Assembly (NCBI RefSeq): GCF_003217155.1 | Contig: NZ_QJSU01000001.1 | Span: forward strand, 310,001 to 374,000 | DNA length: 64,000 bases | Origin: Psychrobacter fozii | GTDB taxonomy: Bacteria > Pseudomonadota > Gammaproteobacteria > Pseudomonadales > Moraxellaceae | Reading direction: 5' to 3' | Part shown: positions 1 through 64,000 of the stretch, one piece after another | Position numbering within the stretch: position 1 is the stretch's first letter | Layout of the letters: every line of letters begins with the position of its first letter | Position numbers and translations under genes: made by a program | Notes under the pieces: generated by a model | Seen by the model: only the letters and a program-made list of their open reading frames with translations | Told to the model about the DNA's origin: nothing | The model's database searches: none

Positions 1-3000
1 GTTACAGACACCTAATGAGAAGGTATCAGGACGGGCAAAGAAGCGGACAAACTGCATGCGTAGCTCATCATGGAACAAGATAGAGTTCGCCCAACCTGAG
101 CCAGCGCCCAGTACGTCACCATAACTAAAGCCACCACAAGCGACCAGACCGTCGAAGTCACGTAGATTGATGCGGCCATTCAATAGATCGCTCATGTGAA
201 CGTCAACTGCTTCAAAGCCAGCTTGGGTAAAGCCTGCTGCCATCTCTGTCTGACCATTGACGCCTTGCTCACGCAAGATAGCGACTCTTGGTTTATTCTC
301 ACGACTGGCTAAATATGGTTCTTCAACTTTTTGATTCAAATCAAAGTTTGGCGCAGCGATTAGGCCTTTATGGCTCGTATCAGCAATCAAGTCATACTCT
401 TGCTGTACGCACGCTGGATTATCACGGCGACGCGCGATTTGATAACTGACCTGCGTCCATGCTTGCTGCAATTCAGTACGGCTGAAGCGTAAGGTGTCAT
501 CACCCATAAGCGTTGGCGTTTGGATAAGCAGGCTATCTTCTTCAGAGCTTTGACCAACGAGGCTCAGCATATCAACAACGTTAAACTCTTCTGCCAATTG
601 CATTAGAGCAGCGACGTTTTCTGGCAATACTTGGATGACTGCACCCAACTCTTCACTGAACAGTTGACCGAGTAAGTTATCGTCCGTCAATGACAGTTTG
701 ATGCCTTGACGGCTAGTGAACTGCATCTCTGCGATAGTTGCCAGCAGACCACCATCACCGATATCGTGATAGGCGCTGATGACGCCTTGCGCGTTACCCG
801 CTTGGACAAAGTTAAAGAAGTCGACCAAGTCGCTTGGCTGTGCTAAATCTGGGCAATCGTTACCCAATTGACTCAGCGTTTGCGCAAGGATTGAACCGCC
901 TAGACGTAGCTTGCCTTTAGACAAATCAATACGGTAAAACGCGCTATCGCCATTGATTAGCTCAGGGGTTAGCGTTTTTGCCACATCAACCACAGGAGCA
1001 AAGGCGGTAATCACTAGGCTCATTGGTGATACGACTGATTTATCCGTCTCACCTGCTTCACTGCTGTCAGTCCAGTTGGCACGCATCGATAGCGAATCTT
1101 TACCGACTGGAATCGCGATACCTAGTGCTGGGCACAGCTCTTCGCCGACTGTATATACCGCGTCAAACAATGCTGCATCTTCCGCATCATCACCACAGGC
1201 AGCCATCCAGTTCGCTGACATCGTAATATCAGACAACTGAGCAATACGCGCACCAGCGATGTTGGTAATCGCTTCACCAATTGCAAGGCGTGCTGAGGCT
1301 TGTGGACTGATTAAGGCAACTGGTGTACGCTCACCGATACTCATGGCTTCGCCGCTCATCACCTGACCATCTAGCGCAATCAAGCCTGATGCTGTCACAG
1401 CACAATCCGATACAGGCACTTGATAGCGACCCACATACTGATCACGCACGACCATACCAGTGATAGAACGGTCACCAATGCTGATCAAGAATGATTTGCT
1501 AGCGACGGTTGGGTGACGCAAGACGTCTTTGATAGACTCAGCTAAATTGACTTCATTTAAATCTAATGCAGGTAAGCTGGTGTCATGACGCTCAAAGCTA
1601 CGCTTCATCTTCGGCGTGCCACCTAGCAATACTTGCATCGGCATATCGACAGGTTGGTCTTCTAGCAACTCGTCATTAACAACCAATTGACGCACATCCG
1701 TGGCTGTTCCCAAGATGGCATACGGGCAACGCTCACGCGCACAGATCGCATCGAATTGGGCTTCGCTTTCTGGGCGAATCGCGAGGACATAACGCTCTTG
1801 CGCTTCGTTTGACCAGATGGCCATTGGCGACATGCCAGCTTCTAACGATGGGATTTTACGCAGGTTTAGTACCGCGCCCATCTCGTGGTCATTGACCAAC
1901 TCTGGCATTGCATTAGAGATACCGCCAGCGCCCACATCATGTAATGACACGATAGGGTTGCCGTCTTTGCCATTATTGCTCGCATCAACGTCATTACCGG
2001 CTAGTGCCCAGCAGCGATCCATCACTTCTTGGCAACGACGCTCCATCTCAGCATTGTCACGCTGAACTGAGGCAAAGTCTAAGCCTTCATCAAGTGAACC
2101 ACTATCAACTGAAGACGCCGCACCACCGCCCAGACCAATCTGCATGGCAGGGCCACCAAGGACGATTAACAAATCACCTTGTTGAATGGCGTTTTTTTCA
2201 ATGAGGTTGCGTTTGATATTGCCGTAACCACCTGCCAGCATGATTGGCTTGTGATAGCCGCGCATCTCGCTGCCATCTTTTGCCGCTGATGTATCAAGCT
2301 GGAAGCTGCGGAAATAACCGCATAGATTAGGACGACCAAACTCGTTTGAGAAGTTGGCTGAACCCAGTGGTGCTTCAGTCATAATCTCAAGACTGGTTGC
2401 CATACGATCTGGTGTGCCATAAGCCTGAGTACTCAATTGACCTGACTGCTCCCACTTCTCAGCAAGCTCTGGGATATGTAGGTGTGATACATGAAATCCT
2501 GTCAGACCTGCTTTTGGCTTACCACCACGACCTGTTGCGCCTTCATCACGAATCTCACCACCAGCACCTGTCGCTGCACCCGCATACGGGGCGATAGCCG
2601 TTGGATGGTTATGCGTTTCGACTTTCATCAGAATGTCGATTGCTTCTTGATGGAAGTCGTAAGGATGGGCAGAGTTTGCGTCCATCGCGTCAGTTGGAAT
2701 CGGGTAGAAACGCATACCCTCAGACCCTGCCATCACCGCAGCGTTGTCTTTATAGGCAGACAAGATACCTTGTGGATTCGACTGGTAAGTATTCTTAATC
2801 ATTTGGAACAGTGACTTTGGCTGTACTTCGCCATCAACTGTCCACTCAGCGTTAAAAATCTTATGACGGCAATGCTCTGAGTTTGCCTGTGCAAACATCA
2901 TCAGCTCAACGTCAGTTGGATTACGCTTTAGCTCATTGACATAAGCATTCATCAAATAATCAATGTCTTCACTTGATAATGCAAAACCAAACTGGGTATT

Positions 3001-3522
3001 GGCAGACTCTAATGCTGACTGACCTTGTCCGATGACATCAATATGATTCAATGATGCTGGCTGCTCGGCATCAAACAATTTGTTCAAATCATTCAAATCA
3101 TAGACCAAGCTCTGGGTCATACGGTCAAACAATAATTGCTCAGCGTCTACTGGTAGTCTTTCGCCTGCTTCACCATCGATTGTTAGGGTATAAACAACGA
3201 CGCGCTCAACACGGTTGATCTCAATTTCACAGTTATTAAAAATATCAGTCGCTTTACTTGCCCATGGCGAAATCGTGCCAAAACGTGGACCAACGATAAC
3301 TTGTAATTGATTGGCCTGTGGGTCGGCAAGGACATTGCTACTATCGACAGCAAGTAAGTCTAGCGCTTTTTTATACTCATCACCTTCGAGCTTGCGTGAT
3401 AGCACATACACTTGTTGGGTACTTATTTGACTGACATTGAGCTCGGTTTTTTGCTGAAACTGACTGATGAGTTGCTGCGTCTGAAAATCGGTAAGAAACG
3501 GTTGTCCGGCGATGGTCATCAT
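1..3522 (-). CDS. purL: Phosphoribosylformylglycinamidine synthase, partial (C-terminus missing)
   Basis: Large single-chain PurL, the fourth step of purine synthesis: FGAR + glutamine + ATP gives FGAM. 1174 codons are visible from the start and the frame is still open at the left edge. Family members are about 1300 residues, so roughly 10% is missing. Visible motifs in order are NSEHCRHKIF, KVETHNHPTAIAP and GAATGAGGEIRDEGATGRG (the synthase domain), then, at the window edge, the glutamine amidotransferase domain with GGFSYGDVLGAG and FSLGVCN. The last visible residues hold the nucleophilic Cys, so the catalytic His/Glu lie outside. The start is one of two adjacent ATGs (MMTIAGQPF); either is possible. 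No neighbour shares its direction closely, so it is probably transcribed alone from the 3523-4083 gap. Confidence 0.97.
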   Translation of the reverse strand, partial: MMTIAGQPFLTDFQTQQLISQFQQKTELNVSQISTQQVYVLSRKLEGDEYKKALDLLAVDSSNVLADPQANQLQVIVGPRFGTISPWASKATDIFNNCEIEINRVERVVVYTLTIDGEAGERLPVDAEQLLFDRMTQSLVYDLNDLNKLFDAEQPASLNHIDVIGQGQSALESANTQFGFALSSEDIDYLMNAYVNELKRNPTDVELMMFAQANSEHCRHKIFNAEWTVDGEVQPKSLFQMIKNTYQSNPQGILSAYKDNAAVMAGSEGMRFYPIPTDAMDANSAHPYDFHQEAIDILMKVETHNHPTAIAPYAGAATGAGGEIRDEGATGRGGKPKAGLTGFHVSHLHIPELAEKWEQSGQLSTQAYGTPDRMATSLEIMTEAPLGSANFSNEFGRPNLCGYFRSFQLDTSAAKDGSEMRGYHKPIMLAGGYGNIKRNLIEKNAIQQGDLLIVLGGPAMQIGLGGGAASSVDSGSLDEGLDFASVQRDNAEMERRCQEVMDRCWALAGNDVDASNNGKDGNPIVSLHDVGAGGISNAMPELVNDHEMGAVLNLRKIPSLEAGMSPMAIWSNEAQERYVLAIRPESEAQFDAICARERCPYAILGTATDVRQLVVNDELLEDQPVDMPMQVLLGGTPKMKRSFERHDTSLPALDLNEVNLAESIKDVLRHPTVASKSFLISIGDRSITGMVVRDQYVGRYQVPVSDCAVTASGLIALDGQVMSGEAMSIGERTPVALISPQASARLAIGEAITNIAGARIAQLSDITMSANWMAACGDDAEDAALFDAVYTVGEELCPALGIAIPVGKDSLSMRANWTDSSEAGETDKSVVSPMSLVITAFAPVVDVAKTLTPELINGDSAFYRIDLSKGKLRLGGSILAQTLSQLGNDCPDLAQPSDLVDFFNFVQAGNAQGVISAYHDIGDGGLLATIAEMQFTSRQGIKLSLTDDNLLGQLFSEELGAVIQVLPENVAALMQLAEEFNVVDMLSLVGQSSEEDSLLIQTPTLMGDDTLRFSRTELQQAWTQVSYQIARRRDNPACVQQEYDLIADTSHKGLIAAPNFDLNQKVEEPYLASRENKPRVAILREQGVNGQTEMAAGFTQAGFEAVDVHMSDLLNGRINLRDFDGLVACGGFSYGDVLGAGSGWANSILFHDELRMQFVRFFARPDTFSLGVCN

Positions 3523-4083
3523 AAAGGCATAATCCGTAAGATCAAGGCATCTCTGCCATGCTAAGTAAATGGTCTGCGTATTATAACAAGAAGCCCTGTA
3601 ATAAGCAGGTCTAAACCAAGATAAATTGCCGAAAAGCGCATTTATTGAACTCGCAAACGGTTAGCAAATAATTGCCTTGTTCTTCCCTTTAACCTTCTCC
3701 CTGATCTACTCTTTAGGCTTCTATCTTAGAAATCATATTACATACCGTTTTTTCAAAGCAGCAAACTTGGGTGGGCGCATACATTCGATTCAATTTAAAA
3801 GCAGTACAAGGCAACTGAATGTAGATGTACATTAAATACCTCAAGCGAAGTTAACGCAGTAACACTTTTATAGTGAAATGAGTATAACGTCATAATTTTT
3901 ACTTAACCCTTATACTCCTTACAAACTCTCACATCGTATTACTGGCAACCTATATAAATAGACCACTAGTTATCGGTATTCTAAGTACGAATTATCAAAA
4001 AGCTAAAAAGTAATAAATAAAAATCTACCTAACAAAAACTTCATAACTATTAATCAAATACTATAAAGAAAAGGAAATTTACT
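3523..4083. other. Intergenic region between purL and the PNPOx-like gene
   Basis: About 560 bp with no convincing gene. It must contain the divergent promoters of purL (minus) and the gene at 4084 (plus). The middle carries one copy of the dispersed ~107-bp repeat (3785-3887). The rest is A/T-rich and shows nothing I can name. Confidence 0.6.
3785..3887 (+). repeat. Dispersed ~107-bp intergenic repeat, copy 1 (F-like subtype)
   Basis: Shares long stretches with the copy at 40587: TTCAATTTAAAAG, AGTACAAGGCAAC, GTAGATGTA, TCAAG, GCAGTAA and ACTTTTATAGTGAAAT occur in the same order and spacing. Its ends are less well preserved than in the copies at 12917 or 42930. See the findings for the family. 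Confidence 0.65.
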
Positions 4084-4578
4084 ATGAGTAGACAAGACCA
4101 TATCGATAAAGTGCAAGAACTGGTAAAAGACATTAAATTTGCCATGATGACCACTCGCACTCATGAAGACCATCTACATGCTTGCCCAATGACTACCAGT
4201 GAAACCAGCATTGGCGCAAAAGAAATTTGGTTCATCGGTGATAAGACCACTGAGACGGTCAAAGATATCGAAAAAAACCCACAAGTAAACTTGGCTTACG
4301 TCAGCCAAGATGCTAAGAATTATGTCTCTATCAACGGTAAGGCAGAATTGGTCGAAGACCAAGAGAAGCTTGATGAGCTGTGGTCGCCAATTTACAATGC
4401 CTTCTATGAGCAAGGTAAAGAAGATAAGAATATCCAGTTGATTAAAGTCGTACCACACGGTGCAGAATATTGGCTCAGCGGTAGCTCAGTGGTTAACATG
4501 TTTAAGATGACTACTGCTGCCGTCATGGACGGTAAGAAAGCGACCAATCTAGGCGAAAATAACTCAGTGACGCTATAA
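4084..4578 (+). CDS. Pyridoxamine 5'-phosphate oxidase-like (general stress protein 26 family) protein
   Basis: A 164-residue protein of the small FMN-binding split-barrel type annotated as PNPOx-like or general stress protein 26. The N-terminal strand holding AMMTTRTHEDHLHACPMTT, the central EIWFIGDKTTETVKDIEKNPQVNL-type segment and the VSINGKAELVED strand follow the usual order of that fold. Members bind flavin or related cofactors, but their substrates are generally unknown, so no reaction is assigned. The start has a purine-rich leader (AAGGAAATTTACT before ATG). It is convergent with the lipoprotein gene at 4664 and shares the hairpin terminator at 4606. The family call is from residue patterns only. 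Confidence 0.85.
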   Translation: MSRQDHIDKVQELVKDIKFAMMTTRTHEDHLHACPMTTSETSIGAKEIWFIGDKTTETVKDIEKNPQVNLAYVSQDAKNYVSINGKAELVEDQEKLDELWSPIYNAFYEQGKEDKNIQLIKVVPHGAEYWLSGSSVVNMFKMTTAAVMDGKKATNLGENNSVTL

Positions 4579-4605
4579 ATTATCTGATTTATAAGCAGTA
4601 AAAAC

Positions 4606-4641
4606 AAAAACGCCAGTGGCTAATGCGACTGGCGTTTTTTT
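4606..4641. terminator. Bidirectional Rho-independent terminator
   Basis: Stem ACGCCAGT/ACTGGCGT with an A-run before and a T-run after. It lies between convergent genes (4084 plus, 4664 minus) and can serve both. The whole hairpin is repeated at 5582-5615. Confidence 0.9.
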
Positions 4642-4663
4642 ATGCGTTATCTATTGATATATA

Positions 4664-5437
4664 TTACTGCGGTGGTTTCGCATAACCATTGTCTGCCGGA
4701 TAAGCTTGCGGCTGTTGAGGTTTCGGCTTAGTAGGATCATACAGCCCATAAACTGCCGTACCGATTACACCCGTATTATTGATAGAGCCCGAGCTGGTAT
4801 TGGCAGCATAGGCACTCTCTGGCTTGCTAAAAATAAAGGATGCCACTGAGCTTTGGCTCTTGCGGAAACCTTCAATCACCAAATCGTCATTTGGTTCCAA
4901 TACATATCCGCTGTCATAACGACTGGCAGCACTGCCATTGAGGACATTTATGCCATCGACACTAGCGACGATCTCATAAGTATTGGCGCTGTTATTATGA
5001 TACACCAAGCGGTATGCCTGACCTGCTTGACCTTGGACATAGTAGTTGCCCGAGTCCCGATAAAGTGATAGTGCACCCGTATCTGTTTCCATCGAAAAAT
5101 CAACCTTGCCAGCCAATAATGACATGCTATTGACGGCTCGGCCAGTATAGGATTTGTCTGCATAACGAACCTGCATCTGCTCAATAGGCTCAGGATTGGT
5201 ACGGCGCAAATCAACAGTAGTGACCTCTGAGTTAACATCATCTCCCCATTTGGTCCCCAAGCGTTCCGATTCAGCAGCATCCTGAGTAGAACGATCTGCA
5301 CTAGAGTCTGTTTGGATAGACTTTTCTTGCTGAATAGCTGAAGTGAATTGCTCTTGCATATTTGAGCCTGAAGAGCACCCTGTCAGCAATGCAACTAACA
5401 TAACGGCAGCGACTGACTGTTTCTTATGTAATGCCAT
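4664..5437 (-). CDS. Putative lipoprotein of unknown function
   Basis: 257 residues from the ATG chosen here. A further in-frame ATG lies 33 bp upstream, but AAGGAAATAGGT sits just before this ATG, and starting here puts the charged N-terminus (MALHKKQ) directly before the hydrophobic segment. The lipobox LLTGC gives Cys21 as the lipidated residue. The mature part starts with a Ser/Gln/Asp-rich linker, then a domain of mostly beta-type sequence, and ends in a Pro/Gln-rich tail (KPKPQQPQAYPADNGYAKPPQ region). I do not recognise the family. It lies between two identical terminators, so it is a single-gene unit. Confidence 0.85.
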   Translation of the reverse strand: MALHKKQSVAAVMLVALLTGCSSGSNMQEQFTSAIQQEKSIQTDSSADRSTQDAAESERLGTKWGDDVNSEVTTVDLRRTNPEPIEQMQVRYADKSYTGRAVNSMSLLAGKVDFSMETDTGALSLYRDSGNYYVQGQAGQAYRLVYHNNSANTYEIVASVDGINVLNGSAASRYDSGYVLEPNDDLVIEGFRKSQSSVASFIFSKPESAYAANTSSGSINNTGVIGTAVYGLYDPTKPKPQQPQAYPADNGYAKPPQ

Positions 5438-5581
5438 ACCTATTTCCTTATTTGAATGACCTCTTATCATAATTCGGCCAATTCTCTTGTATTTTGTTTA
5501 CTAATTTTGAGTATATATCAACAATACATACAATCAAAGAGTAAAATAAATCTACCGCCCAGTAGGGGAATACTAGACAAT

Positions 5582-5615
5582 AAAAAACGCCAGTGGCTAA
5601 TGCGACTGGCGTTTT
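5582..5615. terminator. Rho-independent terminator of pgsA (duplicate hairpin)
   Basis: Carries the same stem and loop as the terminator at 4606. Read on the minus strand it ends in a T-run and lies just downstream of pgsA. Confidence 0.88.
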
Positions 5616-5651
5616 ATCTAAATTTTATGATACTACAATCAATAATATGGC

Positions 5652-6332
5652 TTAACCACTCTGCTTGAGATATGGCCAAGCGGCTCTTAGATAAATCATC
5701 ATCGACCATAATGTCAGAACAACAGCTGCAACCATCAACACATAGCCAATGGTTTCAAGCGACTCCCAGTTTAGAAGAAGCACCGTAATTGCCACCATCT
5801 GAAACGTCGTTTTTAACTTGCCGACATAAGATACTGCCACGCTGGTACTCTTGCCTAGCTCTGCCATCCATTCACGCAGTGCGGATACCGCAATCTCACG
5901 CGAGATAATGACAATCGCTGCTATCGCCATTATGATATTAGGGTGCCACTGTACTAAGATGATAAGCGCTACCGCGACCATCAGCTTATCAGCGACGGGA
6001 TCCAAAAATCGCCCAAAGGCTGACATCACATTGAGCTTACGCGCAAAGTAGCCATCTAGCCAATCGGTAATCGCAGCGATAATAAAAACGCCCGTCAATA
6101 ATAAATGCCGTACCAAGCTATCGCTGAACTCACTCATGCCTACCCGCGCAATCACATTATCTGAGATGGCTGGCATGCCGATTCCCATAGAAGGTGGCCA
6201 ATAAGCAATGGCGACAAATAGCGGAATCATTAATATTCGCGCAATAGTCAAGTTGTTGGGCAAGTTAAAAATACTCTTAGTATTTTGCGTACTTGATGGC
6301 TCCTGCGTATGCAAATGCGTATTCTCAGTCAT
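5652..6332 (-). CDS. pgsA: CDP-diacylglycerol--glycerol-3-phosphate 3-phosphatidyltransferase
   Basis: Makes phosphatidylglycerophosphate, the committed step to phosphatidylglycerol and cardiolipin, at the inner membrane. The CDP-alcohol phosphotransferase signature is complete: D-x2-DG-x2-AR-x8-9-G-x3-D-x3-D, seen as DWLDGYFARK then GRFLDPVADK. About five hydrophobic segments follow or flank it. I start at MTENTHLHTQ (226 residues). An in-frame upstream ATG would add 16 residues, and neither start has a strong ribosome site. The N-terminus is extended by about 25 polar residues before the first helix (NNLTIARIL), compared with the E. coli protein. Confidence 0.94.
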   Translation of the reverse strand: MTENTHLHTQEPSSTQNTKSIFNLPNNLTIARILMIPLFVAIAYWPPSMGIGMPAISDNVIARVGMSEFSDSLVRHLLLTGVFIIAAITDWLDGYFARKLNVMSAFGRFLDPVADKLMVAVALIILVQWHPNIIMAIAAIVIISREIAVSALREWMAELGKSTSVAVSYVGKLKTTFQMVAITVLLLNWESLETIGYVLMVAAVVLTLWSMMIYLRAAWPYLKQSG

Positions 6333-6750
6333 GGCAAACCCAGTTTCATATAGACATAATAATGGCGGATAGCTTAGCATTTTTCGGGCAAGTCGTCATG
6401 CCATCTCTTTAGCTACTAAGTTACCAATTATATTAAAATCCATCCGTAATCATCATATAACTATGAAGTATTAACATTATTTATTAGTAATGCGCATAAA
6501 ATCACAAAATCATTCATGTTTATTCGACATTATACTAACGTATATGTTCTATCAAATACCTCCTCTAAATGTCTTTTTAAACGTAATATCATGTAACCAA
6601 AACAGCCAAACCGTGGCTGTTTACGCTATGATAGCTATTCCAATAAAACACTTGTACACTTAAATAGGTAAGTAACTACATCTACCTATTGAATTAACCA
6701 CTACCACTCTAATTTTAGAGACTGATAGTAGAGTTACTTATAATAACAAC

Positions 6751-6841
6751 AACGCCCAATCACTGCCCTTGTAGTCATCATAGTTATTACTACACGCTCA
6801 GTTTCCTCAGCCCACAGTTCCTCCTTTGTGGGCTCTTTTTT
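6751..6841 (+). ncRNA. Candidate small regulatory RNA (~90 nt) with C/U-rich terminator loop
   Basis: Seen: a TATAAT box at 6739-6744, a stem TGTAGT/ACTACA (6770-6794), a single-stranded C/U-rich stretch (CAGTTTCCTCAG), and a terminator with stem GCCCACA/TGTGGGC followed by a T-run (6809-6841). The terminator loop reads GTTCCTCCTT, complementary to Shine-Dalgarno sequences. No open reading frame precedes the terminator, and the nearest plus-strand gene ends at 4578, so the terminator needs a local transcript. Inference: a trans-acting sRNA that pairs with ribosome-binding sites. No clear -35 box is visible, which lowers confidence. Confidence 0.5.
6809..6841 (+). terminator. Rho-independent terminator of the candidate sRNA
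   Basis: A 7-bp GC-rich stem (GCCCACA/TGTGGGC) followed by CTCTTTTTT on the plus strand. Confidence 0.85.
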
Positions 6842-6957
6842 GTCTACATTTATTCATCAATAAATATTTCACCATTTATGCTACTACAATGCCCTTTTAT
6901 ACCCACCTGAGCATTTTGGTTGTTAAAATCCTATGAAAGCATTTCCTGCTTTAAATT

Positions 6958-6985
6958 AAAAAACCCACTCAGCGGTGGGTTTTTG
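6958..6985. terminator. Bidirectional terminator downstream of the 7024 gene
   Basis: AAAACCCAC, a short loop, then GTGGGTTTTT. It lies about 40 bp downstream of the minus-strand gene at 7024. Confidence 0.8.
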
Positions 6986-7023
6986 ATACAGATTGTAAAC
7001 CTGTTGAGCTAATACAATATAAA

Positions 7024-7290
7024 TTATGACATTTCGAACTTCACATCACTCAAAGTCATTGGCAACACTTTGATTGGAACAGCACATAACCATGCTATAC
7101 CTGCGGTACAGTAGAATTTCTCATCATCATAAGATACGATTCTCGCTGTAAAATCATTCTCGATTTGATCTCTCATAGCATCTTCATCGCTATTATCATC
7201 TACCGCACACCATATCTCCTGACAACCATTTTCGAGCATCACGCGAGTTAAATCACTTCCTATCAGCACTTTATCCACCTCTAGCTTCAT
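7024..7290 (-). CDS. Small hypothetical protein
   Basis: An 88-residue, acidic, soluble-looking protein with four Cys residues (Cys23, 28, 61, 69). It has its own downstream terminator, which supports it as a real gene. There is no good Shine-Dalgarno before the ATG and no recognisable domain. Length and isolation leave some doubt. Confidence 0.6.
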   Translation of the reverse strand: MKLEVDKVLIGSDLTRVMLENGCQEIWCAVDDNSDEDAMRDQIENDFTARIVSYDDEKFYCTAGIAWLCAVPIKVLPMTLSDVKFEMS

Positions 7291-7539
7291 ACTATTTAAT
7301 ATATTACGAAAAGCAAATATATCGGTTTATTAGAGATTTTAATAGTGTTATTTGTAACTTAAAGTCGATATTTAATACACAAATATTGATTATTTATATG
7401 TAAATCAATCTCTCTCGACTTTACACATCATTGATTACTCTTCTACTTTTGTAGAATCGGTTTGAATTAGTTTGTTAACATTTCAGATACATTTCATCAT
7501 TGATCAGACCCTACGGGATAATGAACGACTCATCTCCCA

Positions 7540-8721
7540 TCAGACAACTTTATGAATATTATAGATAGCCTCGACTGTCTGTTGTGCCATTTGATAGCAG
7601 CTTTCGATATTGCCCTGGCCACACCAGTCACCACTGACAATCCACTGATGCCTCTCATCGAATAAAATGCCTGACGCATCTTTGTCGCTTTTGTTATTAA
7701 CCACCGTTGCAGCATAACGCCAGCGATGACTGTCTATTTGGCTAGGTGCGCTTTCCTCATTCCAACTCAATGCTTGCTGTGCAGCTTGTAGCAATTGTGA
7801 TTGGACGGTCTCAATATCATCATCGACATGCTGCTCTGACCAATGATTGTTGGCATGAATGGTAATACTAGGTAGCAGATCATCATGAGCAGGCTTTTGA
7901 TGCTCGATAAATATCCTATCGAGAATAGAATCACTCAGATAAGCGACATCCCATTCTGGTTGAACATCTTTACTTAGCGCTTTCGGTAATGTGGCAATAT
8001 CATTCCACCCCAACATCAGCGTATAACAAGCCTGCATCTGTGGCTCGGTGATTTTGTTTTTCTGACTAAACCCACTATCTGTCATTAAATCTACCACCTG
8101 ACCATTAGGGGCCGTACAAACCACCCAGTCAAAGTGACCTAAGCTTGCGCCAGCATCGTCAAATAGCTCCGTTTTTTTATCAACCTTTTCTGCTATAGAG
8201 CTGTCATATTGAGCCAACGGTGCAACGCGGGTTTTAAATTTCATAGTGGTGTGCTGCAATTCATCAGCTAACTTTCGTCCCCAGCTGGTCATTTTGGGCG
8301 TACTGATATAGCGTGCTTGCGTGGTATTCCATTGCTCTTTGCTTTGGATATCAGATGACTCAATACTATCGTTTGCGGGCGTTAGGTTAACCACTTGTGC
8401 ACACCATGGTTGCAGTAAACCTGTCTCTAGCCAAGGCGCAATGAACTGCCGAAAACTGGCTGTTTTAGCCGTAAAAAACTGTGCGCCAAATGCCCATTGC
8501 CAGTTTTTACCCGTTTGACTGTCGGTACGATAACGAGTGGCTAAACGTCCAACACTGCGAGACTTTTCAAAAATCGTAATATTAGGGACTGGTGTTTTAT
8601 CATTACCTTGGCTAAAAGCACGCTCTAATAATGTGGCGGTAAATAGTCCTGTCAGACCACCGCCGATGATAGCGATTTTAGGTGAAGTAGTATCAGTACA
8701 GTTTAAAGGATGATGAGTCAT
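7540..8721 (-). CDS. NAD(P)/FAD-dependent oxidoreductase (renalase/amine-oxidase-like)
   Basis: 393 residues. The N-terminal dinucleotide-binding motif IAIIGGGLTGLFTATLLE (about residue 16) is followed by the conserved EKSRSVGRLATRYR segment and WAFGAQFFTAK, as in the COG3380/renalase-like flavoproteins. The C-terminus has GDWCGQGNIESCYQMA, the usual second FAD contact (GD...G.IE.A). The substrate is not known for bacterial members of this type. It stands alone and is transcribed in the same direction as acs, but the 8869 hairpin separates them. Longer than many family members because of acidic/Ser-rich internal stretches. Confidence 0.85.
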   Translation of the reverse strand: MTHHPLNCTDTTSPKIAIIGGGLTGLFTATLLERAFSQGNDKTPVPNITIFEKSRSVGRLATRYRTDSQTGKNWQWAFGAQFFTAKTASFRQFIAPWLETGLLQPWCAQVVNLTPANDSIESSDIQSKEQWNTTQARYISTPKMTSWGRKLADELQHTTMKFKTRVAPLAQYDSSIAEKVDKKTELFDDAGASLGHFDWVVCTAPNGQVVDLMTDSGFSQKNKITEPQMQACYTLMLGWNDIATLPKALSKDVQPEWDVAYLSDSILDRIFIEHQKPAHDDLLPSITIHANNHWSEQHVDDDIETVQSQLLQAAQQALSWNEESAPSQIDSHRWRYAATVVNNKSDKDASGILFDERHQWIVSGDWCGQGNIESCYQMAQQTVEAIYNIHKVV

Positions 8722-8868
8722 AATGACAATAAGCCTTATAGAATATGTGGTCAGAAAATAGTATTTATAAAAATAACGGTTTGTTTTAGTCGATACAATT
8801 TTAAATAGTATTCAACTTTTAAATAGCATTGAACCTTTAAAACCTACTCATATCAATATCGTCTACGT

Positions 8869-8907
8869 AAAAAAGCCATGCTATTTCTATAACATGGCTT
8901 TTCTTTG
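8869..8907. terminator. Rho-independent terminator downstream of acs
   Basis: Stem AAAGCCATG/CATGGCTTTT with A/T tracts on both sides, 27 bp after the acs stop on the minus strand. Confidence 0.8.
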
Positions 8908-8933
8908 ATTGCCTAACGAGGATATAGCTGTGA

Positions 8934-10895
8934 CTATTCTCCACGCTCAGCTTTGACTACCTCAACCAATTGATTAATCACAGAACTGTCTGCAAGGGTG
9001 GATAAGTCGCCCAAACCAACATACTGTCCTGCCGCTAGATTACGCAAGATACGGCGCATGATTTTACCTGAGCGCGTTTTTGGTAGTACATTGACGATAT
9101 GAATCGTATCCAAATTGGCAATGGGGCCAATCTCAGAGCGCACGTGTCGATTCAGCTCAGCCTTCAGTGACGCTGTCTCTTTTTCGCCTGACTTTAGAAT
9201 GATAAAGGCGCAAATACCCGTCCCTCGAATCTCATGTGGCATACCGACGATAGCAGCCTCAGCCGTGGCAGGATGTGCGACCACGGCACTTTCAATCTCG
9301 GCTGTACCCAGACGATGTCCTGCCACATTGAGCACATCATCGACACGCCCCGTAATCCAGTAATGTCCGTCCTCGTCGCGCTGTGCCCCATCACCAGTGA
9401 AATAATAGCCTGGATAATCGCTAAAATAAGTCTCTAAAAAGCGCTCATGGTCATTATAAATCGTCCGCATTTGTCCCGGCCAGCTACTATTAATTAGTAA
9501 GTTACCTTCGGCAGAGCCTTCTAATATAGTGTCATCTCTATCGACGATTTCGGGTTTTATACCGTATAGAGGATTCATCGCTGCACCGGGCTTAAGTGCA
9601 ACTGCGCCTGGTATCGGAGCCATTAGAATACCGCCTGTCTCCGTCTGCCACCACGTATCGACGATTGGACACTTACTGTCACCGACGATATGGTAGTACC
9701 AATCCCATGCTTCGGGATTGATTGGCTCCCCTACGGTTCCGAGCAAGCGCAGGCTAGAACGATTAGACTCACGGACAAAGGCGGCTCCCTCCTTCATCAT
9801 CGCTCGAATCGCAGTCGGCGCGGTATATAAGACCGTCACATTGTGCTTATCAATAATATGTCCGATGCGTGCCCATGTTGGATATTCTGGTACACCCTCG
9901 AACATCACTGTCGTCGTCCCATTGGCGAGCGGTGCATAAGTTGAGTAAGTATGACCTGTAATCCAGCCCACATCAGCTGTACACCAGTAGACATCGTCAT
10001 CTTTAATATCGAAAACATCTCGAAACGTAGAGAGCGCATAAGTGATATAGCCGCCAGTCGTATGCAACACGCCTTTAGGCTTACCAGTCGAGCCAGATGT
10101 GTAGAGTAAAAACAGCGGGTCTTCGGCATTCATCACTTCAGGCTCGCAATACTGCGATTCACCGTCTACTAAACTATGATACCAAAGGTCGCGGCGACCA
10201 CTCATCGGTACAGAGTTGCCAGTACGGTGGACGACGATGACGTTGGTCACGCTGTCAGTGCCATCGATATCGAGTGCACGATCGACATTCGCCTTGAGCG
10301 GTGTACGTTTATTACCACGTAAACCTTCATCAGCAGTGATAACCAGTTTCGAGCGACTGTCTATCAAACGGTTGCCCAAGCTCTCAGCAGAAAAACCACC
10401 GAACACCACTGAGTGCACGGCACCGATACGCGTACATGCCAGCATCGCTACCATCGCTTCCGGTATCATCGGCATGTATAAAGTGACGCGATCGCCTTTT
10501 TTGACCCCAAGCTTACGCATTGCGTTGCCCAAACGGCAGACCGATTCGTGCAGCTCTTTAAAGGAGATAATCTTATGTAAGGAAGGATGATCGCCTTCCC
10601 AAATAATCGCTGGTTTGTAAGGGTTGTTTTGTAGGTGTCGGTCTAGGCAATTGACAGAAATATTCAGCTCGCCATCTTCGAACCACTTGATTCGAAAATC
10701 CTTTAAATCATAATTAACGTCGCTGATTTTGGTAGGTTTTTTTATCCAATCAATCAGCTCGGCACGCTTCGCCCAAAAGGCATCATGAGACTCAGGGGAT
10801 TCGATAGACTGCTGGTAGTCGGTGCGGTATTGTTCGGCTGTCGTATTGGCAGCAGCGATGAACTCGGCTGCAAGGGGAAATGATTTCTGAGTCAT
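8934..10895 (-). CDS. acs: Acetyl-CoA synthetase (acetate--CoA ligase)
   Basis: 653 residues, full length for Acs. Activates acetate to acetyl-AMP and then acetyl-CoA. The P-loop-like A3 motif [19 protein letters not shown], the A5 motif [10 protein letters not shown] and the C-terminal [11 protein letters not shown] with the Lys that is acetylated for control in this family are all present. I start at MTQKSF, because AAAAGG lies 7-8 bases upstream of that ATG. An in-frame ATG nine bases earlier would overlap the Shine-Dalgarno. It stands as a single unit with its own terminator. Confidence 0.97.
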
Positions 10896-11370
10896 AATAG
10901 TCATCCTTTTTAATTATTATGACCTGTACCAATCGTCAATAACGACCGTCTGTACAGGTAATAAGAGCCATCTTCCATAATGCGTGACACGTAAGGTTAG
11001 TTTGACAAATAAGCCGGATGGTTGCAAGGCATCAACTGCCATTCATAACAATATCACTGTACAGCTGTATAATTGGTCACGCATGATAAAATTTATAGAC
11101 AGGGCAATAAGCTATTTAATCCTTGTAACCTTAAATAAAATATGGACAATAGCTACTCTAAAGCGAACGCTAAGAGCGACTGACTCTTTTCAAGCACGAC
11201 TTTATTAAATATAAGCAATCGGCTTTATTTTTACTATTTTATATCTATAGTCAATTCACCCTATTATCGATACAACAAACTGAGTGCCCACGATACGGTT
11301 GGATAGTGAGCGAGGTTGATACCTGTAGCGGTTTTATAGTGGACAGGCTCTATCATTTTATGAGACCACA
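10896..11370. other. Intergenic region between acs and the HI0933-type flavoprotein
   Basis: 475 bp holding the divergent promoters of acs (minus) and the flavoprotein (plus). It also holds a degenerate copy of the dispersed repeat at 11246-11352, which ends 18 bp before the flavoprotein start and so forms most of its leader. No gene is supported. Confidence 0.6.
11246..11352 (+). repeat. Dispersed ~107-bp repeat, degenerate copy
   Basis: Begins TATAGTCAATTCAC and keeps the right-half landmarks GCGAGG, TTGA, GTAGCGG and TTTATAG at family spacing. The length (107 bp) matches the better-preserved copies exactly, which supports the call despite divergence in the middle. Confidence 0.55.
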
Positions 11371-12672
11371 ATGAGCAATCAACGCAATACATCGCAATAC
11401 GCCCACTACGATGTCATTATTATCGGTGCTGGCGCGTCAGGGTTATACTGTGCGCTCACTGCGGGTCGCCGTGGTCGCCGCGTACTGGTATTGGATCATG
11501 CCAATAAAGCAGGCAAAAAAATCCTCATGTCAGGCGGTGGCCGCTGCAACTTTACCAATTACTTCGTCGAGCCTGAGCATTTCCTTGGTGCCAATCAGCA
11601 TTTCTGCAAATCAGCCCTCAGCCGTTATCCCAGTTGGGAGTTTATCGCTATGGTTGAAGCGCATAAAATTCCTTACCATGAGCGTGAGCACGGTCAGCTG
11701 TTTTGCGATGATTCTGCACAAGATATCTTGAGCATGCTCCTTGATGAGTGTGCAGCAGCAGGCGTGCAAGTAAAATTGAATGCTCAAATTGAAAGCGTTC
11801 AAACTGTCGAAAATGATAAAAGTGCTCGTTTTCAATTACTAACGACCAAGCAGCTGAGCAAAAAAGAAAAGCAAGAGAGAAAAGAAGCAGCAAATCAAAC
11901 CAAGCTGGCACAAACAGGCTACTGCTGCGAGTCGTTAGTGGTCGCCACGGGCGGATTATCCATCCCAACGATGGGTGCTAGCGGCTTGGGTTACGAGCTG
12001 GCTCAGCAGTTTGGGCATACACTCATACCGACTGATGCCAGTCTCGTACCTTTTACGTTCACTGATAAAACAGGTGAACTGATTCGAGCATTGTCAGGCA
12101 TTAGCTTGCCAGTCATTGCCAGTAATGAGCGTATTTCCTTTAAATTACCGCTGCTGTTCACCCATCGTGGACTGTCCGGTCCTTCTATGCTGCAGCTATC
12201 CAACTATTGGCATACGGGTGAAACCATCAGCATTAATCTGCTACCTGAGACAGATACGACAGCGCTCTTATTGACTCATAAAAAATCACACTCCAAGCAG
12301 CTGATTCGTACGGTGCTCGCTGACTATACTGACAATGCCTTACCCAAAAAGCTCCTGACTGCGCTGCAGACTCACCTGTGGGAAGATATAAAAGATACCG
12401 AGCTTGCTAATATTAAAGACGAGCGTTTGGCAGAGCTTGGTGCGAGTCTAAATGGTTGGCAACTTAAACCGTCTGGTACCGAGGGCTATCGTACCGCTGA
12501 AGTCACGCGCGGCGGTGTCAAAACTGACGAAGTATCCTCAAAAACCATGCAGAGTAATTTGCAAGAGGGTCTGTACTTTATCGGTGAGGTGCTTGATGTC
12601 ACAGGCTGGCTGGGTGGTTATAATTTCCAGTGGGCGTGGGCAAGCGGTTTTGTCAGTGGCGAGATTGTCTAA
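11371..12672 (+). CDS. HI0933/BaiN-type NAD(P)/FAD-dependent flavoprotein
   Basis: 433 residues. The N-terminal FAD motif is DVIIIGAGASGLYCA, then KAGKKILMSGGGRCNFTN, which is diagnostic of the HI0933 (YhiN/BaiN) family. The C-terminus ends GEVLDVTGWLGGYNFQWAWASG, the family's second FAD-binding signature. The physiological reaction is not established for most members. About 30 residues of charged linker (KKEKQERKEAANQ region, about 170-185) interrupt the substrate domain, longer than usual. The ribosome site is weak. Probably monocistronic. Confidence 0.92.
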   Translation: MSNQRNTSQYAHYDVIIIGAGASGLYCALTAGRRGRRVLVLDHANKAGKKILMSGGGRCNFTNYFVEPEHFLGANQHFCKSALSRYPSWEFIAMVEAHKIPYHEREHGQLFCDDSAQDILSMLLDECAAAGVQVKLNAQIESVQTVENDKSARFQLLTTKQLSKKEKQERKEAANQTKLAQTGYCCESLVVATGGLSIPTMGASGLGYELAQQFGHTLIPTDASLVPFTFTDKTGELIRALSGISLPVIASNERISFKLPLLFTHRGLSGPSMLQLSNYWHTGETISINLLPETDTTALLLTHKKSHSKQLIRTVLADYTDNALPKKLLTALQTHLWEDIKDTELANIKDERLAELGASLNGWQLKPSGTEGYRTAEVTRGGVKTDEVSSKTMQSNLQEGLYFIGEVLDVTGWLGGYNFQWAWASGFVSGEIV

Positions 12673-12734
12673 CAACCAATCTTTTTAGCCATTAATCTAT
12701 TTAAAAGTCAGTCGTGCCCAATGATTTTGATCAG

Positions 12735-12776
12735 GTATTAGGGCGTGTTTTTAGAGCACGCTGAACACGCTATAAC
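12735..12776. repeat. Small inverted repeat after the flavoprotein gene
   Basis: GGCGTGTT and AACACGC lie in inverted orientation about 40 bp apart. There is no T-run, so it is not a standard terminator. The end resembles the terminal repeat of the 118-bp element at 43161 (AGGGCGTGTTT) and may be a remnant of that type. Confidence 0.35.
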
Positions 12777-12916
12777 TATCTACGTTTAATTTTTTATACT
12801 ACTTAAGTTGATTTTTTAGCTCAATAAAGGTTTGATAACTGCTAGAATAAGAAGTACGACAAAAGTGAAGCAACTTAGTGTTCACGCTTGAAAAGCAACA
12901 ATAAAAATTAGAATAA

Positions 12917-13024
12917 TATAGTTGGTTCAATATAATTTGAATACAAGGAAGCCGAGCGAAAGTGCTACAAGTAGTAGACTCAGCGAGACTGACACCGCAT
13001 CCAATTTATAGAGGATTGACTATA
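12917..13024 (+). repeat. Dispersed ~107-bp repeat, well-preserved copy (A)
   Basis: Starts TATAGTTGGTTCAA and ends GGATTGACTATA, so the ends are inverted repeats. The interior holds ATACAAGGAAGCCGAG, a small palindrome CTACAAGTAGTAG, and CATCCAATTTATAG. It lies only 23 bp upstream of the pirin gene start. Confidence 0.8.
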
Positions 13025-13047
13025 CATCTCATCTTATGGGGGGATAC

Positions 13048-14031
13048 ATGCGTCCGATTGAGAACGTTCATAGTAAAAAGGCACCGCATTGGGTCGGTGA
13101 TGGCTTTTATGTAAAAACCTTCATTAACCATCTCGAAGAAAACCCCGACTTTAACTATGAGCATACTGATCCATTTCTGTTATTCGATTATGGCGAACCG
13201 ACCACCTTTGAGCCAAACCCCAATTACCAAACGGAACCGCATGGCATCGGTAAGCATCCACACAAAGGTTTTGAGACGGTCACCATCGCTTATTCGGGCG
13301 AAATCAGCCATGCAGACTCGACTGGTGGATGCGGTGATATTCTAGAAGGTGATGTGCAATGGATGACGGCAGGACGCGGCATCATGCATGAGGAGTTCCA
13401 TTCAGCAGCGTTTGGGCAGCGTGGTGGCGTCTTTAGTATGGTGCAAATGTGGGTCAATCTACCGAGCGCAGACAAACTAACCCATCCAAAATACCAAAGC
13501 ATCAAACGGGCGGAGATACCTCTCGTTGACTTGATAGATAACAGCGACGACAGTGACGGTAGCAATCAAGCCACTATTGGCAAAGCCGCTATCATCGCTG
13601 GCGAATGGCAAGGAGTAACAGGTTCAGCCAGTACCTTTACGCCCATTAATGTCTGGAATATCGAGCTGTATGCCTCTGGTTCAACGACACTGCAAATACC
13701 CAACACGCACAATACCTTACTGCTAGTACAAGAAGGCGAACTACTGGTCAATGATACGCCTGTGAGTGCAGGCAATCTGATTCAGTTTGAGGCACCCACG
13801 CAACATCGTGCTGATATTCAAGATGAGCACGCACCTGATACTGACATCATTGAGCTACACTGCTCTATTACCACCACTGAAGAACCGACACTAAATCCTA
13901 TCAAACTTTTGTTATTCAGCGGTGAGCCTATTGGTGAGCCAGTGGCAGGTTATGGACCTTTTGTCATGAACACGCAAGAAGAGCTGCGCCAAACGTTTCG
14001 AGATTATCAGACGGGTAATTTTATTAAGTAA
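13048..14031 (+). CDS. Pirin family protein
   Basis: 327 residues, a two-domain cupin. The four metal ligands of pirin are all present: His70, His72, His114 and Glu116 (KHPHKGF and GIMHEEF). Bacterial pirins include quercetin dioxygenases and regulatory partners, and the sequence cannot decide which applies here. I start at MRPIENVHSKK, which has a G-rich Shine-Dalgarno just before it. An in-frame ATG 12 bases upstream is part of that G-run. Monocistronic, with the hairpin at 14065 downstream. Confidence 0.92.
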   Translation: MRPIENVHSKKAPHWVGDGFYVKTFINHLEENPDFNYEHTDPFLLFDYGEPTTFEPNPNYQTEPHGIGKHPHKGFETVTIAYSGEISHADSTGGCGDILEGDVQWMTAGRGIMHEEFHSAAFGQRGGVFSMVQMWVNLPSADKLTHPKYQSIKRAEIPLVDLIDNSDDSDGSNQATIGKAAIIAGEWQGVTGSASTFTPINVWNIELYASGSTTLQIPNTHNTLLLVQEGELLVNDTPVSAGNLIQFEAPTQHRADIQDEHAPDTDIIELHCSITTTEEPTLNPIKLLLFSGEPIGEPVAGYGPFVMNTQEELRQTFRDYQTGNFIK

Positions 14032-14064
14032 CTCAAGTAGTTGAAATATACATATCGCAATGCA

Positions 14065-14103
14065 CAAAAAAAGCCACCAAACGATAATCGTCTGGTGGCT
14101 TTC
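14065..14103. terminator. Bidirectional terminator after the pirin gene
   Basis: Stem AAAGCCACCA.ACGA/TCGT.TGGTGGCTTT with an A-run on the left. Its distance from the pirin stop is about 35 bp. Confidence 0.85.
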
Positions 14104-14127
14104 GATTGTCAGTTATATAGAACTATC

Positions 14128-14235
14128 TATAGTCAAAGAACTCTAAAGTGGATACAAGGCAGCCGACTGCAGATTGTACAAGTAGTACATCTAAGGAGGG
14201 TAACGCCGTAGCCGTTTAGTATTTCACCGACTATA
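14128..14235 (+). repeat. Dispersed ~107-bp repeat, copy D
   Basis: Starts TATAGTCAAAGAAC and ends CACCGACTATA. The interior has GATACAAGGCAGCCGA, GTACAAGTAGTAC and GCCGTAGCCG. It ends two bases from the stop codon of the ene-reductase gene, so it forms that gene's 3' untranslated region. Confidence 0.75.
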
Positions 14236-14237
14236 TA

Positions 14238-15341
14238 TTACGCTTGGTTTAAAAACGGATAGTCGGTGTAACCTTCAGCACCGCCACCATAAAAGCTATC
14301 AGGATGCTGCTCATTTAGCGCAGCACCTTCACGAATACGCTCGGCCAAATCAGGGTTGGCAATATAATCGCGACCAAAAGCGACGGCATCGATATAACCT
14401 GCTTTCACATTTTTCTCTGCTTTTTCGGCAGTATAACCACCAGCAGCGATAATCAAGTTATCAAAAGCAGCACGGACACGTTGACGGAATCCATCACTAT
14501 AAGGAGTACCACCAGCCCAATCAGGCTCTGACAGATGTAGATACATCAAGCCACGCTTGTTAATCTGCTCAATCATCCAGATATTCTCATCTTCATTATA
14601 GCCAGCTTCTACATTGTTAAATGTTCCAAGCGGTGAGATACGGATACTAACGTGATCAGCATCCCAAGCAGCCACACAGGCGTCGATAACATCTAATGTT
14701 AGACGTGCACGGTTCTCACGGCTACCACCGTATTCATCTTCACGTTGGTTGGTTTGCTCAACCCAGAACTGATGCAATAGATAACCATGAGCACCATGAA
14801 TCTCAACCCCATCAAAGCCCGCTTCTTTAGCATTTTTGGTCGCTTGTGCAAAGTCAGCGATGACTTGCTTGATTTCATCAAGTGTGGCTGGGCGTGGTGT
14901 CGTTGCTTCAACGCGGATAGCTTGGTTATTGCTATCACGCAACGAGGTGCGTATACCGACATGGACATCAGAGGCAGAGATTGGTGCTTTGCCATCCGGC
15001 TGTACGCTCTCATGCGAGACCAGACCGGTATGCCATAGCTGTACCACAATCTTGCCACCTTTGGCATGGACATTATCAACGATGGCTTTCCATGCGGTGA
15101 TTTGCTCTTGGGTATGAACGCCAGGTGCACCTGCATAGCCTTTCGCTTGAAAAGAAACCTGCGTTGCTTCAGTGATCACAAGCCCTGAGCTAGCACGCTG
15201 TGAATAATACTCGCTAGCAAGTACAGTCGGTACATCACCAGGCTCTACTGAACGCAGGCGTGTTAACGGTGCCATAATGATGCGGTTTTTTAGCGTTTGC
15301 GTGCCCATTTTTACAGATTCAAATAAATTATCGTGTGCCAT
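14238..15341 (-). CDS. nemA: NemA-type ene-reductase (old yellow enzyme family)
   Basis: 367 residues, full length. An FMN TIM-barrel that reduces activated alkenes, maleimides and nitro compounds with NAD(P)H. The N-terminus [12 protein letters not shown] and the active-site [11 protein letters not shown] (His182, His185, Tyr187) match the classical alkene reductases. AAGG lies six bases before the ATG. It has no linked TetR-type regulator (nemR) in the window. The exact substrate range cannot be read from sequence, so the symbol is by family. Confidence 0.92.
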
Positions 15342-15786
15342 GTTATGCCTTATTATGTTTGTCGTTATAAGTTGGTGTACTTTATTATGAGGTTCATTAC
15401 TATTAATTAAAGTGCTCGACTATTCATTAGAGTTCTCAACTATTCATTAAAGCCCTCACAAATAACTGGCTTAGAACTGTGAAAAATTGCGAGCCATTGA
15501 ATCAATAGTACTGGGTCAATAGAATATATCGTTGCCAATTTGCTAAGCAAAGACGCATATTGAACGACCGTTATCTTTATAGGGAGTGTCCATTATTATT
15601 CAAGTAAACTTTACAAACAGAAACACTGCTTTATATTTATTTAATAAAGAATGATACCTACTATCTCGACAGCCTATTAAAGGGTAAGATCACCATAAGC
15701 AAACAATAGTTTTATTATTCGTCTATTAGAACTTATTTTAAACTATGCATATTCATAGTCTATAGCATGTTAAGAGGATACAGTCT
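15342..15786. other. Intergenic region between nemA and the tandem lipoproteins
   Basis: About 445 bp, A/T-rich, with divergent promoters expected. No gene, strong hairpin or clear repeat copy was recognised. Confidence 0.5.
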
Positions 15787-17199
15787 GTGCAAAAAAATCA
15801 AGTGTCATTCATCATAGGTTCAAGCCTGCTGCTCGTTATCACTGTTACTGTCACTGCATGCCAGCCAACCTCGAATACCCCGTTACCCCAAGCACAAGCT
15901 GTTGAAGAATCAAGAATACCAATGGCTTTAGAAAATCCTGAGCCTAGTAAAAAGAGCTTAGGTGTAGATGCGAAAACCTGTGTACAGCTCAATCAGGCAA
16001 TGCAAACAGTGGATGGTACTAGCAAGATTGAAGATATTTACGCCATTCAAAAGCAACTCGATGCTTGCTTACCGACGGCCAGTAATGCTGAAGTAATGGA
16101 ATTATTGAGCAGTTATGAGTCAATGTATAAACGGTTTTTAGTAGATGATATTGATACAGACGCTGAAAATCTTGAAAGCGCCTATGAAAATTTTAACAGC
16201 GTTGTTTATGACTTATATTATGAAGAAAACGCAACATCAGAGCAGTTAAGGACATTGAGCCCACGTGCACAATACTTAATTGGGCTAATACAAAGTGGTG
16301 CCGATGTGAGATTTCGTGACTTAGGGGAAGGTTGGTTTTCGTTTGATCATGATATGCTAGCGATGGTAAACATATTTGCGCCTTATCTACGGAATGACCA
16401 AGCAGCATTTATCCAACGTATGGCAAAGGACAATCAAGAGAGTTTTTGGATGGATGCATCAGTGACTACCACCTTTCAGGAATTGGTCGAACGTGCTACA
16501 TTTTGGGAAGATTATATACAGCAATACCCAAATGGCTATGCTGTGAAAGATGCCAAGATTTTATTGAACTTATATCGCTATGTGCTTTTCTATGGCGCAG
16601 ACAATACACAATGGACAGATGACGCTATCCATCGGTTTATGGAACCTAATTATAAAAAAATAATGCTTGATTTAGCCAGACGTCCCAACAGTATGTTAGC
16701 CAAAAATGCTCAGCTCTTTCTTGGATTCTTGGCGTTACCCGATAGCGAACGACAGACTAAATATCCTGTACCTAGCACAGATGAAGATGGTTATGAAATA
16801 CATGATTGGTCCAAAGTGCGTTATCAATTACACCAAGTATTACAAATACCCTCTCCTTGGGATGTGCGGCATGATAGAGATTGCCTAAATGGTATTTCTT
16901 GCACTGACCAGATAGACCTTGATAGCCTAGACGTCTCATCAGATTTCGCTTATGCCTGCCCTTCTGCTATGCAGGGAGCGATGCAGCTTGAAGGCGACTT
17001 GCAAGTTTGGGAACTCGACACTGAATCTATCGAGCAAGCGTCAAGCTGCAAACCTTCAAATCTAAAAGCGTATTCGCAGTTTGAATGTAACCTCAGCATT
17101 GATTGGCACCAGAACCCAAATATTGATATTTATAGCGACAGAGAGGTATACAAAAACGTTTATGAGAGTTTAGAAGACTGTGAGCTTGCCCTAAAATAA
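15787..17199 (+). CDS. Putative lipoprotein, tandem paralogue 1
   Basis: 470 residues from a GTG start with AGAGGA about nine bases upstream. Signal peptide and lipobox VTAC give Cys25. It aligns over most of its length with the next gene: shared blocks include IEDI.A.Q.QL.ACLP, YL..LI.S..DV..R.LGEG, DQAAF.QRMA.DNQ, FWEDF/Y and NTQWTD. It has an extra C-terminal segment of about 85 residues with six Cys (CPSAM, SSCKPS, FECNLS, EDCELALK) that the second copy lacks. The largely helical, Cys-paired sequence suggests a periplasm-facing domain. I do not recognise a characterised family. Confidence 0.87.
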   Translation: MQKNQVSFIIGSSLLLVITVTVTACQPTSNTPLPQAQAVEESRIPMALENPEPSKKSLGVDAKTCVQLNQAMQTVDGTSKIEDIYAIQKQLDACLPTASNAEVMELLSSYESMYKRFLVDDIDTDAENLESAYENFNSVVYDLYYEENATSEQLRTLSPRAQYLIGLIQSGADVRFRDLGEGWFSFDHDMLAMVNIFAPYLRNDQAAFIQRMAKDNQESFWMDASVTTTFQELVERATFWEDYIQQYPNGYAVKDAKILLNLYRYVLFYGADNTQWTDDAIHRFMEPNYKKIMLDLARRPNSMLAKNAQLFLGFLALPDSERQTKYPVPSTDEDGYEIHDWSKVRYQLHQVLQIPSPWDVRHDRDCLNGISCTDQIDLDSLDVSSDFAYACPSAMQGAMQLEGDLQVWELDTESIEQASSCKPSNLKAYSQFECNLSIDWHQNPNIDIYSDREVYKNVYESLEDCELALK

Positions 17200-17286
17200 A
17201 ATACAAGCTGGCTGTTTTATTAGGGTCTGTTAGACTGTTGGGGCTGTCCTACTCACTCTTTCCTGCTACGGTTATAGAAATAAAAA

Positions 17287-18438
17287 ATGAAGTTGTTATC
17301 ACTTATCCAAAACAAAAGACTACCACTCATCATAGGTTCAAGCTTAGCGTTTGTTCTTACCGCTTGCCAACCTTCTTCTGATAAAGCGACCGCATCAGAA
17401 GCACAATCAACGACCCCTCAAAGCACAAAGCCTCTCGCAGAAGCAAAGACGCCGAAAGAACTCACTAAAGCCTTGGTAAAATTATCGGAAGATACATTAA
17501 AAGAGCAGCTCATTTGTAGCAAGCTTAATGACACGATAAATGCTATCAATAATAAAAATGAAATCGAAGACATTCATGCGGTTCAGCACCAGTTAACCGC
17601 TTGCTTACCAGTGGCCAATAACGCTGAAATATTGCAATGGCTAGCAGAGTATCAGGAGATGTATACCCGTTTTCTGAATGTTGATAGCGTTATAGACGAC
17701 AGCGCATTTTATGACTTGATGAGTAGTGTTGAACAAGGTAAAAAGGTTTCGGTGACACAATTAAAAGCAGTGAACCCTCATGTTCGATATTTGGTTAGTT
17801 TAATCATGAGTAGATCTGACGTCAGTGTGCGATATTTGGGTGAAGGGAATTATGAGTTTCATCACGACTTAACGGCCATGGCAGATATCTTCACTCCCTA
17901 TCTACCAGAGGATCAAGCGGCCTTCGTCCAGCGAATGGCTCAGGACAACCAAGGAATATTTTGGTTTGATGCAGCGATAGCTTTTTCGTTTGAGGAGTTG
18001 GTAGAGCGTACCGTCTTCTGGGAAGATTTCATGCACCATTATCCACAGAGTATCTTTTATAACGATGCTAACGTGTTATTCAATATGTATCGTTATCTAC
18101 TGTTTTTTGGGTCAGAGAATACCCAATGGACAGATGAGGAAATGCGCGAATTCTATGACTCAGACAATGAACAACTGATGGTGCAGCTGACTCAACGCTC
18201 TAATAGTAAACTGGCTAAAAATGTGCAAAACTTTTTAATATTTATGGATCAGTCGGATACCGAACGTCTTAAGCGATACCCTATACCTGACAAAGATGAA
18301 AACGGTCGTGAAATAGACGAGCGAAATATCACACCCTATCAATTGCATAAAGCATTAGACCTATCATCGCCATGGACCGTCACTCAAAATAGAAATTGTT
18401 TGAATGGCATTATTTGTGTAGATGATAATGCTCAATGA
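17287..18438 (+). CDS. Putative lipoprotein, tandem paralogue 2
   Basis: 383 residues with lipobox LTAC (Cys27). The core is clearly related to the preceding gene, with the same order of blocks ending in NRNCLNGIICVDD, but the protein stops where copy 1 runs on into its Cys-rich tail. The leader also repeats (IIGSSL before the lipobox, CQPS/T after). The 87-bp gap between the two genes suggests a common transcript. Function unknown. The EIEDIHAVQHQLTACLP block matches copy 1 closely, so the duplication is real rather than compositional. Confidence 0.85.
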   Translation: MKLLSLIQNKRLPLIIGSSLAFVLTACQPSSDKATASEAQSTTPQSTKPLAEAKTPKELTKALVKLSEDTLKEQLICSKLNDTINAINNKNEIEDIHAVQHQLTACLPVANNAEILQWLAEYQEMYTRFLNVDSVIDDSAFYDLMSSVEQGKKVSVTQLKAVNPHVRYLVSLIMSRSDVSVRYLGEGNYEFHHDLTAMADIFTPYLPEDQAAFVQRMAQDNQGIFWFDAAIAFSFEELVERTVFWEDFMHHYPQSIFYNDANVLFNMYRYLLFFGSENTQWTDEEMREFYDSDNEQLMVQLTQRSNSKLAKNVQNFLIFMDQSDTERLKRYPIPDKDENGREIDERNITPYQLHKALDLSSPWTVTQNRNCLNGIICVDDNAQ

Positions 18439-18470
18439 AGCCAAAACACATACATTATTTCATGAGTAAC

Positions 18471-19367
18471 TTACGACTTTATCATCCTAGTAACAGACAA
18501 CTCTAAAGACAAATACGTCCCAAACAATATCACCACCGAACCGATAATGGCAGGTGTATCCAACGCCTCACCCAGTAATAAATAGCCCAAAATAATCGCA
18601 AAAATTGGAATCACTAGCGTAATACTCGTCGCTCTCATAGGGCCGATACTTTTGATTAATTGATTCATAAAAATCAGCGCAATGGCGGTAGAAAACACAC
18701 CAATACAGATAACAGAAACCCAAGCCTGGGCACTGATACTCTTGCCATAAGGGAACTCATATATTGCAACCGGCAGCATAATCACACTGGCAATAATGAG
18801 TGACCCTGCGGTAATCGCCACTGGAGAGACATCATTCAAGTAATTCCTAGTAATGTTCGCCCCTAGCGCATAACCAACACAGGCCAATAACCCATAACCC
18901 ATCGGTAACAGACTCGAACCCGACGTCGCATTCTGCCCACCAAACAAACTCTCACTCATCAAAATTACCACACCGATAACACCAATAATGAGGCCCAAAA
19001 TTTGCTTTTTTGACAGCCTATCTTTAAAGAACGTACTGGCGATAAATCCACTCAGCATCGGTACAGAAGCATTGAGCACTGCCAAGACACCCGCATTTAC
19101 CGAACGTGCAGAAAAAGAAAACAGCATAAATGGCACGGCAGCGGAGAATAATCCAACAAGCGCTAACACTTTCCAATTTTCGCGGATGCCTTCTCTGTTT
19201 TTCTTGCTAATTAATACAAAGATCAGCATGACCAACCCAGCAAATATGACCCGTAAACTGGCAAAGGTCAAAGAGCCAAACTCTGGCACACCCACGCGAT
19301 AAAATATAAAAGACAGCGACCACATAAAGGACAGTGTGATGAAAATAATGAGGTCGCGGTTAGTCAT
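18471..19367 (-). CDS. EamA (DMT superfamily) transporter
   Basis: 298 residues with about ten hydrophobic helices in two EamA repeats. Landmarks are FASLRVIFAGLVML in the first repeat and LVIPIFAIILGYLLLGEAL in the second. The substrate is not predictable: the family includes amino-acid, metabolite and drug exporters. AGGAT precedes the ATG. Convergent with the lipoprotein pair; the gap is 32 bp and has no obvious hairpin. Confidence 0.9.
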   Translation of the reverse strand: MTNRDLIIFITLSFMWSLSFIFYRVGVPEFGSLTFASLRVIFAGLVMLIFVLISKKNREGIRENWKVLALVGLFSAAVPFMLFSFSARSVNAGVLAVLNASVPMLSGFIASTFFKDRLSKKQILGLIIGVIGVVILMSESLFGGQNATSGSSLLPMGYGLLACVGYALGANITRNYLNDVSPVAITAGSLIIASVIMLPVAIYEFPYGKSISAQAWVSVICIGVFSTAIALIFMNQLIKSIGPMRATSITLVIPIFAIILGYLLLGEALDTPAIIGSVVILFGTYLSLELSVTRMIKS

Positions 19368-19548
19368 GGAACAATCCTATCAAACATGGGACGGCTGTTC
19401 TCTATTTATAAGAAATGGTCATTTATGATAAATGTACCGTTATAAAAGGTCTCAGTCGTAAAAAGTTATATCGTAAAAAAATACCACGATGATAACTTTT
19501 TAATCGCTTAAAAGGGATTATTTTTCTATACTCATCACTCACTTTTGT

Positions 19549-20775
19549 TTATAAATTTACTTTATCTAAAATGAAATCAATATCTTTATCACCGCGCCCT
19601 GATAAATTAACCAAAATGGTCTCATCCGCTGACATAGTCTTAGCAATTTTCATCGCATAGGCAGTGGCATGTGCAGACTCCAAAGCTGGAATAATACCTT
19701 CAAGCCGAGACAATGCCATAAACGCCTCTAGACACTCTGCATCTGTGGCTGACTCATAAGTTGCCAATTTTAAATCTCGTAAATGTGAATGCTGCGGGCC
19801 AACGCCAGGATAGTCCAAACCAGACGCAATCGAATGCACGGGGGCTGGCTCACCTTTCTCATCAAGCAGTACATAGCATTTAAAACCATGAATCTCACCT
19901 TTGACCCCTAACGACATGGTCGCTGCATGATTGGGCGTATCTAAACCCTCTCCTGCTGGTTCTACGCCTATTTTTTCCACACCTGCATCATCAAAAAATC
20001 CGCTGAACATACCGATAGCATTGGAACCACCACCAATACAAGCAACCACTTTATTGGGCAACTGACCTGTCGTTGCTATGAATTGCGCACGTGCCTCATG
20101 CCCGACAACAGACTGAAAATAGCTCACCATTTCTGGATAGGGTGCAGGCCCTAATGCTGAGCCAATGGCAAACATACTGGTATCAAGCTCATTCAGATAC
20201 GTCTCAAAAGCGCTATCCACTGCTTCCTTTAATGTCCCTGCCCCGCGTGATACAGGAACGATATTGGCTCCTAAAATTCTCATGCGGCTGACATTGGGAT
20301 GCTCCTTTTCAATATCGACGACACCCATATGAATCTCGCACTCCAAACCCATCAGCGCAGCCGCTGTTGCTAGTGCCACACCGTGTTGCCCCGCACCAGT
20401 TTCAGCAATGACTTTGGTTTTGCCTAATTTCTTGGCTAATAATACCTCACCCAAGCAGTGATTAATTTTATGCGCGCCCGTATGGTTTAGGTCTTCACGC
20501 TTAAAGTAAATTTGCGCGCCGCCGCAATGTTCGCTTAAACGCTGCGCATGATATATAGGACTTGGACGACCCACATACGTCTCACGCAGGCGCTTCATCT
20601 CAGCGATAAAACCATCATCTTTAATAATCTTACGAAAGCCTGTTTCGATTTCCGCCATGGCTTTAGCCAGCTCAGGATGGCCAATTTTGCCACCGAACTC
20701 CCCATATAAGCCATCATCGTTGGGCAGGATTGATTGATGTAATCCGTAACCAGCTGCTGTAATTTCTGTTGTCAT
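19549..20775 (-). CDS. trpB: Tryptophan synthase beta subunit (lone, divergent)
   Basis: 408 residues. PLP enzyme that joins indole and serine. The Schiff-base Lys103 is in [10 protein letters not shown], the general base Glu125 is in AETGAGQHG, and the phosphate loop GGGSNA and [13 protein letters not shown] are kept, so it should be catalytically competent. The N-terminal segment differs from typical TrpB: the usual FGGRYVPETL becomes [14 protein letters not shown]. There is no trpA or trpF beside it. It may be a second TrpB copy, or the only one in a scattered pathway; the window cannot tell. AAGG lies eight bases before the ATG. Confidence 0.92.
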
Positions 20776-21117
20776 TTTTAGACCTTGTTATGTTTAGTCA
20801 CTTATTGATGAGTTCTTAATTATAGAATTGTTGTATTTACGTTCTAGTACATTGAAACAAATTCTAAGACAACTTCTTAACAAGGTCAAGTAGTGCTATG
20901 AAATTAATTGAGCACAGGCTGACCACTTGTGCCGTTTATAAGATATTTAGCATTGGTCTTGAGGAATACAGTATATCGACTATACGAAAAGGATATTTTG
21001 TGCGGTTCCTTGTAGCTTATAAATATTAGTTAGATAGAGAATAACTTTGATAAGAGTTTCTTATCTTATTTTACTTGAGATAAAAAACTCTTAATAAACC
21101 CATTAATATATATCCAC
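20776..21117. other. Gene-free left flank of the DUF262 gene
   Basis: About 340 bp, A/T-rich, with no supported gene. No repeat copy or terminator is clear. It may hold the junction of inserted DNA with the trpB side. Confidence 0.45.
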
Positions 21118-23043
21118 CTATTCATGCAAAAACTCTAAATGAAGTAATTTCCTTTTGAAGTTATCATCACCTAATTCTATAGACCATCGTTCCTCCATAA
21201 ACCTTAACATATTCATACCTCTATCCAATATTTCGTTAGAAGTCCACTCGCTATATTTAGATACATTTATTTCCGAAAATGATCCATTTGAATATTCTAC
21301 TGAGTTATTAAAACTGCTATTTCTTTTGCTTTTCTCATCAAAACCTATATTTTGCAAAGAAGAGTTTTTTTGACGCGATAAAGCTAATAGATTACCTAAA
21401 GAATGAGTTAGACAGTTTCTCTGATGAAAGTTGAAAAAACTAAACCGTTCTTGCCAGTAAGGTTCAGTATCAGTCTGAGGGTAAATATGTTCTACACTTA
21501 TGTAATCTGCCTTACGCGTATTAAGATCATCCCAAGATAATTTCTTATCATTAGTTTTACTTTTATCTTTGAGATATTGTTCATATTCATATAAAAAATA
21601 TCTGATATCGTCCCAGCGATAGAATCCTTCTTTATGGTGAAGGTCGTATTTATCTTGAATATAAGATAGAAATTTTTCTTTACTAAAGTAATCATTAGAC
21701 CAATTTCTGACATTACTAATAACCGAGTCAATGCTTTTATTTTCTGAAAGAAGCTCACTGGCATTTCTGTAAAACTCTGTATCACCCGTATTAGCACGAC
21801 GTCTACTCAGAGAAAATGCACAAAAATTGTAGCGCTCTATTTCAGTAAGAAGGTTAGCAATCTTATTAGCTTCTTGATTAGATGTATAAGCTGATAGTAT
21901 TAAAGGCTTAAAAGCTTTAAATCCTATATTATTGAGTCTTTCTAGAATTTTAGATTGCTCGCTCGTTACCTTAACAGTTTTTGATGGCATTGTTGGATTA
22001 TGAATATAGAACCAATACTTTATTGACTCTTGAAGGTTATAGATATATTCAACTATCTCTTCTCTTTTCAAAGGATTTTCTTTATCTTTCAAAATTCTTC
22101 TTGAAGTAAATGCATCATCTAATAAAAAATCTATATATGCATTCTTTTTGTTACGTGAGTAATTGTAATACATTATCCAATGGTTACGTAAAAACTGATC
22201 TTCATTTAAAGGACGATCTTGATTTTTTCCTAAATACTCATAAATAGTCTTCCATACATTATTTATATCTTCACGCAAACTACCATTATCATTCTGATTA
22301 GAGAATAAAGTTGTTAGGTAGATAAGTCTATTTTTAAGTTTTTCTAAAGTAGTTAATGGCTTCCCTCTATTATTCATTGTTTCGAATGCAACATTAATAT
22401 CTATATCATCTTCAATTTCATAAATGCTGTACTTCATTTTCTGAGTTAACTTAGTGAAAATATTCTCAATATCACTATGATCTAGCTTAGCCAGCTCACC
22501 TAAAAAAAACTTTTTAGCTCTATATAAATTTTTAGTATAAAGAGTTAATTCATGATTGTTAGAAGTGGAATATCTATTAAATATTTTAGTTCTTAAATAC
22601 TCATCACTTGGGTTATCTTTTTCATATCCAAATATATAACTTTGAAATAGCTCATTTTCAGTTTTGTGTTGAGTAATAATAAATTTTTCTTCGATATTTG
22701 AAATTGAAGAAAAATTTAAGCTAGACTCTTTAGGTACTGATTGTAGAATCGTCTGTATCAATATTAACGCTGTAGTCAATCTTTGTTGGCCATCTACGAC
22801 ATAGTAAGGTTTAAAACCTCTATTCTTAACTAACCAAATATCTTCTACCCACTTTTCACATTCTTTTTTCTCTAGAGGTTCTAGAGTAATAACTCCTGTA
22901 TAGTGCATACGCTCTTTATGAAGCTGTAGGATATCTTCCCAAAAATCTTTTATTTGATGCTCACTCCAAGCATACCCTCTTTGATAATCAGGTATACGAA
23001 ATATTTTATTCTGAAATAAGCTATCTAGCGTTTGAGTTTGCAT
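21118..23043 (-). CDS. DUF262/DUF1524 protein (GmrSD-like putative restriction endonuclease)
   Basis: 641 residues. N-terminal DUF262 with IPDYQRGYAW (about 18-26) and the nucleotide-binding/hydrolysis motif DGQQR (84-88), a helical middle, and C-terminal DUF1524 with a His-Me/HNH-type centre: VEHIYPQ (about 517-523) followed by NLLALS and the N...N...F..K pattern. This architecture is that of GmrSD-type modification-dependent nucleases and of SspE in phosphorothioate systems. I start at MQTQTL because AAAAGGAATAAA precedes it. It is markedly more A/T-rich than its neighbours, stands alone, and is probably acquired. The specific target is unknown. Confidence 0.92.
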   Translation of the reverse strand: MQTQTLDSLFQNKIFRIPDYQRGYAWSEHQIKDFWEDILQLHKERMHYTGVITLEPLEKKECEKWVEDIWLVKNRGFKPYYVVDGQQRLTTALILIQTILQSVPKESSLNFSSISNIEEKFIITQHKTENELFQSYIFGYEKDNPSDEYLRTKIFNRYSTSNNHELTLYTKNLYRAKKFFLGELAKLDHSDIENIFTKLTQKMKYSIYEIEDDIDINVAFETMNNRGKPLTTLEKLKNRLIYLTTLFSNQNDNGSLREDINNVWKTIYEYLGKNQDRPLNEDQFLRNHWIMYYNYSRNKKNAYIDFLLDDAFTSRRILKDKENPLKREEIVEYIYNLQESIKYWFYIHNPTMPSKTVKVTSEQSKILERLNNIGFKAFKPLILSAYTSNQEANKIANLLTEIERYNFCAFSLSRRRANTGDTEFYRNASELLSENKSIDSVISNVRNWSNDYFSKEKFLSYIQDKYDLHHKEGFYRWDDIRYFLYEYEQYLKDKSKTNDKKLSWDDLNTRKADYISVEHIYPQTDTEPYWQERFSFFNFHQRNCLTHSLGNLLALSRQKNSSLQNIGFDEKSKRNSSFNNSVEYSNGSFSEINVSKYSEWTSNEILDRGMNMLRFMEERWSIELGDDNFKRKLLHLEFLHE

Positions 23044-23533
23044 TTTATTCCTTTTTATTAATTGAAAATACATCAAAATAGTTTAATAGCTCTAAATATT
23101 TTCGCTTGAACTCAAGTAATACTATTGATGAAGGTTTAAATCATTCTCTACATTGATATAAATCTGTAAGTTACACTAATGCAAAATTTATACCAAATTA
23201 AACTTCTGTTACAAGTTCAATTGAAAATATAAATACGTAACCTAAGGAGCTACTTCAGCCTGATATGAGAGCAATGAATAAACGGGGTTACAAATTCACC
23301 TTCATAAGTATTAGGTCTCGCATATGACCACGTTTCAAGAAGCATTCAAACTACTTACTTGAACTAGAATAAAAATATATCGTCCCTTCTCAGCATTCAA
23401 ATCTTTAAACATTATGTAACACCGCCACTAACCTATTGAACTCATCCCTCGCATCGGTAAGAATGGTTATACCTATATATAAAAGCCAACTCATAAAACC
23501 TAATAAATAACCTTCTACTCAAAAGGATAAACA
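23044..23533. other. Gene-free right flank of the DUF262 gene
   Basis: About 490 bp between two divergent genes. A/T-rich near the DUF262 gene and closer to average toward lplA. No gene or repeat was recognised. The other possible junction of acquired DNA lies here. Confidence 0.45.
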
Positions 23534-24553
23534 ATGAAACTACGCATCTTAAAATCTGCCGTGACCAACCCTTGGTTTAACCTCGCGACCGAGGACTGGA
23601 TATTTAATACCCTCAATCCCGACTCGCACACGCTGTTTCTATGGCGTAATTCTGAGACCGTGGTCATCGGACGCTCGCAGAATCCATGGGTGGAATGCAA
23701 AATTGATAAAATGGAAGCTGACGATGTGTTTTTGGCACGGCGTCAAAGTGGCGGCGGTGCGGTGTTTCATGATTTGGGCAATACCAACTTTACTTTTTTA
23801 TCACCCAAAGATGACTACGACCAAGCAGCGAACTTTACCATTATCATCAATGCGCTGAAAAAATTAGGCATAAATGCTGACTTATCTGGTCGTAATGACA
23901 TGCAAGTGGGTGATAAGAAAATCTCAGGCAGTGCCTTTAAACATGCAGCAGATCGCAGCTTTCATCATGGGACATTATTAGTGAATGCCAATATGCAAAA
24001 GCTGGGTGACTACCTCAATCCGCACCCACTCAAGCTAAAAGCCAAAGGCATCAAATCCGTGCGTGCTCGTGTGGCTAACTTGGTTGAGTTTAATAAAGAC
24101 ATCAATCATGACACGCTGTCTGATGCGATTATCGAGGCGTTTTGTGAATACTATCGCGACAAAGATTATGGCGACACTGCGCCAGTAGAAGCGTTAGATG
24201 AAGCCAGTCTATCTAAGCAGCCTAGTTTGAATAAGTACTATCAGCAAATGGCAGATTGGGATTGGCGCTTTGGCAAGACACCTGAGTTTACCCATCATAT
24301 TGAGACACGCTTTGATTGGGGCATTATCGATTTGCACCTTGATGTAAAGCAAGCGGTGATTCGTGAAGTCGTTATCTTCTCTGATGCGCTAAATGTTGAG
24401 TTGATTGATCTGTTAAAAGAGATTCTGACTGATAGTAAATATAACCGCAGTGACGTAAAAACTAAGCTCGATGAACTAGGCACAGCGCAACCTGAATTGG
24501 CAGCGCAAGTGAATGACGTATCTGAGTGGTTGACTAGCGAGATGGAAGGTTAG
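23534..24553 (+). CDS. lplA: Lipoate--protein ligase A
   Basis: 339 residues, full length with both the catalytic and the C-terminal accessory domain. Attaches free lipoate, via lipoyl-AMP, to E2 and GcvH subunits. RRQSGGGAVFHDLGNTNFTF (about 69-88) is the adenylate-binding signature, and DKKISGSAFKH carries the catalytic Lys. The start is clear (AAAAGGATAAACA then ATG). Monocistronic; the 37-bp gap to the convergent 24591 gene has no strong hairpin. Confidence 0.96.
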   Translation: MKLRILKSAVTNPWFNLATEDWIFNTLNPDSHTLFLWRNSETVVIGRSQNPWVECKIDKMEADDVFLARRQSGGGAVFHDLGNTNFTFLSPKDDYDQAANFTIIINALKKLGINADLSGRNDMQVGDKKISGSAFKHAADRSFHHGTLLVNANMQKLGDYLNPHPLKLKAKGIKSVRARVANLVEFNKDINHDTLSDAIIEAFCEYYRDKDYGDTAPVEALDEASLSKQPSLNKYYQQMADWDWRFGKTPEFTHHIETRFDWGIIDLHLDVKQAVIREVVIFSDALNVELIDLLKEILTDSKYNRSDVKTKLDELGTAQPELAAQVNDVSEWLTSEMEG

Positions 24554-24590
24554 AAAAACCGCCCTTCCCTTCTCCTTGCCTGCCTTTATA

Positions 24591-25397
24591 CTATTCAAAA
24601 TTAATATGCCAATTATTTTTAAGCGCATCGAGCTTAGGCACGACACATGACTTATATTCGTTGTCAGGCTCGACAAATATCAGAATAGTATCGCCTGTTC
24701 TTTTATCACTGATGATTGAGAAATCACTGGTCACCGACTCGCCGACAATCTTATTGCCATCTCCAGTCTCATACTCATAATGCACCTTGACGCCTTGCCC
24801 AATACTGACAAAGGGGATCGTGTATTTTGGCATGATAGATACAATCCTTGCTGATTTTACTTGCCCATATTTATAGAGCTTAAGCTCTTTGCTAGTCCTT
24901 ACTATTATATAGAGTAAAAATGGCAATCCGAATAGCAAAAAAGGTATAGGAGCAAGGAAAAACAAAGTCGTAGGGAAGTGATAAGGCTTGATGTTTTTGA
25001 TAGCCGACTGACCATTGAGAGATTTAATCGTTATATCGTCACCGGCCGCCAACGCCTCTATCTTGACCTCTTCGAGCACTTTATATTCAGACTCAATTGC
25101 TTGACCATCTTCTATATATTGATATGAAATCACTGTTGGATGCAGGCCATTTACTGTGACCGTATAATCGGTTTCGATATTGCTAATCTCGGCAGTGGTT
25201 TCTATACCTTGGGCATCAATTAACTCATAGTCTACTTTTGGCATATCATTGCCAGTCAAAGAAAATACTAGGGTAAAAATAGTCGCCATTAGTAAGGCAA
25301 AAAAGGCGAATATAACTGCAAAAAATATAGCAATAGGCCGCTTTTTTAAGATATTTATAATGGTAGAGAATGTAACGGATCTTTGAGCAGAATTCAT
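24591..25397 (-). CDS. DUF3592-like membrane protein
   Basis: 268 residues. Hydrophobic segments at about 24-47 and 143-167 frame two beta-type soluble parts (TTAEISNIET..., and ARIVSIMPKY...VKVHYEYETGDG), as in DUF3592 proteins, which repeat the pattern of A-x-I plus a Y-E-Y strand twice. Function unknown for the family. It borders the T6SS-type cassette but is divergent from it, so any link is positional only. Confidence 0.75.
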   Translation of the reverse strand: MNSAQRSVTFSTIINILKKRPIAIFFAVIFAFFALLMATIFTLVFSLTGNDMPKVDYELIDAQGIETTAEISNIETDYTVTVNGLHPTVISYQYIEDGQAIESEYKVLEEVKIEALAAGDDITIKSLNGQSAIKNIKPYHFPTTLFFLAPIPFLLFGLPFLLYIIVRTSKELKLYKYGQVKSARIVSIMPKYTIPFVSIGQGVKVHYEYETGDGNKIVGESVTSDFSIISDKRTGDTILIFVEPDNEYKSCVVPKLDALKNNWHINFE

Positions 25398-25595
25398 GCG
25401 TCAGTTTCGCTATGTCAGAAGTGATAGTAGGTAAAGAAAACATACGCGGTCATCATAACTGATAATGAATTTAAGTTGAATATTGTTTAGTCAATCAAGT
25501 ATAGTGGCTAGTGATAAAAGACCCGTCATAATGAACTATCCATGACAAATCAAACATAATGTATCAGATTTTACAAATTACAAAGAGGTAGCACT

Positions 25596-26123
25596 ATGGC
25601 AGCCTATATCACTGTCGGCGCAAAGACGACGCATGGCGGTACGGTAATCACTGGCTCACCGCAAACCACTCATAATGGTATTCCTGTCGCTCGCAAAGGG
25701 GACAAAGTCGTCTGTAAGAAGTGCAAAAAGGTCGTGACAATTATCACTGGTGATCCGTCCTATATAGTAGATGGTGCGCCTGTTGCCCGTGCAGGTGATA
25801 TGACCAGCTGCGGCTCAAAACTGATTGCTAGTCAACAAGCTTTTTCGGAGTCGGGTTTTGATGTGGGCAATATTGAACCATTGCAGTCTGCAAAGTCGGA
25901 CTCAAAAAGCTTGCTTAACAACATAGATGAAGATATTTATGATGATAGATTTCAATTACTGGATCAACATAGTCAATTTCCACTAGCCTATATCAACTAC
26001 CGTTTAGATTATGACGGTAAATCGGTTGAAGGTACGACTGATGAAGAAGGGTTCACTGAAGCCATTGGAGCAGATTATCCAGCGGAAGTGAGTATTAAGA
26101 TACTATTTGATGAGGAAGAGTAA
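25596..26123 (+). CDS. PAAR-domain protein with C-terminal transthyretin-like extension
   Basis: 175 residues. Residues 1-90 form a PAAR domain: THGGTVITGSPQTTHNGIPVARKGD, then a CKKC pair, ITGDPSYIVDGAPVARAGD and the final CGSKLIAS, repeating the G-D turns that build the conical tip. PAAR proteins sharpen the VgrG spike of type VI secretion and carry effectors. After a linker, residues about 118-172 (FQLLDQHSQFPLAYINY...GTTDEEGFTE...VSIKI) look like the small beta-sandwich found on VgrG/PAAR tails that bridges spike and cargo. The next gene starts one base after the stop, so the two are translationally coupled. Confidence 0.92.
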   Translation: MAAYITVGAKTTHGGTVITGSPQTTHNGIPVARKGDKVVCKKCKKVVTIITGDPSYIVDGAPVARAGDMTSCGSKLIASQQAFSESGFDVGNIEPLQSAKSDSKSLLNNIDEDIYDDRFQLLDQHSQFPLAYINYRLDYDGKSVEGTTDEEGFTEAIGADYPAEVSIKILFDEEE

Positions 26124-26124
26124 T

Positions 26125-26733
26125 ATGTCAAGAAAAGAAATTGATTGTGGTAATCGTCATCTTACTGAAAAAAATAACAGTGATCATAAGTGTATTGAAG
26201 TGGATGCTGGAAGAAAGCTAACTTCTGGTGAAGAAAGTCTTATTAAAGAAATGTTTGGTAACAACATAGATTTTAAAACCGTTCGTATTTATAACAGAAA
26301 ATTATGGTCTAAACAAAAGGACACTATGGCAATAGCACCTAATGGTAGTATATATTTTGCTCCTAAGGTGCATAAAAAAGATTTTTCTTTAGCTTCAGAT
26401 ACTAGTAAGCATTTTTTTATACACGAAATGACTCATGTTTGGCAGCATCAAAATGGGCAAATGGTAGTTTTACGAGCCGTAAGTGAACAGATATTTATAG
26501 AATATCCAAGTCAAAAATTAGGGTTAGGGCATGGCGCGTATAAGTATGAACTTGACCAAACAAAAACCTTACTAGATTATGGAATTGAACAGCAAGCATC
26601 TATTGTTGCGGATTATTGGGCACTGAAAAATGGACTACATATTGAACTTAGAAATTCCATAAGAGCTACTAATCGTAGTGAAGCATATTTAACTCACTAT
26701 ATAATAGTTGTAGATGAAATAATCAAAAAGTAA
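26125..26733 (+). CDS. Zincin-like metallopeptidase, probable type VI effector
   Basis: 202 residues. HEMTHVWQHQ supplies HExxH (His100, Glu101, His104), and Glu155 in GIEQQASIVADYW is a plausible third zinc ligand. This pattern is typical of small proteins annotated beside VgrG/PAAR genes as vgr-related or DUF4157-like peptidases. I start at MSRKEID because GAGGA lies about eight bases upstream. Two earlier in-frame starts lie inside the PAAR gene. It has no signal peptide, as expected for cargo loaded in the cytoplasm. A/T-rich. Peptidase activity and T6SS delivery are inferred, not shown. Confidence 0.85.
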   Translation: MSRKEIDCGNRHLTEKNNSDHKCIEVDAGRKLTSGEESLIKEMFGNNIDFKTVRIYNRKLWSKQKDTMAIAPNGSIYFAPKVHKKDFSLASDTSKHFFIHEMTHVWQHQNGQMVVLRAVSEQIFIEYPSQKLGLGHGAYKYELDQTKTLLDYGIEQQASIVADYWALKNGLHIELRNSIRATNRSEAYLTHYIIVVDEIIKK

Positions 26734-26777
26734 TAAAAAAATATTAACTTCATTAATAATAAATAGGATATTTTATA

Positions 26778-27290
26778 ATGTATTTGTTCACTCAAGAAAA
26801 CAAAAAAATACATATAAATAAATCTCATATATTCAATATACTTAAAATAATATTCGTGCTATCAACAACTAGTCTTCTTGGATGTTTCCAAGACTATCCT
26901 ACGCATAGCCCTCCTATCGAAGGAAGTATTGATATATCGAAAAATAGCAAAGGTGATTTATGTTTTATGCCAATATTCAGTTCTGCCGTCGTTATGGAAA
27001 ATCCTATAATTTTTAATTATATTAAAATGGAAGAGCTTGCTATATTGGATCCGAATGCTGAAATAAGTGATCATGTCAAAATACAGATTAAACCCAAGAA
27101 TAAAAATTATTTCAGTTTGAGAGATGGGCAAAAAATATGTTTAAACTCTAATAATCCTAATTTAGAACAAATTACTTATTCTAAGTTAGATAGGCAATTA
27201 TTAATAGTTTCAATTGGAGGTTTAGACGATAAGGAAGACCATTTTATAAGTTTTCAAAAAGAGTTTAACTATCCTTATACACCTGAGTGA
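26778..27290 (+). CDS. Putative periplasmic immunity lipoprotein
   Basis: 170 residues. A long polar N-terminus precedes the hydrophobic segment, and the lipobox SLLGC gives Cys36. The mature part is mainly beta-type. Its place directly after the putative effector and its A/T-rich composition fit the lipoproteins annotated as T6SS immunity. Immunity is inferred from position and type, not from a recognised motif. AGGA lies about 10 bases before the ATG; a start at a later codon would shorten the pre-signal region but no good ATG exists there. Confidence 0.75.
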   Translation: MYLFTQENKKIHINKSHIFNILKIIFVLSTTSLLGCFQDYPTHSPPIEGSIDISKNSKGDLCFMPIFSSAVVMENPIIFNYIKMEELAILDPNAEISDHVKIQIKPKNKNYFSLRDGQKICLNSNNPNLEQITYSKLDRQLLIVSIGGLDDKEDHFISFQKEFNYPYTPE

Positions 27291-27360
27291 CAACTATCCT
27301 TCCATCGGCAGACTGATAGGCGATACGTAGGCAAGCTAATAATTAGAAAGGTATAACCTG

Positions 27361-28041
27361 ATGCAAAAAAAAGCTTTCACTCTGTTGACCTTACTTCTAC
27401 TTACATCTTGCATGTCTAGTAATGATCCTAATCATGATAAGACCAATACTGCTTCTACTGAAAACCTTAACAGCTCAAAAATAAGTAATAAGCAAACAAT
27501 AAAAGAAAAAGACCAAATAGTCGACGAACATAGAGATATTGAAGCTGTTCTACGTCATGTGATTGATAAATGGGAGGAACCCATAAGTGCTGATGAAAAA
27601 GCAAGAAACTACCAATCTTTACTCAATCTTGAAAAATACGGGGACATTAAGCTTGCCGAAGGAAACTATGGTGGAGCTTGGTATAGATATAGCGCAGGAT
27701 CTATTCACTACCCCTCGCCTAAGCTATTAGTGAAAGCAGGGGATGCACAGATACTTCATATTGTGAATAACTTCGACACTATTTGCGACCGCGAACTTTG
27801 CTTAAATGAACAAGGGCGTGTTACCCAGAGGAAGCGAAGCTCTGTTAGAAATATTGTTCTATCCACCTATGGTGTGGCGCTAGGTTTTAATCGTTATCCT
27901 AAAACAGATTACAGAGAAGAGCAGAGCTTAAGCAAGGAAGAAGAGCAACAGTTAGTCAAAAAAATAGAATGTCTAAACGAGAAACTTGACTTTGAGACTG
28001 AGTCAGCTGACGTATCTATTTTGGCACCATGTATTGGTTGA
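27361..28041 (+). CDS. Putative lipoprotein in the effector/immunity island
   Basis: 226 residues, lipobox LLTSC (Cys17). After a Ser/Thr/Asn-rich linker the mature part is helical and contains NYGGAWYRYSAGSIHYPSPKLLVKAGDA, resembling a TPR/Sel1-type helical pair, with Cys pairs further on (CDRELC, IECLNE, APC). No family is recognised. Its base composition is closer to the chromosome than the two genes before it. Just after its stop lies a 32-bp relic of another lipoprotein gene (see 28046). Confidence 0.8.
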   Translation: MQKKAFTLLTLLLLTSCMSSNDPNHDKTNTASTENLNSSKISNKQTIKEKDQIVDEHRDIEAVLRHVIDKWEEPISADEKARNYQSLLNLEKYGDIKLAEGNYGGAWYRYSAGSIHYPSPKLLVKAGDAQILHIVNNFDTICDRELCLNEQGRVTQRKRSSVRNIVLSTYGVALGFNRYPKTDYREEQSLSKEEEQQLVKKIECLNEKLDFETESADVSILAPCIG

Positions 28042-28045
28042 TCAA

Positions 28046-28077
28046 TCTCAAAAAAACGTCAATTGCATGCCACTACC
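28046..28077 (+). pseudogene. 32-bp relic of a lipoprotein-paralogue C-terminus
   Basis: These 32 bases match 28591-28622, inside the C-terminal coding region of the next gene, with two mismatches. Here they are noncoding, wedged between a stop and the leader of the next gene. The simplest reading is the remaining tail of a deleted or replaced tandem copy. Confidence 0.7.
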
Positions 28078-28098
28078 CTATAAGAAGGCAGCACGTTT

Positions 28099-28650
28099 AT
28101 GAGTATATTTAGCAAGTCGAGCGGTTTAATTATCGGTACATTTGTTTCTTTGTGTCTTTTAAGCTGCTCAGCAGGGCAGGACATCCATGGCTATGCATCC
28201 CCAATCATTACGGGGCAAGTCTTGGATAACATAACCAACCAACCTTTGAGTAATGTCTCAATCTATGAAAATAGTATTCATCAAACTCAAACTGATATCA
28301 ATGGACATTTTAAATTACCTGCCTTCAAGTTTTCATATACTACATCGGATTATGACGTGCGTTCATTAAATGAAGCATCTAGCGGAAGCTTCTCTATAGG
28401 CAAAGAAGGCTATAAAGGTATAAGTTACAACAAATCTGGTATCAAGAAACTAGAAGTTAAATATACCTCAGAAGTTCCGTATCATATTCATTTGGGCAAG
28501 GTGTTTTTAGAGCCGCTACCAGAGGGTGTGGACATGAACGATATTGAAGATGAGTACATTGATGACATGACATTTTGTCAGCCTAATGACTCTCAAAAAG
28601 ACGTCAATTGTATGCCACTACCAGATGGAGTTACAAATGAAGCCTTATAA
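28099..28650 (+). CDS. Lipoprotein with carboxypeptidase-regulatory-like domain, paralogue 1 of 3
   Basis: 183 residues, lipobox LLSC (Cys23). The mature N-terminus PIITGQVLDNITNQPLSNVSIY...TDINGHFKLP is the start of a CarboxypepD_reg-like (transthyretin-type) beta-sandwich. It ends with a Cys-containing tail FCQPNDSQKDVNCMPLPDG shared with the next two genes. Exported, lipid-anchored. An array of such diverged copies beside an effector is consistent with orphan immunity proteins, but this is inference. It overlaps the next gene by 14 bp. Confidence 0.82.
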   Translation: MSIFSKSSGLIIGTFVSLCLLSCSAGQDIHGYASPIITGQVLDNITNQPLSNVSIYENSIHQTQTDINGHFKLPAFKFSYTTSDYDVRSLNEASSGSFSIGKEGYKGISYNKSGIKKLEVKYTSEVPYHIHLGKVFLEPLPEGVDMNDIEDEYIDDMTFCQPNDSQKDVNCMPLPDGVTNEAL

Positions 28651-29206
28651 ACTATTTGTCTTTACCAGTGTACTAACTATCCCATTAAGCGCTTGCTTGA
28701 TACCAGAGCCTACTGATTACTACGTCACCCCAGCACTTTCAGGCCAATTACTAGATAGTGTCACTCAGCAACCTGTTACTGATGTAAGTATTTACTTAAC
28801 GGATGAACATCAAACGACTTCTGACAGCACAGGCAAGTTTGCCTTGCCACCTATGGTCGTCTCAGATGATATGAATAAAAGGCGGAATAAAGAACAGCTG
28901 CAATTCATTTATGAATACGCTGACATCATGATTGAAAGTGAGGGATATCAACGCCGATTAGTTAATGTCGATGGTATGGCTTTACCTACGCCAGCTTTGG
29001 ATATTAATACACCAGTGTCAATAAATATGGGTAGTGTATACCTCACGCCACTAGCAGAAGGTGAGCATGTCTATGATAGGGTATATCAATATACTGAGAT
29101 GATGAGATACTGCAAACCTACCGAGTCTCAAAAAGAAATTGATTGTATACCCGTACCAGAAGGTAAAACGTATGAGCAAGTGAGTCCGAATCGACCTATT
29201 GAATAA
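28637..29206 (+). CDS. Lipoprotein with carboxypeptidase-regulatory-like domain, paralogue 2 of 3
   Basis: 189 residues from MKPYKLF; GGAG lies eight bases upstream, and this start leaves a normal signal peptide with lipobox LSAC (Cys20). Same layout as paralogue 1: PALSGQLLDSVTQQPVTDVSIY, S.GKFALPP, a central acidic region, then the tail YCKPTESQKEIDCIPVPEG plus KTYEQVSPN. The last ~70 bp are nearly identical to those of paralogue 3 although the central parts differ strongly, which points to gene conversion or tail exchange. Overlap with the preceding gene implies one transcript. Confidence 0.82.
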   Translation: MKPYKLFVFTSVLTIPLSACLIPEPTDYYVTPALSGQLLDSVTQQPVTDVSIYLTDEHQTTSDSTGKFALPPMVVSDDMNKRRNKEQLQFIYEYADIMIESEGYQRRLVNVDGMALPTPALDINTPVSINMGSVYLTPLAEGEHVYDRVYQYTEMMRYCKPTESQKEIDCIPVPEGKTYEQVSPNRPIE

Positions 29207-29254
29207 ATAAAGTAGTTGGCTTTAGTGATTAGTGTCAAAATAAAAAGGCTTTGA

Positions 29255-29800
29255 ATGCAAAATAGAACGCTTTATTTAACTGTATTCGTACTCTCATTAG
29301 CCAGTTTAACTGGCTGTCAAAAAAAGGTGATCTATGCTACGCCGCAAATTACAGGTCAGGTGATTGATAAGAAAACCAATCAACCGATTGCAAATGTAAA
29401 GACAGTAATAGGTGGAAATGCTTTTGCCTTTACAGGTGCACAAGGGCGCTTCACTGTACCACCAGTTACTTATGAATATACAGTGAAATACCCAAATCAT
29501 AGAGAAGTTATGTCTATAGGACACACAAGCTTTTCAATAAGTAAGCCGGGCTATGAGATCAAGTCGTATGCAAATGGAGGATTGGCTTCTATACCTAAGC
29601 CATATACTGAGAAAAGTTACGTGAATATGGGTCAAATTTATCTTATGCCAGTACCACTTGGTCAAGAAAGAGATTATAGAACTTACTATTCAACTTTAAA
29701 TTTTTGCAAGCCTACTGAATCGCAAAAAGAAGTCGATTGTATACCCGTACCAGAGGGTAAAACGTATGAGCAAGTGAGCCCGAATCAGCCAATTAGATAG
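29255..29800 (+). CDS. Lipoprotein with carboxypeptidase-regulatory-like domain, paralogue 3 of 3
   Basis: 181 residues, lipobox LTGC (Cys21). PQITGQVIDKKTNQPIANV...GAQGRFTVPP opens the same beta-sandwich. It shares the tail FCKPTESQKEVDCIPVPEG plus KTYEQVSPN with paralogue 2. Its middle (HTSFSISKPGYEIKSYANGG) is closer to paralogue 1 (GSFSIGKEGYKGISYN), so the three genes form a mosaic. AAAAGG precedes the start by six bases. Confidence 0.82.
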   Translation: MQNRTLYLTVFVLSLASLTGCQKKVIYATPQITGQVIDKKTNQPIANVKTVIGGNAFAFTGAQGRFTVPPVTYEYTVKYPNHREVMSIGHTSFSISKPGYEIKSYANGGLASIPKPYTEKSYVNMGQIYLMPVPLGQERDYRTYYSTLNFCKPTESQKEVDCIPVPEGKTYEQVSPNQPIR

Positions 29801-29820
29801 TATTTCCTACCGGAGTTTCG

Positions 29821-30726
29821 ATGTATCAAAAAAGAATCATACCTTTAATTCAGTCTTTACTACTAGCGACAGTGCTATCTAATAGTTTGATAACTTCTGC
29901 TTGTTCAGCGGAGTCTTCAAATACAGAGCTACTCTCCAATAAAAACACCCCTGCTGAAATATATAAACTCGGACTAGCCTACTACGAAGGTGACTCGGTC
30001 CCTGAAGATGATGCCAAAGCTTTTGAACTGTTTCAAAAAGCCGCTGATCAAGGCTATGCCCCTGCTAAACACTATTTAGGCGTTATGTATTATGATGGTA
30101 TTGCTGTTGAACAAAACTACCAAAAAACACTGAAACTGTTTCAAGAAGCTGCAAACCAAGAAGATGCCAACGCTCAATATGGTCTCGGTATTATGTACGA
30201 CAATGGAATTGGTGTTAACCAAAACCATGAAAAAGCCATGGAGTGGTATCTCTTAGCCGCTGGTAATGGATCTTTTGATGCTCAAAATAATATTGGCACG
30301 CTTTATTATTTTGGTAAAGGCGTGACTCAGGACTATGATGAAGCTTTGAAATGGTATCAAAAAGCCGCCGAGCAAAATATAGCTTTAGCGCAATTTAATA
30401 TCGGTGGCCTCTACGAGAACGGCTACAGTGTGTCACAGGACTATGATGAATCTTTGAAGTGGTATACCAAAGCTGCTGAGCAAAATCTAGATTTGGCACA
30501 ACTTGCTATTGGTGGTCTCTACCAAAACGGCAACGGTGTAACTCAAGACTATGACACAGCTTTTGAATGGTATAAAAAGGCTGCCGATCAAGGCAATCAA
30601 GAAGCTAGCAATCGCATTGGTAGATTGGTCATGAATGATAAAATCGACGATACTGGTATTACTATATATAGTACCCAAGAAACTGGTCTCACATTAGGTG
30701 ACATTGAAGATAGCTTGAGTGAATAG
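29821..30726 (+). CDS. Sel1-like repeat protein, exported
   Basis: 301 residues. Signal peptide with possible lipobox ITSAC (Cys28). Six to seven Sel1 repeats of 36 residues follow (A...LG.MY..G.GV.Q.Y..A..WY.KAAEQ), from about residue 42 to 265, then a short acidic tail. Sel1 solenoids bind partner proteins. Such proteins are often encoded next to secreted effectors as partners or immunity factors, and this one closes the plus-strand run that starts with PAAR. The 20-bp gap to the preceding gene suggests one transcript. Confidence 0.87.
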   Translation: MYQKRIIPLIQSLLLATVLSNSLITSACSAESSNTELLSNKNTPAEIYKLGLAYYEGDSVPEDDAKAFELFQKAADQGYAPAKHYLGVMYYDGIAVEQNYQKTLKLFQEAANQEDANAQYGLGIMYDNGIGVNQNHEKAMEWYLLAAGNGSFDAQNNIGTLYYFGKGVTQDYDEALKWYQKAAEQNIALAQFNIGGLYENGYSVSQDYDESLKWYTKAAEQNLDLAQLAIGGLYQNGNGVTQDYDTAFEWYKKAADQGNQEASNRIGRLVMNDKIDDTGITIYSTQETGLTLGDIEDSLSE

Positions 30727-30758
30727 ATAGTAATTAACGAAACACTATCTTAGGTAAC

Positions 30759-31715
30759 CTAACAGTCATATGCTTCGTGATACTCCATCTTAGACTTAAT
30801 TATTTTTTCGATATGTTTCACAAATATCTTGGTCTCGGGTCTACTATCTTCATCAACGATCAGCAGACCTCCTATCGAAACATAGCAGACGCCAGCAGAC
30901 TTAGTAGGTAATAGATTGGTCCACTTAGATGACATGTCACTCTTCAATTGTACCGTTTGCCAGTAGTTCGATAAATAATAGTCACCTATCGTAGATTGCC
31001 ACGTACAAACTTCAGACTGCGTGATGACTGATTGGACCGCTAATGGTGTTTGAAACAGTGCATCTTTGTACAATCCATCGAATGCTCGGATGACGAAAGC
31101 AGCAGGATGGTTTGGGAACTCCTCTCTTTCTCTTGACCGAGGCATACTTTGTGCTTGCTTTGTCTGAAAAGACTCAATAGTACTAATATCAACCTGATCA
31201 GCCATTTCAGACTCCAACTCACGTATGGGCTTTGAGTACAATAAATCTAAAAGATCTATATCACTTAACGATATAGACAGAGAGCCAATAATTTTTTCGT
31301 TATCTTCCTCTCGTACACCGCCATACATGCTAACGCCAATGACACAGTTATCAAACTCCCATTCACAATGCTCTACTACATTATCGCTATAGTAATGGCT
31401 ATCAGAGGAATAGTTTGACCCCGGTCCTAAATACGCTATAAGTTTTTTAATAACTTGTTGCCTATTAAATAGTTGTGCTGGGATATTGATCCATATTGAA
31501 TCAATCAATCGGTCATTATCTGCTGCACTAAAATGACAGTGAGCAATGTTGAGAGACCAAAACTTAGCTAGTCTTATAGTTACTATTTTAGGCATATAGC
31601 TTTCTTCATAAGAGCGATTTACTATCTCTTTTTCAGGAAGCTGAGCTTCTATATCAGATAACTTATCACCCCATTTGAATGTCACATCACCGAATAGAAA
31701 TTCGTTTTTTCTCAT
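30759..31715 (-). CDS. Hypothetical cytoplasmic protein
   Basis: 318 residues, no signal peptide or membrane segment. An N-terminal part starts MRKNEFLFGDVTFKWGDKLSDIEAQLP, and a C-terminal part contains a run of short strands (SAGVCYVSIGGLLIVDEDSRPE). I do not recognise it. It faces the lipoprotein run convergently. It could be a cytoplasmic immunity or cargo-related protein, but nothing in the sequence decides this. Confidence 0.7.
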   Translation of the reverse strand: MRKNEFLFGDVTFKWGDKLSDIEAQLPEKEIVNRSYEESYMPKIVTIRLAKFWSLNIAHCHFSAADNDRLIDSIWINIPAQLFNRQQVIKKLIAYLGPGSNYSSDSHYYSDNVVEHCEWEFDNCVIGVSMYGGVREEDNEKIIGSLSISLSDIDLLDLLYSKPIRELESEMADQVDISTIESFQTKQAQSMPRSREREEFPNHPAAFVIRAFDGLYKDALFQTPLAVQSVITQSEVCTWQSTIGDYYLSNYWQTVQLKSDMSSKWTNLLPTKSAGVCYVSIGGLLIVDEDSRPETKIFVKHIEKIIKSKMEYHEAYDC

Positions 31716-31844
31716 AAATGTCTGCTTTAAGATATTAAATATCCATAATGATACACTTATGTTTATTAATAAGAAAGCTGTTAGGAAGTCTCTAGATTAG
31801 ATATTAAGCCATTTATAAAAACATCCTCTAGCAATGAGAACCCT

Positions 31845-32618
31845 ATGAAAAAACTCGCCTTAGCCACAGTAAGCATTTTAGGCACTTGCCTACTCTCCAC
31901 TTATGCCAATTCAGCAAGTTTTGATTGCAACAAGGCTGCTACTTGGGTAGAAAAAACCGTCTGTGACAGTCCTGAGCTTTCTAAGCTTGATGACGCAATG
32001 GCGAAGAAATATAAAATCAATCTTGGCGCTGCTCCTGACTATGAAGACAGCAAAGCTTTTAAAGATAGGTTCATTGCTAATCAACGCACATGGCTTACGT
32101 TTCAGCGTAATACCTGTAAAAGTGAAGAATGTCTTATCCGTGAGTATAAAGAGTATATCGAAGAGCAAAGCAATTACGGTGTGGCTTGGAATTTTTCAGA
32201 TGAGTTAAGTCCTTCTGATTTACCGAGTAAAAGTGCCTTTGGTAAGTTTTCTCAAACCTCTCAAATCTCAATATATAATTCAGGTACTCAGCGCTGGGAA
32301 GATACGGGAGAGGCAAAAAATACGGTATCGATTCATAGTGTCGCTAATAAACCTTATCTTTCTATTATCGATGGCGTTTTGATTTTTACCAATGCTCATA
32401 CCTGCGATTTGGGAGAGAGTAAAGCCATATGGTCAGAAAATCACTGGGTCGTCAACGATGATCAGCCAGATAAAACGGCTGAGCTGCGTTTTTATCCAGC
32501 ACTTTATAAAGGCAAGACTCAATTATTATTAAGAGATATGGATGATCAATATAGAAGACTGCATTGTGGTATGCGAGGGTATTTTGACGGTACTGTGTTA
32601 AAGCGTGAGGTCGATTAG
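31845..32618 (+). CDS. Periplasmic protein with LprI-like (DUF1311) N-terminal domain
   Basis: 257 residues. Signal peptide MKKLALATVSILGTCLLSTYANSA, then SFDCNKAATWVEKTVCDSPELSKLDDAMAKKY..., the DUF1311/LprI pattern with its four Cys (FDC, VC, CKSEEC). LprI of Mycobacterium was reported as a lysozyme inhibitor, but most relatives are uncharacterised. The C-terminal half (residues about 120-257) has further Cys pairs and beta-type sequence. A role against cell-wall-directed effectors would suit the island but is speculation. Confidence 0.82.
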   Translation: MKKLALATVSILGTCLLSTYANSASFDCNKAATWVEKTVCDSPELSKLDDAMAKKYKINLGAAPDYEDSKAFKDRFIANQRTWLTFQRNTCKSEECLIREYKEYIEEQSNYGVAWNFSDELSPSDLPSKSAFGKFSQTSQISIYNSGTQRWEDTGEAKNTVSIHSVANKPYLSIIDGVLIFTNAHTCDLGESKAIWSENHWVVNDDQPDKTAELRFYPALYKGKTQLLLRDMDDQYRRLHCGMRGYFDGTVLKREVD

Positions 32619-32872
32619 TTTTTCTCATTAAAAAATAAACATTGCTGAAGATGCATAAATAGGTAGCACCATTCACTTAAATATTTTTTTAACACTACCA
32701 TTATAAAATCCTTTTTAATAGCGTGATTAGTGCGTACGATTGAGAATCATTGATAAGATTTAGCATCGCATAGATAATGAGTTTTGGGAGATAGTTTTTG
32801 GAGCTTGTTTGAGCCAATAATTTTATTCTTAATATTTTTAATTATGAGAAAAATATCTTAAGGCAAATAATA

Positions 32873-33835
32873 ATGTTGAATGATAGAGATTTAATAGATG
32901 GGGAATTAAAAATAAAAATACCAAAAAGAGCTAAATTTATTGCTATAGGATGGCTTGTAATTTGTGGAATCATTTTTTCTGCTTGGCTAAATTTTTCTCC
33001 TGATAATACAGTACGCTCACTATCCCTTGGCGATATCGGTGCATTTTTGTCAGGCATATTTTCTATATTAGCTTTCTATGGGTTTATAGAAGCTTACCTT
33101 ATACAAAGTAAGGAGCTTAGACTACAGCGATTTGAGCTAAAAGAATCTATCAAAGCTCAGCAAGGTTCTGAAAAAGCGCTCAAAGAGCAATCAGAAGCAC
33201 TAAAATCTCAACTCAAAATTAGTGAAGAACAGTTTAATTTGTACTTATTAGAGGCAAAAGCAAAAATACCAATTTTCAACCTTTTCCAAATACATACTTT
33301 CGTGGTTAATGTCCTACACATAGAAAATCAAATTTCAAACGAAATTGATCTTTTGCAACAATCTATAGAATTATTGCCTTTCGAAAAAAATTCTTACACA
33401 TTGACGGAGATCATCGTTTCCATAGAAGTAAATAATACTGGAGGCGAGGGTAGACTTGTAGGTGTAAAGAGCCTTATAAAAATTGATAATTTACATTATA
33501 TGCAAATTACTAGTTTTGAGGTCATCGGTAGTTCAATGACAGACACATATGACAATTACCTAATAGAATTTAAATTTAAAATAAGTTCAATGGATTCAGA
33601 TGTTTTTTCAAATAGTGCAATATTCAAAGCTTTTATTCTTGATTTTATTGAGAACATAAAATTTGAAAGTAATTTTAGATGCCGTGAAAGATCATATAAG
33701 CAAAAATATAAAGTATGTAGAAATAATTTCTTTGATCAACTCTTAAAACATAATAACTCTGCTATTCAAAATTTTGAAAAAATGGAACTGCAATACCTTC
33801 TAGCATTTGGTTACAACATAGAAAGTTTTGAATAG
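32873..33835 (+). CDS. Membrane protein with coiled coil, function unknown
   Basis: 320 residues. Two hydrophobic helices (about 24-40 and 53-77, the second being the GDIGAFLSGIFSILAFYGFIEAYLIQ segment), a coiled coil (about 78-125, rich in E, K and Q), then a soluble domain of about 190 residues. This two-helix plus coiled-coil layout, with a G-D-x-G-x-F-x-x-G-x-F segment, is a common arrangement of unassigned proteins in bacterial accessory and defence regions. Strongly A/T-rich and bordered by gene-poor DNA, so probably acquired. Confidence 0.8.
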   Translation: MLNDRDLIDGELKIKIPKRAKFIAIGWLVICGIIFSAWLNFSPDNTVRSLSLGDIGAFLSGIFSILAFYGFIEAYLIQSKELRLQRFELKESIKAQQGSEKALKEQSEALKSQLKISEEQFNLYLLEAKAKIPIFNLFQIHTFVVNVLHIENQISNEIDLLQQSIELLPFEKNSYTLTEIIVSIEVNNTGGEGRLVGVKSLIKIDNLHYMQITSFEVIGSSMTDTYDNYLIEFKFKISSMDSDVFSNSAIFKAFILDFIENIKFESNFRCRERSYKQKYKVCRNNFFDQLLKHNNSAIQNFEKMELQYLLAFGYNIESFE

Positions 33836-33869
33836 AATATAATTACGACGAGCATTTCAGCGAAAAACC

Positions 33870-33899
33870 AAAAAACGGCAGGAAATAATATTCCTGCCG
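33870..33899. terminator. Rho-independent terminator of fadH
   Basis: Stem CGGCAGGAAT/ATTCCTGCCG. On the minus strand it runs into TTTTTT, 27 bp after the fadH stop. Confidence 0.9.
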
Positions 33900-33925
33900 C
33901 CCCATAAATACTTTATGTTTGACTA

Positions 33926-36424
<2,499 letters not shown>

Positions 36425-38089
36425 ATGACAGACTTCCATACTGGTCTTGGCAAAAATGCAGCCAACCATCAACCGCTTACCCCCATTGATTTTATCATTC
36501 GCAGTGCGCAGGTTTACCCTGACAAGACTGCCATCATTTATGACGACCTAAAATATAATAACTTCACCCAAACGTGGCAACAAACCTATAATCGTTGCAG
36601 GCAGTTAGCCGATGGGCTACGCAAACTGGGCATTGATAAAAACGATACCGTGGCAGTGATGATGCCGAACACGCCAGCGATGATTGAATGTGCCTTTGGT
36701 GTGCCGATGTCAGGTGGTGTACTCTGTACATTGAATACCCGACTCGATATCAACGCCCTCACCTTTTGTCTACAACATTCAGAAGCCAAAGTTCTGGTTT
36801 TGGACAGTGAGTTTGCTGAATATGCCGAGATTATCGATGAAACCTTTCCCAACCTAATTGTTATTCATGCAACAGATGCGGCTCTCAAAGTCGATAGATT
36901 TGGACAAATGAGCTATGAGGAATTGGTTGCCAGTTCAGACAGTTTGGATAACTGGGAAAAACCATCAGACGAATGGGATGCGATTGCACTGAATTATACC
37001 TCTGGCACCACAGGCAAACCCAAAGGTGTGGTCTACCACCATCGCGGTGCCACGCTCAATGCTGTGTCCAATATCCTAGATTGGGACCTACCGAAGCATC
37101 CTATGTATCTCTGGACGCTGCCGTTATTTCACTGTAACGGTTGGTGCTTTCCATGGACCATCGCTGAGCGTGCCGGTATCAACGTCTGCTTACGTAATAT
37201 TGATGCGGATTTGATTTTACAACTAATTGCTAAGTACAAAGTCAGCCATTATTGCTCAGCTCCTGTGGTACACAATATGATTGCAGGTGGTAAGTCTGAA
37301 TATAAAGAGGCGATTACCCACGAAGTAAATGGTTGGGTCGCTGGTGCGCCACCATCTGAAACCATGCTAGCCGCAATGGAAGCCATGGGATTCCACATCT
37401 CTCATGTCTATGGTCTCACTGAAGTATATGGACCAGTGACGCTCTGTGCCGAGCAAGCAGAATGGGATGAGCTGGATGTCACTGTACGTGCGCAAAAGAA
37501 ATCACGACAGGGTGTGACTTCGCACCTGATGACTGGGTTTGAGGTGTTTAAACAAGGCACGACTGAACCTGTCGCGGCCGATGGTGAAGAGATGGGCGAG
37601 TTGGCACTACGCGGTAATATGGTGATGAAGGGCTATCTCAAAAGTCGTAAAGCCACCGAAGCGGCCTTTGCCAATGGCTGGTTTCGCACGGGTGATTTGG
37701 GCGTCAAATACCCTGATGGTTATATTAAAATCATGGACAGGCTTAAAGATATCATCATCTCAGGTGGTGAAAATATCTCTAGTATCGAGGTGGAAAACAT
37801 CCTATATAAAATGCCTGAGATTCAAAGCTGCGCCGTGGTCGCTGCACCACATGAAAAATGGGGCGAAGTGCCTGTTGCCTTTATCGAAATTCATGCTGAT
37901 AGCACCTTGCAGCACGATACCGTGATGGCGCATTGCAAGCAGCATTTAGCGGGTTTTAAAGTACCCAAATATATTATCTTTGCTGAAATACCAAAGACCA
38001 GTACGGGCAAAGTTCAGAAATTTGAGCTGCGACAAGCGGCCAAATCATTGGCACACGAAACCCCAAAAGTCACGGTCAGTGCGAAATAG
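36425..38089 (+). CDS. Acyl-CoA synthetase (AMP-binding; AlkK/DmdB-like)
   Basis: 554 residues. The AMP-binding motifs are intact: YTSGTTGKPKGVVYHH, YGLTEVYGPV, GWFRTGDLGVKYPDGYIKIMD and the C-terminal PKTSTGKVQK with the catalytic Lys. The segment FHCNGWCFPWTIAERAG is characteristic of the medium/short-chain and methylmercaptopropionate group rather than of FadD. The substrate cannot be fixed from sequence. AAAGGA lies eight bases before the start. Divergent from fadH. Confidence 0.92.
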   Translation: MTDFHTGLGKNAANHQPLTPIDFIIRSAQVYPDKTAIIYDDLKYNNFTQTWQQTYNRCRQLADGLRKLGIDKNDTVAVMMPNTPAMIECAFGVPMSGGVLCTLNTRLDINALTFCLQHSEAKVLVLDSEFAEYAEIIDETFPNLIVIHATDAALKVDRFGQMSYEELVASSDSLDNWEKPSDEWDAIALNYTSGTTGKPKGVVYHHRGATLNAVSNILDWDLPKHPMYLWTLPLFHCNGWCFPWTIAERAGINVCLRNIDADLILQLIAKYKVSHYCSAPVVHNMIAGGKSEYKEAITHEVNGWVAGAPPSETMLAAMEAMGFHISHVYGLTEVYGPVTLCAEQAEWDELDVTVRAQKKSRQGVTSHLMTGFEVFKQGTTEPVAADGEEMGELALRGNMVMKGYLKSRKATEAAFANGWFRTGDLGVKYPDGYIKIMDRLKDIIISGGENISSIEVENILYKMPEIQSCAVVAAPHEKWGEVPVAFIEIHADSTLQHDTVMAHCKQHLAGFKVPKYIIFAEIPKTSTGKVQKFELRQAAKSLAHETPKVTVSAK

Positions 38090-38135
38090 GCTTTTGAAAG
38101 TGTAAAACATGTCTTATAAGTAAAATATCTTTTAT

Positions 38136-38175
38136 AAAAAGGGTCAGCTTAATCATATTAGGCTGACCCTTTTTT
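38136..38175. terminator. Bidirectional terminator
   Basis: Stem AAGGGTCAGC.TAAT/ATTA.GCTGACCCTT with A/T runs, between the convergent acyl-CoA synthetase and YeeE/YedE genes. Confidence 0.9.
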
Positions 38176-38182
38176 GAGCGCT

Positions 38183-38602
38183 CTAACTAAGTTTTGGCTC
38201 TAACCATTGATAAATCAGCATGCCAACTATCATGGCAGGGATGAATACATACGCTTGCCATTGTCCTGTTCCGAGCAGTACGATTCCTGGCCCTGGACAA
38301 ATACCCACCAAACCCCAACCAATACCGAACAGCATCGCGCCGATAAGGAGTTTTTTATTGATAACGGTTTTGTTTGGCATCTCGATTAATGTGCCAATCC
38401 AGCTCGTCTGCTGACGCTTGGCCAATTGCACACCAACGATTGCCACGATTAATCCACCACCCATGACCAATGCGAGGGAAATATCCCATGCACCAAAGAT
38501 ATCCAAAAAACCTTGCACTTTCACAGGATCAGTCATACCAGATATCAGCAGTCCAAAGCCAAATAGTAACCCTGCTAGCAATCCAATTATATTTTTTAGC
38601 AT
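38183..38602 (-). CDS. YeeE/YedE (DUF6691) family protein, second half-protein
   Basis: 139 residues from ATG; an in-frame GTG 12 bases upstream is an alternative start. Four hydrophobic helices, with FGFGLLISGMTDPVKVQGFLD and WGLVGICPGPGIVLLG, the Cys/Gly-rich loop of YeeE/YedE transporters. This family imports reduced sulfur compounds such as thiosulfate. Here the transporter is split into two half-size genes, the next being 38675. No BigR-type regulator or persulfide dioxygenase lies beside it. Confidence 0.87.
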   Translation of the reverse strand: MLKNIIGLLAGLLFGFGLLISGMTDPVKVQGFLDIFGAWDISLALVMGGGLIVAIVGVQLAKRQQTSWIGTLIEMPNKTVINKKLLIGAMLFGIGWGLVGICPGPGIVLLGTGQWQAYVFIPAMIVGMLIYQWLEPKLS

Positions 38603-38674
38603 GTTTTTTCTCACACCTAATATGTTAATTCAAGCTGCTATAAATAGTACTCAACGCCGTATTGGCACGATTCT

Positions 38675-39112
38675 TTAAATCAAACCTAAAACATGCCGAC
38701 CAAAATACACCGTCACAATACCAAAGAGCATAAAGGTCGCCGTCGCTGCCATCGAGCGTGGAGACAAGCGTGCATTGCCACAGATGCCGTGACCACTGGT
38801 ACAGCCCGATCCCAAACGCGTCCCAAAACCGACCAATAATCCCGCACCAATTAACAATGGTAGAGAAGTACTAATATCTATATCGGGTAACGGTCTTCCA
38901 AAACTGTATAGTACTGGCGAGACTACTAGACCCACGATGAACAATATCTGCCACATCTCAACACGCGTGGGCTTCAGTAGGCTTGAAAAGATGCCACTAA
39001 TACCCGCAACACGCCCAACACCAAGTAGCAGTATAATGGTCGCCACACCTAGCATTAGGCCGCCCGCTAAGGAGATTGGTGTAAAGGCCTGCCAGTCTAT
39101 TTGTATACTCAT
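38675..39112 (-). CDS. YeeE/YedE family protein, first half-protein
   Basis: 145 residues, about four helices. GTRLGSGCTSGHGICGNARLS is the conserved Cys-containing signature of the N-terminal YeeE/YedE half. Read on the minus strand it precedes the other half by 72 bp, so the two are probably co-transcribed and act together. The ribosome site is weak (GGGTAG well upstream). Confidence 0.9.
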   Translation of the reverse strand: MSIQIDWQAFTPISLAGGLMLGVATIILLLGVGRVAGISGIFSSLLKPTRVEMWQILFIVGLVVSPVLYSFGRPLPDIDISTSLPLLIGAGLLVGFGTRLGSGCTSGHGICGNARLSPRSMAATATFMLFGIVTVYFGRHVLGLI

Positions 39113-39200
39113 AACGGACTACCCAATTAAGTTTATTAAATACGTGCTTAAGTATTAATTTATAAAAACACATTATATTATAAAATATAATAAAAGGGTA

Positions 39201-39242
39201 AAAAAATACTGACCCCATATCAAACAGGCTCAGTATTCTTTT
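39201..39242 (-). terminator. Rho-independent terminator of the class V aminotransferase
   Basis: On the minus strand AATACTGA and TCAGTATT form the stem, followed by a T-run. It lies about 20 bp after the aminotransferase stop. Confidence 0.8.
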
Positions 39243-39263
39243 AGCTAAGGCGTGTGCTAAATA

Positions 39264-40397
39264 CTATTTAGCCAACACTTCATCAAGTGCTGACTCAAAA
39301 CGTGTGACTGCACCATCAACATCAGTCAATTTATCTAGACCAAATAGACCCAAACGGAAGGTCTTAAAGTTATCCGGCTCACCAACTTTCAGAGGGACAC
39401 CAGAAGCGATTTGCATACCCGCTTCTGCAAAGGCACTGCCTTTATGCATGTCATCACGATCGGTATAAGCCACGACGACACCTGGTGCTTCAAAGCCTTT
39501 GGCTGCCACGCTCTCGATACCTTTATCAGCAAAGACCTGACGGATGCGGTTGCCCAGCTCCCATTGTGCATCACACAATGTATCGAAGCCGATTTTTTTA
39601 GCCTCCAGAATGGTATCGCGGAACTGGCGTAAGCTGTCCGTTGGCATAGTCGCATGATAAGCGTGACCGCCATTCTCATAGGCACGCATGATGTTTAACC
39701 ACTGCTTCAAATCCAAGCTAAAGCTGTCAGATTCTGTACTGTCTACTTTTTGGATAGCAGCATCGCTGAGCATGACCAGACCAGCACACGGCGTACTGCT
39801 CCAACCCTTTTGCGGCGCACTGATAAGGACATCAATTCCCAAATCTTTCATGTCTAACCAAACACAACCTGATGCGATACAGTCAATAACCAATAAACCA
39901 CCAACGCTATGCACGGCAGCGCTCAAGGCTTTAATGTAGTCCGCTGACAGAATGATTCCTGATGAGGTTTCAACATGCGGAGCAAATACGACTGCTGGTT
40001 TTTCTGCTTTAATTTTTGCAACTGCCTCATCGATATCGACAGGTGAAAATGGCTTTGGAGAATCGCCCTCTTCACGATGAGCAGTCAAGACCGTAGTCGA
40101 TTTGGCAATTTTGCCTTTTTCTAGGATTTGCGACCAACGATAGCTAAACCAACCATTACGAATAATGAGGCAATCTTCATCGTTTGCCAATTGACGCGCC
40201 ACCGCTTCCATACCATAGGTACCAGCACCCGGTACAATCACGACTGCATCAGCGTTATAGACTGATTTTAGGTCGCTAGATAGGTCATTCATCACTTGTT
40301 GAAAGACTTTCGACATGTGATTGAGGGCGCGGTCAGTATAGACCACTGAGTATTCTAATAAGCCGTTTGGATCAATATCTTGACGTAATGCAGTCAT
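39264..40397 (-). CDS. Class V aminotransferase (alanine--glyoxylate type)
   Basis: 377 residues. PLP enzyme of the serine--pyruvate/alanine--glyoxylate group: VPGAGTYGMEAVARQL near the N-terminus, FAPHVETSSGII, DCIASGCVWLDMKDLGID and the Schiff-base Lys in SAPQKGWSS. The exact amino donor is not readable from sequence. AGGAGC six bases before the ATG gives a clear start. The upstream 720 bp are repeat-rich and gene-free. Confidence 0.92.
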   Translation of the reverse strand: MTALRQDIDPNGLLEYSVVYTDRALNHMSKVFQQVMNDLSSDLKSVYNADAVVIVPGAGTYGMEAVARQLANDEDCLIIRNGWFSYRWSQILEKGKIAKSTTVLTAHREEGDSPKPFSPVDIDEAVAKIKAEKPAVVFAPHVETSSGIILSADYIKALSAAVHSVGGLLVIDCIASGCVWLDMKDLGIDVLISAPQKGWSSTPCAGLVMLSDAAIQKVDSTESDSFSLDLKQWLNIMRAYENGGHAYHATMPTDSLRQFRDTILEAKKIGFDTLCDAQWELGNRIRQVFADKGIESVAAKGFEAPGVVVAYTDRDDMHKGSAFAEAGMQIASGVPLKVGEPDNFKTFRLGLFGLDKLTDVDGAVTRFESALDEVLAK

Positions 40398-40465
40398 GGG
40401 GCGCTCCTAGTTTATTGTTAGATGATTTAATAATTCTTAAGCTGTGGCTACAGCAAGCTCCAGAC

Positions 40466-40535
40466 ACTAAAATCCCGATACTAGAGTCCGGATATTAGAG
40501 TCCGGATACTAGAATCTAAGTGCAAAAATCTAAAT
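40466..40535 (+). repeat. 14-bp tandem repeat, about five units
   Basis: Units at 40466, 40480, 40494, 40508 and 40522, consensus ACTAGAGTCCGGAT. Units 2 and 3 differ by one base; units 1, 4 and 5 are more degenerate. It lies about 70 bp upstream of the aminotransferase start on the other strand. Confidence 0.8.
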
Positions 40536-40586
40536 GCCAACCTAGCCAAATACTATTTATAGTGAGATAGCACTATTGCTAGAGAC

Positions 40587-40713
40587 TATAGTTGTTTCAA
40601 TTTAAAAGTAGTACAAGGCAACCAAGTGTAGATGTATGTTTAATACTTCAAGTGAGGTTAAAGCAGTAATACTTTTATAGTGAAATAGCACTGTCGCTAG
40701 AGGCTACTATAGC
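40587..40713 (+). repeat. Dispersed ~107-bp repeat, copy F, flanked by direct repeats
   Basis: Starts TATAGTTGTTTCAATTT and shares AGTACAAGGCAAC, GTGTAGATGTA, TCAAGTGAGGTTAA and GCAGTAATACTTTTATAG with the copy at 3785. A 36-bp segment (TTTATAGTGARATAGCACT...) occurs once just before and once at its end, as if two copies lie head to tail. Confidence 0.7.
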
Positions 40714-40796
40714 TAATATTCATTTGGATATAATATCGAGTAATAATCGAGAGTACGACGCAGGGTTGACGATATAGCGCTTTATCCTAGTGCTAT
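40708..40796 (+). repeat. Dispersed repeat, degenerate copy
   Basis: Begins TATAGC, keeps TTTGGATA, then GACGCAGGGTTGACGATATAGCG at family spacing and ends at GTGCTA. Assigned by order of short landmarks, so tentative. Confidence 0.4.
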
Positions 40797-41121
40797 TGCC
40801 GTTGATGATTGTGTCTTGCATGCATTGATTTTATTAACTTGGGACGAAATCGTACAAAACATATGCACTGATATAAATGCTACGCAGTGGTAGACTCATT
40901 ACAATGGTCGCGGATGATGCGTGACATGAATAGATACTGAGCCAGCATAAATGAGCTAAGGCGTTTATAGAATAATGGCTAGCGTATCCCGACAGATTAT
41001 CATCGCTTAATATGCTTATGACAGCTCGATATTAGCACTGATAATGCAGGTTGACAACGATATGTTCGCGCAATGCGTGCACTGGCGAATTTACGGTTTT
41101 TTGATCAATGAATGGCGACTA

Positions 41122-42543
41122 TTAACGGCCGCGATGTGACTCTTGCAAGCCTGCTACCACAAAGTCTAATAGTTCACTGTCACCTTCACGGGCAGCCTTG
41201 CGCATCAGCTTCGATGGTGCATGTGTGAGTTTCTGGGTCAGACGTCGTGACAGCTCAGTGAGGATATCTTCAGGACTGGCATCACTTTGCTGTAACTGAG
41301 CGATAGAGTCATGCAGTAGTTTGTCTACTTGCTCCTGAGTACGTGCACGATACTGCTCAATGTCTTTACCGACTTGGCGCACTTGATAACGACGATCCAT
41401 CTCAACGACCAGTTGGCTGACCAGTAGCTCCGCATCTACCGCTGCTTGCCTGCGCTGTTCGATGTTACCAGCAATCACGTGTTGTAAATCATCGACAGAA
41501 TACAGATAGATATCATCTATACGGCTAATGGTCGAGTCAATATCGCGCGGTACAGCCAAGTCAATCATCAGCATTGGCTGATAGCGCCGACGCTTGAGCG
41601 CCTGCAAAGTCATGGTTTTATCAATCAATAAATCCATGCTACCACTACAGCTACTGACAATATCAGCTTCTGCCAACACCTGTGGCAGCTCTTGCAACGT
41701 TCTGACTTCTACACGGCGATTGGGATTGCGCAGCTCAGCCGCTAATGCCTCTGCTCGTTCAGGATTACGATTACAAATGATGACCCGCCCGACCCCAAGC
41801 CCAGCAATGTGCGTCGCGACCAATCGGTTCATCTCACCTGCTGCTACGACCAACAATGTACGACTGGGTAAATCATCAAATATTTGAGTGACTAATTTCG
41901 CCGCTGCAAAGCTGAGCGATACCGCTTGTGCACCAACTTTGGTCTCATTACGCACACGCTTGGCAGCCGCAAACACTTGATCAACGACCCAGCCAAGCTG
42001 ATTACTCAACACTTTTTGCTCTTGTGAAAGGTGTACCGAGCGCTTGATTTGACCGAGTATCTGCGGCTCGCCCAATATCATAGAGTCTAGCCCTGCAGCG
42101 ACTCTGAGCCAATGGGTCAAAGCATGCGTATCACGATGCACATAGAGGTACGAGTCAATCTCAGAAAGTGACAGCTGCTTGAATGTGGCCAGCCAGCTTT
42201 TGATTTTGACAATGTGAGCACTGATAGCGGCAGAGGAGAGTTTACTACTGCTGCTAAAGTCATTACTAGCCACTTCCTGCCCAGTAGACTCAGCCGTTTG
42301 GGATTCTGACAACTGTGAATCTGGCGATGCTGAGGTGTGTGGTACTGAGATTTGCGATGCTAAGCTTTGTGGCACTAGGGCATAAATCTCAGTCCGGTTA
42401 CAGGTAGAGACAATCACACTGCCATCTGTGAACGCTTCCAACTGTTTGAGCGCGACATTCACATCGTCACCGACTAGCGCCAAGCGCTCTCGTAGAGCGA
42501 CTGGTGCAGTTTTGTGATTGACCCCAATGACCACTAATCTCAT
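41122..42543 (-). CDS. hemA: Glutamyl-tRNA reductase with a Ser-rich insertion
   Basis: 473 residues. First step of C5 haem synthesis: reduces Glu-tRNA to glutamate-1-semialdehyde. I start at MRLVVIGVNHKT, the family's normal N-terminus; a TTG 36 bases upstream is in frame. The nucleophile is Cys48 in STCNRTE. LDSMILGEPQILGQIK and the NADPH-domain SFAAAKLV...GEMNRLVATHI are intact. Between about residues 60 and 105 there is a Ser/Gln/Ala-rich, low-complexity insertion, making the protein about 50 residues longer than E. coli HemA. Divergent from the TPR-lolB-ispE genes, as in relatives. Confidence 0.96.
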   Translation of the reverse strand: MRLVVIGVNHKTAPVALRERLALVGDDVNVALKQLEAFTDGSVIVSTCNRTEIYALVPQSLASQISVPHTSASPDSQLSESQTAESTGQEVASNDFSSSSKLSSAAISAHIVKIKSWLATFKQLSLSEIDSYLYVHRDTHALTHWLRVAAGLDSMILGEPQILGQIKRSVHLSQEQKVLSNQLGWVVDQVFAAAKRVRNETKVGAQAVSLSFAAAKLVTQIFDDLPSRTLLVVAAGEMNRLVATHIAGLGVGRVIICNRNPERAEALAAELRNPNRRVEVRTLQELPQVLAEADIVSSCSGSMDLLIDKTMTLQALKRRRYQPMLMIDLAVPRDIDSTISRIDDIYLYSVDDLQHVIAGNIEQRRQAAVDAELLVSQLVVEMDRRYQVRQVGKDIEQYRARTQEQVDKLLHDSIAQLQQSDASPEDILTELSRRLTQKLTHAPSKLMRKAAREGDSELLDFVVAGLQESHRGR

Positions 42544-42929
42544 TATTGATAGACCATAAAAATGATGCTCATCTGCCAACCGCTCTATCTTATTATTTTT
42601 AAAAGACAGTTTGGGACGACAGTGTTAAAAGAAATAATCTGAAAACCGCTTATTATATCATTATTGCTAGCTTTAATTAACACTCGCCTACCGATGATAC
42701 CTATATGCTTGTAACTGGCTGCTTGTATCTGGGCACGCGTGTCACAAATCAACTGCTCATACGATTGGTAAATCCAATGTTTGAATTTGAGCAAACGTTT
42801 AAAAACTGTCACAAATCATTCGCTTACTTTGCATTAACTTGTTATATTTTCATAATATTCCGACCAATATTGATTATAAATTATCGGCATAAATGGTTAG
42901 AGGACTATGCTTTCCCGAATAGCTATTAA

Positions 42930-43036
42930 TATAGTCGGTTCAATATAATTTCGATACAAGGAAACCGAGTGCAAGTTATACATTAGTATGCTTAGCGAGG
43001 ATGACGATGTAGCGGATTTATATGGACTTGACTATA
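42930..43036 (+). repeat. Dispersed ~107-bp repeat, well-preserved copy (B)
   Basis: Starts TATAGTCGGTTCAA and ends GACTTGACTATA. Its interior is almost identical to the reverse complement of the copy at 54902 over about 85 bp. Length 107 bp. Confidence 0.85.
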
Positions 43037-43160
43037 GAATGGTTAATGTCACTATCTGAGTAACACGGTCACTATTGTTTATACCAGCTATCTACTCTTA
43101 TAATGTTTGTTATAGGTACTCGTTACCAACATTTAGTTTAAAATAATTAAAACATAGCTT

Positions 43161-43278
43161 AGGGCATGTTTGATATTCACAAATAGGCACCGCTGATTGC
43201 TAAACTTACTATTTTTAACGTCGAACTGTCTAAAAAATAGTTGCTATCAGTGCCATGATCGAATATCAAACACGCCCT
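43161..43278. mobile_element. 118-bp palindromic MITE-like element
   Basis: Ends are an 18-bp inverted repeat with one mismatch (right-end version AGGGCGTGTTTGATATTC). The interior is also an imperfect palindrome (GGCAC...TGAT..GC...ACTATTTTT against its complement), so the whole unit can fold as one hairpin. No coding capacity. It lies about 40 bp upstream of the TPR gene start. The terminal sequence resembles ends of IS elements, but I cannot assign a family. Confidence 0.7.
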
Positions 43279-43319
43279 ATTTATCAATATAGATAAATAA
43301 TGGGCAAATACGGTTATCT

Positions 43320-45272
43320 ATGATTTTTTTCGGGTCATTACTTCGATCAAAACTTGCGCATGACGCCCAATCTAACCTTCATGCTTTATGGCATGACATT
43401 ATTGAACGTCTATGGCAACACTATAAGCTAACATTATCGTTGGCTGTTTGTCTGTGCCTAGGATCTTCTTCTGTATACGCAAACCCTTCTGATATCCCAT
43501 TACAGACAAACGAACCCAACGTATCAGCAACTATCGCAGATGACAGTTCACACAGCAACGATGCATCAAATAACCACGCGACGAGCCATACTACAACAAC
43601 CATTCGTACAAGCATACAGCCCACAGGAAAGGTTGCCAATATTGACGGCCTAGCCCCAGCGAGCTTATGGCAATCTGAGCTCGAAGAGCCCAGTTTATAT
43701 GCGCTGCTAGATGCAGAATTTGCAGCGGATCGTGATGACAAAAGACGCGCGATTACTATCTACAAGCAGCAATCTTTTAAAGAGGATGCAACGGCAGTCT
43801 TTGAGCGCGCGCTTAGTTTATCTTTGCGTAACGAACGGGTCGAGGATTCATTACAGTTTGCCAAAACATGGCAAGACCAAAACCCCGATCACGTGCCTGC
43901 TTGGTTTTATGTGGCGCATTTGGCGCTACGAGCACACGACTACTTGCTAGCTGGCGAGACATTGAATCGTATCTTGCGTTACGACCCTAGAGCAGACCTA
44001 AGCGAAATCCTTATCGGTATCTATCCAAACGATGATGAAGATAAGCGCGAATTACTTGCCGCGCTACAGCCGCTAGATAGCGAGCAAAATGCTTCATTGT
44101 CCGTATTAAAAGCAGGCCTGCTTTACCAGTTTAATGAGCCTGAAAATGCCATTATCCATATCAACCGTGCTTTAGAACGCCAACCAGACTATGTGCCCTT
44201 TATTACCCTAAAGGCTGATATATTGCGCAAAATCGTTACTGCTGAGACAGTGATCAATTATGTCAGCCAAGCACGACTGCGTAATCCAGACAGTAAGAAC
44301 CTGTACTTGTATGAAATCCGCTATTTGTTGGATTTAAAGCAAAGCCAAGAAGCGTGGGAGTTATTACTAAAAGCACATAAGCATTTTAATGATGATGCCG
44401 AGATTACCTTGCTAGCAGCATTAGTGAGCTTGGATATCGAAAAATATGATAATGCCGATCAGTTACTCAATATGCTGGCAAAGACACCCGCTTATCTTAA
44501 TCAGGCTTATTACTACCTCGGTATCAGTGCCGAGCGCCAGCAGAAATTTGAACAAGCCAAAACCTATCTCAATGGCGTTATGCAAGAAGACTTGGTGCTA
44601 GAAGCTCGTAGAAAAGTCGTCGCATTTGAATTACTCAATAACAATACCAAGGCGGCAATGTCAGTCTTAGAAAAGCTGCGCAAAGACTTTGAAGTATTTG
44701 CACCTGACACGTTTGTGATGCAAGCCGATATCTTATGGCAGCAAAACAAACCTGACGAAGCACTGAGTCTATTAACGAAAGCTACGCGTAATTATCCGGA
44801 TAGTGAAATGCTCTTGTTTGCACGTGCCCAGCTCCTCGATGACAAAGAAGACTATATCGTAAAACGGCCACTGCTCAACCATTTGCAGGCCTTAGATCCT
44901 AGCAATCTGTCTTATAAGCTCAGTTATGCACAACTACTACTGGCCAACGAACGCAGCTCTGAGCAAGGCCTCGCGCTTGCAACAGCTATCATTAAAATTC
45001 ACTATGATGACCCACGTTACGATAATGAGCTACATCTACAAGCACTCAATATCCTAGCAAGCAATGCGCTGGCTAACAAAAACTACCAGCAAGTGATCGA
45101 CTACCTACAGACACCTTATGACGTGTTGCCTACGCTACGTTCAGGTGCTTTACTGCTGCGTGCGTATCAAGGCTTAGGCAATAATGAAAGAGTCGAGACA
45201 CTACTCACAGACTTGCAGAAACGCTTTTCATTCGGACAGCATAATATCAATGACCGCATACAGCTGTATTAA
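43320..45272 (+). CDS. Exported tetratricopeptide-repeat protein
   Basis: 650 residues. A hydrophobic stretch ending SSSVYA (about 37-54) looks like a signal peptide set unusually far from the ATG. No internal in-frame ATG offers a better start, so the pre-signal region may be real or the true start a rare codon. After a Ser/Asn/His-rich linker, TPR helices fill residues about 140-640 (for example FNEPENAIIHINRALERQPDYVPFITLKADILRK and YYYLGISAERQQKFEQAKTYLNGVM). It sits upstream of lolB and ispE, and related TPR proteins occupy the same place in other Moraxellaceae. No specific partner known. Confidence 0.87.
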   Translation: MIFFGSLLRSKLAHDAQSNLHALWHDIIERLWQHYKLTLSLAVCLCLGSSSVYANPSDIPLQTNEPNVSATIADDSSHSNDASNNHATSHTTTTIRTSIQPTGKVANIDGLAPASLWQSELEEPSLYALLDAEFAADRDDKRRAITIYKQQSFKEDATAVFERALSLSLRNERVEDSLQFAKTWQDQNPDHVPAWFYVAHLALRAHDYLLAGETLNRILRYDPRADLSEILIGIYPNDDEDKRELLAALQPLDSEQNASLSVLKAGLLYQFNEPENAIIHINRALERQPDYVPFITLKADILRKIVTAETVINYVSQARLRNPDSKNLYLYEIRYLLDLKQSQEAWELLLKAHKHFNDDAEITLLAALVSLDIEKYDNADQLLNMLAKTPAYLNQAYYYLGISAERQQKFEQAKTYLNGVMQEDLVLEARRKVVAFELLNNNTKAAMSVLEKLRKDFEVFAPDTFVMQADILWQQNKPDEALSLLTKATRNYPDSEMLLFARAQLLDDKEDYIVKRPLLNHLQALDPSNLSYKLSYAQLLLANERSSEQGLALATAIIKIHYDDPRYDNELHLQALNILASNALANKNYQQVIDYLQTPYDVLPTLRSGALLLRAYQGLGNNERVETLLTDLQKRFSFGQHNINDRIQLY

Positions 45273-45436
45273 AGACAAGGTCAATAAAATATCTTGATAG
45301 TAAGCAAAGCAGTTCTACGATTACAGAGCACTTAATTACAAGGCACTTATAAGAAGCTAACAGCCACGCATAACTGAGTAACAAATAACACTTAAGCTAA
45401 TATCTTTGTAAATTTGTTCATTATTGGGGAAACATC

Positions 45437-46057
45437 ATGTCAGCAGTAACCACTTCTTATAAGCTTAACAAAGTCACTCTATTCACGGCCATGGCAGCAG
45501 CGCTCGTGATAACGTCTGGTTGCCAGTCACTAAAAACAGCGAGTGCTACCAACCAACCTACTACGACTATACAAGAACAACCGCAAAAGCTTGAGAGCTT
45601 TAATATCACTGGAAAGATTGGTGTTACTACACCCGCTAATGATACGGCAGAAGCCCAAGGTGGTAGTGCCTTTTATGCGTGGGGACAACAAGACGACCGC
45701 TTTGCTATCGAACTGATTGGCGCGCTAGGTATCGGCAAAACCAATATCGAATATGATGGTCAAACCGCCACGCTAGTCAGTGAAAAAACAGGGTCATTGA
45801 CAGCCAACGATCCTGAGACTTTATTGAAAAAAGCAACTGGTTGGCAAGCTCCAATTTCACAAATGCCTTACTGGATATCTGGTCGCCCAGCACCTTCAGA
45901 TAGTGCACCAGAAATGGATGCCCAAAAGCGCTTAATCAGCTCAGTTAACGGTGAATGGACTGCTAGCTTCACATATAAGGGCACTGATAAGCTACCGAGT
46001 AAAATCAGCGCTGTGCAACCTCAAGGCAACAAGGTTGTGATGACAATCAATCACTAA
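45437..46057 (+). CDS. lolB: Outer-membrane lipoprotein LolB
   Basis: 206 residues, lipobox ITSGC (Cys29). LolB accepts lipoproteins from LolA and inserts them into the outer membrane. Landmarks: FNITGKIGVTTP, GSAFYAWGQQDDRFAIELIGALGIG and TGWQAPISQMPYWISGRPAP, the family's most conserved block. GGGGAAA lies six bases before the start. Position upstream of ispE is the usual one in gammaproteobacteria. Confidence 0.95.
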   Translation: MSAVTTSYKLNKVTLFTAMAAALVITSGCQSLKTASATNQPTTTIQEQPQKLESFNITGKIGVTTPANDTAEAQGGSAFYAWGQQDDRFAIELIGALGIGKTNIEYDGQTATLVSEKTGSLTANDPETLLKKATGWQAPISQMPYWISGRPAPSDSAPEMDAQKRLISSVNGEWTASFTYKGTDKLPSKISAVQPQGNKVVMTINH

Positions 46058-46149
46058 CCCATCACTCACTATTTAGAGCAATTATTCATAAAGCCACCAT
46101 TGCTTACTAAGCTAGCCATTTACGGCTGAAAAATTTATGACTGTACATT

Positions 46150-47112
46150 ATGATTAAAAATATCGCCGCATCGTCTGCCTCTACTATCATGCGCTTATCA
46201 CCTGCAAAGATTAATTTGTTTTTGCATATTACGGGTAAGCGCGCTGATGGGTATCACAATTTGCAAACGGTCTTTCGCTTGCTTGATTGGGGCGATTATT
46301 TACATTTTTCGGTGACCGATGATGCCGTAATTTATATGGATGATGGTAAATCAGATGCTAATAAGCTTTGTCATCAGCTACTGATATTGGCTGGCGCAGA
46401 GGCTATTACTGCTAGCGTAGAAGACAATTTAATCTTTAAAGCGGCACGCGCGTTGCTAGCATCAGTCATACAGTCAGACAAGCTACCTAAGCAGTTAGCA
46501 TCAGTGAATATCACTTTAGATAAACATTTACCAATGGGCGCAGGATTGGGTGGTGGCTCCTCTAATGCTGCCACCACCGTATTGGTATTAAATGAGATTT
46601 GGCAGCTTGGCTTTACTCGTGACGAGCTTATAAAAATCGGTGCAAAAGTGGGCGCTGATGTGCCCATATTTATCTTTGGGCAAGATGCGATTGCGATGGG
46701 TATTGGTGAGGAACTGACCGCCATTGATTTACCAGAACATCAATATTTAATGTTGACACCTGATGCTCATGTGAATACCGCAAAGCTGTTCGCGCATCCG
46801 AAACTACAGCGGAATATCGCTCCCCTATCGATTGAAACCATTAAAAACCAGTCCAATGATTATTTGCAGACTCTTATTACGCCCTATCACAATGTTTTTA
46901 CGCCTGTGGTGACGAGTCTCGCACCTGCTGTTAAAGAGGCTTTACGTTATTTAGAAGGGTTAGAGCAGCAAGCGATGGGTACAGCACGAATGACTGGCTC
47001 TGGTAGCGCAGTGTTCTTGCCTTTGGATGCAAGCGTGACTACTGACAAAGCGCTTTTGGCAAAATGGGTTGAAGGTGCGCCTTGTGCAGGATACGTGGTT
47101 GGGAGTTTATAG
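46150..47112 (+). CDS. ispE: 4-diphosphocytidyl-2-C-methyl-D-erythritol kinase
   Basis: 320 residues. Fourth step of the MEP isoprenoid pathway. The GHMP-kinase ATP loop PMGAGLGGGSSNAA and the N-terminal SPAKINLFLHITGKRADGYHNL are intact, and the C-terminal TGSGSAVFLP is present. Start uncertain: MIKNIAASSAST is used here, but an ATG 39 bases later (MRLSPAKINL) matches the usual family N-terminus and would give 307 residues. Neither has a clear Shine-Dalgarno. Confidence 0.94.
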   Translation: MIKNIAASSASTIMRLSPAKINLFLHITGKRADGYHNLQTVFRLLDWGDYLHFSVTDDAVIYMDDGKSDANKLCHQLLILAGAEAITASVEDNLIFKAARALLASVIQSDKLPKQLASVNITLDKHLPMGAGLGGGSSNAATTVLVLNEIWQLGFTRDELIKIGAKVGADVPIFIFGQDAIAMGIGEELTAIDLPEHQYLMLTPDAHVNTAKLFAHPKLQRNIAPLSIETIKNQSNDYLQTLITPYHNVFTPVVTSLAPAVKEALRYLEGLEQQAMGTARMTGSGSAVFLPLDASVTTDKALLAKWVEGAPCAGYVVGSL

Positions 47113-47194
47113 CTGGTCAAGCTTTAATACATTTGGTTAGAGTAAGGACTGTACGCATCGCCCAAGCTGTAAGTATTTTTTATAGGATCTTTTG

Positions 47195-48040
47195 TTAGTT
47201 TTTTGATCTGTAATTATCACAGCCCATCTGGTTTCCATTATCGCAAGCTTTTCCATACCACTCTTTTGCTTGTGCATTATCTTGACGAACACCCTCACCT
47301 TTATAATACATCCATGCAAGGCTAAGCATTGACTCATCCAATCCTTGATTAGCAGCTTTTTCATGCCATTTAAATGCTGTATTATAGTTTTGACGAACAC
47401 CCACGCCCTCACTGTACATTACACCAATATTATGTTGAGCATCGCTAAATCCTTGTTCAGCTGCTTTCTCAAATAACTCAGCTGCTTTTGTACTATCTTG
47501 ACGAACACCTTCACCACTAGAATACTTCATCGCAAGACCTATTTGAGCTATAGCTTCTTCCTGTTCGGCTGCCTTTTCATACCAATAAGCAGCCTTATTA
47601 TAATCTTTAGGTACATCTTCACCTATATCGTACATTGATCCAAGATGGGCTTGAGCCGATGAATTTCCTTGGTTGGCTAAACTTTCAACCTCGTCAAAAT
47701 CCAAGTTCTCTATCTCATAAACACTAAAATTTTTCTGAGAGCTGATATCTGGTATAACTACAGCCGCGAAAACTCCTAATAAGGAAACTAATCCAATCGA
47801 TAAAAAGTATTTCTTAAACAACTCTACTTCATGTTTATCAAATTCATCTTTAGGCATAAAATAAAAAACAACCTGAACAATAGGGCTGAATAATACTGCC
47901 GTAACTGCGAGTAAAGAGTTATATCTCCAAATCACACCAATGGTTTTAAAAAAATACCACAGCATTGCTGCAAATAAAAGAAAAGCAACTACACCCAGTA
48001 TAAAAATTGATATTGTAGCCATAAAATCATCTGTAAACAT
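47195..48040 (-). CDS. Membrane-anchored Sel1-like repeat protein
   Basis: 281 residues. Three hydrophobic segments in the first 100 residues (about 9-33, 41-62, 80-97), then four to five Sel1 repeats (AQAHLGSMYDIGEDVPKDYNKAAYWYEKAAEQ and similar) up to a short tail with Cys residues (KACDNGNQMGCDN). The repeat consensus is close to that of the exported protein at 29821, but topology differs. It is A/T-rich and lies in the opposite direction between ispE and tRNA-Gln, where related genomes usually have ispE followed directly by tRNA-Gln and prs. Partner and function unknown. Confidence 0.87.
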   Translation of the reverse strand: MFTDDFMATISIFILGVVAFLLFAAMLWYFFKTIGVIWRYNSLLAVTAVLFSPIVQVVFYFMPKDEFDKHEVELFKKYFLSIGLVSLLGVFAAVVIPDISSQKNFSVYEIENLDFDEVESLANQGNSSAQAHLGSMYDIGEDVPKDYNKAAYWYEKAAEQEEAIAQIGLAMKYSSGEGVRQDSTKAAELFEKAAEQGFSDAQHNIGVMYSEGVGVRQNYNTAFKWHEKAANQGLDESMLSLAWMYYKGEGVRQDNAQAKEWYGKACDNGNQMGCDNYRSKN

Positions 48041-48247
48041 AAGTTCTAACAGAATTTATTATAGCTATAGTCCTCATATATAGATATAAATTAAAACTAC
48101 TGTTGGCTTACCCATGTCGCACAGTAAAATCAACCGACACCCCAACTACCTTTAAATAATTACGGTCAACATTTTCACCATAGAACTACCAAACTCACCT
48201 AAACATCAACTCATTACGAATAAAAGCCATAAAAAGGCGCAAATGAC

Positions 48248-48275
48248 TTGCAAAATCTGAAAATTTACTTATAAT
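48248..48275 (+). promoter_or_regulatory. Promoter of tRNA-Gln
   Basis: TTGCAA (48248-48253), a 16-bp spacer and a perfect TATAAT (48270-48275), about 13 bp before the mature tRNA 5' end. Confidence 0.8.
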
Positions 48276-48288
48276 AGGTCGCCTCAAT

Positions 48289-48364
48289 AGGGGTATAGCC
48301 AAGTTGGTAAGGCATCAGGTTTTGATCCTGACATCCGTTGGTTCGAGTCCAGCTACCCCTGCCA
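48289..48364 (+). tRNA. tRNA-Gln (anticodon TTG), copy 1
   Basis: 76 bases including the encoded CCA. Acceptor stem AGGGGTA/TACCCCT, anticodon arm TCAGG-TTTTGAT-CCTGA with TTG at 34-36, and T-loop GGTTCGAGTCC. Discriminator G. Confidence 0.97.
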
Positions 48365-48609
48365 TTTTTAAGTTCGAAGTGTTTGATATGTATACATTAT
48401 AAGTGAATTATAAATCGTCACTTATGGTATTACCATTGACAACGCCATCCCAGTTTCGGTATAGTTCGCAATGAACGCCGCTAGGGAAAAGTTAGATATC
48501 AAACGGTTCATCCGTTTTGTAGATAACTGAAAGGTCGTAACGCCATTCTAGAAGTAACAATTATTAAAAGTTACTGCTAGAAATCGGACGTACACAGCCT
48601 AGACATTAC
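48365..48609 (+). other. Spacer between the two tRNA-Gln genes
   Basis: 245 bp with no gene. It has two stem-loops: AAACGG/CCGTTT near 48508-48526, and a longer one with TTCTAG.GTAAC/GTTAC.CTAGAA at 48546-48582. There is no obvious terminator or second promoter, so the tRNAs may share a transcript with the hairpins acting in processing (inference). Confidence 0.5.
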
Positions 48610-48685
48610 AGGGGTATAGCCAAGTTGGTAAGGCATCAGGTTTTGATCCTGACATCCGTTGGTTCGAGTCCAGCTACCCCTGCCA
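48610..48685 (+). tRNA. tRNA-Gln (anticodon TTG), copy 2
   Basis: Identical to copy 1 over all 76 bases. It lies 110 bp before prs. Confidence 0.97.
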
Positions 48686-48795
48686 TTTTTTACTGTAATA
48701 GTATTCATCAAAACTTTTCACCACTCTTTTCTGAATTTGAGCAGTTTGACACTGCTTAGCGGTCTCTGCTTGAGTCAATCAATAGGACTTCTGTC

Positions 48796-49743
48796 ATGCC
48801 TTATTTGGCGATTTTTACGGGCAATGCCCACCCAGAATTAGCAAAAACCGTAGCCGATCATCTTCACATACCTCTTGGTAAAGCTGACATCACGCGTTTT
48901 TCTGATGGCGAAATTGCCGTGGAAATCAAAGAGCACGTGCGCGGTAAAGACGTGTTTATCATGCAGCCTACTTGTGCACCGACCAATGACAACTTGATGG
49001 AAATCATGATGATGGCTGACGCCTTGCGTCGCTCTAGTGCTGGTCGCATCACGGCTGTCATGCCTTATTTTGGTTATGCTCGTCAAGATCGTCGTCCACG
49101 CTCAGCTCGTGTACCTATCTCTGCTAAAGTCGTCGCTGATATGCTAAACATCGTCAGTATTGACCGTGTAATGACGGTTGATTTGCACTCAGATCAAATT
49201 CAAGGCTTCTTCGATATTCCTGTAGACAACATCTACGGCACGCCTGTGCTATTGAACGACCTACAAAAACAAGATTATGACAACATCATGGTTGTTTCAC
49301 CTGATGTTGGTGGTGTTGTGCGTGCACGCGCCATGGCCAAGCAGTTGGGTGATACCGACATGGCAATTATTGATAAGCGCCGTGCTCGTGCCAACGAATC
49401 ACAAGTAATGCACATCATCGGCGACGTTCGTGACCGTGATTGTGTGATTGTTGATGATATGGTTGATACTGCAGGTACATTATGTAAAGCCGCTGAAGCA
49501 TTGAAAGCAAACGGTGCACGTCGCGTGTTAGCTTACATCACTCACCCTGTTCTATCTGGTAATGCATTGAAAAACATCAGCGAATCTGCGTTAGATGAGC
49601 TGGTTGTGACTGATACGATTCCATTGTCTGATGCGGCAAAAGCATGTAGCAAAATTCGCCAAGTAAGCATCGCGCCAATGCTGGCTGAAAGTCTACGCCG
49701 TATTAATAACGAAGAATCTATTAGTGCAATGTTTGATGGCTAA
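48796..49743 (+). CDS. prs: Ribose-phosphate pyrophosphokinase
   Basis: 315 residues, full length. Makes PRPP from ribose 5-phosphate and ATP for purine, pyrimidine, His, Trp and NAD synthesis. [11 protein letters not shown], the PRPP-binding loop [14 protein letters not shown] and the N-terminal [10 protein letters not shown] are intact. AGGA lies about nine bases before the ATG. Downstream of tRNA-Gln and upstream of rplY-pth, the common gammaproteobacterial order. Confidence 0.98.
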
Positions 49744-49769
49744 CATTTAAGCAGTAGTGCTCGTTATAA

Positions 49770-49806
49770 AAATAGCGTCAAGTTTCATTACTTGGCGCTA
49801 TTTTTT
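49770..49806 (+). terminator. Rho-independent terminator of prs
   Basis: Stem AATAGCGTCAAG/CTTGGCGCTATT (one G-U pair), then TTTTTT. Confidence 0.92.
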
Positions 49807-49841
49807 GCTTAATAATTTTACACAGCCCTTTTTCGTAGGTC

Positions 49842-49870
49842 TTTATTATTACTACAAAATCACGTATAAT
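49842..49870 (+). promoter_or_regulatory. Probable promoter of rplY
   Basis: A perfect TATAAT (49865-49870) followed by a GC-rich GCGCGCC. The -35 (TTTATT at 17 bp) is poor. It lies after the prs terminator and about 250 bp before rplY, giving a long leader. Confidence 0.45.
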
Positions 49871-50123
49871 GCGCGCCTGTGCCGCCCGTTTGTTTTATTC
49901 AATCAGGTTGGCATTATCGAAAGTGCTGATCATGCTGTGAGTAACGACGACCATGATAATAACTATCATAAAAATCGTTATGACAAGCAAATGGCTAAGC
50001 GTAGAGTTTTTGATAGTAACTATCACTAATAATACTTAGCTATCATCACGTATTAGTGGATTGGTCGCAAATCCACTTTTTTATGACCAGACACTTCATC
50101 ATTCTTTTTATAGGATTACATCC

Positions 50124-50798
50124 ATGAGCATTAACCATTTTGAGCTAAACGCAGTTGATCGTTCTGCTGAACAACAAGGTAAAGGTGCGAGCCGCCGCCT
50201 ACGTAAGCAGAATCTAGTTCCTGCTATTATCTATGGTGGCAACGAAGAGCCTACCTCTATCTCTATCAAAATCAACGAGTTGGTAAAATCGCTTGAATTT
50301 GAAGCGTTCTTCTCACACATCTTGACCATCAATGTTGACGGCGTAGAGCATCAAGCAGTTATCAAAGATTTGCAACGCCATCCAGCTAAAGGCTTCCCAA
50401 TGCATGCTGATTTCCAGCGCGTTGTGAAAGGTCAAAAAATCACTATGAACGTTCCTGTTCATTTTGCTGGTAAAGAAGAAGCGCCAGGCACAGCAAAAGC
50501 TGGTGTTTTGTCAACGCTAGTATCTGATATCGAAATCTCTTGCATTCCATCACTACTACCTGAGTATCTAGAAATAGACGTATCTGGTATGGAAATCGGT
50601 GATTTGCTTCGTTTATCAGACATCAAACTTCCTGAAGGCGTTGTTATCAACGAGCTTGAGCTAGAAGACGGCCATGACCGTACTATCGCTAACATGCTAC
50701 CACCGACAGTTGAAGAAGTTGATGCAGATGCTGAAGAAGTTGACGCAGCTGAAGTACCTGCTACTGAACAGTCTGAAGACAAGAAAGACGGCGAGTAA
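50124..50798 (+). CDS. rplY: 50S ribosomal protein L25/CTC
   Basis: 224 residues from MSINHFEL with TAGGA upstream. Binds 5S rRNA. The long CTC form has the N-terminal L25 domain (GKGASRRLRKQNLVPAIIYGG; HQAVIKDLQRHPAKGFPMHADF) and a C-terminal beta domain (GVLSTLVSDIEISCIPSLLPEYLEIDVSGMEIGD), ending in an acidic tail rich in E, D and A. Followed by its own terminator. Confidence 0.97.
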   Translation: MSINHFELNAVDRSAEQQGKGASRRLRKQNLVPAIIYGGNEEPTSISIKINELVKSLEFEAFFSHILTINVDGVEHQAVIKDLQRHPAKGFPMHADFQRVVKGQKITMNVPVHFAGKEEAPGTAKAGVLSTLVSDIEISCIPSLLPEYLEIDVSGMEIGDLLRLSDIKLPEGVVINELELEDGHDRTIANMLPPTVEEVDADAEEVDAAEVPATEQSEDKKDGE

Positions 50799-50856
50799 TA
50801 ACCAAACTCTATATAGCGATCTATTGTTTGTTATATAGTTACTGGTGCGCTTAGTC

Positions 50857-50895
50857 AAAAAAACAGCAGGTGATGAATATCTCCTGCTGTTTTTG
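50857..50895 (+). terminator. Rho-independent terminator of rplY
   Basis: Stem AACAGCAGG.GAT/ATC.CCTGCTGTT followed by a T-run. Confidence 0.88.
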
Positions 50896-51006
50896 TAAGT
50901 ACGGTTTGGGTATAAAAGTAATATTTTTTATTCGATACGTCTATAATTCGACACTTTGATACCCAAGCCTTACCACTCATTTATTAAACTCAAGCAGGAT
51001 GTTTTT

Positions 51007-51588
51007 ATGGCCATAAAGCTTATTGTCGGTCTTGGTAATCCTGGTCAGCAGTATATGTTTACGCGTCATAATGCAGGATTTTGGTTCGTCCATCATTTGG
51101 CCCAGCAGTTCAATATTGACCTGAGCCCTGACAAAAAATTCCATGGTGTCACAGGACGTGGGCAAATTCATGGGCATGATGTGCGCTTATTGATGCCTCT
51201 CACTTTTATGAATAAGTCTGGTGAGTCGGTTGTGCCAATGGTGAATTTTTATGGCATTGATAATGATCAGTTGCTCATTGCTCATGACGAGCTCGATATT
51301 CCTGCTGGCAGCATTAAATTAAAAACAGGTGGTGGCCACGGTGGTCACAATGGCTTGCGTGATATTACGCCGCATATTGGTAGCGATTTTCATCGTCTAC
51401 GCGTGGGTATTGGTCATCCTGGTCATAAGTCTAAAGTTAGTGGACATGTCCTTTCAAAAGCCTCTCCTGATGAGCAAATTGGTATCGACAGCGCCTTAAC
51501 TGCTGCTTTTGAAGCATTACCATTACTGCTAGATGGCGATATTGAACGCGCGCGTTCTCAGATAAACGGTTTCAAACTACCCGAATAA
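51007..51588 (+). CDS. pth: Peptidyl-tRNA hydrolase
   Basis: 194 residues. Frees tRNA from dropped-off peptidyl-tRNA. I start at MAIKLIVGLGNPG with AGGA eight bases upstream. RHNAGFW holds the catalytic His, and LMPLTFMNKSGESV, AHDELDIPAGSIKLKTGGGHGGHNGLRD and FHRLRVGIGHP are the standard blocks. Confidence 0.97.
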   Translation: MAIKLIVGLGNPGQQYMFTRHNAGFWFVHHLAQQFNIDLSPDKKFHGVTGRGQIHGHDVRLLMPLTFMNKSGESVVPMVNFYGIDNDQLLIAHDELDIPAGSIKLKTGGGHGGHNGLRDITPHIGSDFHRLRVGIGHPGHKSKVSGHVLSKASPDEQIGIDSALTAAFEALPLLLDGDIERARSQINGFKLPE

Positions 51589-51761
51589 CACGGTATGATA
51601 CCGCCTATTCTGGCAGATGTATTTTGATCCCAATTCTGCCCAGTTAATCAACAACTTACCTACAACTGTTCATTCAGCTACGGGTTTGGGTAATACTGCC
51701 TTTTTTTAGGTAGATTTGCCCCCATTAACTTATTACTTTCATCACGCTAAGGAAGCAATCC

Positions 51762-52142
51762 ATGCTACTTAATATGCTTAAATGCAAATTGCACCGTGCC
51801 CGCGTCACACATGCAGAGCTTCACTATGAAGGCTCTTGCGGTATTGATGGCGATTTATTAGACCTTGCAGGTCTGCGCGAAAATGAATCTATCGATATCT
51901 ATAACGTTACCAATGGCAAACGGTTTCGCACTTATGCGATTCGTGCTGAAGCAGGTTCAGGCATTATCTCATTGAATGGTGCTGCTGCTCATATGGCCGA
52001 TTTGGGCGATATCGTGATTATTTGTGCCTATGCTCATTTTGATGAGGTTGAAGCAGAAACTTATCAGCCAAAACTGGTCTACTGTAATGAAGACAACACC
52101 GTGAAAGACACAGCAAACATCATTCCTGTACAAGTGGCTTAA
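51762..52142 (+). CDS. panD: Aspartate 1-decarboxylase
   Basis: 126 residues. Makes beta-alanine for pantothenate. The proenzyme self-cleaves between Gly24 and Ser25 in YEGSCGIDG, forming the pyruvoyl group. [14 protein letters not shown] and [25 protein letters not shown] are conserved blocks. AAGGAAG precedes the start by six bases. No panB or panC nearby. Confidence 0.97.
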
Positions 52143-52242
52143 GAAAATCACTAAAAAGCTTGTTACATAAAGTATGAGTAAATACCTAATCATACAGTTG
52201 CTGTAGTTGTCAAAATCCCATTAAAATACTTGTACTTATATC

Positions 52243-52278
52243 GAAGCTGAATCCAGATTGTGATTCAGCTTTTTTTTA
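52243..52278 (+). terminator. Rho-independent terminator of panD
   Basis: Stem AAGCTGAATC/GATTCAGCTT, then T8, about 100 bp after the stop. Confidence 0.9.
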
Positions 52279-52351
52279 TGCCATTTTTATATGATGTAAG
52301 CGTATTCAAAACCCAATATCTATTTTTATCCCTAACGAAGGAGTTATCTAA

Positions 52352-53335
52352 ATGTGGTTGGCAGTCATTGCAATTTTGATTGGTCTAGCAATTTTAGTTT
52401 GGAGCGCTGATGTTTTTATCGATGGCGCGACAGCATTGGCACAAAAGTTTCGAGTACCCAGTTTTTTGATTGGTGTGCTTATTCTGGGTATTGGTACGTC
52501 AGCACCTGAGATGGTGGTATCGGTACTAGCAGCGTTAGAAGACAGCCCTGAGTTGGCACTCGGTAACGCTTATGGCTCTAATATTATTAATATTGCGTTG
52601 GTACTGGGTGCAACCGTAATAATAAGCCCTATTATCATCCGTAAGGCCATCGTCAAGCGTGACTTGCCTATCTTACTGATGATTACGGCTGTTGCAGCAT
52701 GGCAGCTGCGTGACGGCTCACTCAGCCAAGCGGATGGTATTGTGCTATTGGTACTATTGGTATTGGTATTGGCCACTCAAATCGTATTGAGCATTCGAGA
52801 AGGCAATCATGAACATGATGAAGATGTCATAACAGATGATAATGCGAGTACAAACCACGAAGAGCCGAGTGTAATAAGAGGCTTGGGCAGTTTGTTTTTG
52901 GGCATGTTAATGTTGGTTGCCAGTTCAAGAGCCATTGTTTGGGGCGCAGTTGAAGTCGCAACATTTTGGGGATTAAGTGAGTTGATCATTGGATTGACGA
53001 TTGTTGCAGTTGGCACCTCATTACCTGAGCTGGTCTCTAGCTTATCTGCTGCTCGTAAAGGTGAACATGACATGGCGCTGGGCAATATTATTGGTTCTAA
53101 TATTTTTAATACCCTTGCCGTGGTTGGCTTGGCAACCGTCATTGCCCCTATCACCGTAAACCCAGTGATTTTTTCACGTGACGTGATGGCCATGGGCCTG
53201 ATTACGGTATTACTGGTGGTACTTTGTGGATTTGCTTTTGTCACCAATCGATCATTTGGACGGACCTCTGGTGCCATGTTAATGCTATTTTTTGTGGGCT
53301 ATACCGGATGGCTGATTCAAACCGTCAACTTATAA
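52352..53335 (+). CDS. Calcium/sodium antiporter (CaCA family, YrbG-like)
   Basis: 327 residues, about ten helices in two inverted halves. Both alpha-repeats are visible: GIGTSAPEMVVSVLAAL...LALGNAYGSNIINIALVLG and AVGTSLPELVSSLSAA...ALGNIIGSNIFNTLAVVG. The acidic residues in these repeats bind Ca and Na. A charged loop (EGNHEHDEDVITDDN) splits the halves. AAGGAG lies nine bases before the start. Confidence 0.94.
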   Translation: MWLAVIAILIGLAILVWSADVFIDGATALAQKFRVPSFLIGVLILGIGTSAPEMVVSVLAALEDSPELALGNAYGSNIINIALVLGATVIISPIIIRKAIVKRDLPILLMITAVAAWQLRDGSLSQADGIVLLVLLVLVLATQIVLSIREGNHEHDEDVITDDNASTNHEEPSVIRGLGSLFLGMLMLVASSRAIVWGAVEVATFWGLSELIIGLTIVAVGTSLPELVSSLSAARKGEHDMALGNIIGSNIFNTLAVVGLATVIAPITVNPVIFSRDVMAMGLITVLLVVLCGFAFVTNRSFGRTSGAMLMLFFVGYTGWLIQTVNL

Positions 53336-53395
53336 AGTGTTGACGTGATTGCTCGCACGTACCAGTACATAGCACGTAGCACGTAGCTATAAATA

Positions 53396-54067
53396 TTACG
53401 GTTTATTTTGCGACTGCTTGCGGTTTCTAAAACCACGCCATAACCCTTCGTGTGCGACTTTTGGCATTTTTAGGGTTATGGTATTAGATAACATATCTTG
53501 CACTGCTAAGCCGCGACGATTAAACAAACAAAAAGCGTAATTAAAAACCCAACCTAATAAGGCGCTGGTCAATAATATCGCACGTGATCCACCGATTAAG
53601 CTACCAATAATACCAAACAGCAATGGCATCAAACATGCCGCCAAAATACGCTTAAATGACTGTCCCCATGTCAATAAGTGACCTGAGTTATTCACGGTTT
53701 TTAATCGCCAAGTTTGCATACCCAGTGTCTGCCCACCACGACGCCAAAACAATCCATAGAACGCCACTAGCGTCAGTACAAATGACGGCGTCATAATGAC
53801 GTTCTGGTACCAAGTAGGCAAGGACTGTGCTTGAGAAGAGTCTGTACCTGTATTCATGGTCAGCAATGTGCCAATTACGGTCAGTATCGTTCCCACTAGA
53901 AACAATAATGCCAAAATCAACATGCCATCGTAGAGTACCGCCACCACACGTGTAGTGGGCTTAGCGATCGTTGGCTCTTCATCAGGTGTTTGCTGCATAG
54001 GAGCATTACGTTGAGGCTTTGATTTGGTAGTTGCTTTGGATATGCGTTTAGATAAACTTTTTGACAT
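53396..54067 (-). CDS. RDD family membrane protein
   Basis: 223 residues. A basic, Gln/Lys-rich N-terminus (about 40 residues), then RVVAVLYDGMLILALLFLVG as the first helix with the R...D motif, the second helix, and GGQTLGMQTWRLKTVNNSG, the family's central block. Three to four helices. Function generally unknown; some RDD proteins affect ion homeostasis. Convergent with the antiporter. Confidence 0.9.
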   Translation of the reverse strand: MSKSLSKRISKATTKSKPQRNAPMQQTPDEEPTIAKPTTRVVAVLYDGMLILALLFLVGTILTVIGTLLTMNTGTDSSQAQSLPTWYQNVIMTPSFVLTLVAFYGLFWRRGGQTLGMQTWRLKTVNNSGHLLTWGQSFKRILAACLMPLLFGIIGSLIGGSRAILLTSALLGWVFNYAFCLFNRRGLAVQDMLSNTITLKMPKVAHEGLWRGFRNRKQSQNKP

Positions 54068-54203
54068 GGTACAAGCTCATAGCAAGCAGTGAATAATGGC
54101 TCCATTGTACCGTAATTCACGGTTGTATCGTACATTATCCTCAGATGCTATCTGGTCATGCATGTAATCAAGGCAGGAAGTATTAAGACAAAAGTAACAG
54201 ACA

Positions 54204-54245
54204 TAAAAAAACCGCCAAATTGTCATAAGACAGGCGATTATTTTA
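54204..54245 (-). terminator. Terminator-like hairpin after tRNA-Arg
   Basis: On the minus strand CGCCTGTC pairs with GACA and GGCG and is followed by T7. It lies 40 bp after the tRNA-Arg 3' end. Confidence 0.7.
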
Positions 54246-54283
54246 GGTACTTCTTTAGCTTATATAATAAGCTAGTATGCAAA

Positions 54284-54360
54284 TGGTGCGCCTGGAGAGA
54301 TTCGAACTCCCGACCCCTTAGTTCGTAGCCAAGTGCTCTATCCAACTGAGCTACAGGCGC
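54284..54360 (-). tRNA. tRNA-Arg (anticodon ACG)
   Basis: 77 bases with encoded CCA. Acceptor stem GCGCCTG/CAGGCGC, D-arm AGCTCAGTTGGATAGAGC, anticodon loop CTACGAA, T-arm GGGAGTTCGAATCTCTC, discriminator A. Confidence 0.97.
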
Positions 54361-54536
54361 GTATTTTGCACATCATCCACTGCGTTGTTAATAACAATTA
54401 CAGTAAATTAGGTTGGTCATTATATAGATAATATCGCTTGTGTCAACATCTTTATTCATTAAAATATAATTAATTTTTAACTTATAAAAACCAACAACTA
54501 ATTTTTGCGATGTTACTCTAAAAACAACACTATAAA

Positions 54537-54626
54537 TGGAGGTGAAGGAGGGATTCGAACCCTCGATACGCGCAAACGTATGGTTCCTTAGCAGGGAACT
54601 GGTTTCAGCCACTCACCCACTTCACC
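54537..54626 (-). tRNA. tRNA-Ser (anticodon GCT)
   Basis: 90 bases with encoded CCA and the long variable arm of class II tRNAs. Acceptor stem GGTGAAG/CTTCACC, anticodon loop CTGCTAA. The discriminator is U, where bacterial tRNA-Ser mostly has G. It lies 176 bp upstream of tRNA-Arg on the same strand. Confidence 0.95.
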
Positions 54627-55881
<1,255 letters not shown>

Positions 55882-55928
55882 TTTTAACTTGCTGACACCT
55901 TTATATACCGATGACTTTTATCAGTGAC

Positions 55929-55966
55929 AAAAAAAGGCGCTCTATGTCTTATAGAGCGCCTCTTTT
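55929..55966. terminator. Bidirectional terminator after thiD
   Basis: Stem AGGCGCTCTAT/ATAGAGCGCCT with A-run and T-run, between the convergent thiD and yggT genes. Confidence 0.92.
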
Positions 55967-56035
55967 GTGTGGTATTTCTAATAATGTCACTTTTTAATTT
56001 CTGGCAATGTAACTTTTTAGCTTAAGAAATTTAAC

Positions 56036-56605
56036 TTAGCCTAACATCGGCAAGAAGCTCGCTGCCAAACCGCCAATAAACATTTCTAGCAGAATAAAAG
56101 CAACAAAGGCTATCATCGGTGATAAATCAAGCATACCCATGTTTGGTGTGATACGGCGGAATGGCTCCAAAATTGGCTCTGCAAGATTCATAATGATGCC
56201 AATAATCGGATGCTGAGATTGCGTAAACACGACAATCCAGCTGACGATAATTGAACCAATAACCAAGTAGCGACACATACGCAAAAAATCTAAAATCAAA
56301 CTGACAGTACCAGTGAAAAATAACGGTACAGGTGCAATGCCTTTATGAGTCAGTGCTGCCTTTCCAGAGATATCAATCAGACGAATCAAAAACATCAGTA
56401 CAATCGCTGCAATACTGATACGACCTTGACCAACCGTTGGAAAAATACGTCCAAAAACATCGACAATATGGGTCGCTTTATAAGCAGGGGCTATCATTGG
56501 ATTGCTCGCATCCATACCTGCAAACTGCAGCATAAAACGAATAAACACCAACATCATCGCAAAGGTGGTGACCAAATCAAAGATTTGAAATAACATGTTG
56601 TTCAT
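56036..56605 (-). CDS. yggT: YggT family membrane protein
   Basis: 189 residues. Two YGGT repeats, each a helix pair: FIRFMLQFAGMDASNPMI at the N-terminus, and WIVVFTQSQHPIIGIIMNLAEPILEPFRRITPNMGMLDLSPMIAFVAFILLEMF as the signature half. The family has been linked to osmotic stress and cell division, with no fixed role. Downstream of proC in the same direction, the usual order; the gap is 164 bp with a repeat fragment in it. Confidence 0.92.
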   Translation of the reverse strand: MNNMLFQIFDLVTTFAMMLVFIRFMLQFAGMDASNPMIAPAYKATHIVDVFGRIFPTVGQGRISIAAIVLMFLIRLIDISGKAALTHKGIAPVPLFFTGTVSLILDFLRMCRYLVIGSIIVSWIVVFTQSQHPIIGIIMNLAEPILEPFRRITPNMGMLDLSPMIAFVAFILLEMFIGGLAASFLPMLG

Positions 56606-56673
56606 GAAGTGCTACTCAATGTGACGTTATTAACAGGTTCTAGGATGACGAATGTCATTATCAGATACTTATT

Positions 56674-56725
56674 GTAGTCGACCCTCTATAAATTGGATAC
56701 GGTGTCAATACGACAATTTATAGAT
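56674..56725 (-). repeat. Fragment of the dispersed repeat (right end)
   Basis: The reverse complement contains TGACACCGTATCCAATTTAT and ATAGAGG, then GTCGACTA, matching the right end of the copy at 12917 with few changes. The left two thirds are absent. The fragment is itself palindromic (CTATAAATTG/CAATTTATAG). Confidence 0.65.
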
Positions 56726-56769
56726 TACAATCATCTGGACACCGGCAATCGTATTTTGGGTTTTTCTAA

Positions 56770-57603
56770 CTATTTACTCATCTCTTCACTAAGCGCTTGG
56801 CTGCGATCAGAGCAGGCTTTCATCGCTTCGCTGATTTGACGGCCGATTTCATTGGCTTGCATAGACTCTACTGCGGCTTGAGTAGTACCTTTTGGCGAGG
56901 TGACTTTACGACGCAATTCAGCAGGCGTATCATCACTGTTCATCGCCATTTTCGCAGCACCTAACATGGTTTGCATCGCTAGCGCTGAGGCTTTTTCTTT
57001 GTCTAAACCTAAAGCAACGGCTCCATCAACCATCGACTCGATGAAGTAAAACATATAAGCAGGTGCTGAGCCTGACACAGCCGTAACTGCATGCATATGC
57101 GCTTCATCATCAACCCATATGACCAAGCCTGAGGCTTCTACGACTGCAGTTGCTAACTGCTTTTGTTCAGCTGAAATAGCATCCGTACCATATAGACCAG
57201 TTGCACCCATTTGAATCATCGAAGGTGTATTTGGCATTGCGCGTACGATGTTGCTATAGCCACCCAACATGTCAGACAACAGATCCGTCGACAGACCTGC
57301 TGCTACTGAAATTACCAGCTGATTGTCTAGAGCGTCAGCAAACTCACCAACAACCTGTCTCATTACTTGTGGCTTAACAGCCAGTACGACGATGTCAGCA
57401 CCAATCACAGCAGCTTTAGGGTTTTCACTGGCATCAACCGTGTTCATTTGCTGCTTGTCATACTGATCACGTGTCTCTTTGCTAGGTGCTGATACGGTAA
57501 TAAGCTCAGGATTGACGCCAGAGCTCACTAGCCCGCTAATCAAGGCCTGAGCCATATTTCCGCCGCCGATAAAGCTGATTTTTTTATTATCTAATACTGA
57601 CAT
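56770..57603 (-). CDS. proC: Pyrroline-5-carboxylate reductase
   Basis: 277 residues. Last step of proline synthesis, NAD(P)H-dependent. N-terminal FIGGGNMAQALISGL (dinucleotide loop), then VRAMPNTPSMIQMGATGL and the C-terminal ELRRKVTSPKGTTQAAVE signature. AGGAGA six bases before the ATG is a clear start. Confidence 0.97.
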   Translation of the reverse strand: MSVLDNKKISFIGGGNMAQALISGLVSSGVNPELITVSAPSKETRDQYDKQQMNTVDASENPKAAVIGADIVVLAVKPQVMRQVVGEFADALDNQLVISVAAGLSTDLLSDMLGGYSNIVRAMPNTPSMIQMGATGLYGTDAISAEQKQLATAVVEASGLVIWVDDEAHMHAVTAVSGSAPAYMFYFIESMVDGAVALGLDKEKASALAMQTMLGAAKMAMNSDDTPAELRRKVTSPKGTTQAAVESMQANEIGRQISEAMKACSDRSQALSEEMSK

Positions 57604-57754
57604 ACTTGTCTCCTACACAAAAATTCAAAGTTATTCAAACTAACATATGCATATACAAAATGACATTTAGTTTACCATACTGCTACTAGCATCGTTTGAT
57701 AAATTCATGGCAACCACAGTGCCACTAAACTTAGAAGTATCTAATAAATTACAA

Positions 57755-59359
57755 TCAATCTGTCCTATTTTTTGCATCTTTTTCGGGACTTAGATTGCTT
57801 TTGATAAGGTCAGTGAGCTGATGACTGGGAGTGTCAGTTTTCAGATTATCAACGCTTAATACCCAACGATCAAAAGGTGACAGCAAAAAAATAGGCAACG
57901 CTATCGGACTTTCATTTTCGGTCATTTTCTCATCTATAAAATCCACACTGATTACTACTAAGCTATCACGTAACCATGAGGGGATACCCAAAGTTTGGTA
58001 AAGCTTTTTGCCAGACTGTGGGCGTGACGCTAGTGCTGTTTGTACACGCTGCTTGCGACCCAACGGTGCTATCTTTAACATTGCTGTTCTTGATGATTTT
58101 AGCAATGCTTCGTGTTGGTCATGGTCTAATAATCTCGCCACTACATTTGCCAAAACCTGCACCTGCCAAATGAAATTATCGTCACTACGTAAGGTAGTCA
58201 AGATAGGTTGTTCGTCAGCTGCATTAAACTCAGGTGAAAAAGGTTGAGGTAGCATTTCCGCCTGTTCGATAAGCGACAATTGTAGCCAAGTCAGCCACTT
58301 ATTGCTTAGACGATAAAGCTGCTGCCGATAACGACGGATAGTATAGGACTGCTTACGACCTTGCCAAAAGAATTCCGTTTGATGGTCGTGGTCATCACGT
58401 TGACTTAGAAGTAGCACATCATCGACGAGCTGCTTAGCTGGTGGTAATGGCTCATCTTGACCTAGCCAATAATGTAATAATTGACGTTGGCGATACAGTG
58501 GTAGCTTGTGCAGATCATCAATATTTAGGACTTGCTGTGCAGATGGTAACTGTAATGAAGCAACCGCTATCTGCTGCAAATCTGTAGCAGCTTGTGCACT
58601 CACACTTGCCTGAGCTTCACTCAGTAGCTGTGCGCTACGAGCAATATTATCAATAACATTGGGATTGTATGACGCCAATACCGGCATGATGTCACGGCGT
58701 AATCCACTACGCACGTTATCGCCTGTGTCATTGGTGGGATCGTCAATATACGGCAGCTGTAGACGCTGAGCATAGGCACTAATACGGGCACGCTGAATAG
58801 TTAGCCAAGGCCGCCATAGTATATTGTGCTGCCCACCTTGTCTCTGTACGCGCCACGGCTGCATGCCCGATAGACCATTCACACCAGCACCTTGAATCAA
58901 TCGCATCAATACGGTCTCTGCTTGGTCGTCAGCATGATGGCCCAATAGCAAAACATCACCTTGATTGATATGTGCGCGCATTACCTCATAGCGAGCTTGC
59001 CGTGCTGCTTGTTCATCATGACCGTTCACTTGCGCACGTAATATATAACACGGTATTTTTTGAGCCGCTGCCCAATCAGCGACATGGGCTGCCCAAGCGC
59101 TACTGTCTGCTTGTAAGCCGTGATTTACATGTAAGAGCTGCGGTAAAAATGGTAATTTACCTTGTCGATAGAGCTGCACACATAACGCTGCTAATGCCAG
59201 TGAATCACGCCCACCACTACATGCTAGCCAAATTCGTCGCCCATGCAGCTGTTCATCATACTCAGCCAAACTGCTCAATAATGCTGCAGCTAGCTTATCG
59301 TCAGCGGGTAATTCAGCGACTGGCTCAATAGAGTAAGAAAGTATTGCACTGCTGGTCAT
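57755..59359 (-). CDS. tilS: tRNA(Ile)-lysidine synthase
   Basis: 534 residues. Converts C34 of tRNA-Ile(CAU) to lysidine. The PP-loop CSGGRDSLALAAL (about 47-59), the LLHVNHGLQADSSAW block and LLGHHADDQAETVLMRLIQGAG mark the catalytic domain. The C-terminal half is longer than in E. coli (432 residues), mostly through Gln/Leu-rich helical insertions. AAGGC lies eight bases upstream of the ATG. Follows accA in the same direction but a terminator lies between. Confidence 0.95.
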   Translation of the reverse strand: MTSSAILSYSIEPVAELPADDKLAAALLSSLAEYDEQLHGRRIWLACSGGRDSLALAALCVQLYRQGKLPFLPQLLHVNHGLQADSSAWAAHVADWAAAQKIPCYILRAQVNGHDEQAARQARYEVMRAHINQGDVLLLGHHADDQAETVLMRLIQGAGVNGLSGMQPWRVQRQGGQHNILWRPWLTIQRARISAYAQRLQLPYIDDPTNDTGDNVRSGLRRDIMPVLASYNPNVIDNIARSAQLLSEAQASVSAQAATDLQQIAVASLQLPSAQQVLNIDDLHKLPLYRQRQLLHYWLGQDEPLPPAKQLVDDVLLLSQRDDHDHQTEFFWQGRKQSYTIRRYRQQLYRLSNKWLTWLQLSLIEQAEMLPQPFSPEFNAADEQPILTTLRSDDNFIWQVQVLANVVARLLDHDQHEALLKSSRTAMLKIAPLGRKQRVQTALASRPQSGKKLYQTLGIPSWLRDSLVVISVDFIDEKMTENESPIALPIFLLSPFDRWVLSVDNLKTDTPSHQLTDLIKSNLSPEKDAKNRTD

Positions 59360-59408
59360 AGTCAGCCTTATTTTTAGTTACGTTAGGTGCTTTATATACT
59401 AACAGCCA

Positions 59409-59441
59409 CAAAAAAACGCGCCATTAAATGACACGTTTTTA
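59409..59441 (-). terminator. Rho-independent terminator of accA
   Basis: On the minus strand AACGTGTCAT pairs with ATGGCGCGTT (two G-U pairs) and runs into T7. Confidence 0.82.
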
Positions 59442-59522
59442 TTTTAGCACTAAGCTCAACATCTAATATTAAAAGCCACGTATTCGTGATGTTTAATATT
59501 AGGTTGGTACAGTATTAGATTA

Positions 59523-60326
59523 CTAAGCAGGCAACATCACTTCAGAGTTAAACGTTTTTAGCTTTTCATAACGTAGCTCGCAACGATCATGCGCATCTAA
59601 GTCTTTAAGTTCATCTAACTGTTCAGCAATGAGTGCTTTTAGTGCAGTCATGACTGGCTGAGGTTGCACGTGAGCACCTTCGCCTTCTTCAATAACAGCA
59701 TCAATTAAGCCCATTTGATATAGGTTAATGGCGTTTAATTTCAATGCTTCACTAGCATCTTGTGCTTTTTCAGCGGTTTTCCATAAGATGGACGCACAAC
59801 CTTCAGGAGAGATGACTGAGTAAATACTGTTTTGCAGCATGTTTACTTTATCACCCACGCCAATGGCTAATGCACCACCTGAACCACCTTCACCGATAAT
59901 GGTGACAATGATAGGGACTTTTAGGCTAGAGAACACCGCAATACTTTCTGCAATGGCTTGTGCTTGACCACGTTCTTCAGCACCGATACCAGGATATGCG
60001 CCTTGGGTATCCACAAAGGTCATCACAGGAATATTAAAACGCTCAGCCATTTTGACCAAACGAATCACTTTGCGATAACCTTCAGGATTGGCCATACCAA
60101 AGTTATGAGCAATACGCTCGCGAGTACTGCGACCACGATGTTGACCAATTACCATTACTGGCATACCGTCAAAACGAGCCAAGCCACCAAGTATGGCTTT
60201 GTCATCGGCAAAAGCACGGTCGCCATGCAACTCATCAAATTCGGTAAACAGTTGATTAACATAGTCCATAAATAATGGACGCTTGGCGTGTCGTGCAAGC
60301 TGCACACTATCCCAGACAGTGCTCAT
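59523..60326 (-). CDS. accA: Acetyl-CoA carboxylase carboxyltransferase subunit alpha
   Basis: 267 residues. Transfers carboxyl from biotin to acetyl-CoA as a complex with AccD. All core blocks are present: [70 protein letters not shown] and [15 protein letters not shown]. It lacks about 50 N-terminal residues of the E. coli type. The start [17 protein letters not shown] has AAAGG close upstream, and Acinetobacter AccA has the same short form, so this is a lineage trait, not a truncation. Confidence 0.96.
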
Positions 60327-60527
60327 AGACCTTTCCCTTTAATAATTATATTTAACAATAGCGTCGTTATCGGTTTGTAGATAATGGGTTTGTAGATAAT
60401 GAAAGTACAGTTGTAAACTCAATAGAAGCTATAGTAGCACATCTTAAATCGCATAACATTACCGACAGAGCAGCTTTTGTTACGCGAATCTTTAGCTTAA
60501 TAATTACAACCGTAATTTCTATAAGCG

Positions 60528-62072
60528 CTAAGCTTCAACCACGCTCAGCTTCACGCCCCACTTGGCAAATTGATCCGCTTCCGTCAGGAGATCAGACAAT
60601 AAGAAAGCATAGTGTTCACTGCTATCAATAACGGTGATTTGCCAACAGTTATCATCCATGACCTTTAATTCTAATTCTGGTAACTCATAATCGCTGCGGC
60701 TATGATGTGCCAACACTGCCAGACGTAATAGTAGGCAGAGATAAACGAGCTGATCACCACCGATAGTGCACGTCTGCTCAAGCATATCAGCCTTGAGCTT
60801 ACGGCGATGATTGAGCATCAACTGCGCCATACGTTTTTGGTCGACTTGCGAAAATCCTGGAATATCTGAATATTCGAGCAGGTATGCACTGTGCTTATGA
60901 TAGCTGCTATGACTGATTGCGAGCCCTATCTCATGCAAGAAGGCTGCCCGTCTGAGCAAGTCACCATCATCGCTACTGAGCGCAAGCTTATCCATGACCT
61001 GTTCAAACAAATGACGGCTGGTCTTGACCACTTGCTTGGCTTGTTTCTTATCGCCTGAATAACGCTTAATCAGTGCCAATACACTGCGGTCACGCACATC
61101 TTCACTAGCAAAACGCCCGAGCATGTCATACATAACCCCTTCGCGTAGCGCACCATCTGAATAAGCAATGGTTTCAATGCTCAGTACCTTCATCACCGCA
61201 CGCAATACGGCAACACCCGCTGGGAATACTGCTTTACGGTGCTCTTTTACACCTTCTAAGTCAATATCATCAACGTTGCCAATCTTTAGCAGTAACTTCT
61301 CTAGTTTTTTGACACCTTTATAAGTGATGCGTTCTTGCTCATCGGCCCAGCCTTTTGAAACAAGGACATTACGCACCGCTTTGATCGTACCACTAGAGCC
61401 AACCACACTACTCCAGCCAGTCTTTTGATAACGGCCGTTGATTGCGAGTACTTCTTTGCGTGCGCCTGAGATAGCATTATTAAAAGCTTCTTTAGTAATC
61501 AATCCGTCAGAAAAGTATTTTTGCGTAAAAGCCACACAACCCATCTGTAGGCTCTCAGTCAATAGTGGATCGAACTCTTGACCAATAATAAACTCTGTCG
61601 AACCACCACCGATATCCATCACCAAGCGTTTATCGCTACTGGCATTGGTGTGCGAGACACCCAGATAGATCAGTCGAGCTTCTTCGCGCCCTGCAATAAT
61701 TTCAATAGGCTTGGGCAAAATCTTATTGGCACGTGCAATAAAGTCGTTTGCATTTTTGGCTTGGCGCAACGCATTGGTCGCAACCACACGAATACGCTCT
61801 GGAGGCACTGAGTCCAAGCGCGCCACGAACCGACTCAAACAATCAAGACCACGCTTTTCAGCGGCCGCACTTAAGATTTTATTTTCATCTAATCCGGCGG
61901 CCAGCTGCACCTTTTCAGACATAGACACTACTTTTCGCACCTCACCATGATCGAGACGCGCAATGGCTAGGTGAAAGCTGTTGGAGCCAATATCAATGGC
62001 TGCCATCATTTCGTCATCAGCAAGCGGTGGATTCGTAAGGTAGTCAATAGGCATAGGGGAAGTCGTTACCAT
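60528..62072 (-). CDS. ppx: Exopolyphosphatase (Ppx/GppA family)
   Basis: 514 residues, the length of E. coli Ppx. Hydrolyses polyphosphate ends and may act on pppGpp. The ATPase-fold phosphate motifs are AAIDIGSNSFHLAIA and VMDIGGGSTEFIIG; the C-terminal HD-like part has AAFLHEIGLAISHSSYHKHSAYLLE. The start is unclear: this ATG, or one 18 bases downstream (MPIDYL); neither has a strong ribosome site. Monocistronic. Confidence 0.95.
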   Translation of the reverse strand: MVTTSPMPIDYLTNPPLADDEMMAAIDIGSNSFHLAIARLDHGEVRKVVSMSEKVQLAAGLDENKILSAAAEKRGLDCLSRFVARLDSVPPERIRVVATNALRQAKNANDFIARANKILPKPIEIIAGREEARLIYLGVSHTNASSDKRLVMDIGGGSTEFIIGQEFDPLLTESLQMGCVAFTQKYFSDGLITKEAFNNAISGARKEVLAINGRYQKTGWSSVVGSSGTIKAVRNVLVSKGWADEQERITYKGVKKLEKLLLKIGNVDDIDLEGVKEHRKAVFPAGVAVLRAVMKVLSIETIAYSDGALREGVMYDMLGRFASEDVRDRSVLALIKRYSGDKKQAKQVVKTSRHLFEQVMDKLALSSDDGDLLRRAAFLHEIGLAISHSSYHKHSAYLLEYSDIPGFSQVDQKRMAQLMLNHRRKLKADMLEQTCTIGGDQLVYLCLLLRLAVLAHHSRSDYELPELELKVMDDNCWQITVIDSSEHYAFLLSDLLTEADQFAKWGVKLSVVEA

Positions 62073-62474
62073 GTTAGATAAGGGAAAAAGAATACTTATT
62101 AAAAATCAGGTAAATAATCTGTACAAAAATTCTGAGTACACAAGATAGCACTATCGACACGAATAGACGCTATTTTTGCCATTAAAGCATTTATGCTAAA
62201 CACTCGCAAGCGGCACAAAACCACAGCGCACGCGTCATGACACCATATGTACAGTAAACGAGGCACACTCAGCATCTATTGCTTGTGTTAATAATATGGG
62301 TTTGCTACATTGAAAGCCACCAATATTATAATAAATAACAGTGACTTGGTGTCAGCTTATAAATAGGCTATCACCTATAATCAGCATCTAAATAGAAAGA
62401 CATTTACTCACCAATGTTAAAGTTTGCCTTAATTTATATGGCATACACGACACCACTAGCAAGGAAGCTAAAAA
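62073..62474. other. Divergent region between ppx and the DUF962 gene
   Basis: About 400 bp, no gene supported. Holds both promoters; no repeat copy or structured element recognised. Confidence 0.5.
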
Positions 62475-62897
62475 ATGAATAATACTGCTACACAGAGCAT
62501 GACTCAAACTGCTGATACGCAGATCAATAGCAATGCCAAGAAAGAGGTGATCAAAAAAGAAGTGCTCAAAACCAATATGCCAGCTGATCAGAAATTTTAT
62601 GATTTCTATTTGGATGAACATCAAAACATGGCTTGCCGTCGCTTGCACTTCGCAGGTAGTAGTTTTGGTTTGTTAGGATTGGCCAAGTCTGTCAAAACCC
62701 GTTCTCCCAAACCATTACTCAAAGGTATTGCCGCAGGATATGCTTGTGCGTGGGTGGGTCATTTCTTCTTTGAAAAAAACAAACCCGCCTCTTTTAAATT
62801 TCCGTTAAAAAGCTTTGCTAGCGACTTCCGAATGTATGGCGATGTGGTGCGCGGCAACTTGAGCTTGAAAGATCGCAAGTTTGATAAAGCGCGATAA
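62475..62897 (+). CDS. DUF962 (Mpo1-like) family protein
   Basis: 140 residues. After a polar Thr/Gln/Lys-rich N-terminus of about 40 residues, FYDFYLDEHQNMACRRLHFAGS and VGHFFFEKNKPASFKFPLKSF match the DUF962 pattern with its conserved His residues and two short hydrophobic segments. Yeast Mpo1 is an Fe-dependent dioxygenase that shortens 2-hydroxy fatty acids. Bacterial roles are not established. AAGGAAG lies seven bases upstream. Confidence 0.88.
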   Translation: MNNTATQSMTQTADTQINSNAKKEVIKKEVLKTNMPADQKFYDFYLDEHQNMACRRLHFAGSSFGLLGLAKSVKTRSPKPLLKGIAAGYACAWVGHFFFEKNKPASFKFPLKSFASDFRMYGDVVRGNLSLKDRKFDKAR

Positions 62898-62925
62898 GAT
62901 TCAATCATCATATAACACACGCATT

Positions 62926-62963
62926 AAAAAACGGGGCTGCTTAAAATAGCAGCCCCGTTTTTT
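62926..62963. terminator. Bidirectional terminator
   Basis: Stem AACGGGGCTGC/GCAGCCCCGTT with A6 and T6 tracts, between the convergent DUF962 and fadD-type genes. Confidence 0.95.
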
Positions 62964-62995
62964 ATTCGTTTTCATCAGTGAAATGAAGTCTTTAT

Positions 62996-64000
62996 TTATC
63001 GCAAAGATTTACGTAATATTTTACCGACTGCCGTTTTAGGCAACTCATCAATAAACACATAAGACTGCGGACGCTTATAGCCAGTCAAACGCTCAATAGC
63101 AAAAGCTGCCAGTTCATCAGCCGTTAAACTTGGGTCTTTTTTTACCACAAAGGCTTTGGGCACTTCACCGCTGTGTTTGTCTTCGACACCAATGACAGTC
63201 ACTTCTAGCACTTTTGGATGTTCAGTTAATGCAGCTTCTACTTCATTAGGATAAACGTTAAATCCTGAGACCAATATCATGTCTTTTTTACGATCCACGA
63301 GTGTCAAAAAACCATCACTATCCATGACGCCAATATCGCCAGATTTAAAATAGCCATCCTCAGTAAAGGTATCTGTATTGTCTTTCTGCCAATAACCTTG
63401 CATCACTTGTGGTCCTTTGATGCCGACTTCTCCAGGTGTTCCAATCGCACATGAAGATCCATTTTCATCAATGATTTTGATATTCATCATTGCTAACGGC
63501 AGACCAACGCTACCATTAAAAGTCGTAATCCCTGGCGGATTGAACGAGATAACCGGTGCGGTCTCAGACATTCCATAACCTTCATGAATCATCATGCCCG
63601 TCACTTGTTGCCACTGATCGGATACCGCCTTGATGATGGCGGTGCCACCACCAATAGATAAGGCCAATCGACTAAAATCAAGGCCAGGAAATTTTGGATG
63701 GTTGAGCATACCAATAAACAAGGTATTCACAGAAGGAATAACATGCGGACGATGCTGCTCGATGGTATTAACTAAGCCATCGATATCACGTGGATTGGTA
63801 ACCAATATATCTTCCCAGCCACCATATATACCGAGCAAACCGCAAACGGTAAATGAAAAGATATGATAAAGCGGCAAAGGATTCAGTATCTTGATCTGCT
63901 CGCTACGACCTGCTTCAATCGCCTTGCCAAACATCGCATAACACTGACAGATATTAGCCATGACATTATAATGTGTCAGCATGGCGCCTTTTGGCTTACC
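62996..64000 (-). CDS. fadD: Long-chain fatty acid--CoA ligase, partial (N-terminus missing)
   Basis: 335 codons are visible; the frame is open at the right edge, where GKPKGAMLTHYNV is the end of the ATP-binding A3 motif. About 200 N-terminal residues lie outside. Visible blocks: EGYGMSETAPVISFNP, GYFKSGDIGVMDSDGFLTLVDRKKDMILVSGFNVYPNEVEA (the FadD-type linker and signature) and the C-terminal PKTAVGKILRKSLR with the catalytic Lys. These fit FadD of E. coli type more than the AlkK-like gene at 36425. The symbol is by family. Confidence 0.93.
   Translation of the reverse strand, partial: GKPKGAMLTHYNVMANICQCYAMFGKAIEAGRSEQIKILNPLPLYHIFSFTVCGLLGIYGGWEDILVTNPRDIDGLVNTIEQHRPHVIPSVNTLFIGMLNHPKFPGLDFSRLALSIGGGTAIIKAVSDQWQQVTGMMIHEGYGMSETAPVISFNPPGITTFNGSVGLPLAMMNIKIIDENGSSCAIGTPGEVGIKGPQVMQGYWQKDNTDTFTEDGYFKSGDIGVMDSDGFLTLVDRKKDMILVSGFNVYPNEVEAALTEHPKVLEVTVIGVEDKHSGEVPKAFVVKKDPSLTADELAAFAIERLTGYKRPQSYVFIDELPKTAVGKILRKSLR

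Follow-up and report, generated by a model that had tools for sequence, protein, structure and literature searches.

The window, by which we mean the whole stretch of 64,000 nucleotides of Psychrobacter DNA analyzed here, carries a pgsA-type gene for a CDP-alcohol phosphatidyltransferase (5652..6380, minus strand; Pfam PF01066). The gap between this gene and an 88-aa minus-strand ORF, for which no Pfam family was found, very probably contains a gene for a small regulatory RNA (6723-6841, plus strand). A first-pass annotation had described the gap as a gene-free stretch of 690 bp, which is about right if the internal ATG at 6332 is the pgsA start, whereas the stretch measures 643 bp with the start at 6380. 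Only frames of 1–5 codons (starts ATG, GTG or TTG) occur inside 6723-6841, in agreement with the earlier statement that no reading frame lies between the elements.

From 5' to 3' the predicted RNA, all elements of which are on the plus strand, comprises an AAN repeat (AAUAACAACAA, 6742..6752), hairpin 1 (6762..6802) with the outer helix ACUG...CAGU and the inner helix GUAG...CUAC, the unpaired motif UUUCCUC (6802..6808) and a terminator hairpin (6809..6834). The latter has a 9-bp stem (6809-6817/6826-6834) and an 8-nt loop, UUCCUCCU (6818..6825); it reads AGCCCACAG-UUCCUCCU-UUGUGGGCU and is directly followed by a T run (6835..6841). Both hairpins are assigned from the fold and from two-sided changes, and the stem-loop, the TTTCCTC sequence and the strong terminator recognized previously are all recovered. 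UUUCCUC and the loop represent anti-Shine-Dalgarno (anti-SD) motifs. The stretch 6802-6841, consisting of UUUCCUC, the terminator hairpin with its loop and the U run, is referred to as the 3' core and is present once in the window.

Promoter and 5' end of the predicted RNA

Comparison of the loci favors a promoter at 6689-6716 (plus strand), composed of the -35 element TTGAAT (6689..6694), located in an aligned TTG block, and, 16 bp further on, the -10 element AATTTT (6711..6716), which is weak here and reads xATxTT in relatives. The TTG is shared at this block by 38 of 57 non-redundant loci and is absent there in 19/57. Among the 38 TTG rows, the two following places are A and T in 31 rows each, while the -10 element has A at position 2 in 37 rows and T at position 3 in 36. 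From this promoter, transcription is predicted to start near 6723, giving an RNA of ~119 nt that extends to the terminator.

The first-pass annotation had relied on a TATAAT box (6739..6744, plus strand), which could serve as an alternative -10 element together with TAGAGA (6716-6721) located 17 bp upstream. The hexamer is indeed present, but it forms part of the AAU/AAC repeat, overlapping AAUAACAACAA, and is not conserved across species; moreover, promoter-like matches in the region do not exceed the level of shuffled sequences (6 found vs 8.1 expected). TATAAT is therefore judged less likely to be the promoter than the conserved block ~28 bp upstream, although it is kept open for the window's genome, in which the upstream -10 element is weak and TATAAT is perfect. 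Hence, the first-pass annotation probably misplaced both the promoter and the 5' end: the discrete non-coding RNA gene ending at a terminator stands, whereas its promoter, its 5' end and its length of ~90 nt had to be corrected.

Blocks upstream of the RNA promoter may belong to the divergent pgsA promoter. The same may apply to a direct repeat, GTAAG-N5-GTAAG, which precedes the -35 element in one clade (L022, L025, L027, L028, L057) and which we take to resemble the sites of OmpR-family regulators.

Structure, conservation and distribution of the RNA

The 103 nt from 6739 to 6841 fold with -22.1 kcal/mol as compared to -10.75 in shuffled sequences (z = -5.0; 0/200 as stable). In the window's 119-nt form, the minimum-energy fold trades hairpin 1 for a pairing that includes part of the AAN repeat, while the terminator is unchanged. 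In an alignment of 24 loci that was not fitted to the structure, two-sided changes are present in 5/16 pairs and 96.6% of the cells pair vs 93.2% in shuffles (0/500 as high). A model-fitted alignment, which includes 80 of 81 loci (L175 was missed) in 77 distinct rows and leans towards the model, contains two-sided changes in 13/16 pairs and 113 such cells, compared to 27.4 in shuffles and to at most 34 when the structure was slid along the alignment. All 7 modelled pairs of hairpin 1 are affected, e.g. by replacement of ACUG/CAGU with ACUUA/UAAGU across rows, and so are 6 of the 9 terminator pairs, where CACAG/CUGUG is exchanged for CACGG/CCGUG, CACGA/UCGUG or CGCAG/CUGCG. Thus, both hairpins covary in Psychrobacter relatives, which is the comparison that the first-pass annotation had proposed, and the loss of the stems in close relatives, considered there as evidence against the RNA, was looked for and not observed. 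An assembly of promoter-like and terminator-like sequence by mere chance, with which the chance frequency of promoter-like matches would agree, is at odds with the genus-wide conservation and is refuted by the covariation; we attribute next to no probability to it.

An RNA transcribed from the minus strand was also considered and rejected. The eight inner pairs of the terminator include 32 plus-strand G-U wobble cells and 2 unpaired cells; the T run sits on the plus strand and no useful frame follows the minus-strand AGGAGG. The outermost terminator pair (30 unpaired cells) has no bearing on the strand question.

The columns of the unpaired motifs rank among the best conserved of the alignment. 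UUUCCUC is exact in 82/82 loci (79 distinct genomes) and CUCC is present within the terminator loop in 77/82 (lost in L067, L070, L096, L099 and L100), counts that are partly given by construction, as the 82 loci were recognized via a fuzzy match to the core. The folded terminator loop is mostly 8 nt long and contains CCUCC in 66/82 loci. The mean unpaired probability amounts to 0.81 for UUUCCUC (57 rows) and 0.98 for the loop (56 rows). The RNA accordingly displays the conserved and accessible anti-SD motif that characterizes anti-SD sRNAs, and the complementarity of both C/U-rich sequences to purine-rich ribosome sites, already pointed out from the window, extends to the relatives.

Within the genus, the core adjoins the divergent pgsA gene in 80/82 loci (79 distinct genomes), at 194–683 bp (median 415) from the matched pgsA start; for L021 and L116 no pgsA gene was found within the available stretch. 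A second, non-syntenic match in G078 (L068; contig 13, 3047-3147) keeps TTTCCTCC and the TTCCTCCTA loop on a different stem and is possibly a paralogue or derived from a contaminant contig. As a control, seven non-coding segments around the locus were compared in 43 loci. The RNA was matched in 39/43 loci, the pgsA-RNA gap in 16/43, the fad-acs gap in 20/43, two segments beyond the RNA in 0/43 each, and two segments sharing an identical repeated terminator in 29/43 each. The latter is a 22-bp terminator-like inverted repeat (GCCAGTGGCTAATGCGACTGGC), which occurs at 4612-4633 and 5589-5610 with no mismatch, on either side of a 268-aa gene. As neighboring segments are also conserved, conservation by itself is not unique to the RNA, and the case for the latter rests on the conserved unpaired letters and on the covariation.

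These data also bear on the idea that the element is an ordinary intrinsic terminator, or the end of a 3' UTR belonging to a longer transcript, and does not act in trans. The conservation of the nearby terminator repeat fits such a scenario, as do the copies in genus g8 (L061, L066), where a same-strand ORF precedes the hairpin. However, in the window no plus-strand gene precedes the element within the gap, pgsA being divergent, and neither the conserved unpaired stretch and loop nor the covarying hairpin 1 would be expected of a plain terminator, which makes this explanation quite unlikely. Comparison rather establishes the RNA gene with its structure, motifs and place; on the sequence evidence, a promoter-like block, an AAN-containing 5' part, the covarying hairpin, UUUCCUC and the CCUCC-loop terminator appear as a single, old RNA unit beside pgsA.

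BLAST with positions 6700-6850 detected matches in 86/105 genus genomes at E <= 1e-3, in one place each, and in distant species the matches narrow to approximately query positions 103-146, i.e. 6802-6845. A covariance model built from 24 loci matched 93/105 genomes at E <= 0.1, again in one place each except for G078 with two. The 12 genomes missed by the model were inspected at pgsA, which is present in 11 of them, G081 lacking a good pgsA match. G074 contains a diverged copy recognized by eye and in G086 the contig ends 143 nt on. Nine genomes (G005, G031, G037, G038, G039, G044, G046, G055, G073) have pgsA and no element in the 900 nt read, indicating that some members of the genus truly lack the RNA.

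A collection covering 84,980 species contains 45 records with the exact core pattern, of which 42 are from Psychrobacter and 3 from Moraxella. The Moraxella copies (g14) represent a short form without hairpin 1, which keeps both motifs on compensated stems (CACUG/CAGUG; CACCG/CGGUG in L065) and is located upstream of an ORF for a TPR protein. In g8, the CCUCC loop is retained and UUUCCUC is lost, the hairpin coming after an ORF in L061; homology of these copies to the Psychrobacter RNA is uncertain. A search of 348 family genomes additionally yielded 27 g2 genomes, which are probably Acinetobacter, at E values of 0.02–0.09. Eight of the 27 were read (L073-L080) and rejected as homologues, none of them containing TTTCCTC; four (L073, L074, L076, L077) represent one different conserved terminator.

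No match to the RNA was found in a search of plasmids. A single viral contig was matched (L308; IMGVR_UViG_3300028498_000046), the first nucleotides of which fall within the RNA and are followed by a KilA-N/BstA-like gene. Mobile-looking DNA lies directly past the terminator in a few strains (L308, L058, L146, L021, L023), for instance a gene for a phage helicase/primase-like DUF3987 protein in L146, and TTTGACCACCA is found within 400 bp downstream of the RNA in 3/82 loci. The 3' end of the RNA may represent an integration site.

Predicted mode of action and candidate targets

The conserved motifs suggest a trans-acting sRNA that may silence selected messages through its terminator loop, which is complementary to strong ribosome-binding sites. 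We predict, with moderate confidence, that the RNA binds Hfq and blocks AGGAGG-led messages by means of the CCUCC loop and UUUCCUC. Binding to Hfq would involve the AAN repeat and a module formed by the U-rich stretch, the terminator and the oligo-U tail. The CCUCC loop, aided by UUUCCUC, would pair with the minority of mRNAs that possess an AGGAGG-type ribosome site, and pairing at this site would block the start of their translation. A partner other than mRNA is conceivable, as any accessible AGGAGG would be a pairing partner for the loop; action as a sponge for another, GGAGG-rich small RNA nevertheless appears very improbable to us.

The Hfq distal face is described to bind ARN repeats in the available text of PMC4104026 and PMC6239178. 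Runs of at least four AAN are present in 35/57 loci as compared to 1.1 in shuffled sequences, and the RNA thereby has the repeat of Class II-like Hfq sRNAs; 22/57 loci are without such a run. ARN runs occur in 42/57 loci (5.2 in shuffles), and the genome contains an hfq gene. The repeat could thus be a distal-face binding site. It also raises the possibility of an RNA whose main task is to hold protein, the AAN repeat and the U-rich module titrating Hfq in the manner of CrcZ-type decoys and the anti-SD loop being secondary. The frequency of AAN runs in the loci is compatible with this scenario, and PMC12802169 reports AAN motifs in A. baumannii sRNA99, which is likened there to CrcZ. We regard it as unlikely, for the Psychrobacter RNA has one AAN run rather than several, and its conservation is highest in UUUCCUC and the loop rather than in the repeat.

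Among 50 long ORFs of the window, the starts of which were picked by a simple rule, none has AGGAGG, GGAGG or GAGGAA at -20 to -4, while 19 have AGGA. AGGAGG start sites hence look rare, and the CCUCC loop could discriminate between messages. The whole genome contains 50 instances of AGGAGG-N3-10-ATG vs 30 for the reversed control. Of these 50 places 30 were read, and in 15 of them the ATG opens an ORF of 80 aa or more that is preceded by an in-frame stop no further than 25 codons away. According to Pfam, they encode a xanthine/uracil permease, a GntP permease, a Gate-domain protein, CorA, LptF/G, an NADH dehydrogenase (PF00146), cytochrome bd subunit II, CcmH, two type IV pilin-like proteins, an aldehyde dehydrogenase, an alpha/beta hydrolase, a nucleotidyltransferase and two proteins without a family. 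Among the AGGAGG start sites (L281-L307, L191), the 15 read thus include many that belong to genes for transporters, respiratory or envelope proteins. Messages for such proteins are the likeliest candidate targets of the RNA.

The best candidate is the xanthine/uracil-permease message, a lead rather than a result. Its ribosome site is the longest match to the loop of the window's genome, and the permease AGGAGGAA is conserved in many relatives. However, AGGAGGAA is not enriched 1–9 nt ahead of ATG (2 sites vs 8 for the reversed control), and one of the two sites heads a long ORF. The permease start was obtained in 66 of 67 genomes (G045 was dropped), 64 of which also have the core. In these 64 genomes (27 unique pairs), loops score 5.67 with their own permease sites and 5.42 when permuted, a weak co-variation that 84 of 2000 permutations matched or exceeded and that includes no control for relatedness. 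G013, G018, G092 and G029 look compensatory, whereas G006, G014, G043, G089, G100 and G103 do not. In 36/105 genomes, no permease was detected at E <= 1e-40, and the hits in G077 and G078 are probably paralogues. In the window's genome, TGAGGAAA start sites number 13 vs 8 for the reversed control, four of which (L181, L182, L186, L189) head ORFs of 174–438 aa. Duplex energies that permit unlimited internal loops were set aside.

The apparent rarity of AGGAGG sites in the genome would also allow for a broader mode of action. The 3' end of 16S rRNA reads CACCUCCUUA, and the loops CACCUCCU and UUCCUCCU can be likened to this tail. By imitating it, the RNA might read the strength of ribosome sites and set back strongly SD-led messages as a class instead of individual targets. 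We consider this rather improbable; if it were true, transporters, respiratory or envelope proteins would be among those set back.

Relation to known small RNAs

Rfam 15 detected just 4 tRNAs at gathering score in the whole window, and the 3 minus-strand matches obtained for 6650-6900 at E <= 10 fall far short of it; none was on the plus strand. The RNA, which the first-pass annotation had not recognized, is thus not covered by any described family that we found, and represents a new family of a known kind. In titles and abstract openings, with subscription journals mostly not covered, no study of a Psychrobacter sRNA was found; as far as the literature and Rfam searches reach, it would be the first sRNA family for Psychrobacter.

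By analogy, Aar, RepG and the anti-SD-loop RNAs of Rhizobiales and streptococci may serve as functional models, RepG being from Helicobacter pylori, which belongs to a different phylum than Psychrobacter. The RNA was not filed under any of them because it has no Rfam match and does not show the layout of the Aar seed. Aar of Acinetobacter is described as having its CUCC at positions 29-32, within a single-stranded 5' region rather than a terminator loop (PMC11472050), whereas the Psychrobacter RNA has CUCC-type motifs before and in the terminator hairpin and lacks an unpaired 5' CUCC seed. The distinction from Aar concerns this layout; model R1 gave only weak hits in the g2 genomes. Targets of Aar (carO, bfnH and others) are described as experimentally tested in the same text (PMC11472050), while those of the Psychrobacter RNA are candidates from sequence. 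Seven A. baumannii sRNAs are stated there to be conserved in organisms such as Moraxella catarrhalis (PMC11472050).

Like the Psychrobacter RNA, RepG is reported to have a C/U-rich terminator loop, which is its pairing site (PMC8295292, in part). SmelA075 and SmelA099 of Rhizobiales likewise carry an anti-SD motif (CCUCCUCCC) in hairpin loops on variable stems, but have three or four such hairpins according to the accessible part of PMC3927594, in contrast to one loop plus the unpaired UUUCCUC. The streptococcal csRNAs, as far as described in the available portion of PMC4438229, share two stem-loops, a conserved CCUCCU anti-SD motif in a loop and a terminator end; they differ in that the motif is in the first loop, several copies exist per genome, expression is controlled by CiaR and the hosts lack Hfq. 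An adenosine-rich (ARN) run combined with a terminator module is also found in Class II Hfq sRNAs such as MgrR, ChiX and CyaR. In PMC6239178, however, stability in Hfq mutants is the defining property of this class, whereas the Psychrobacter RNA, which has no Rfam match, is known from its sequence. With versions from ~90 species, hairpins that covary, a constant genomic position and ribosome sites of a class that seems to be rare, the Psychrobacter RNA makes the specificity of a generic-looking anti-SD loop testable.
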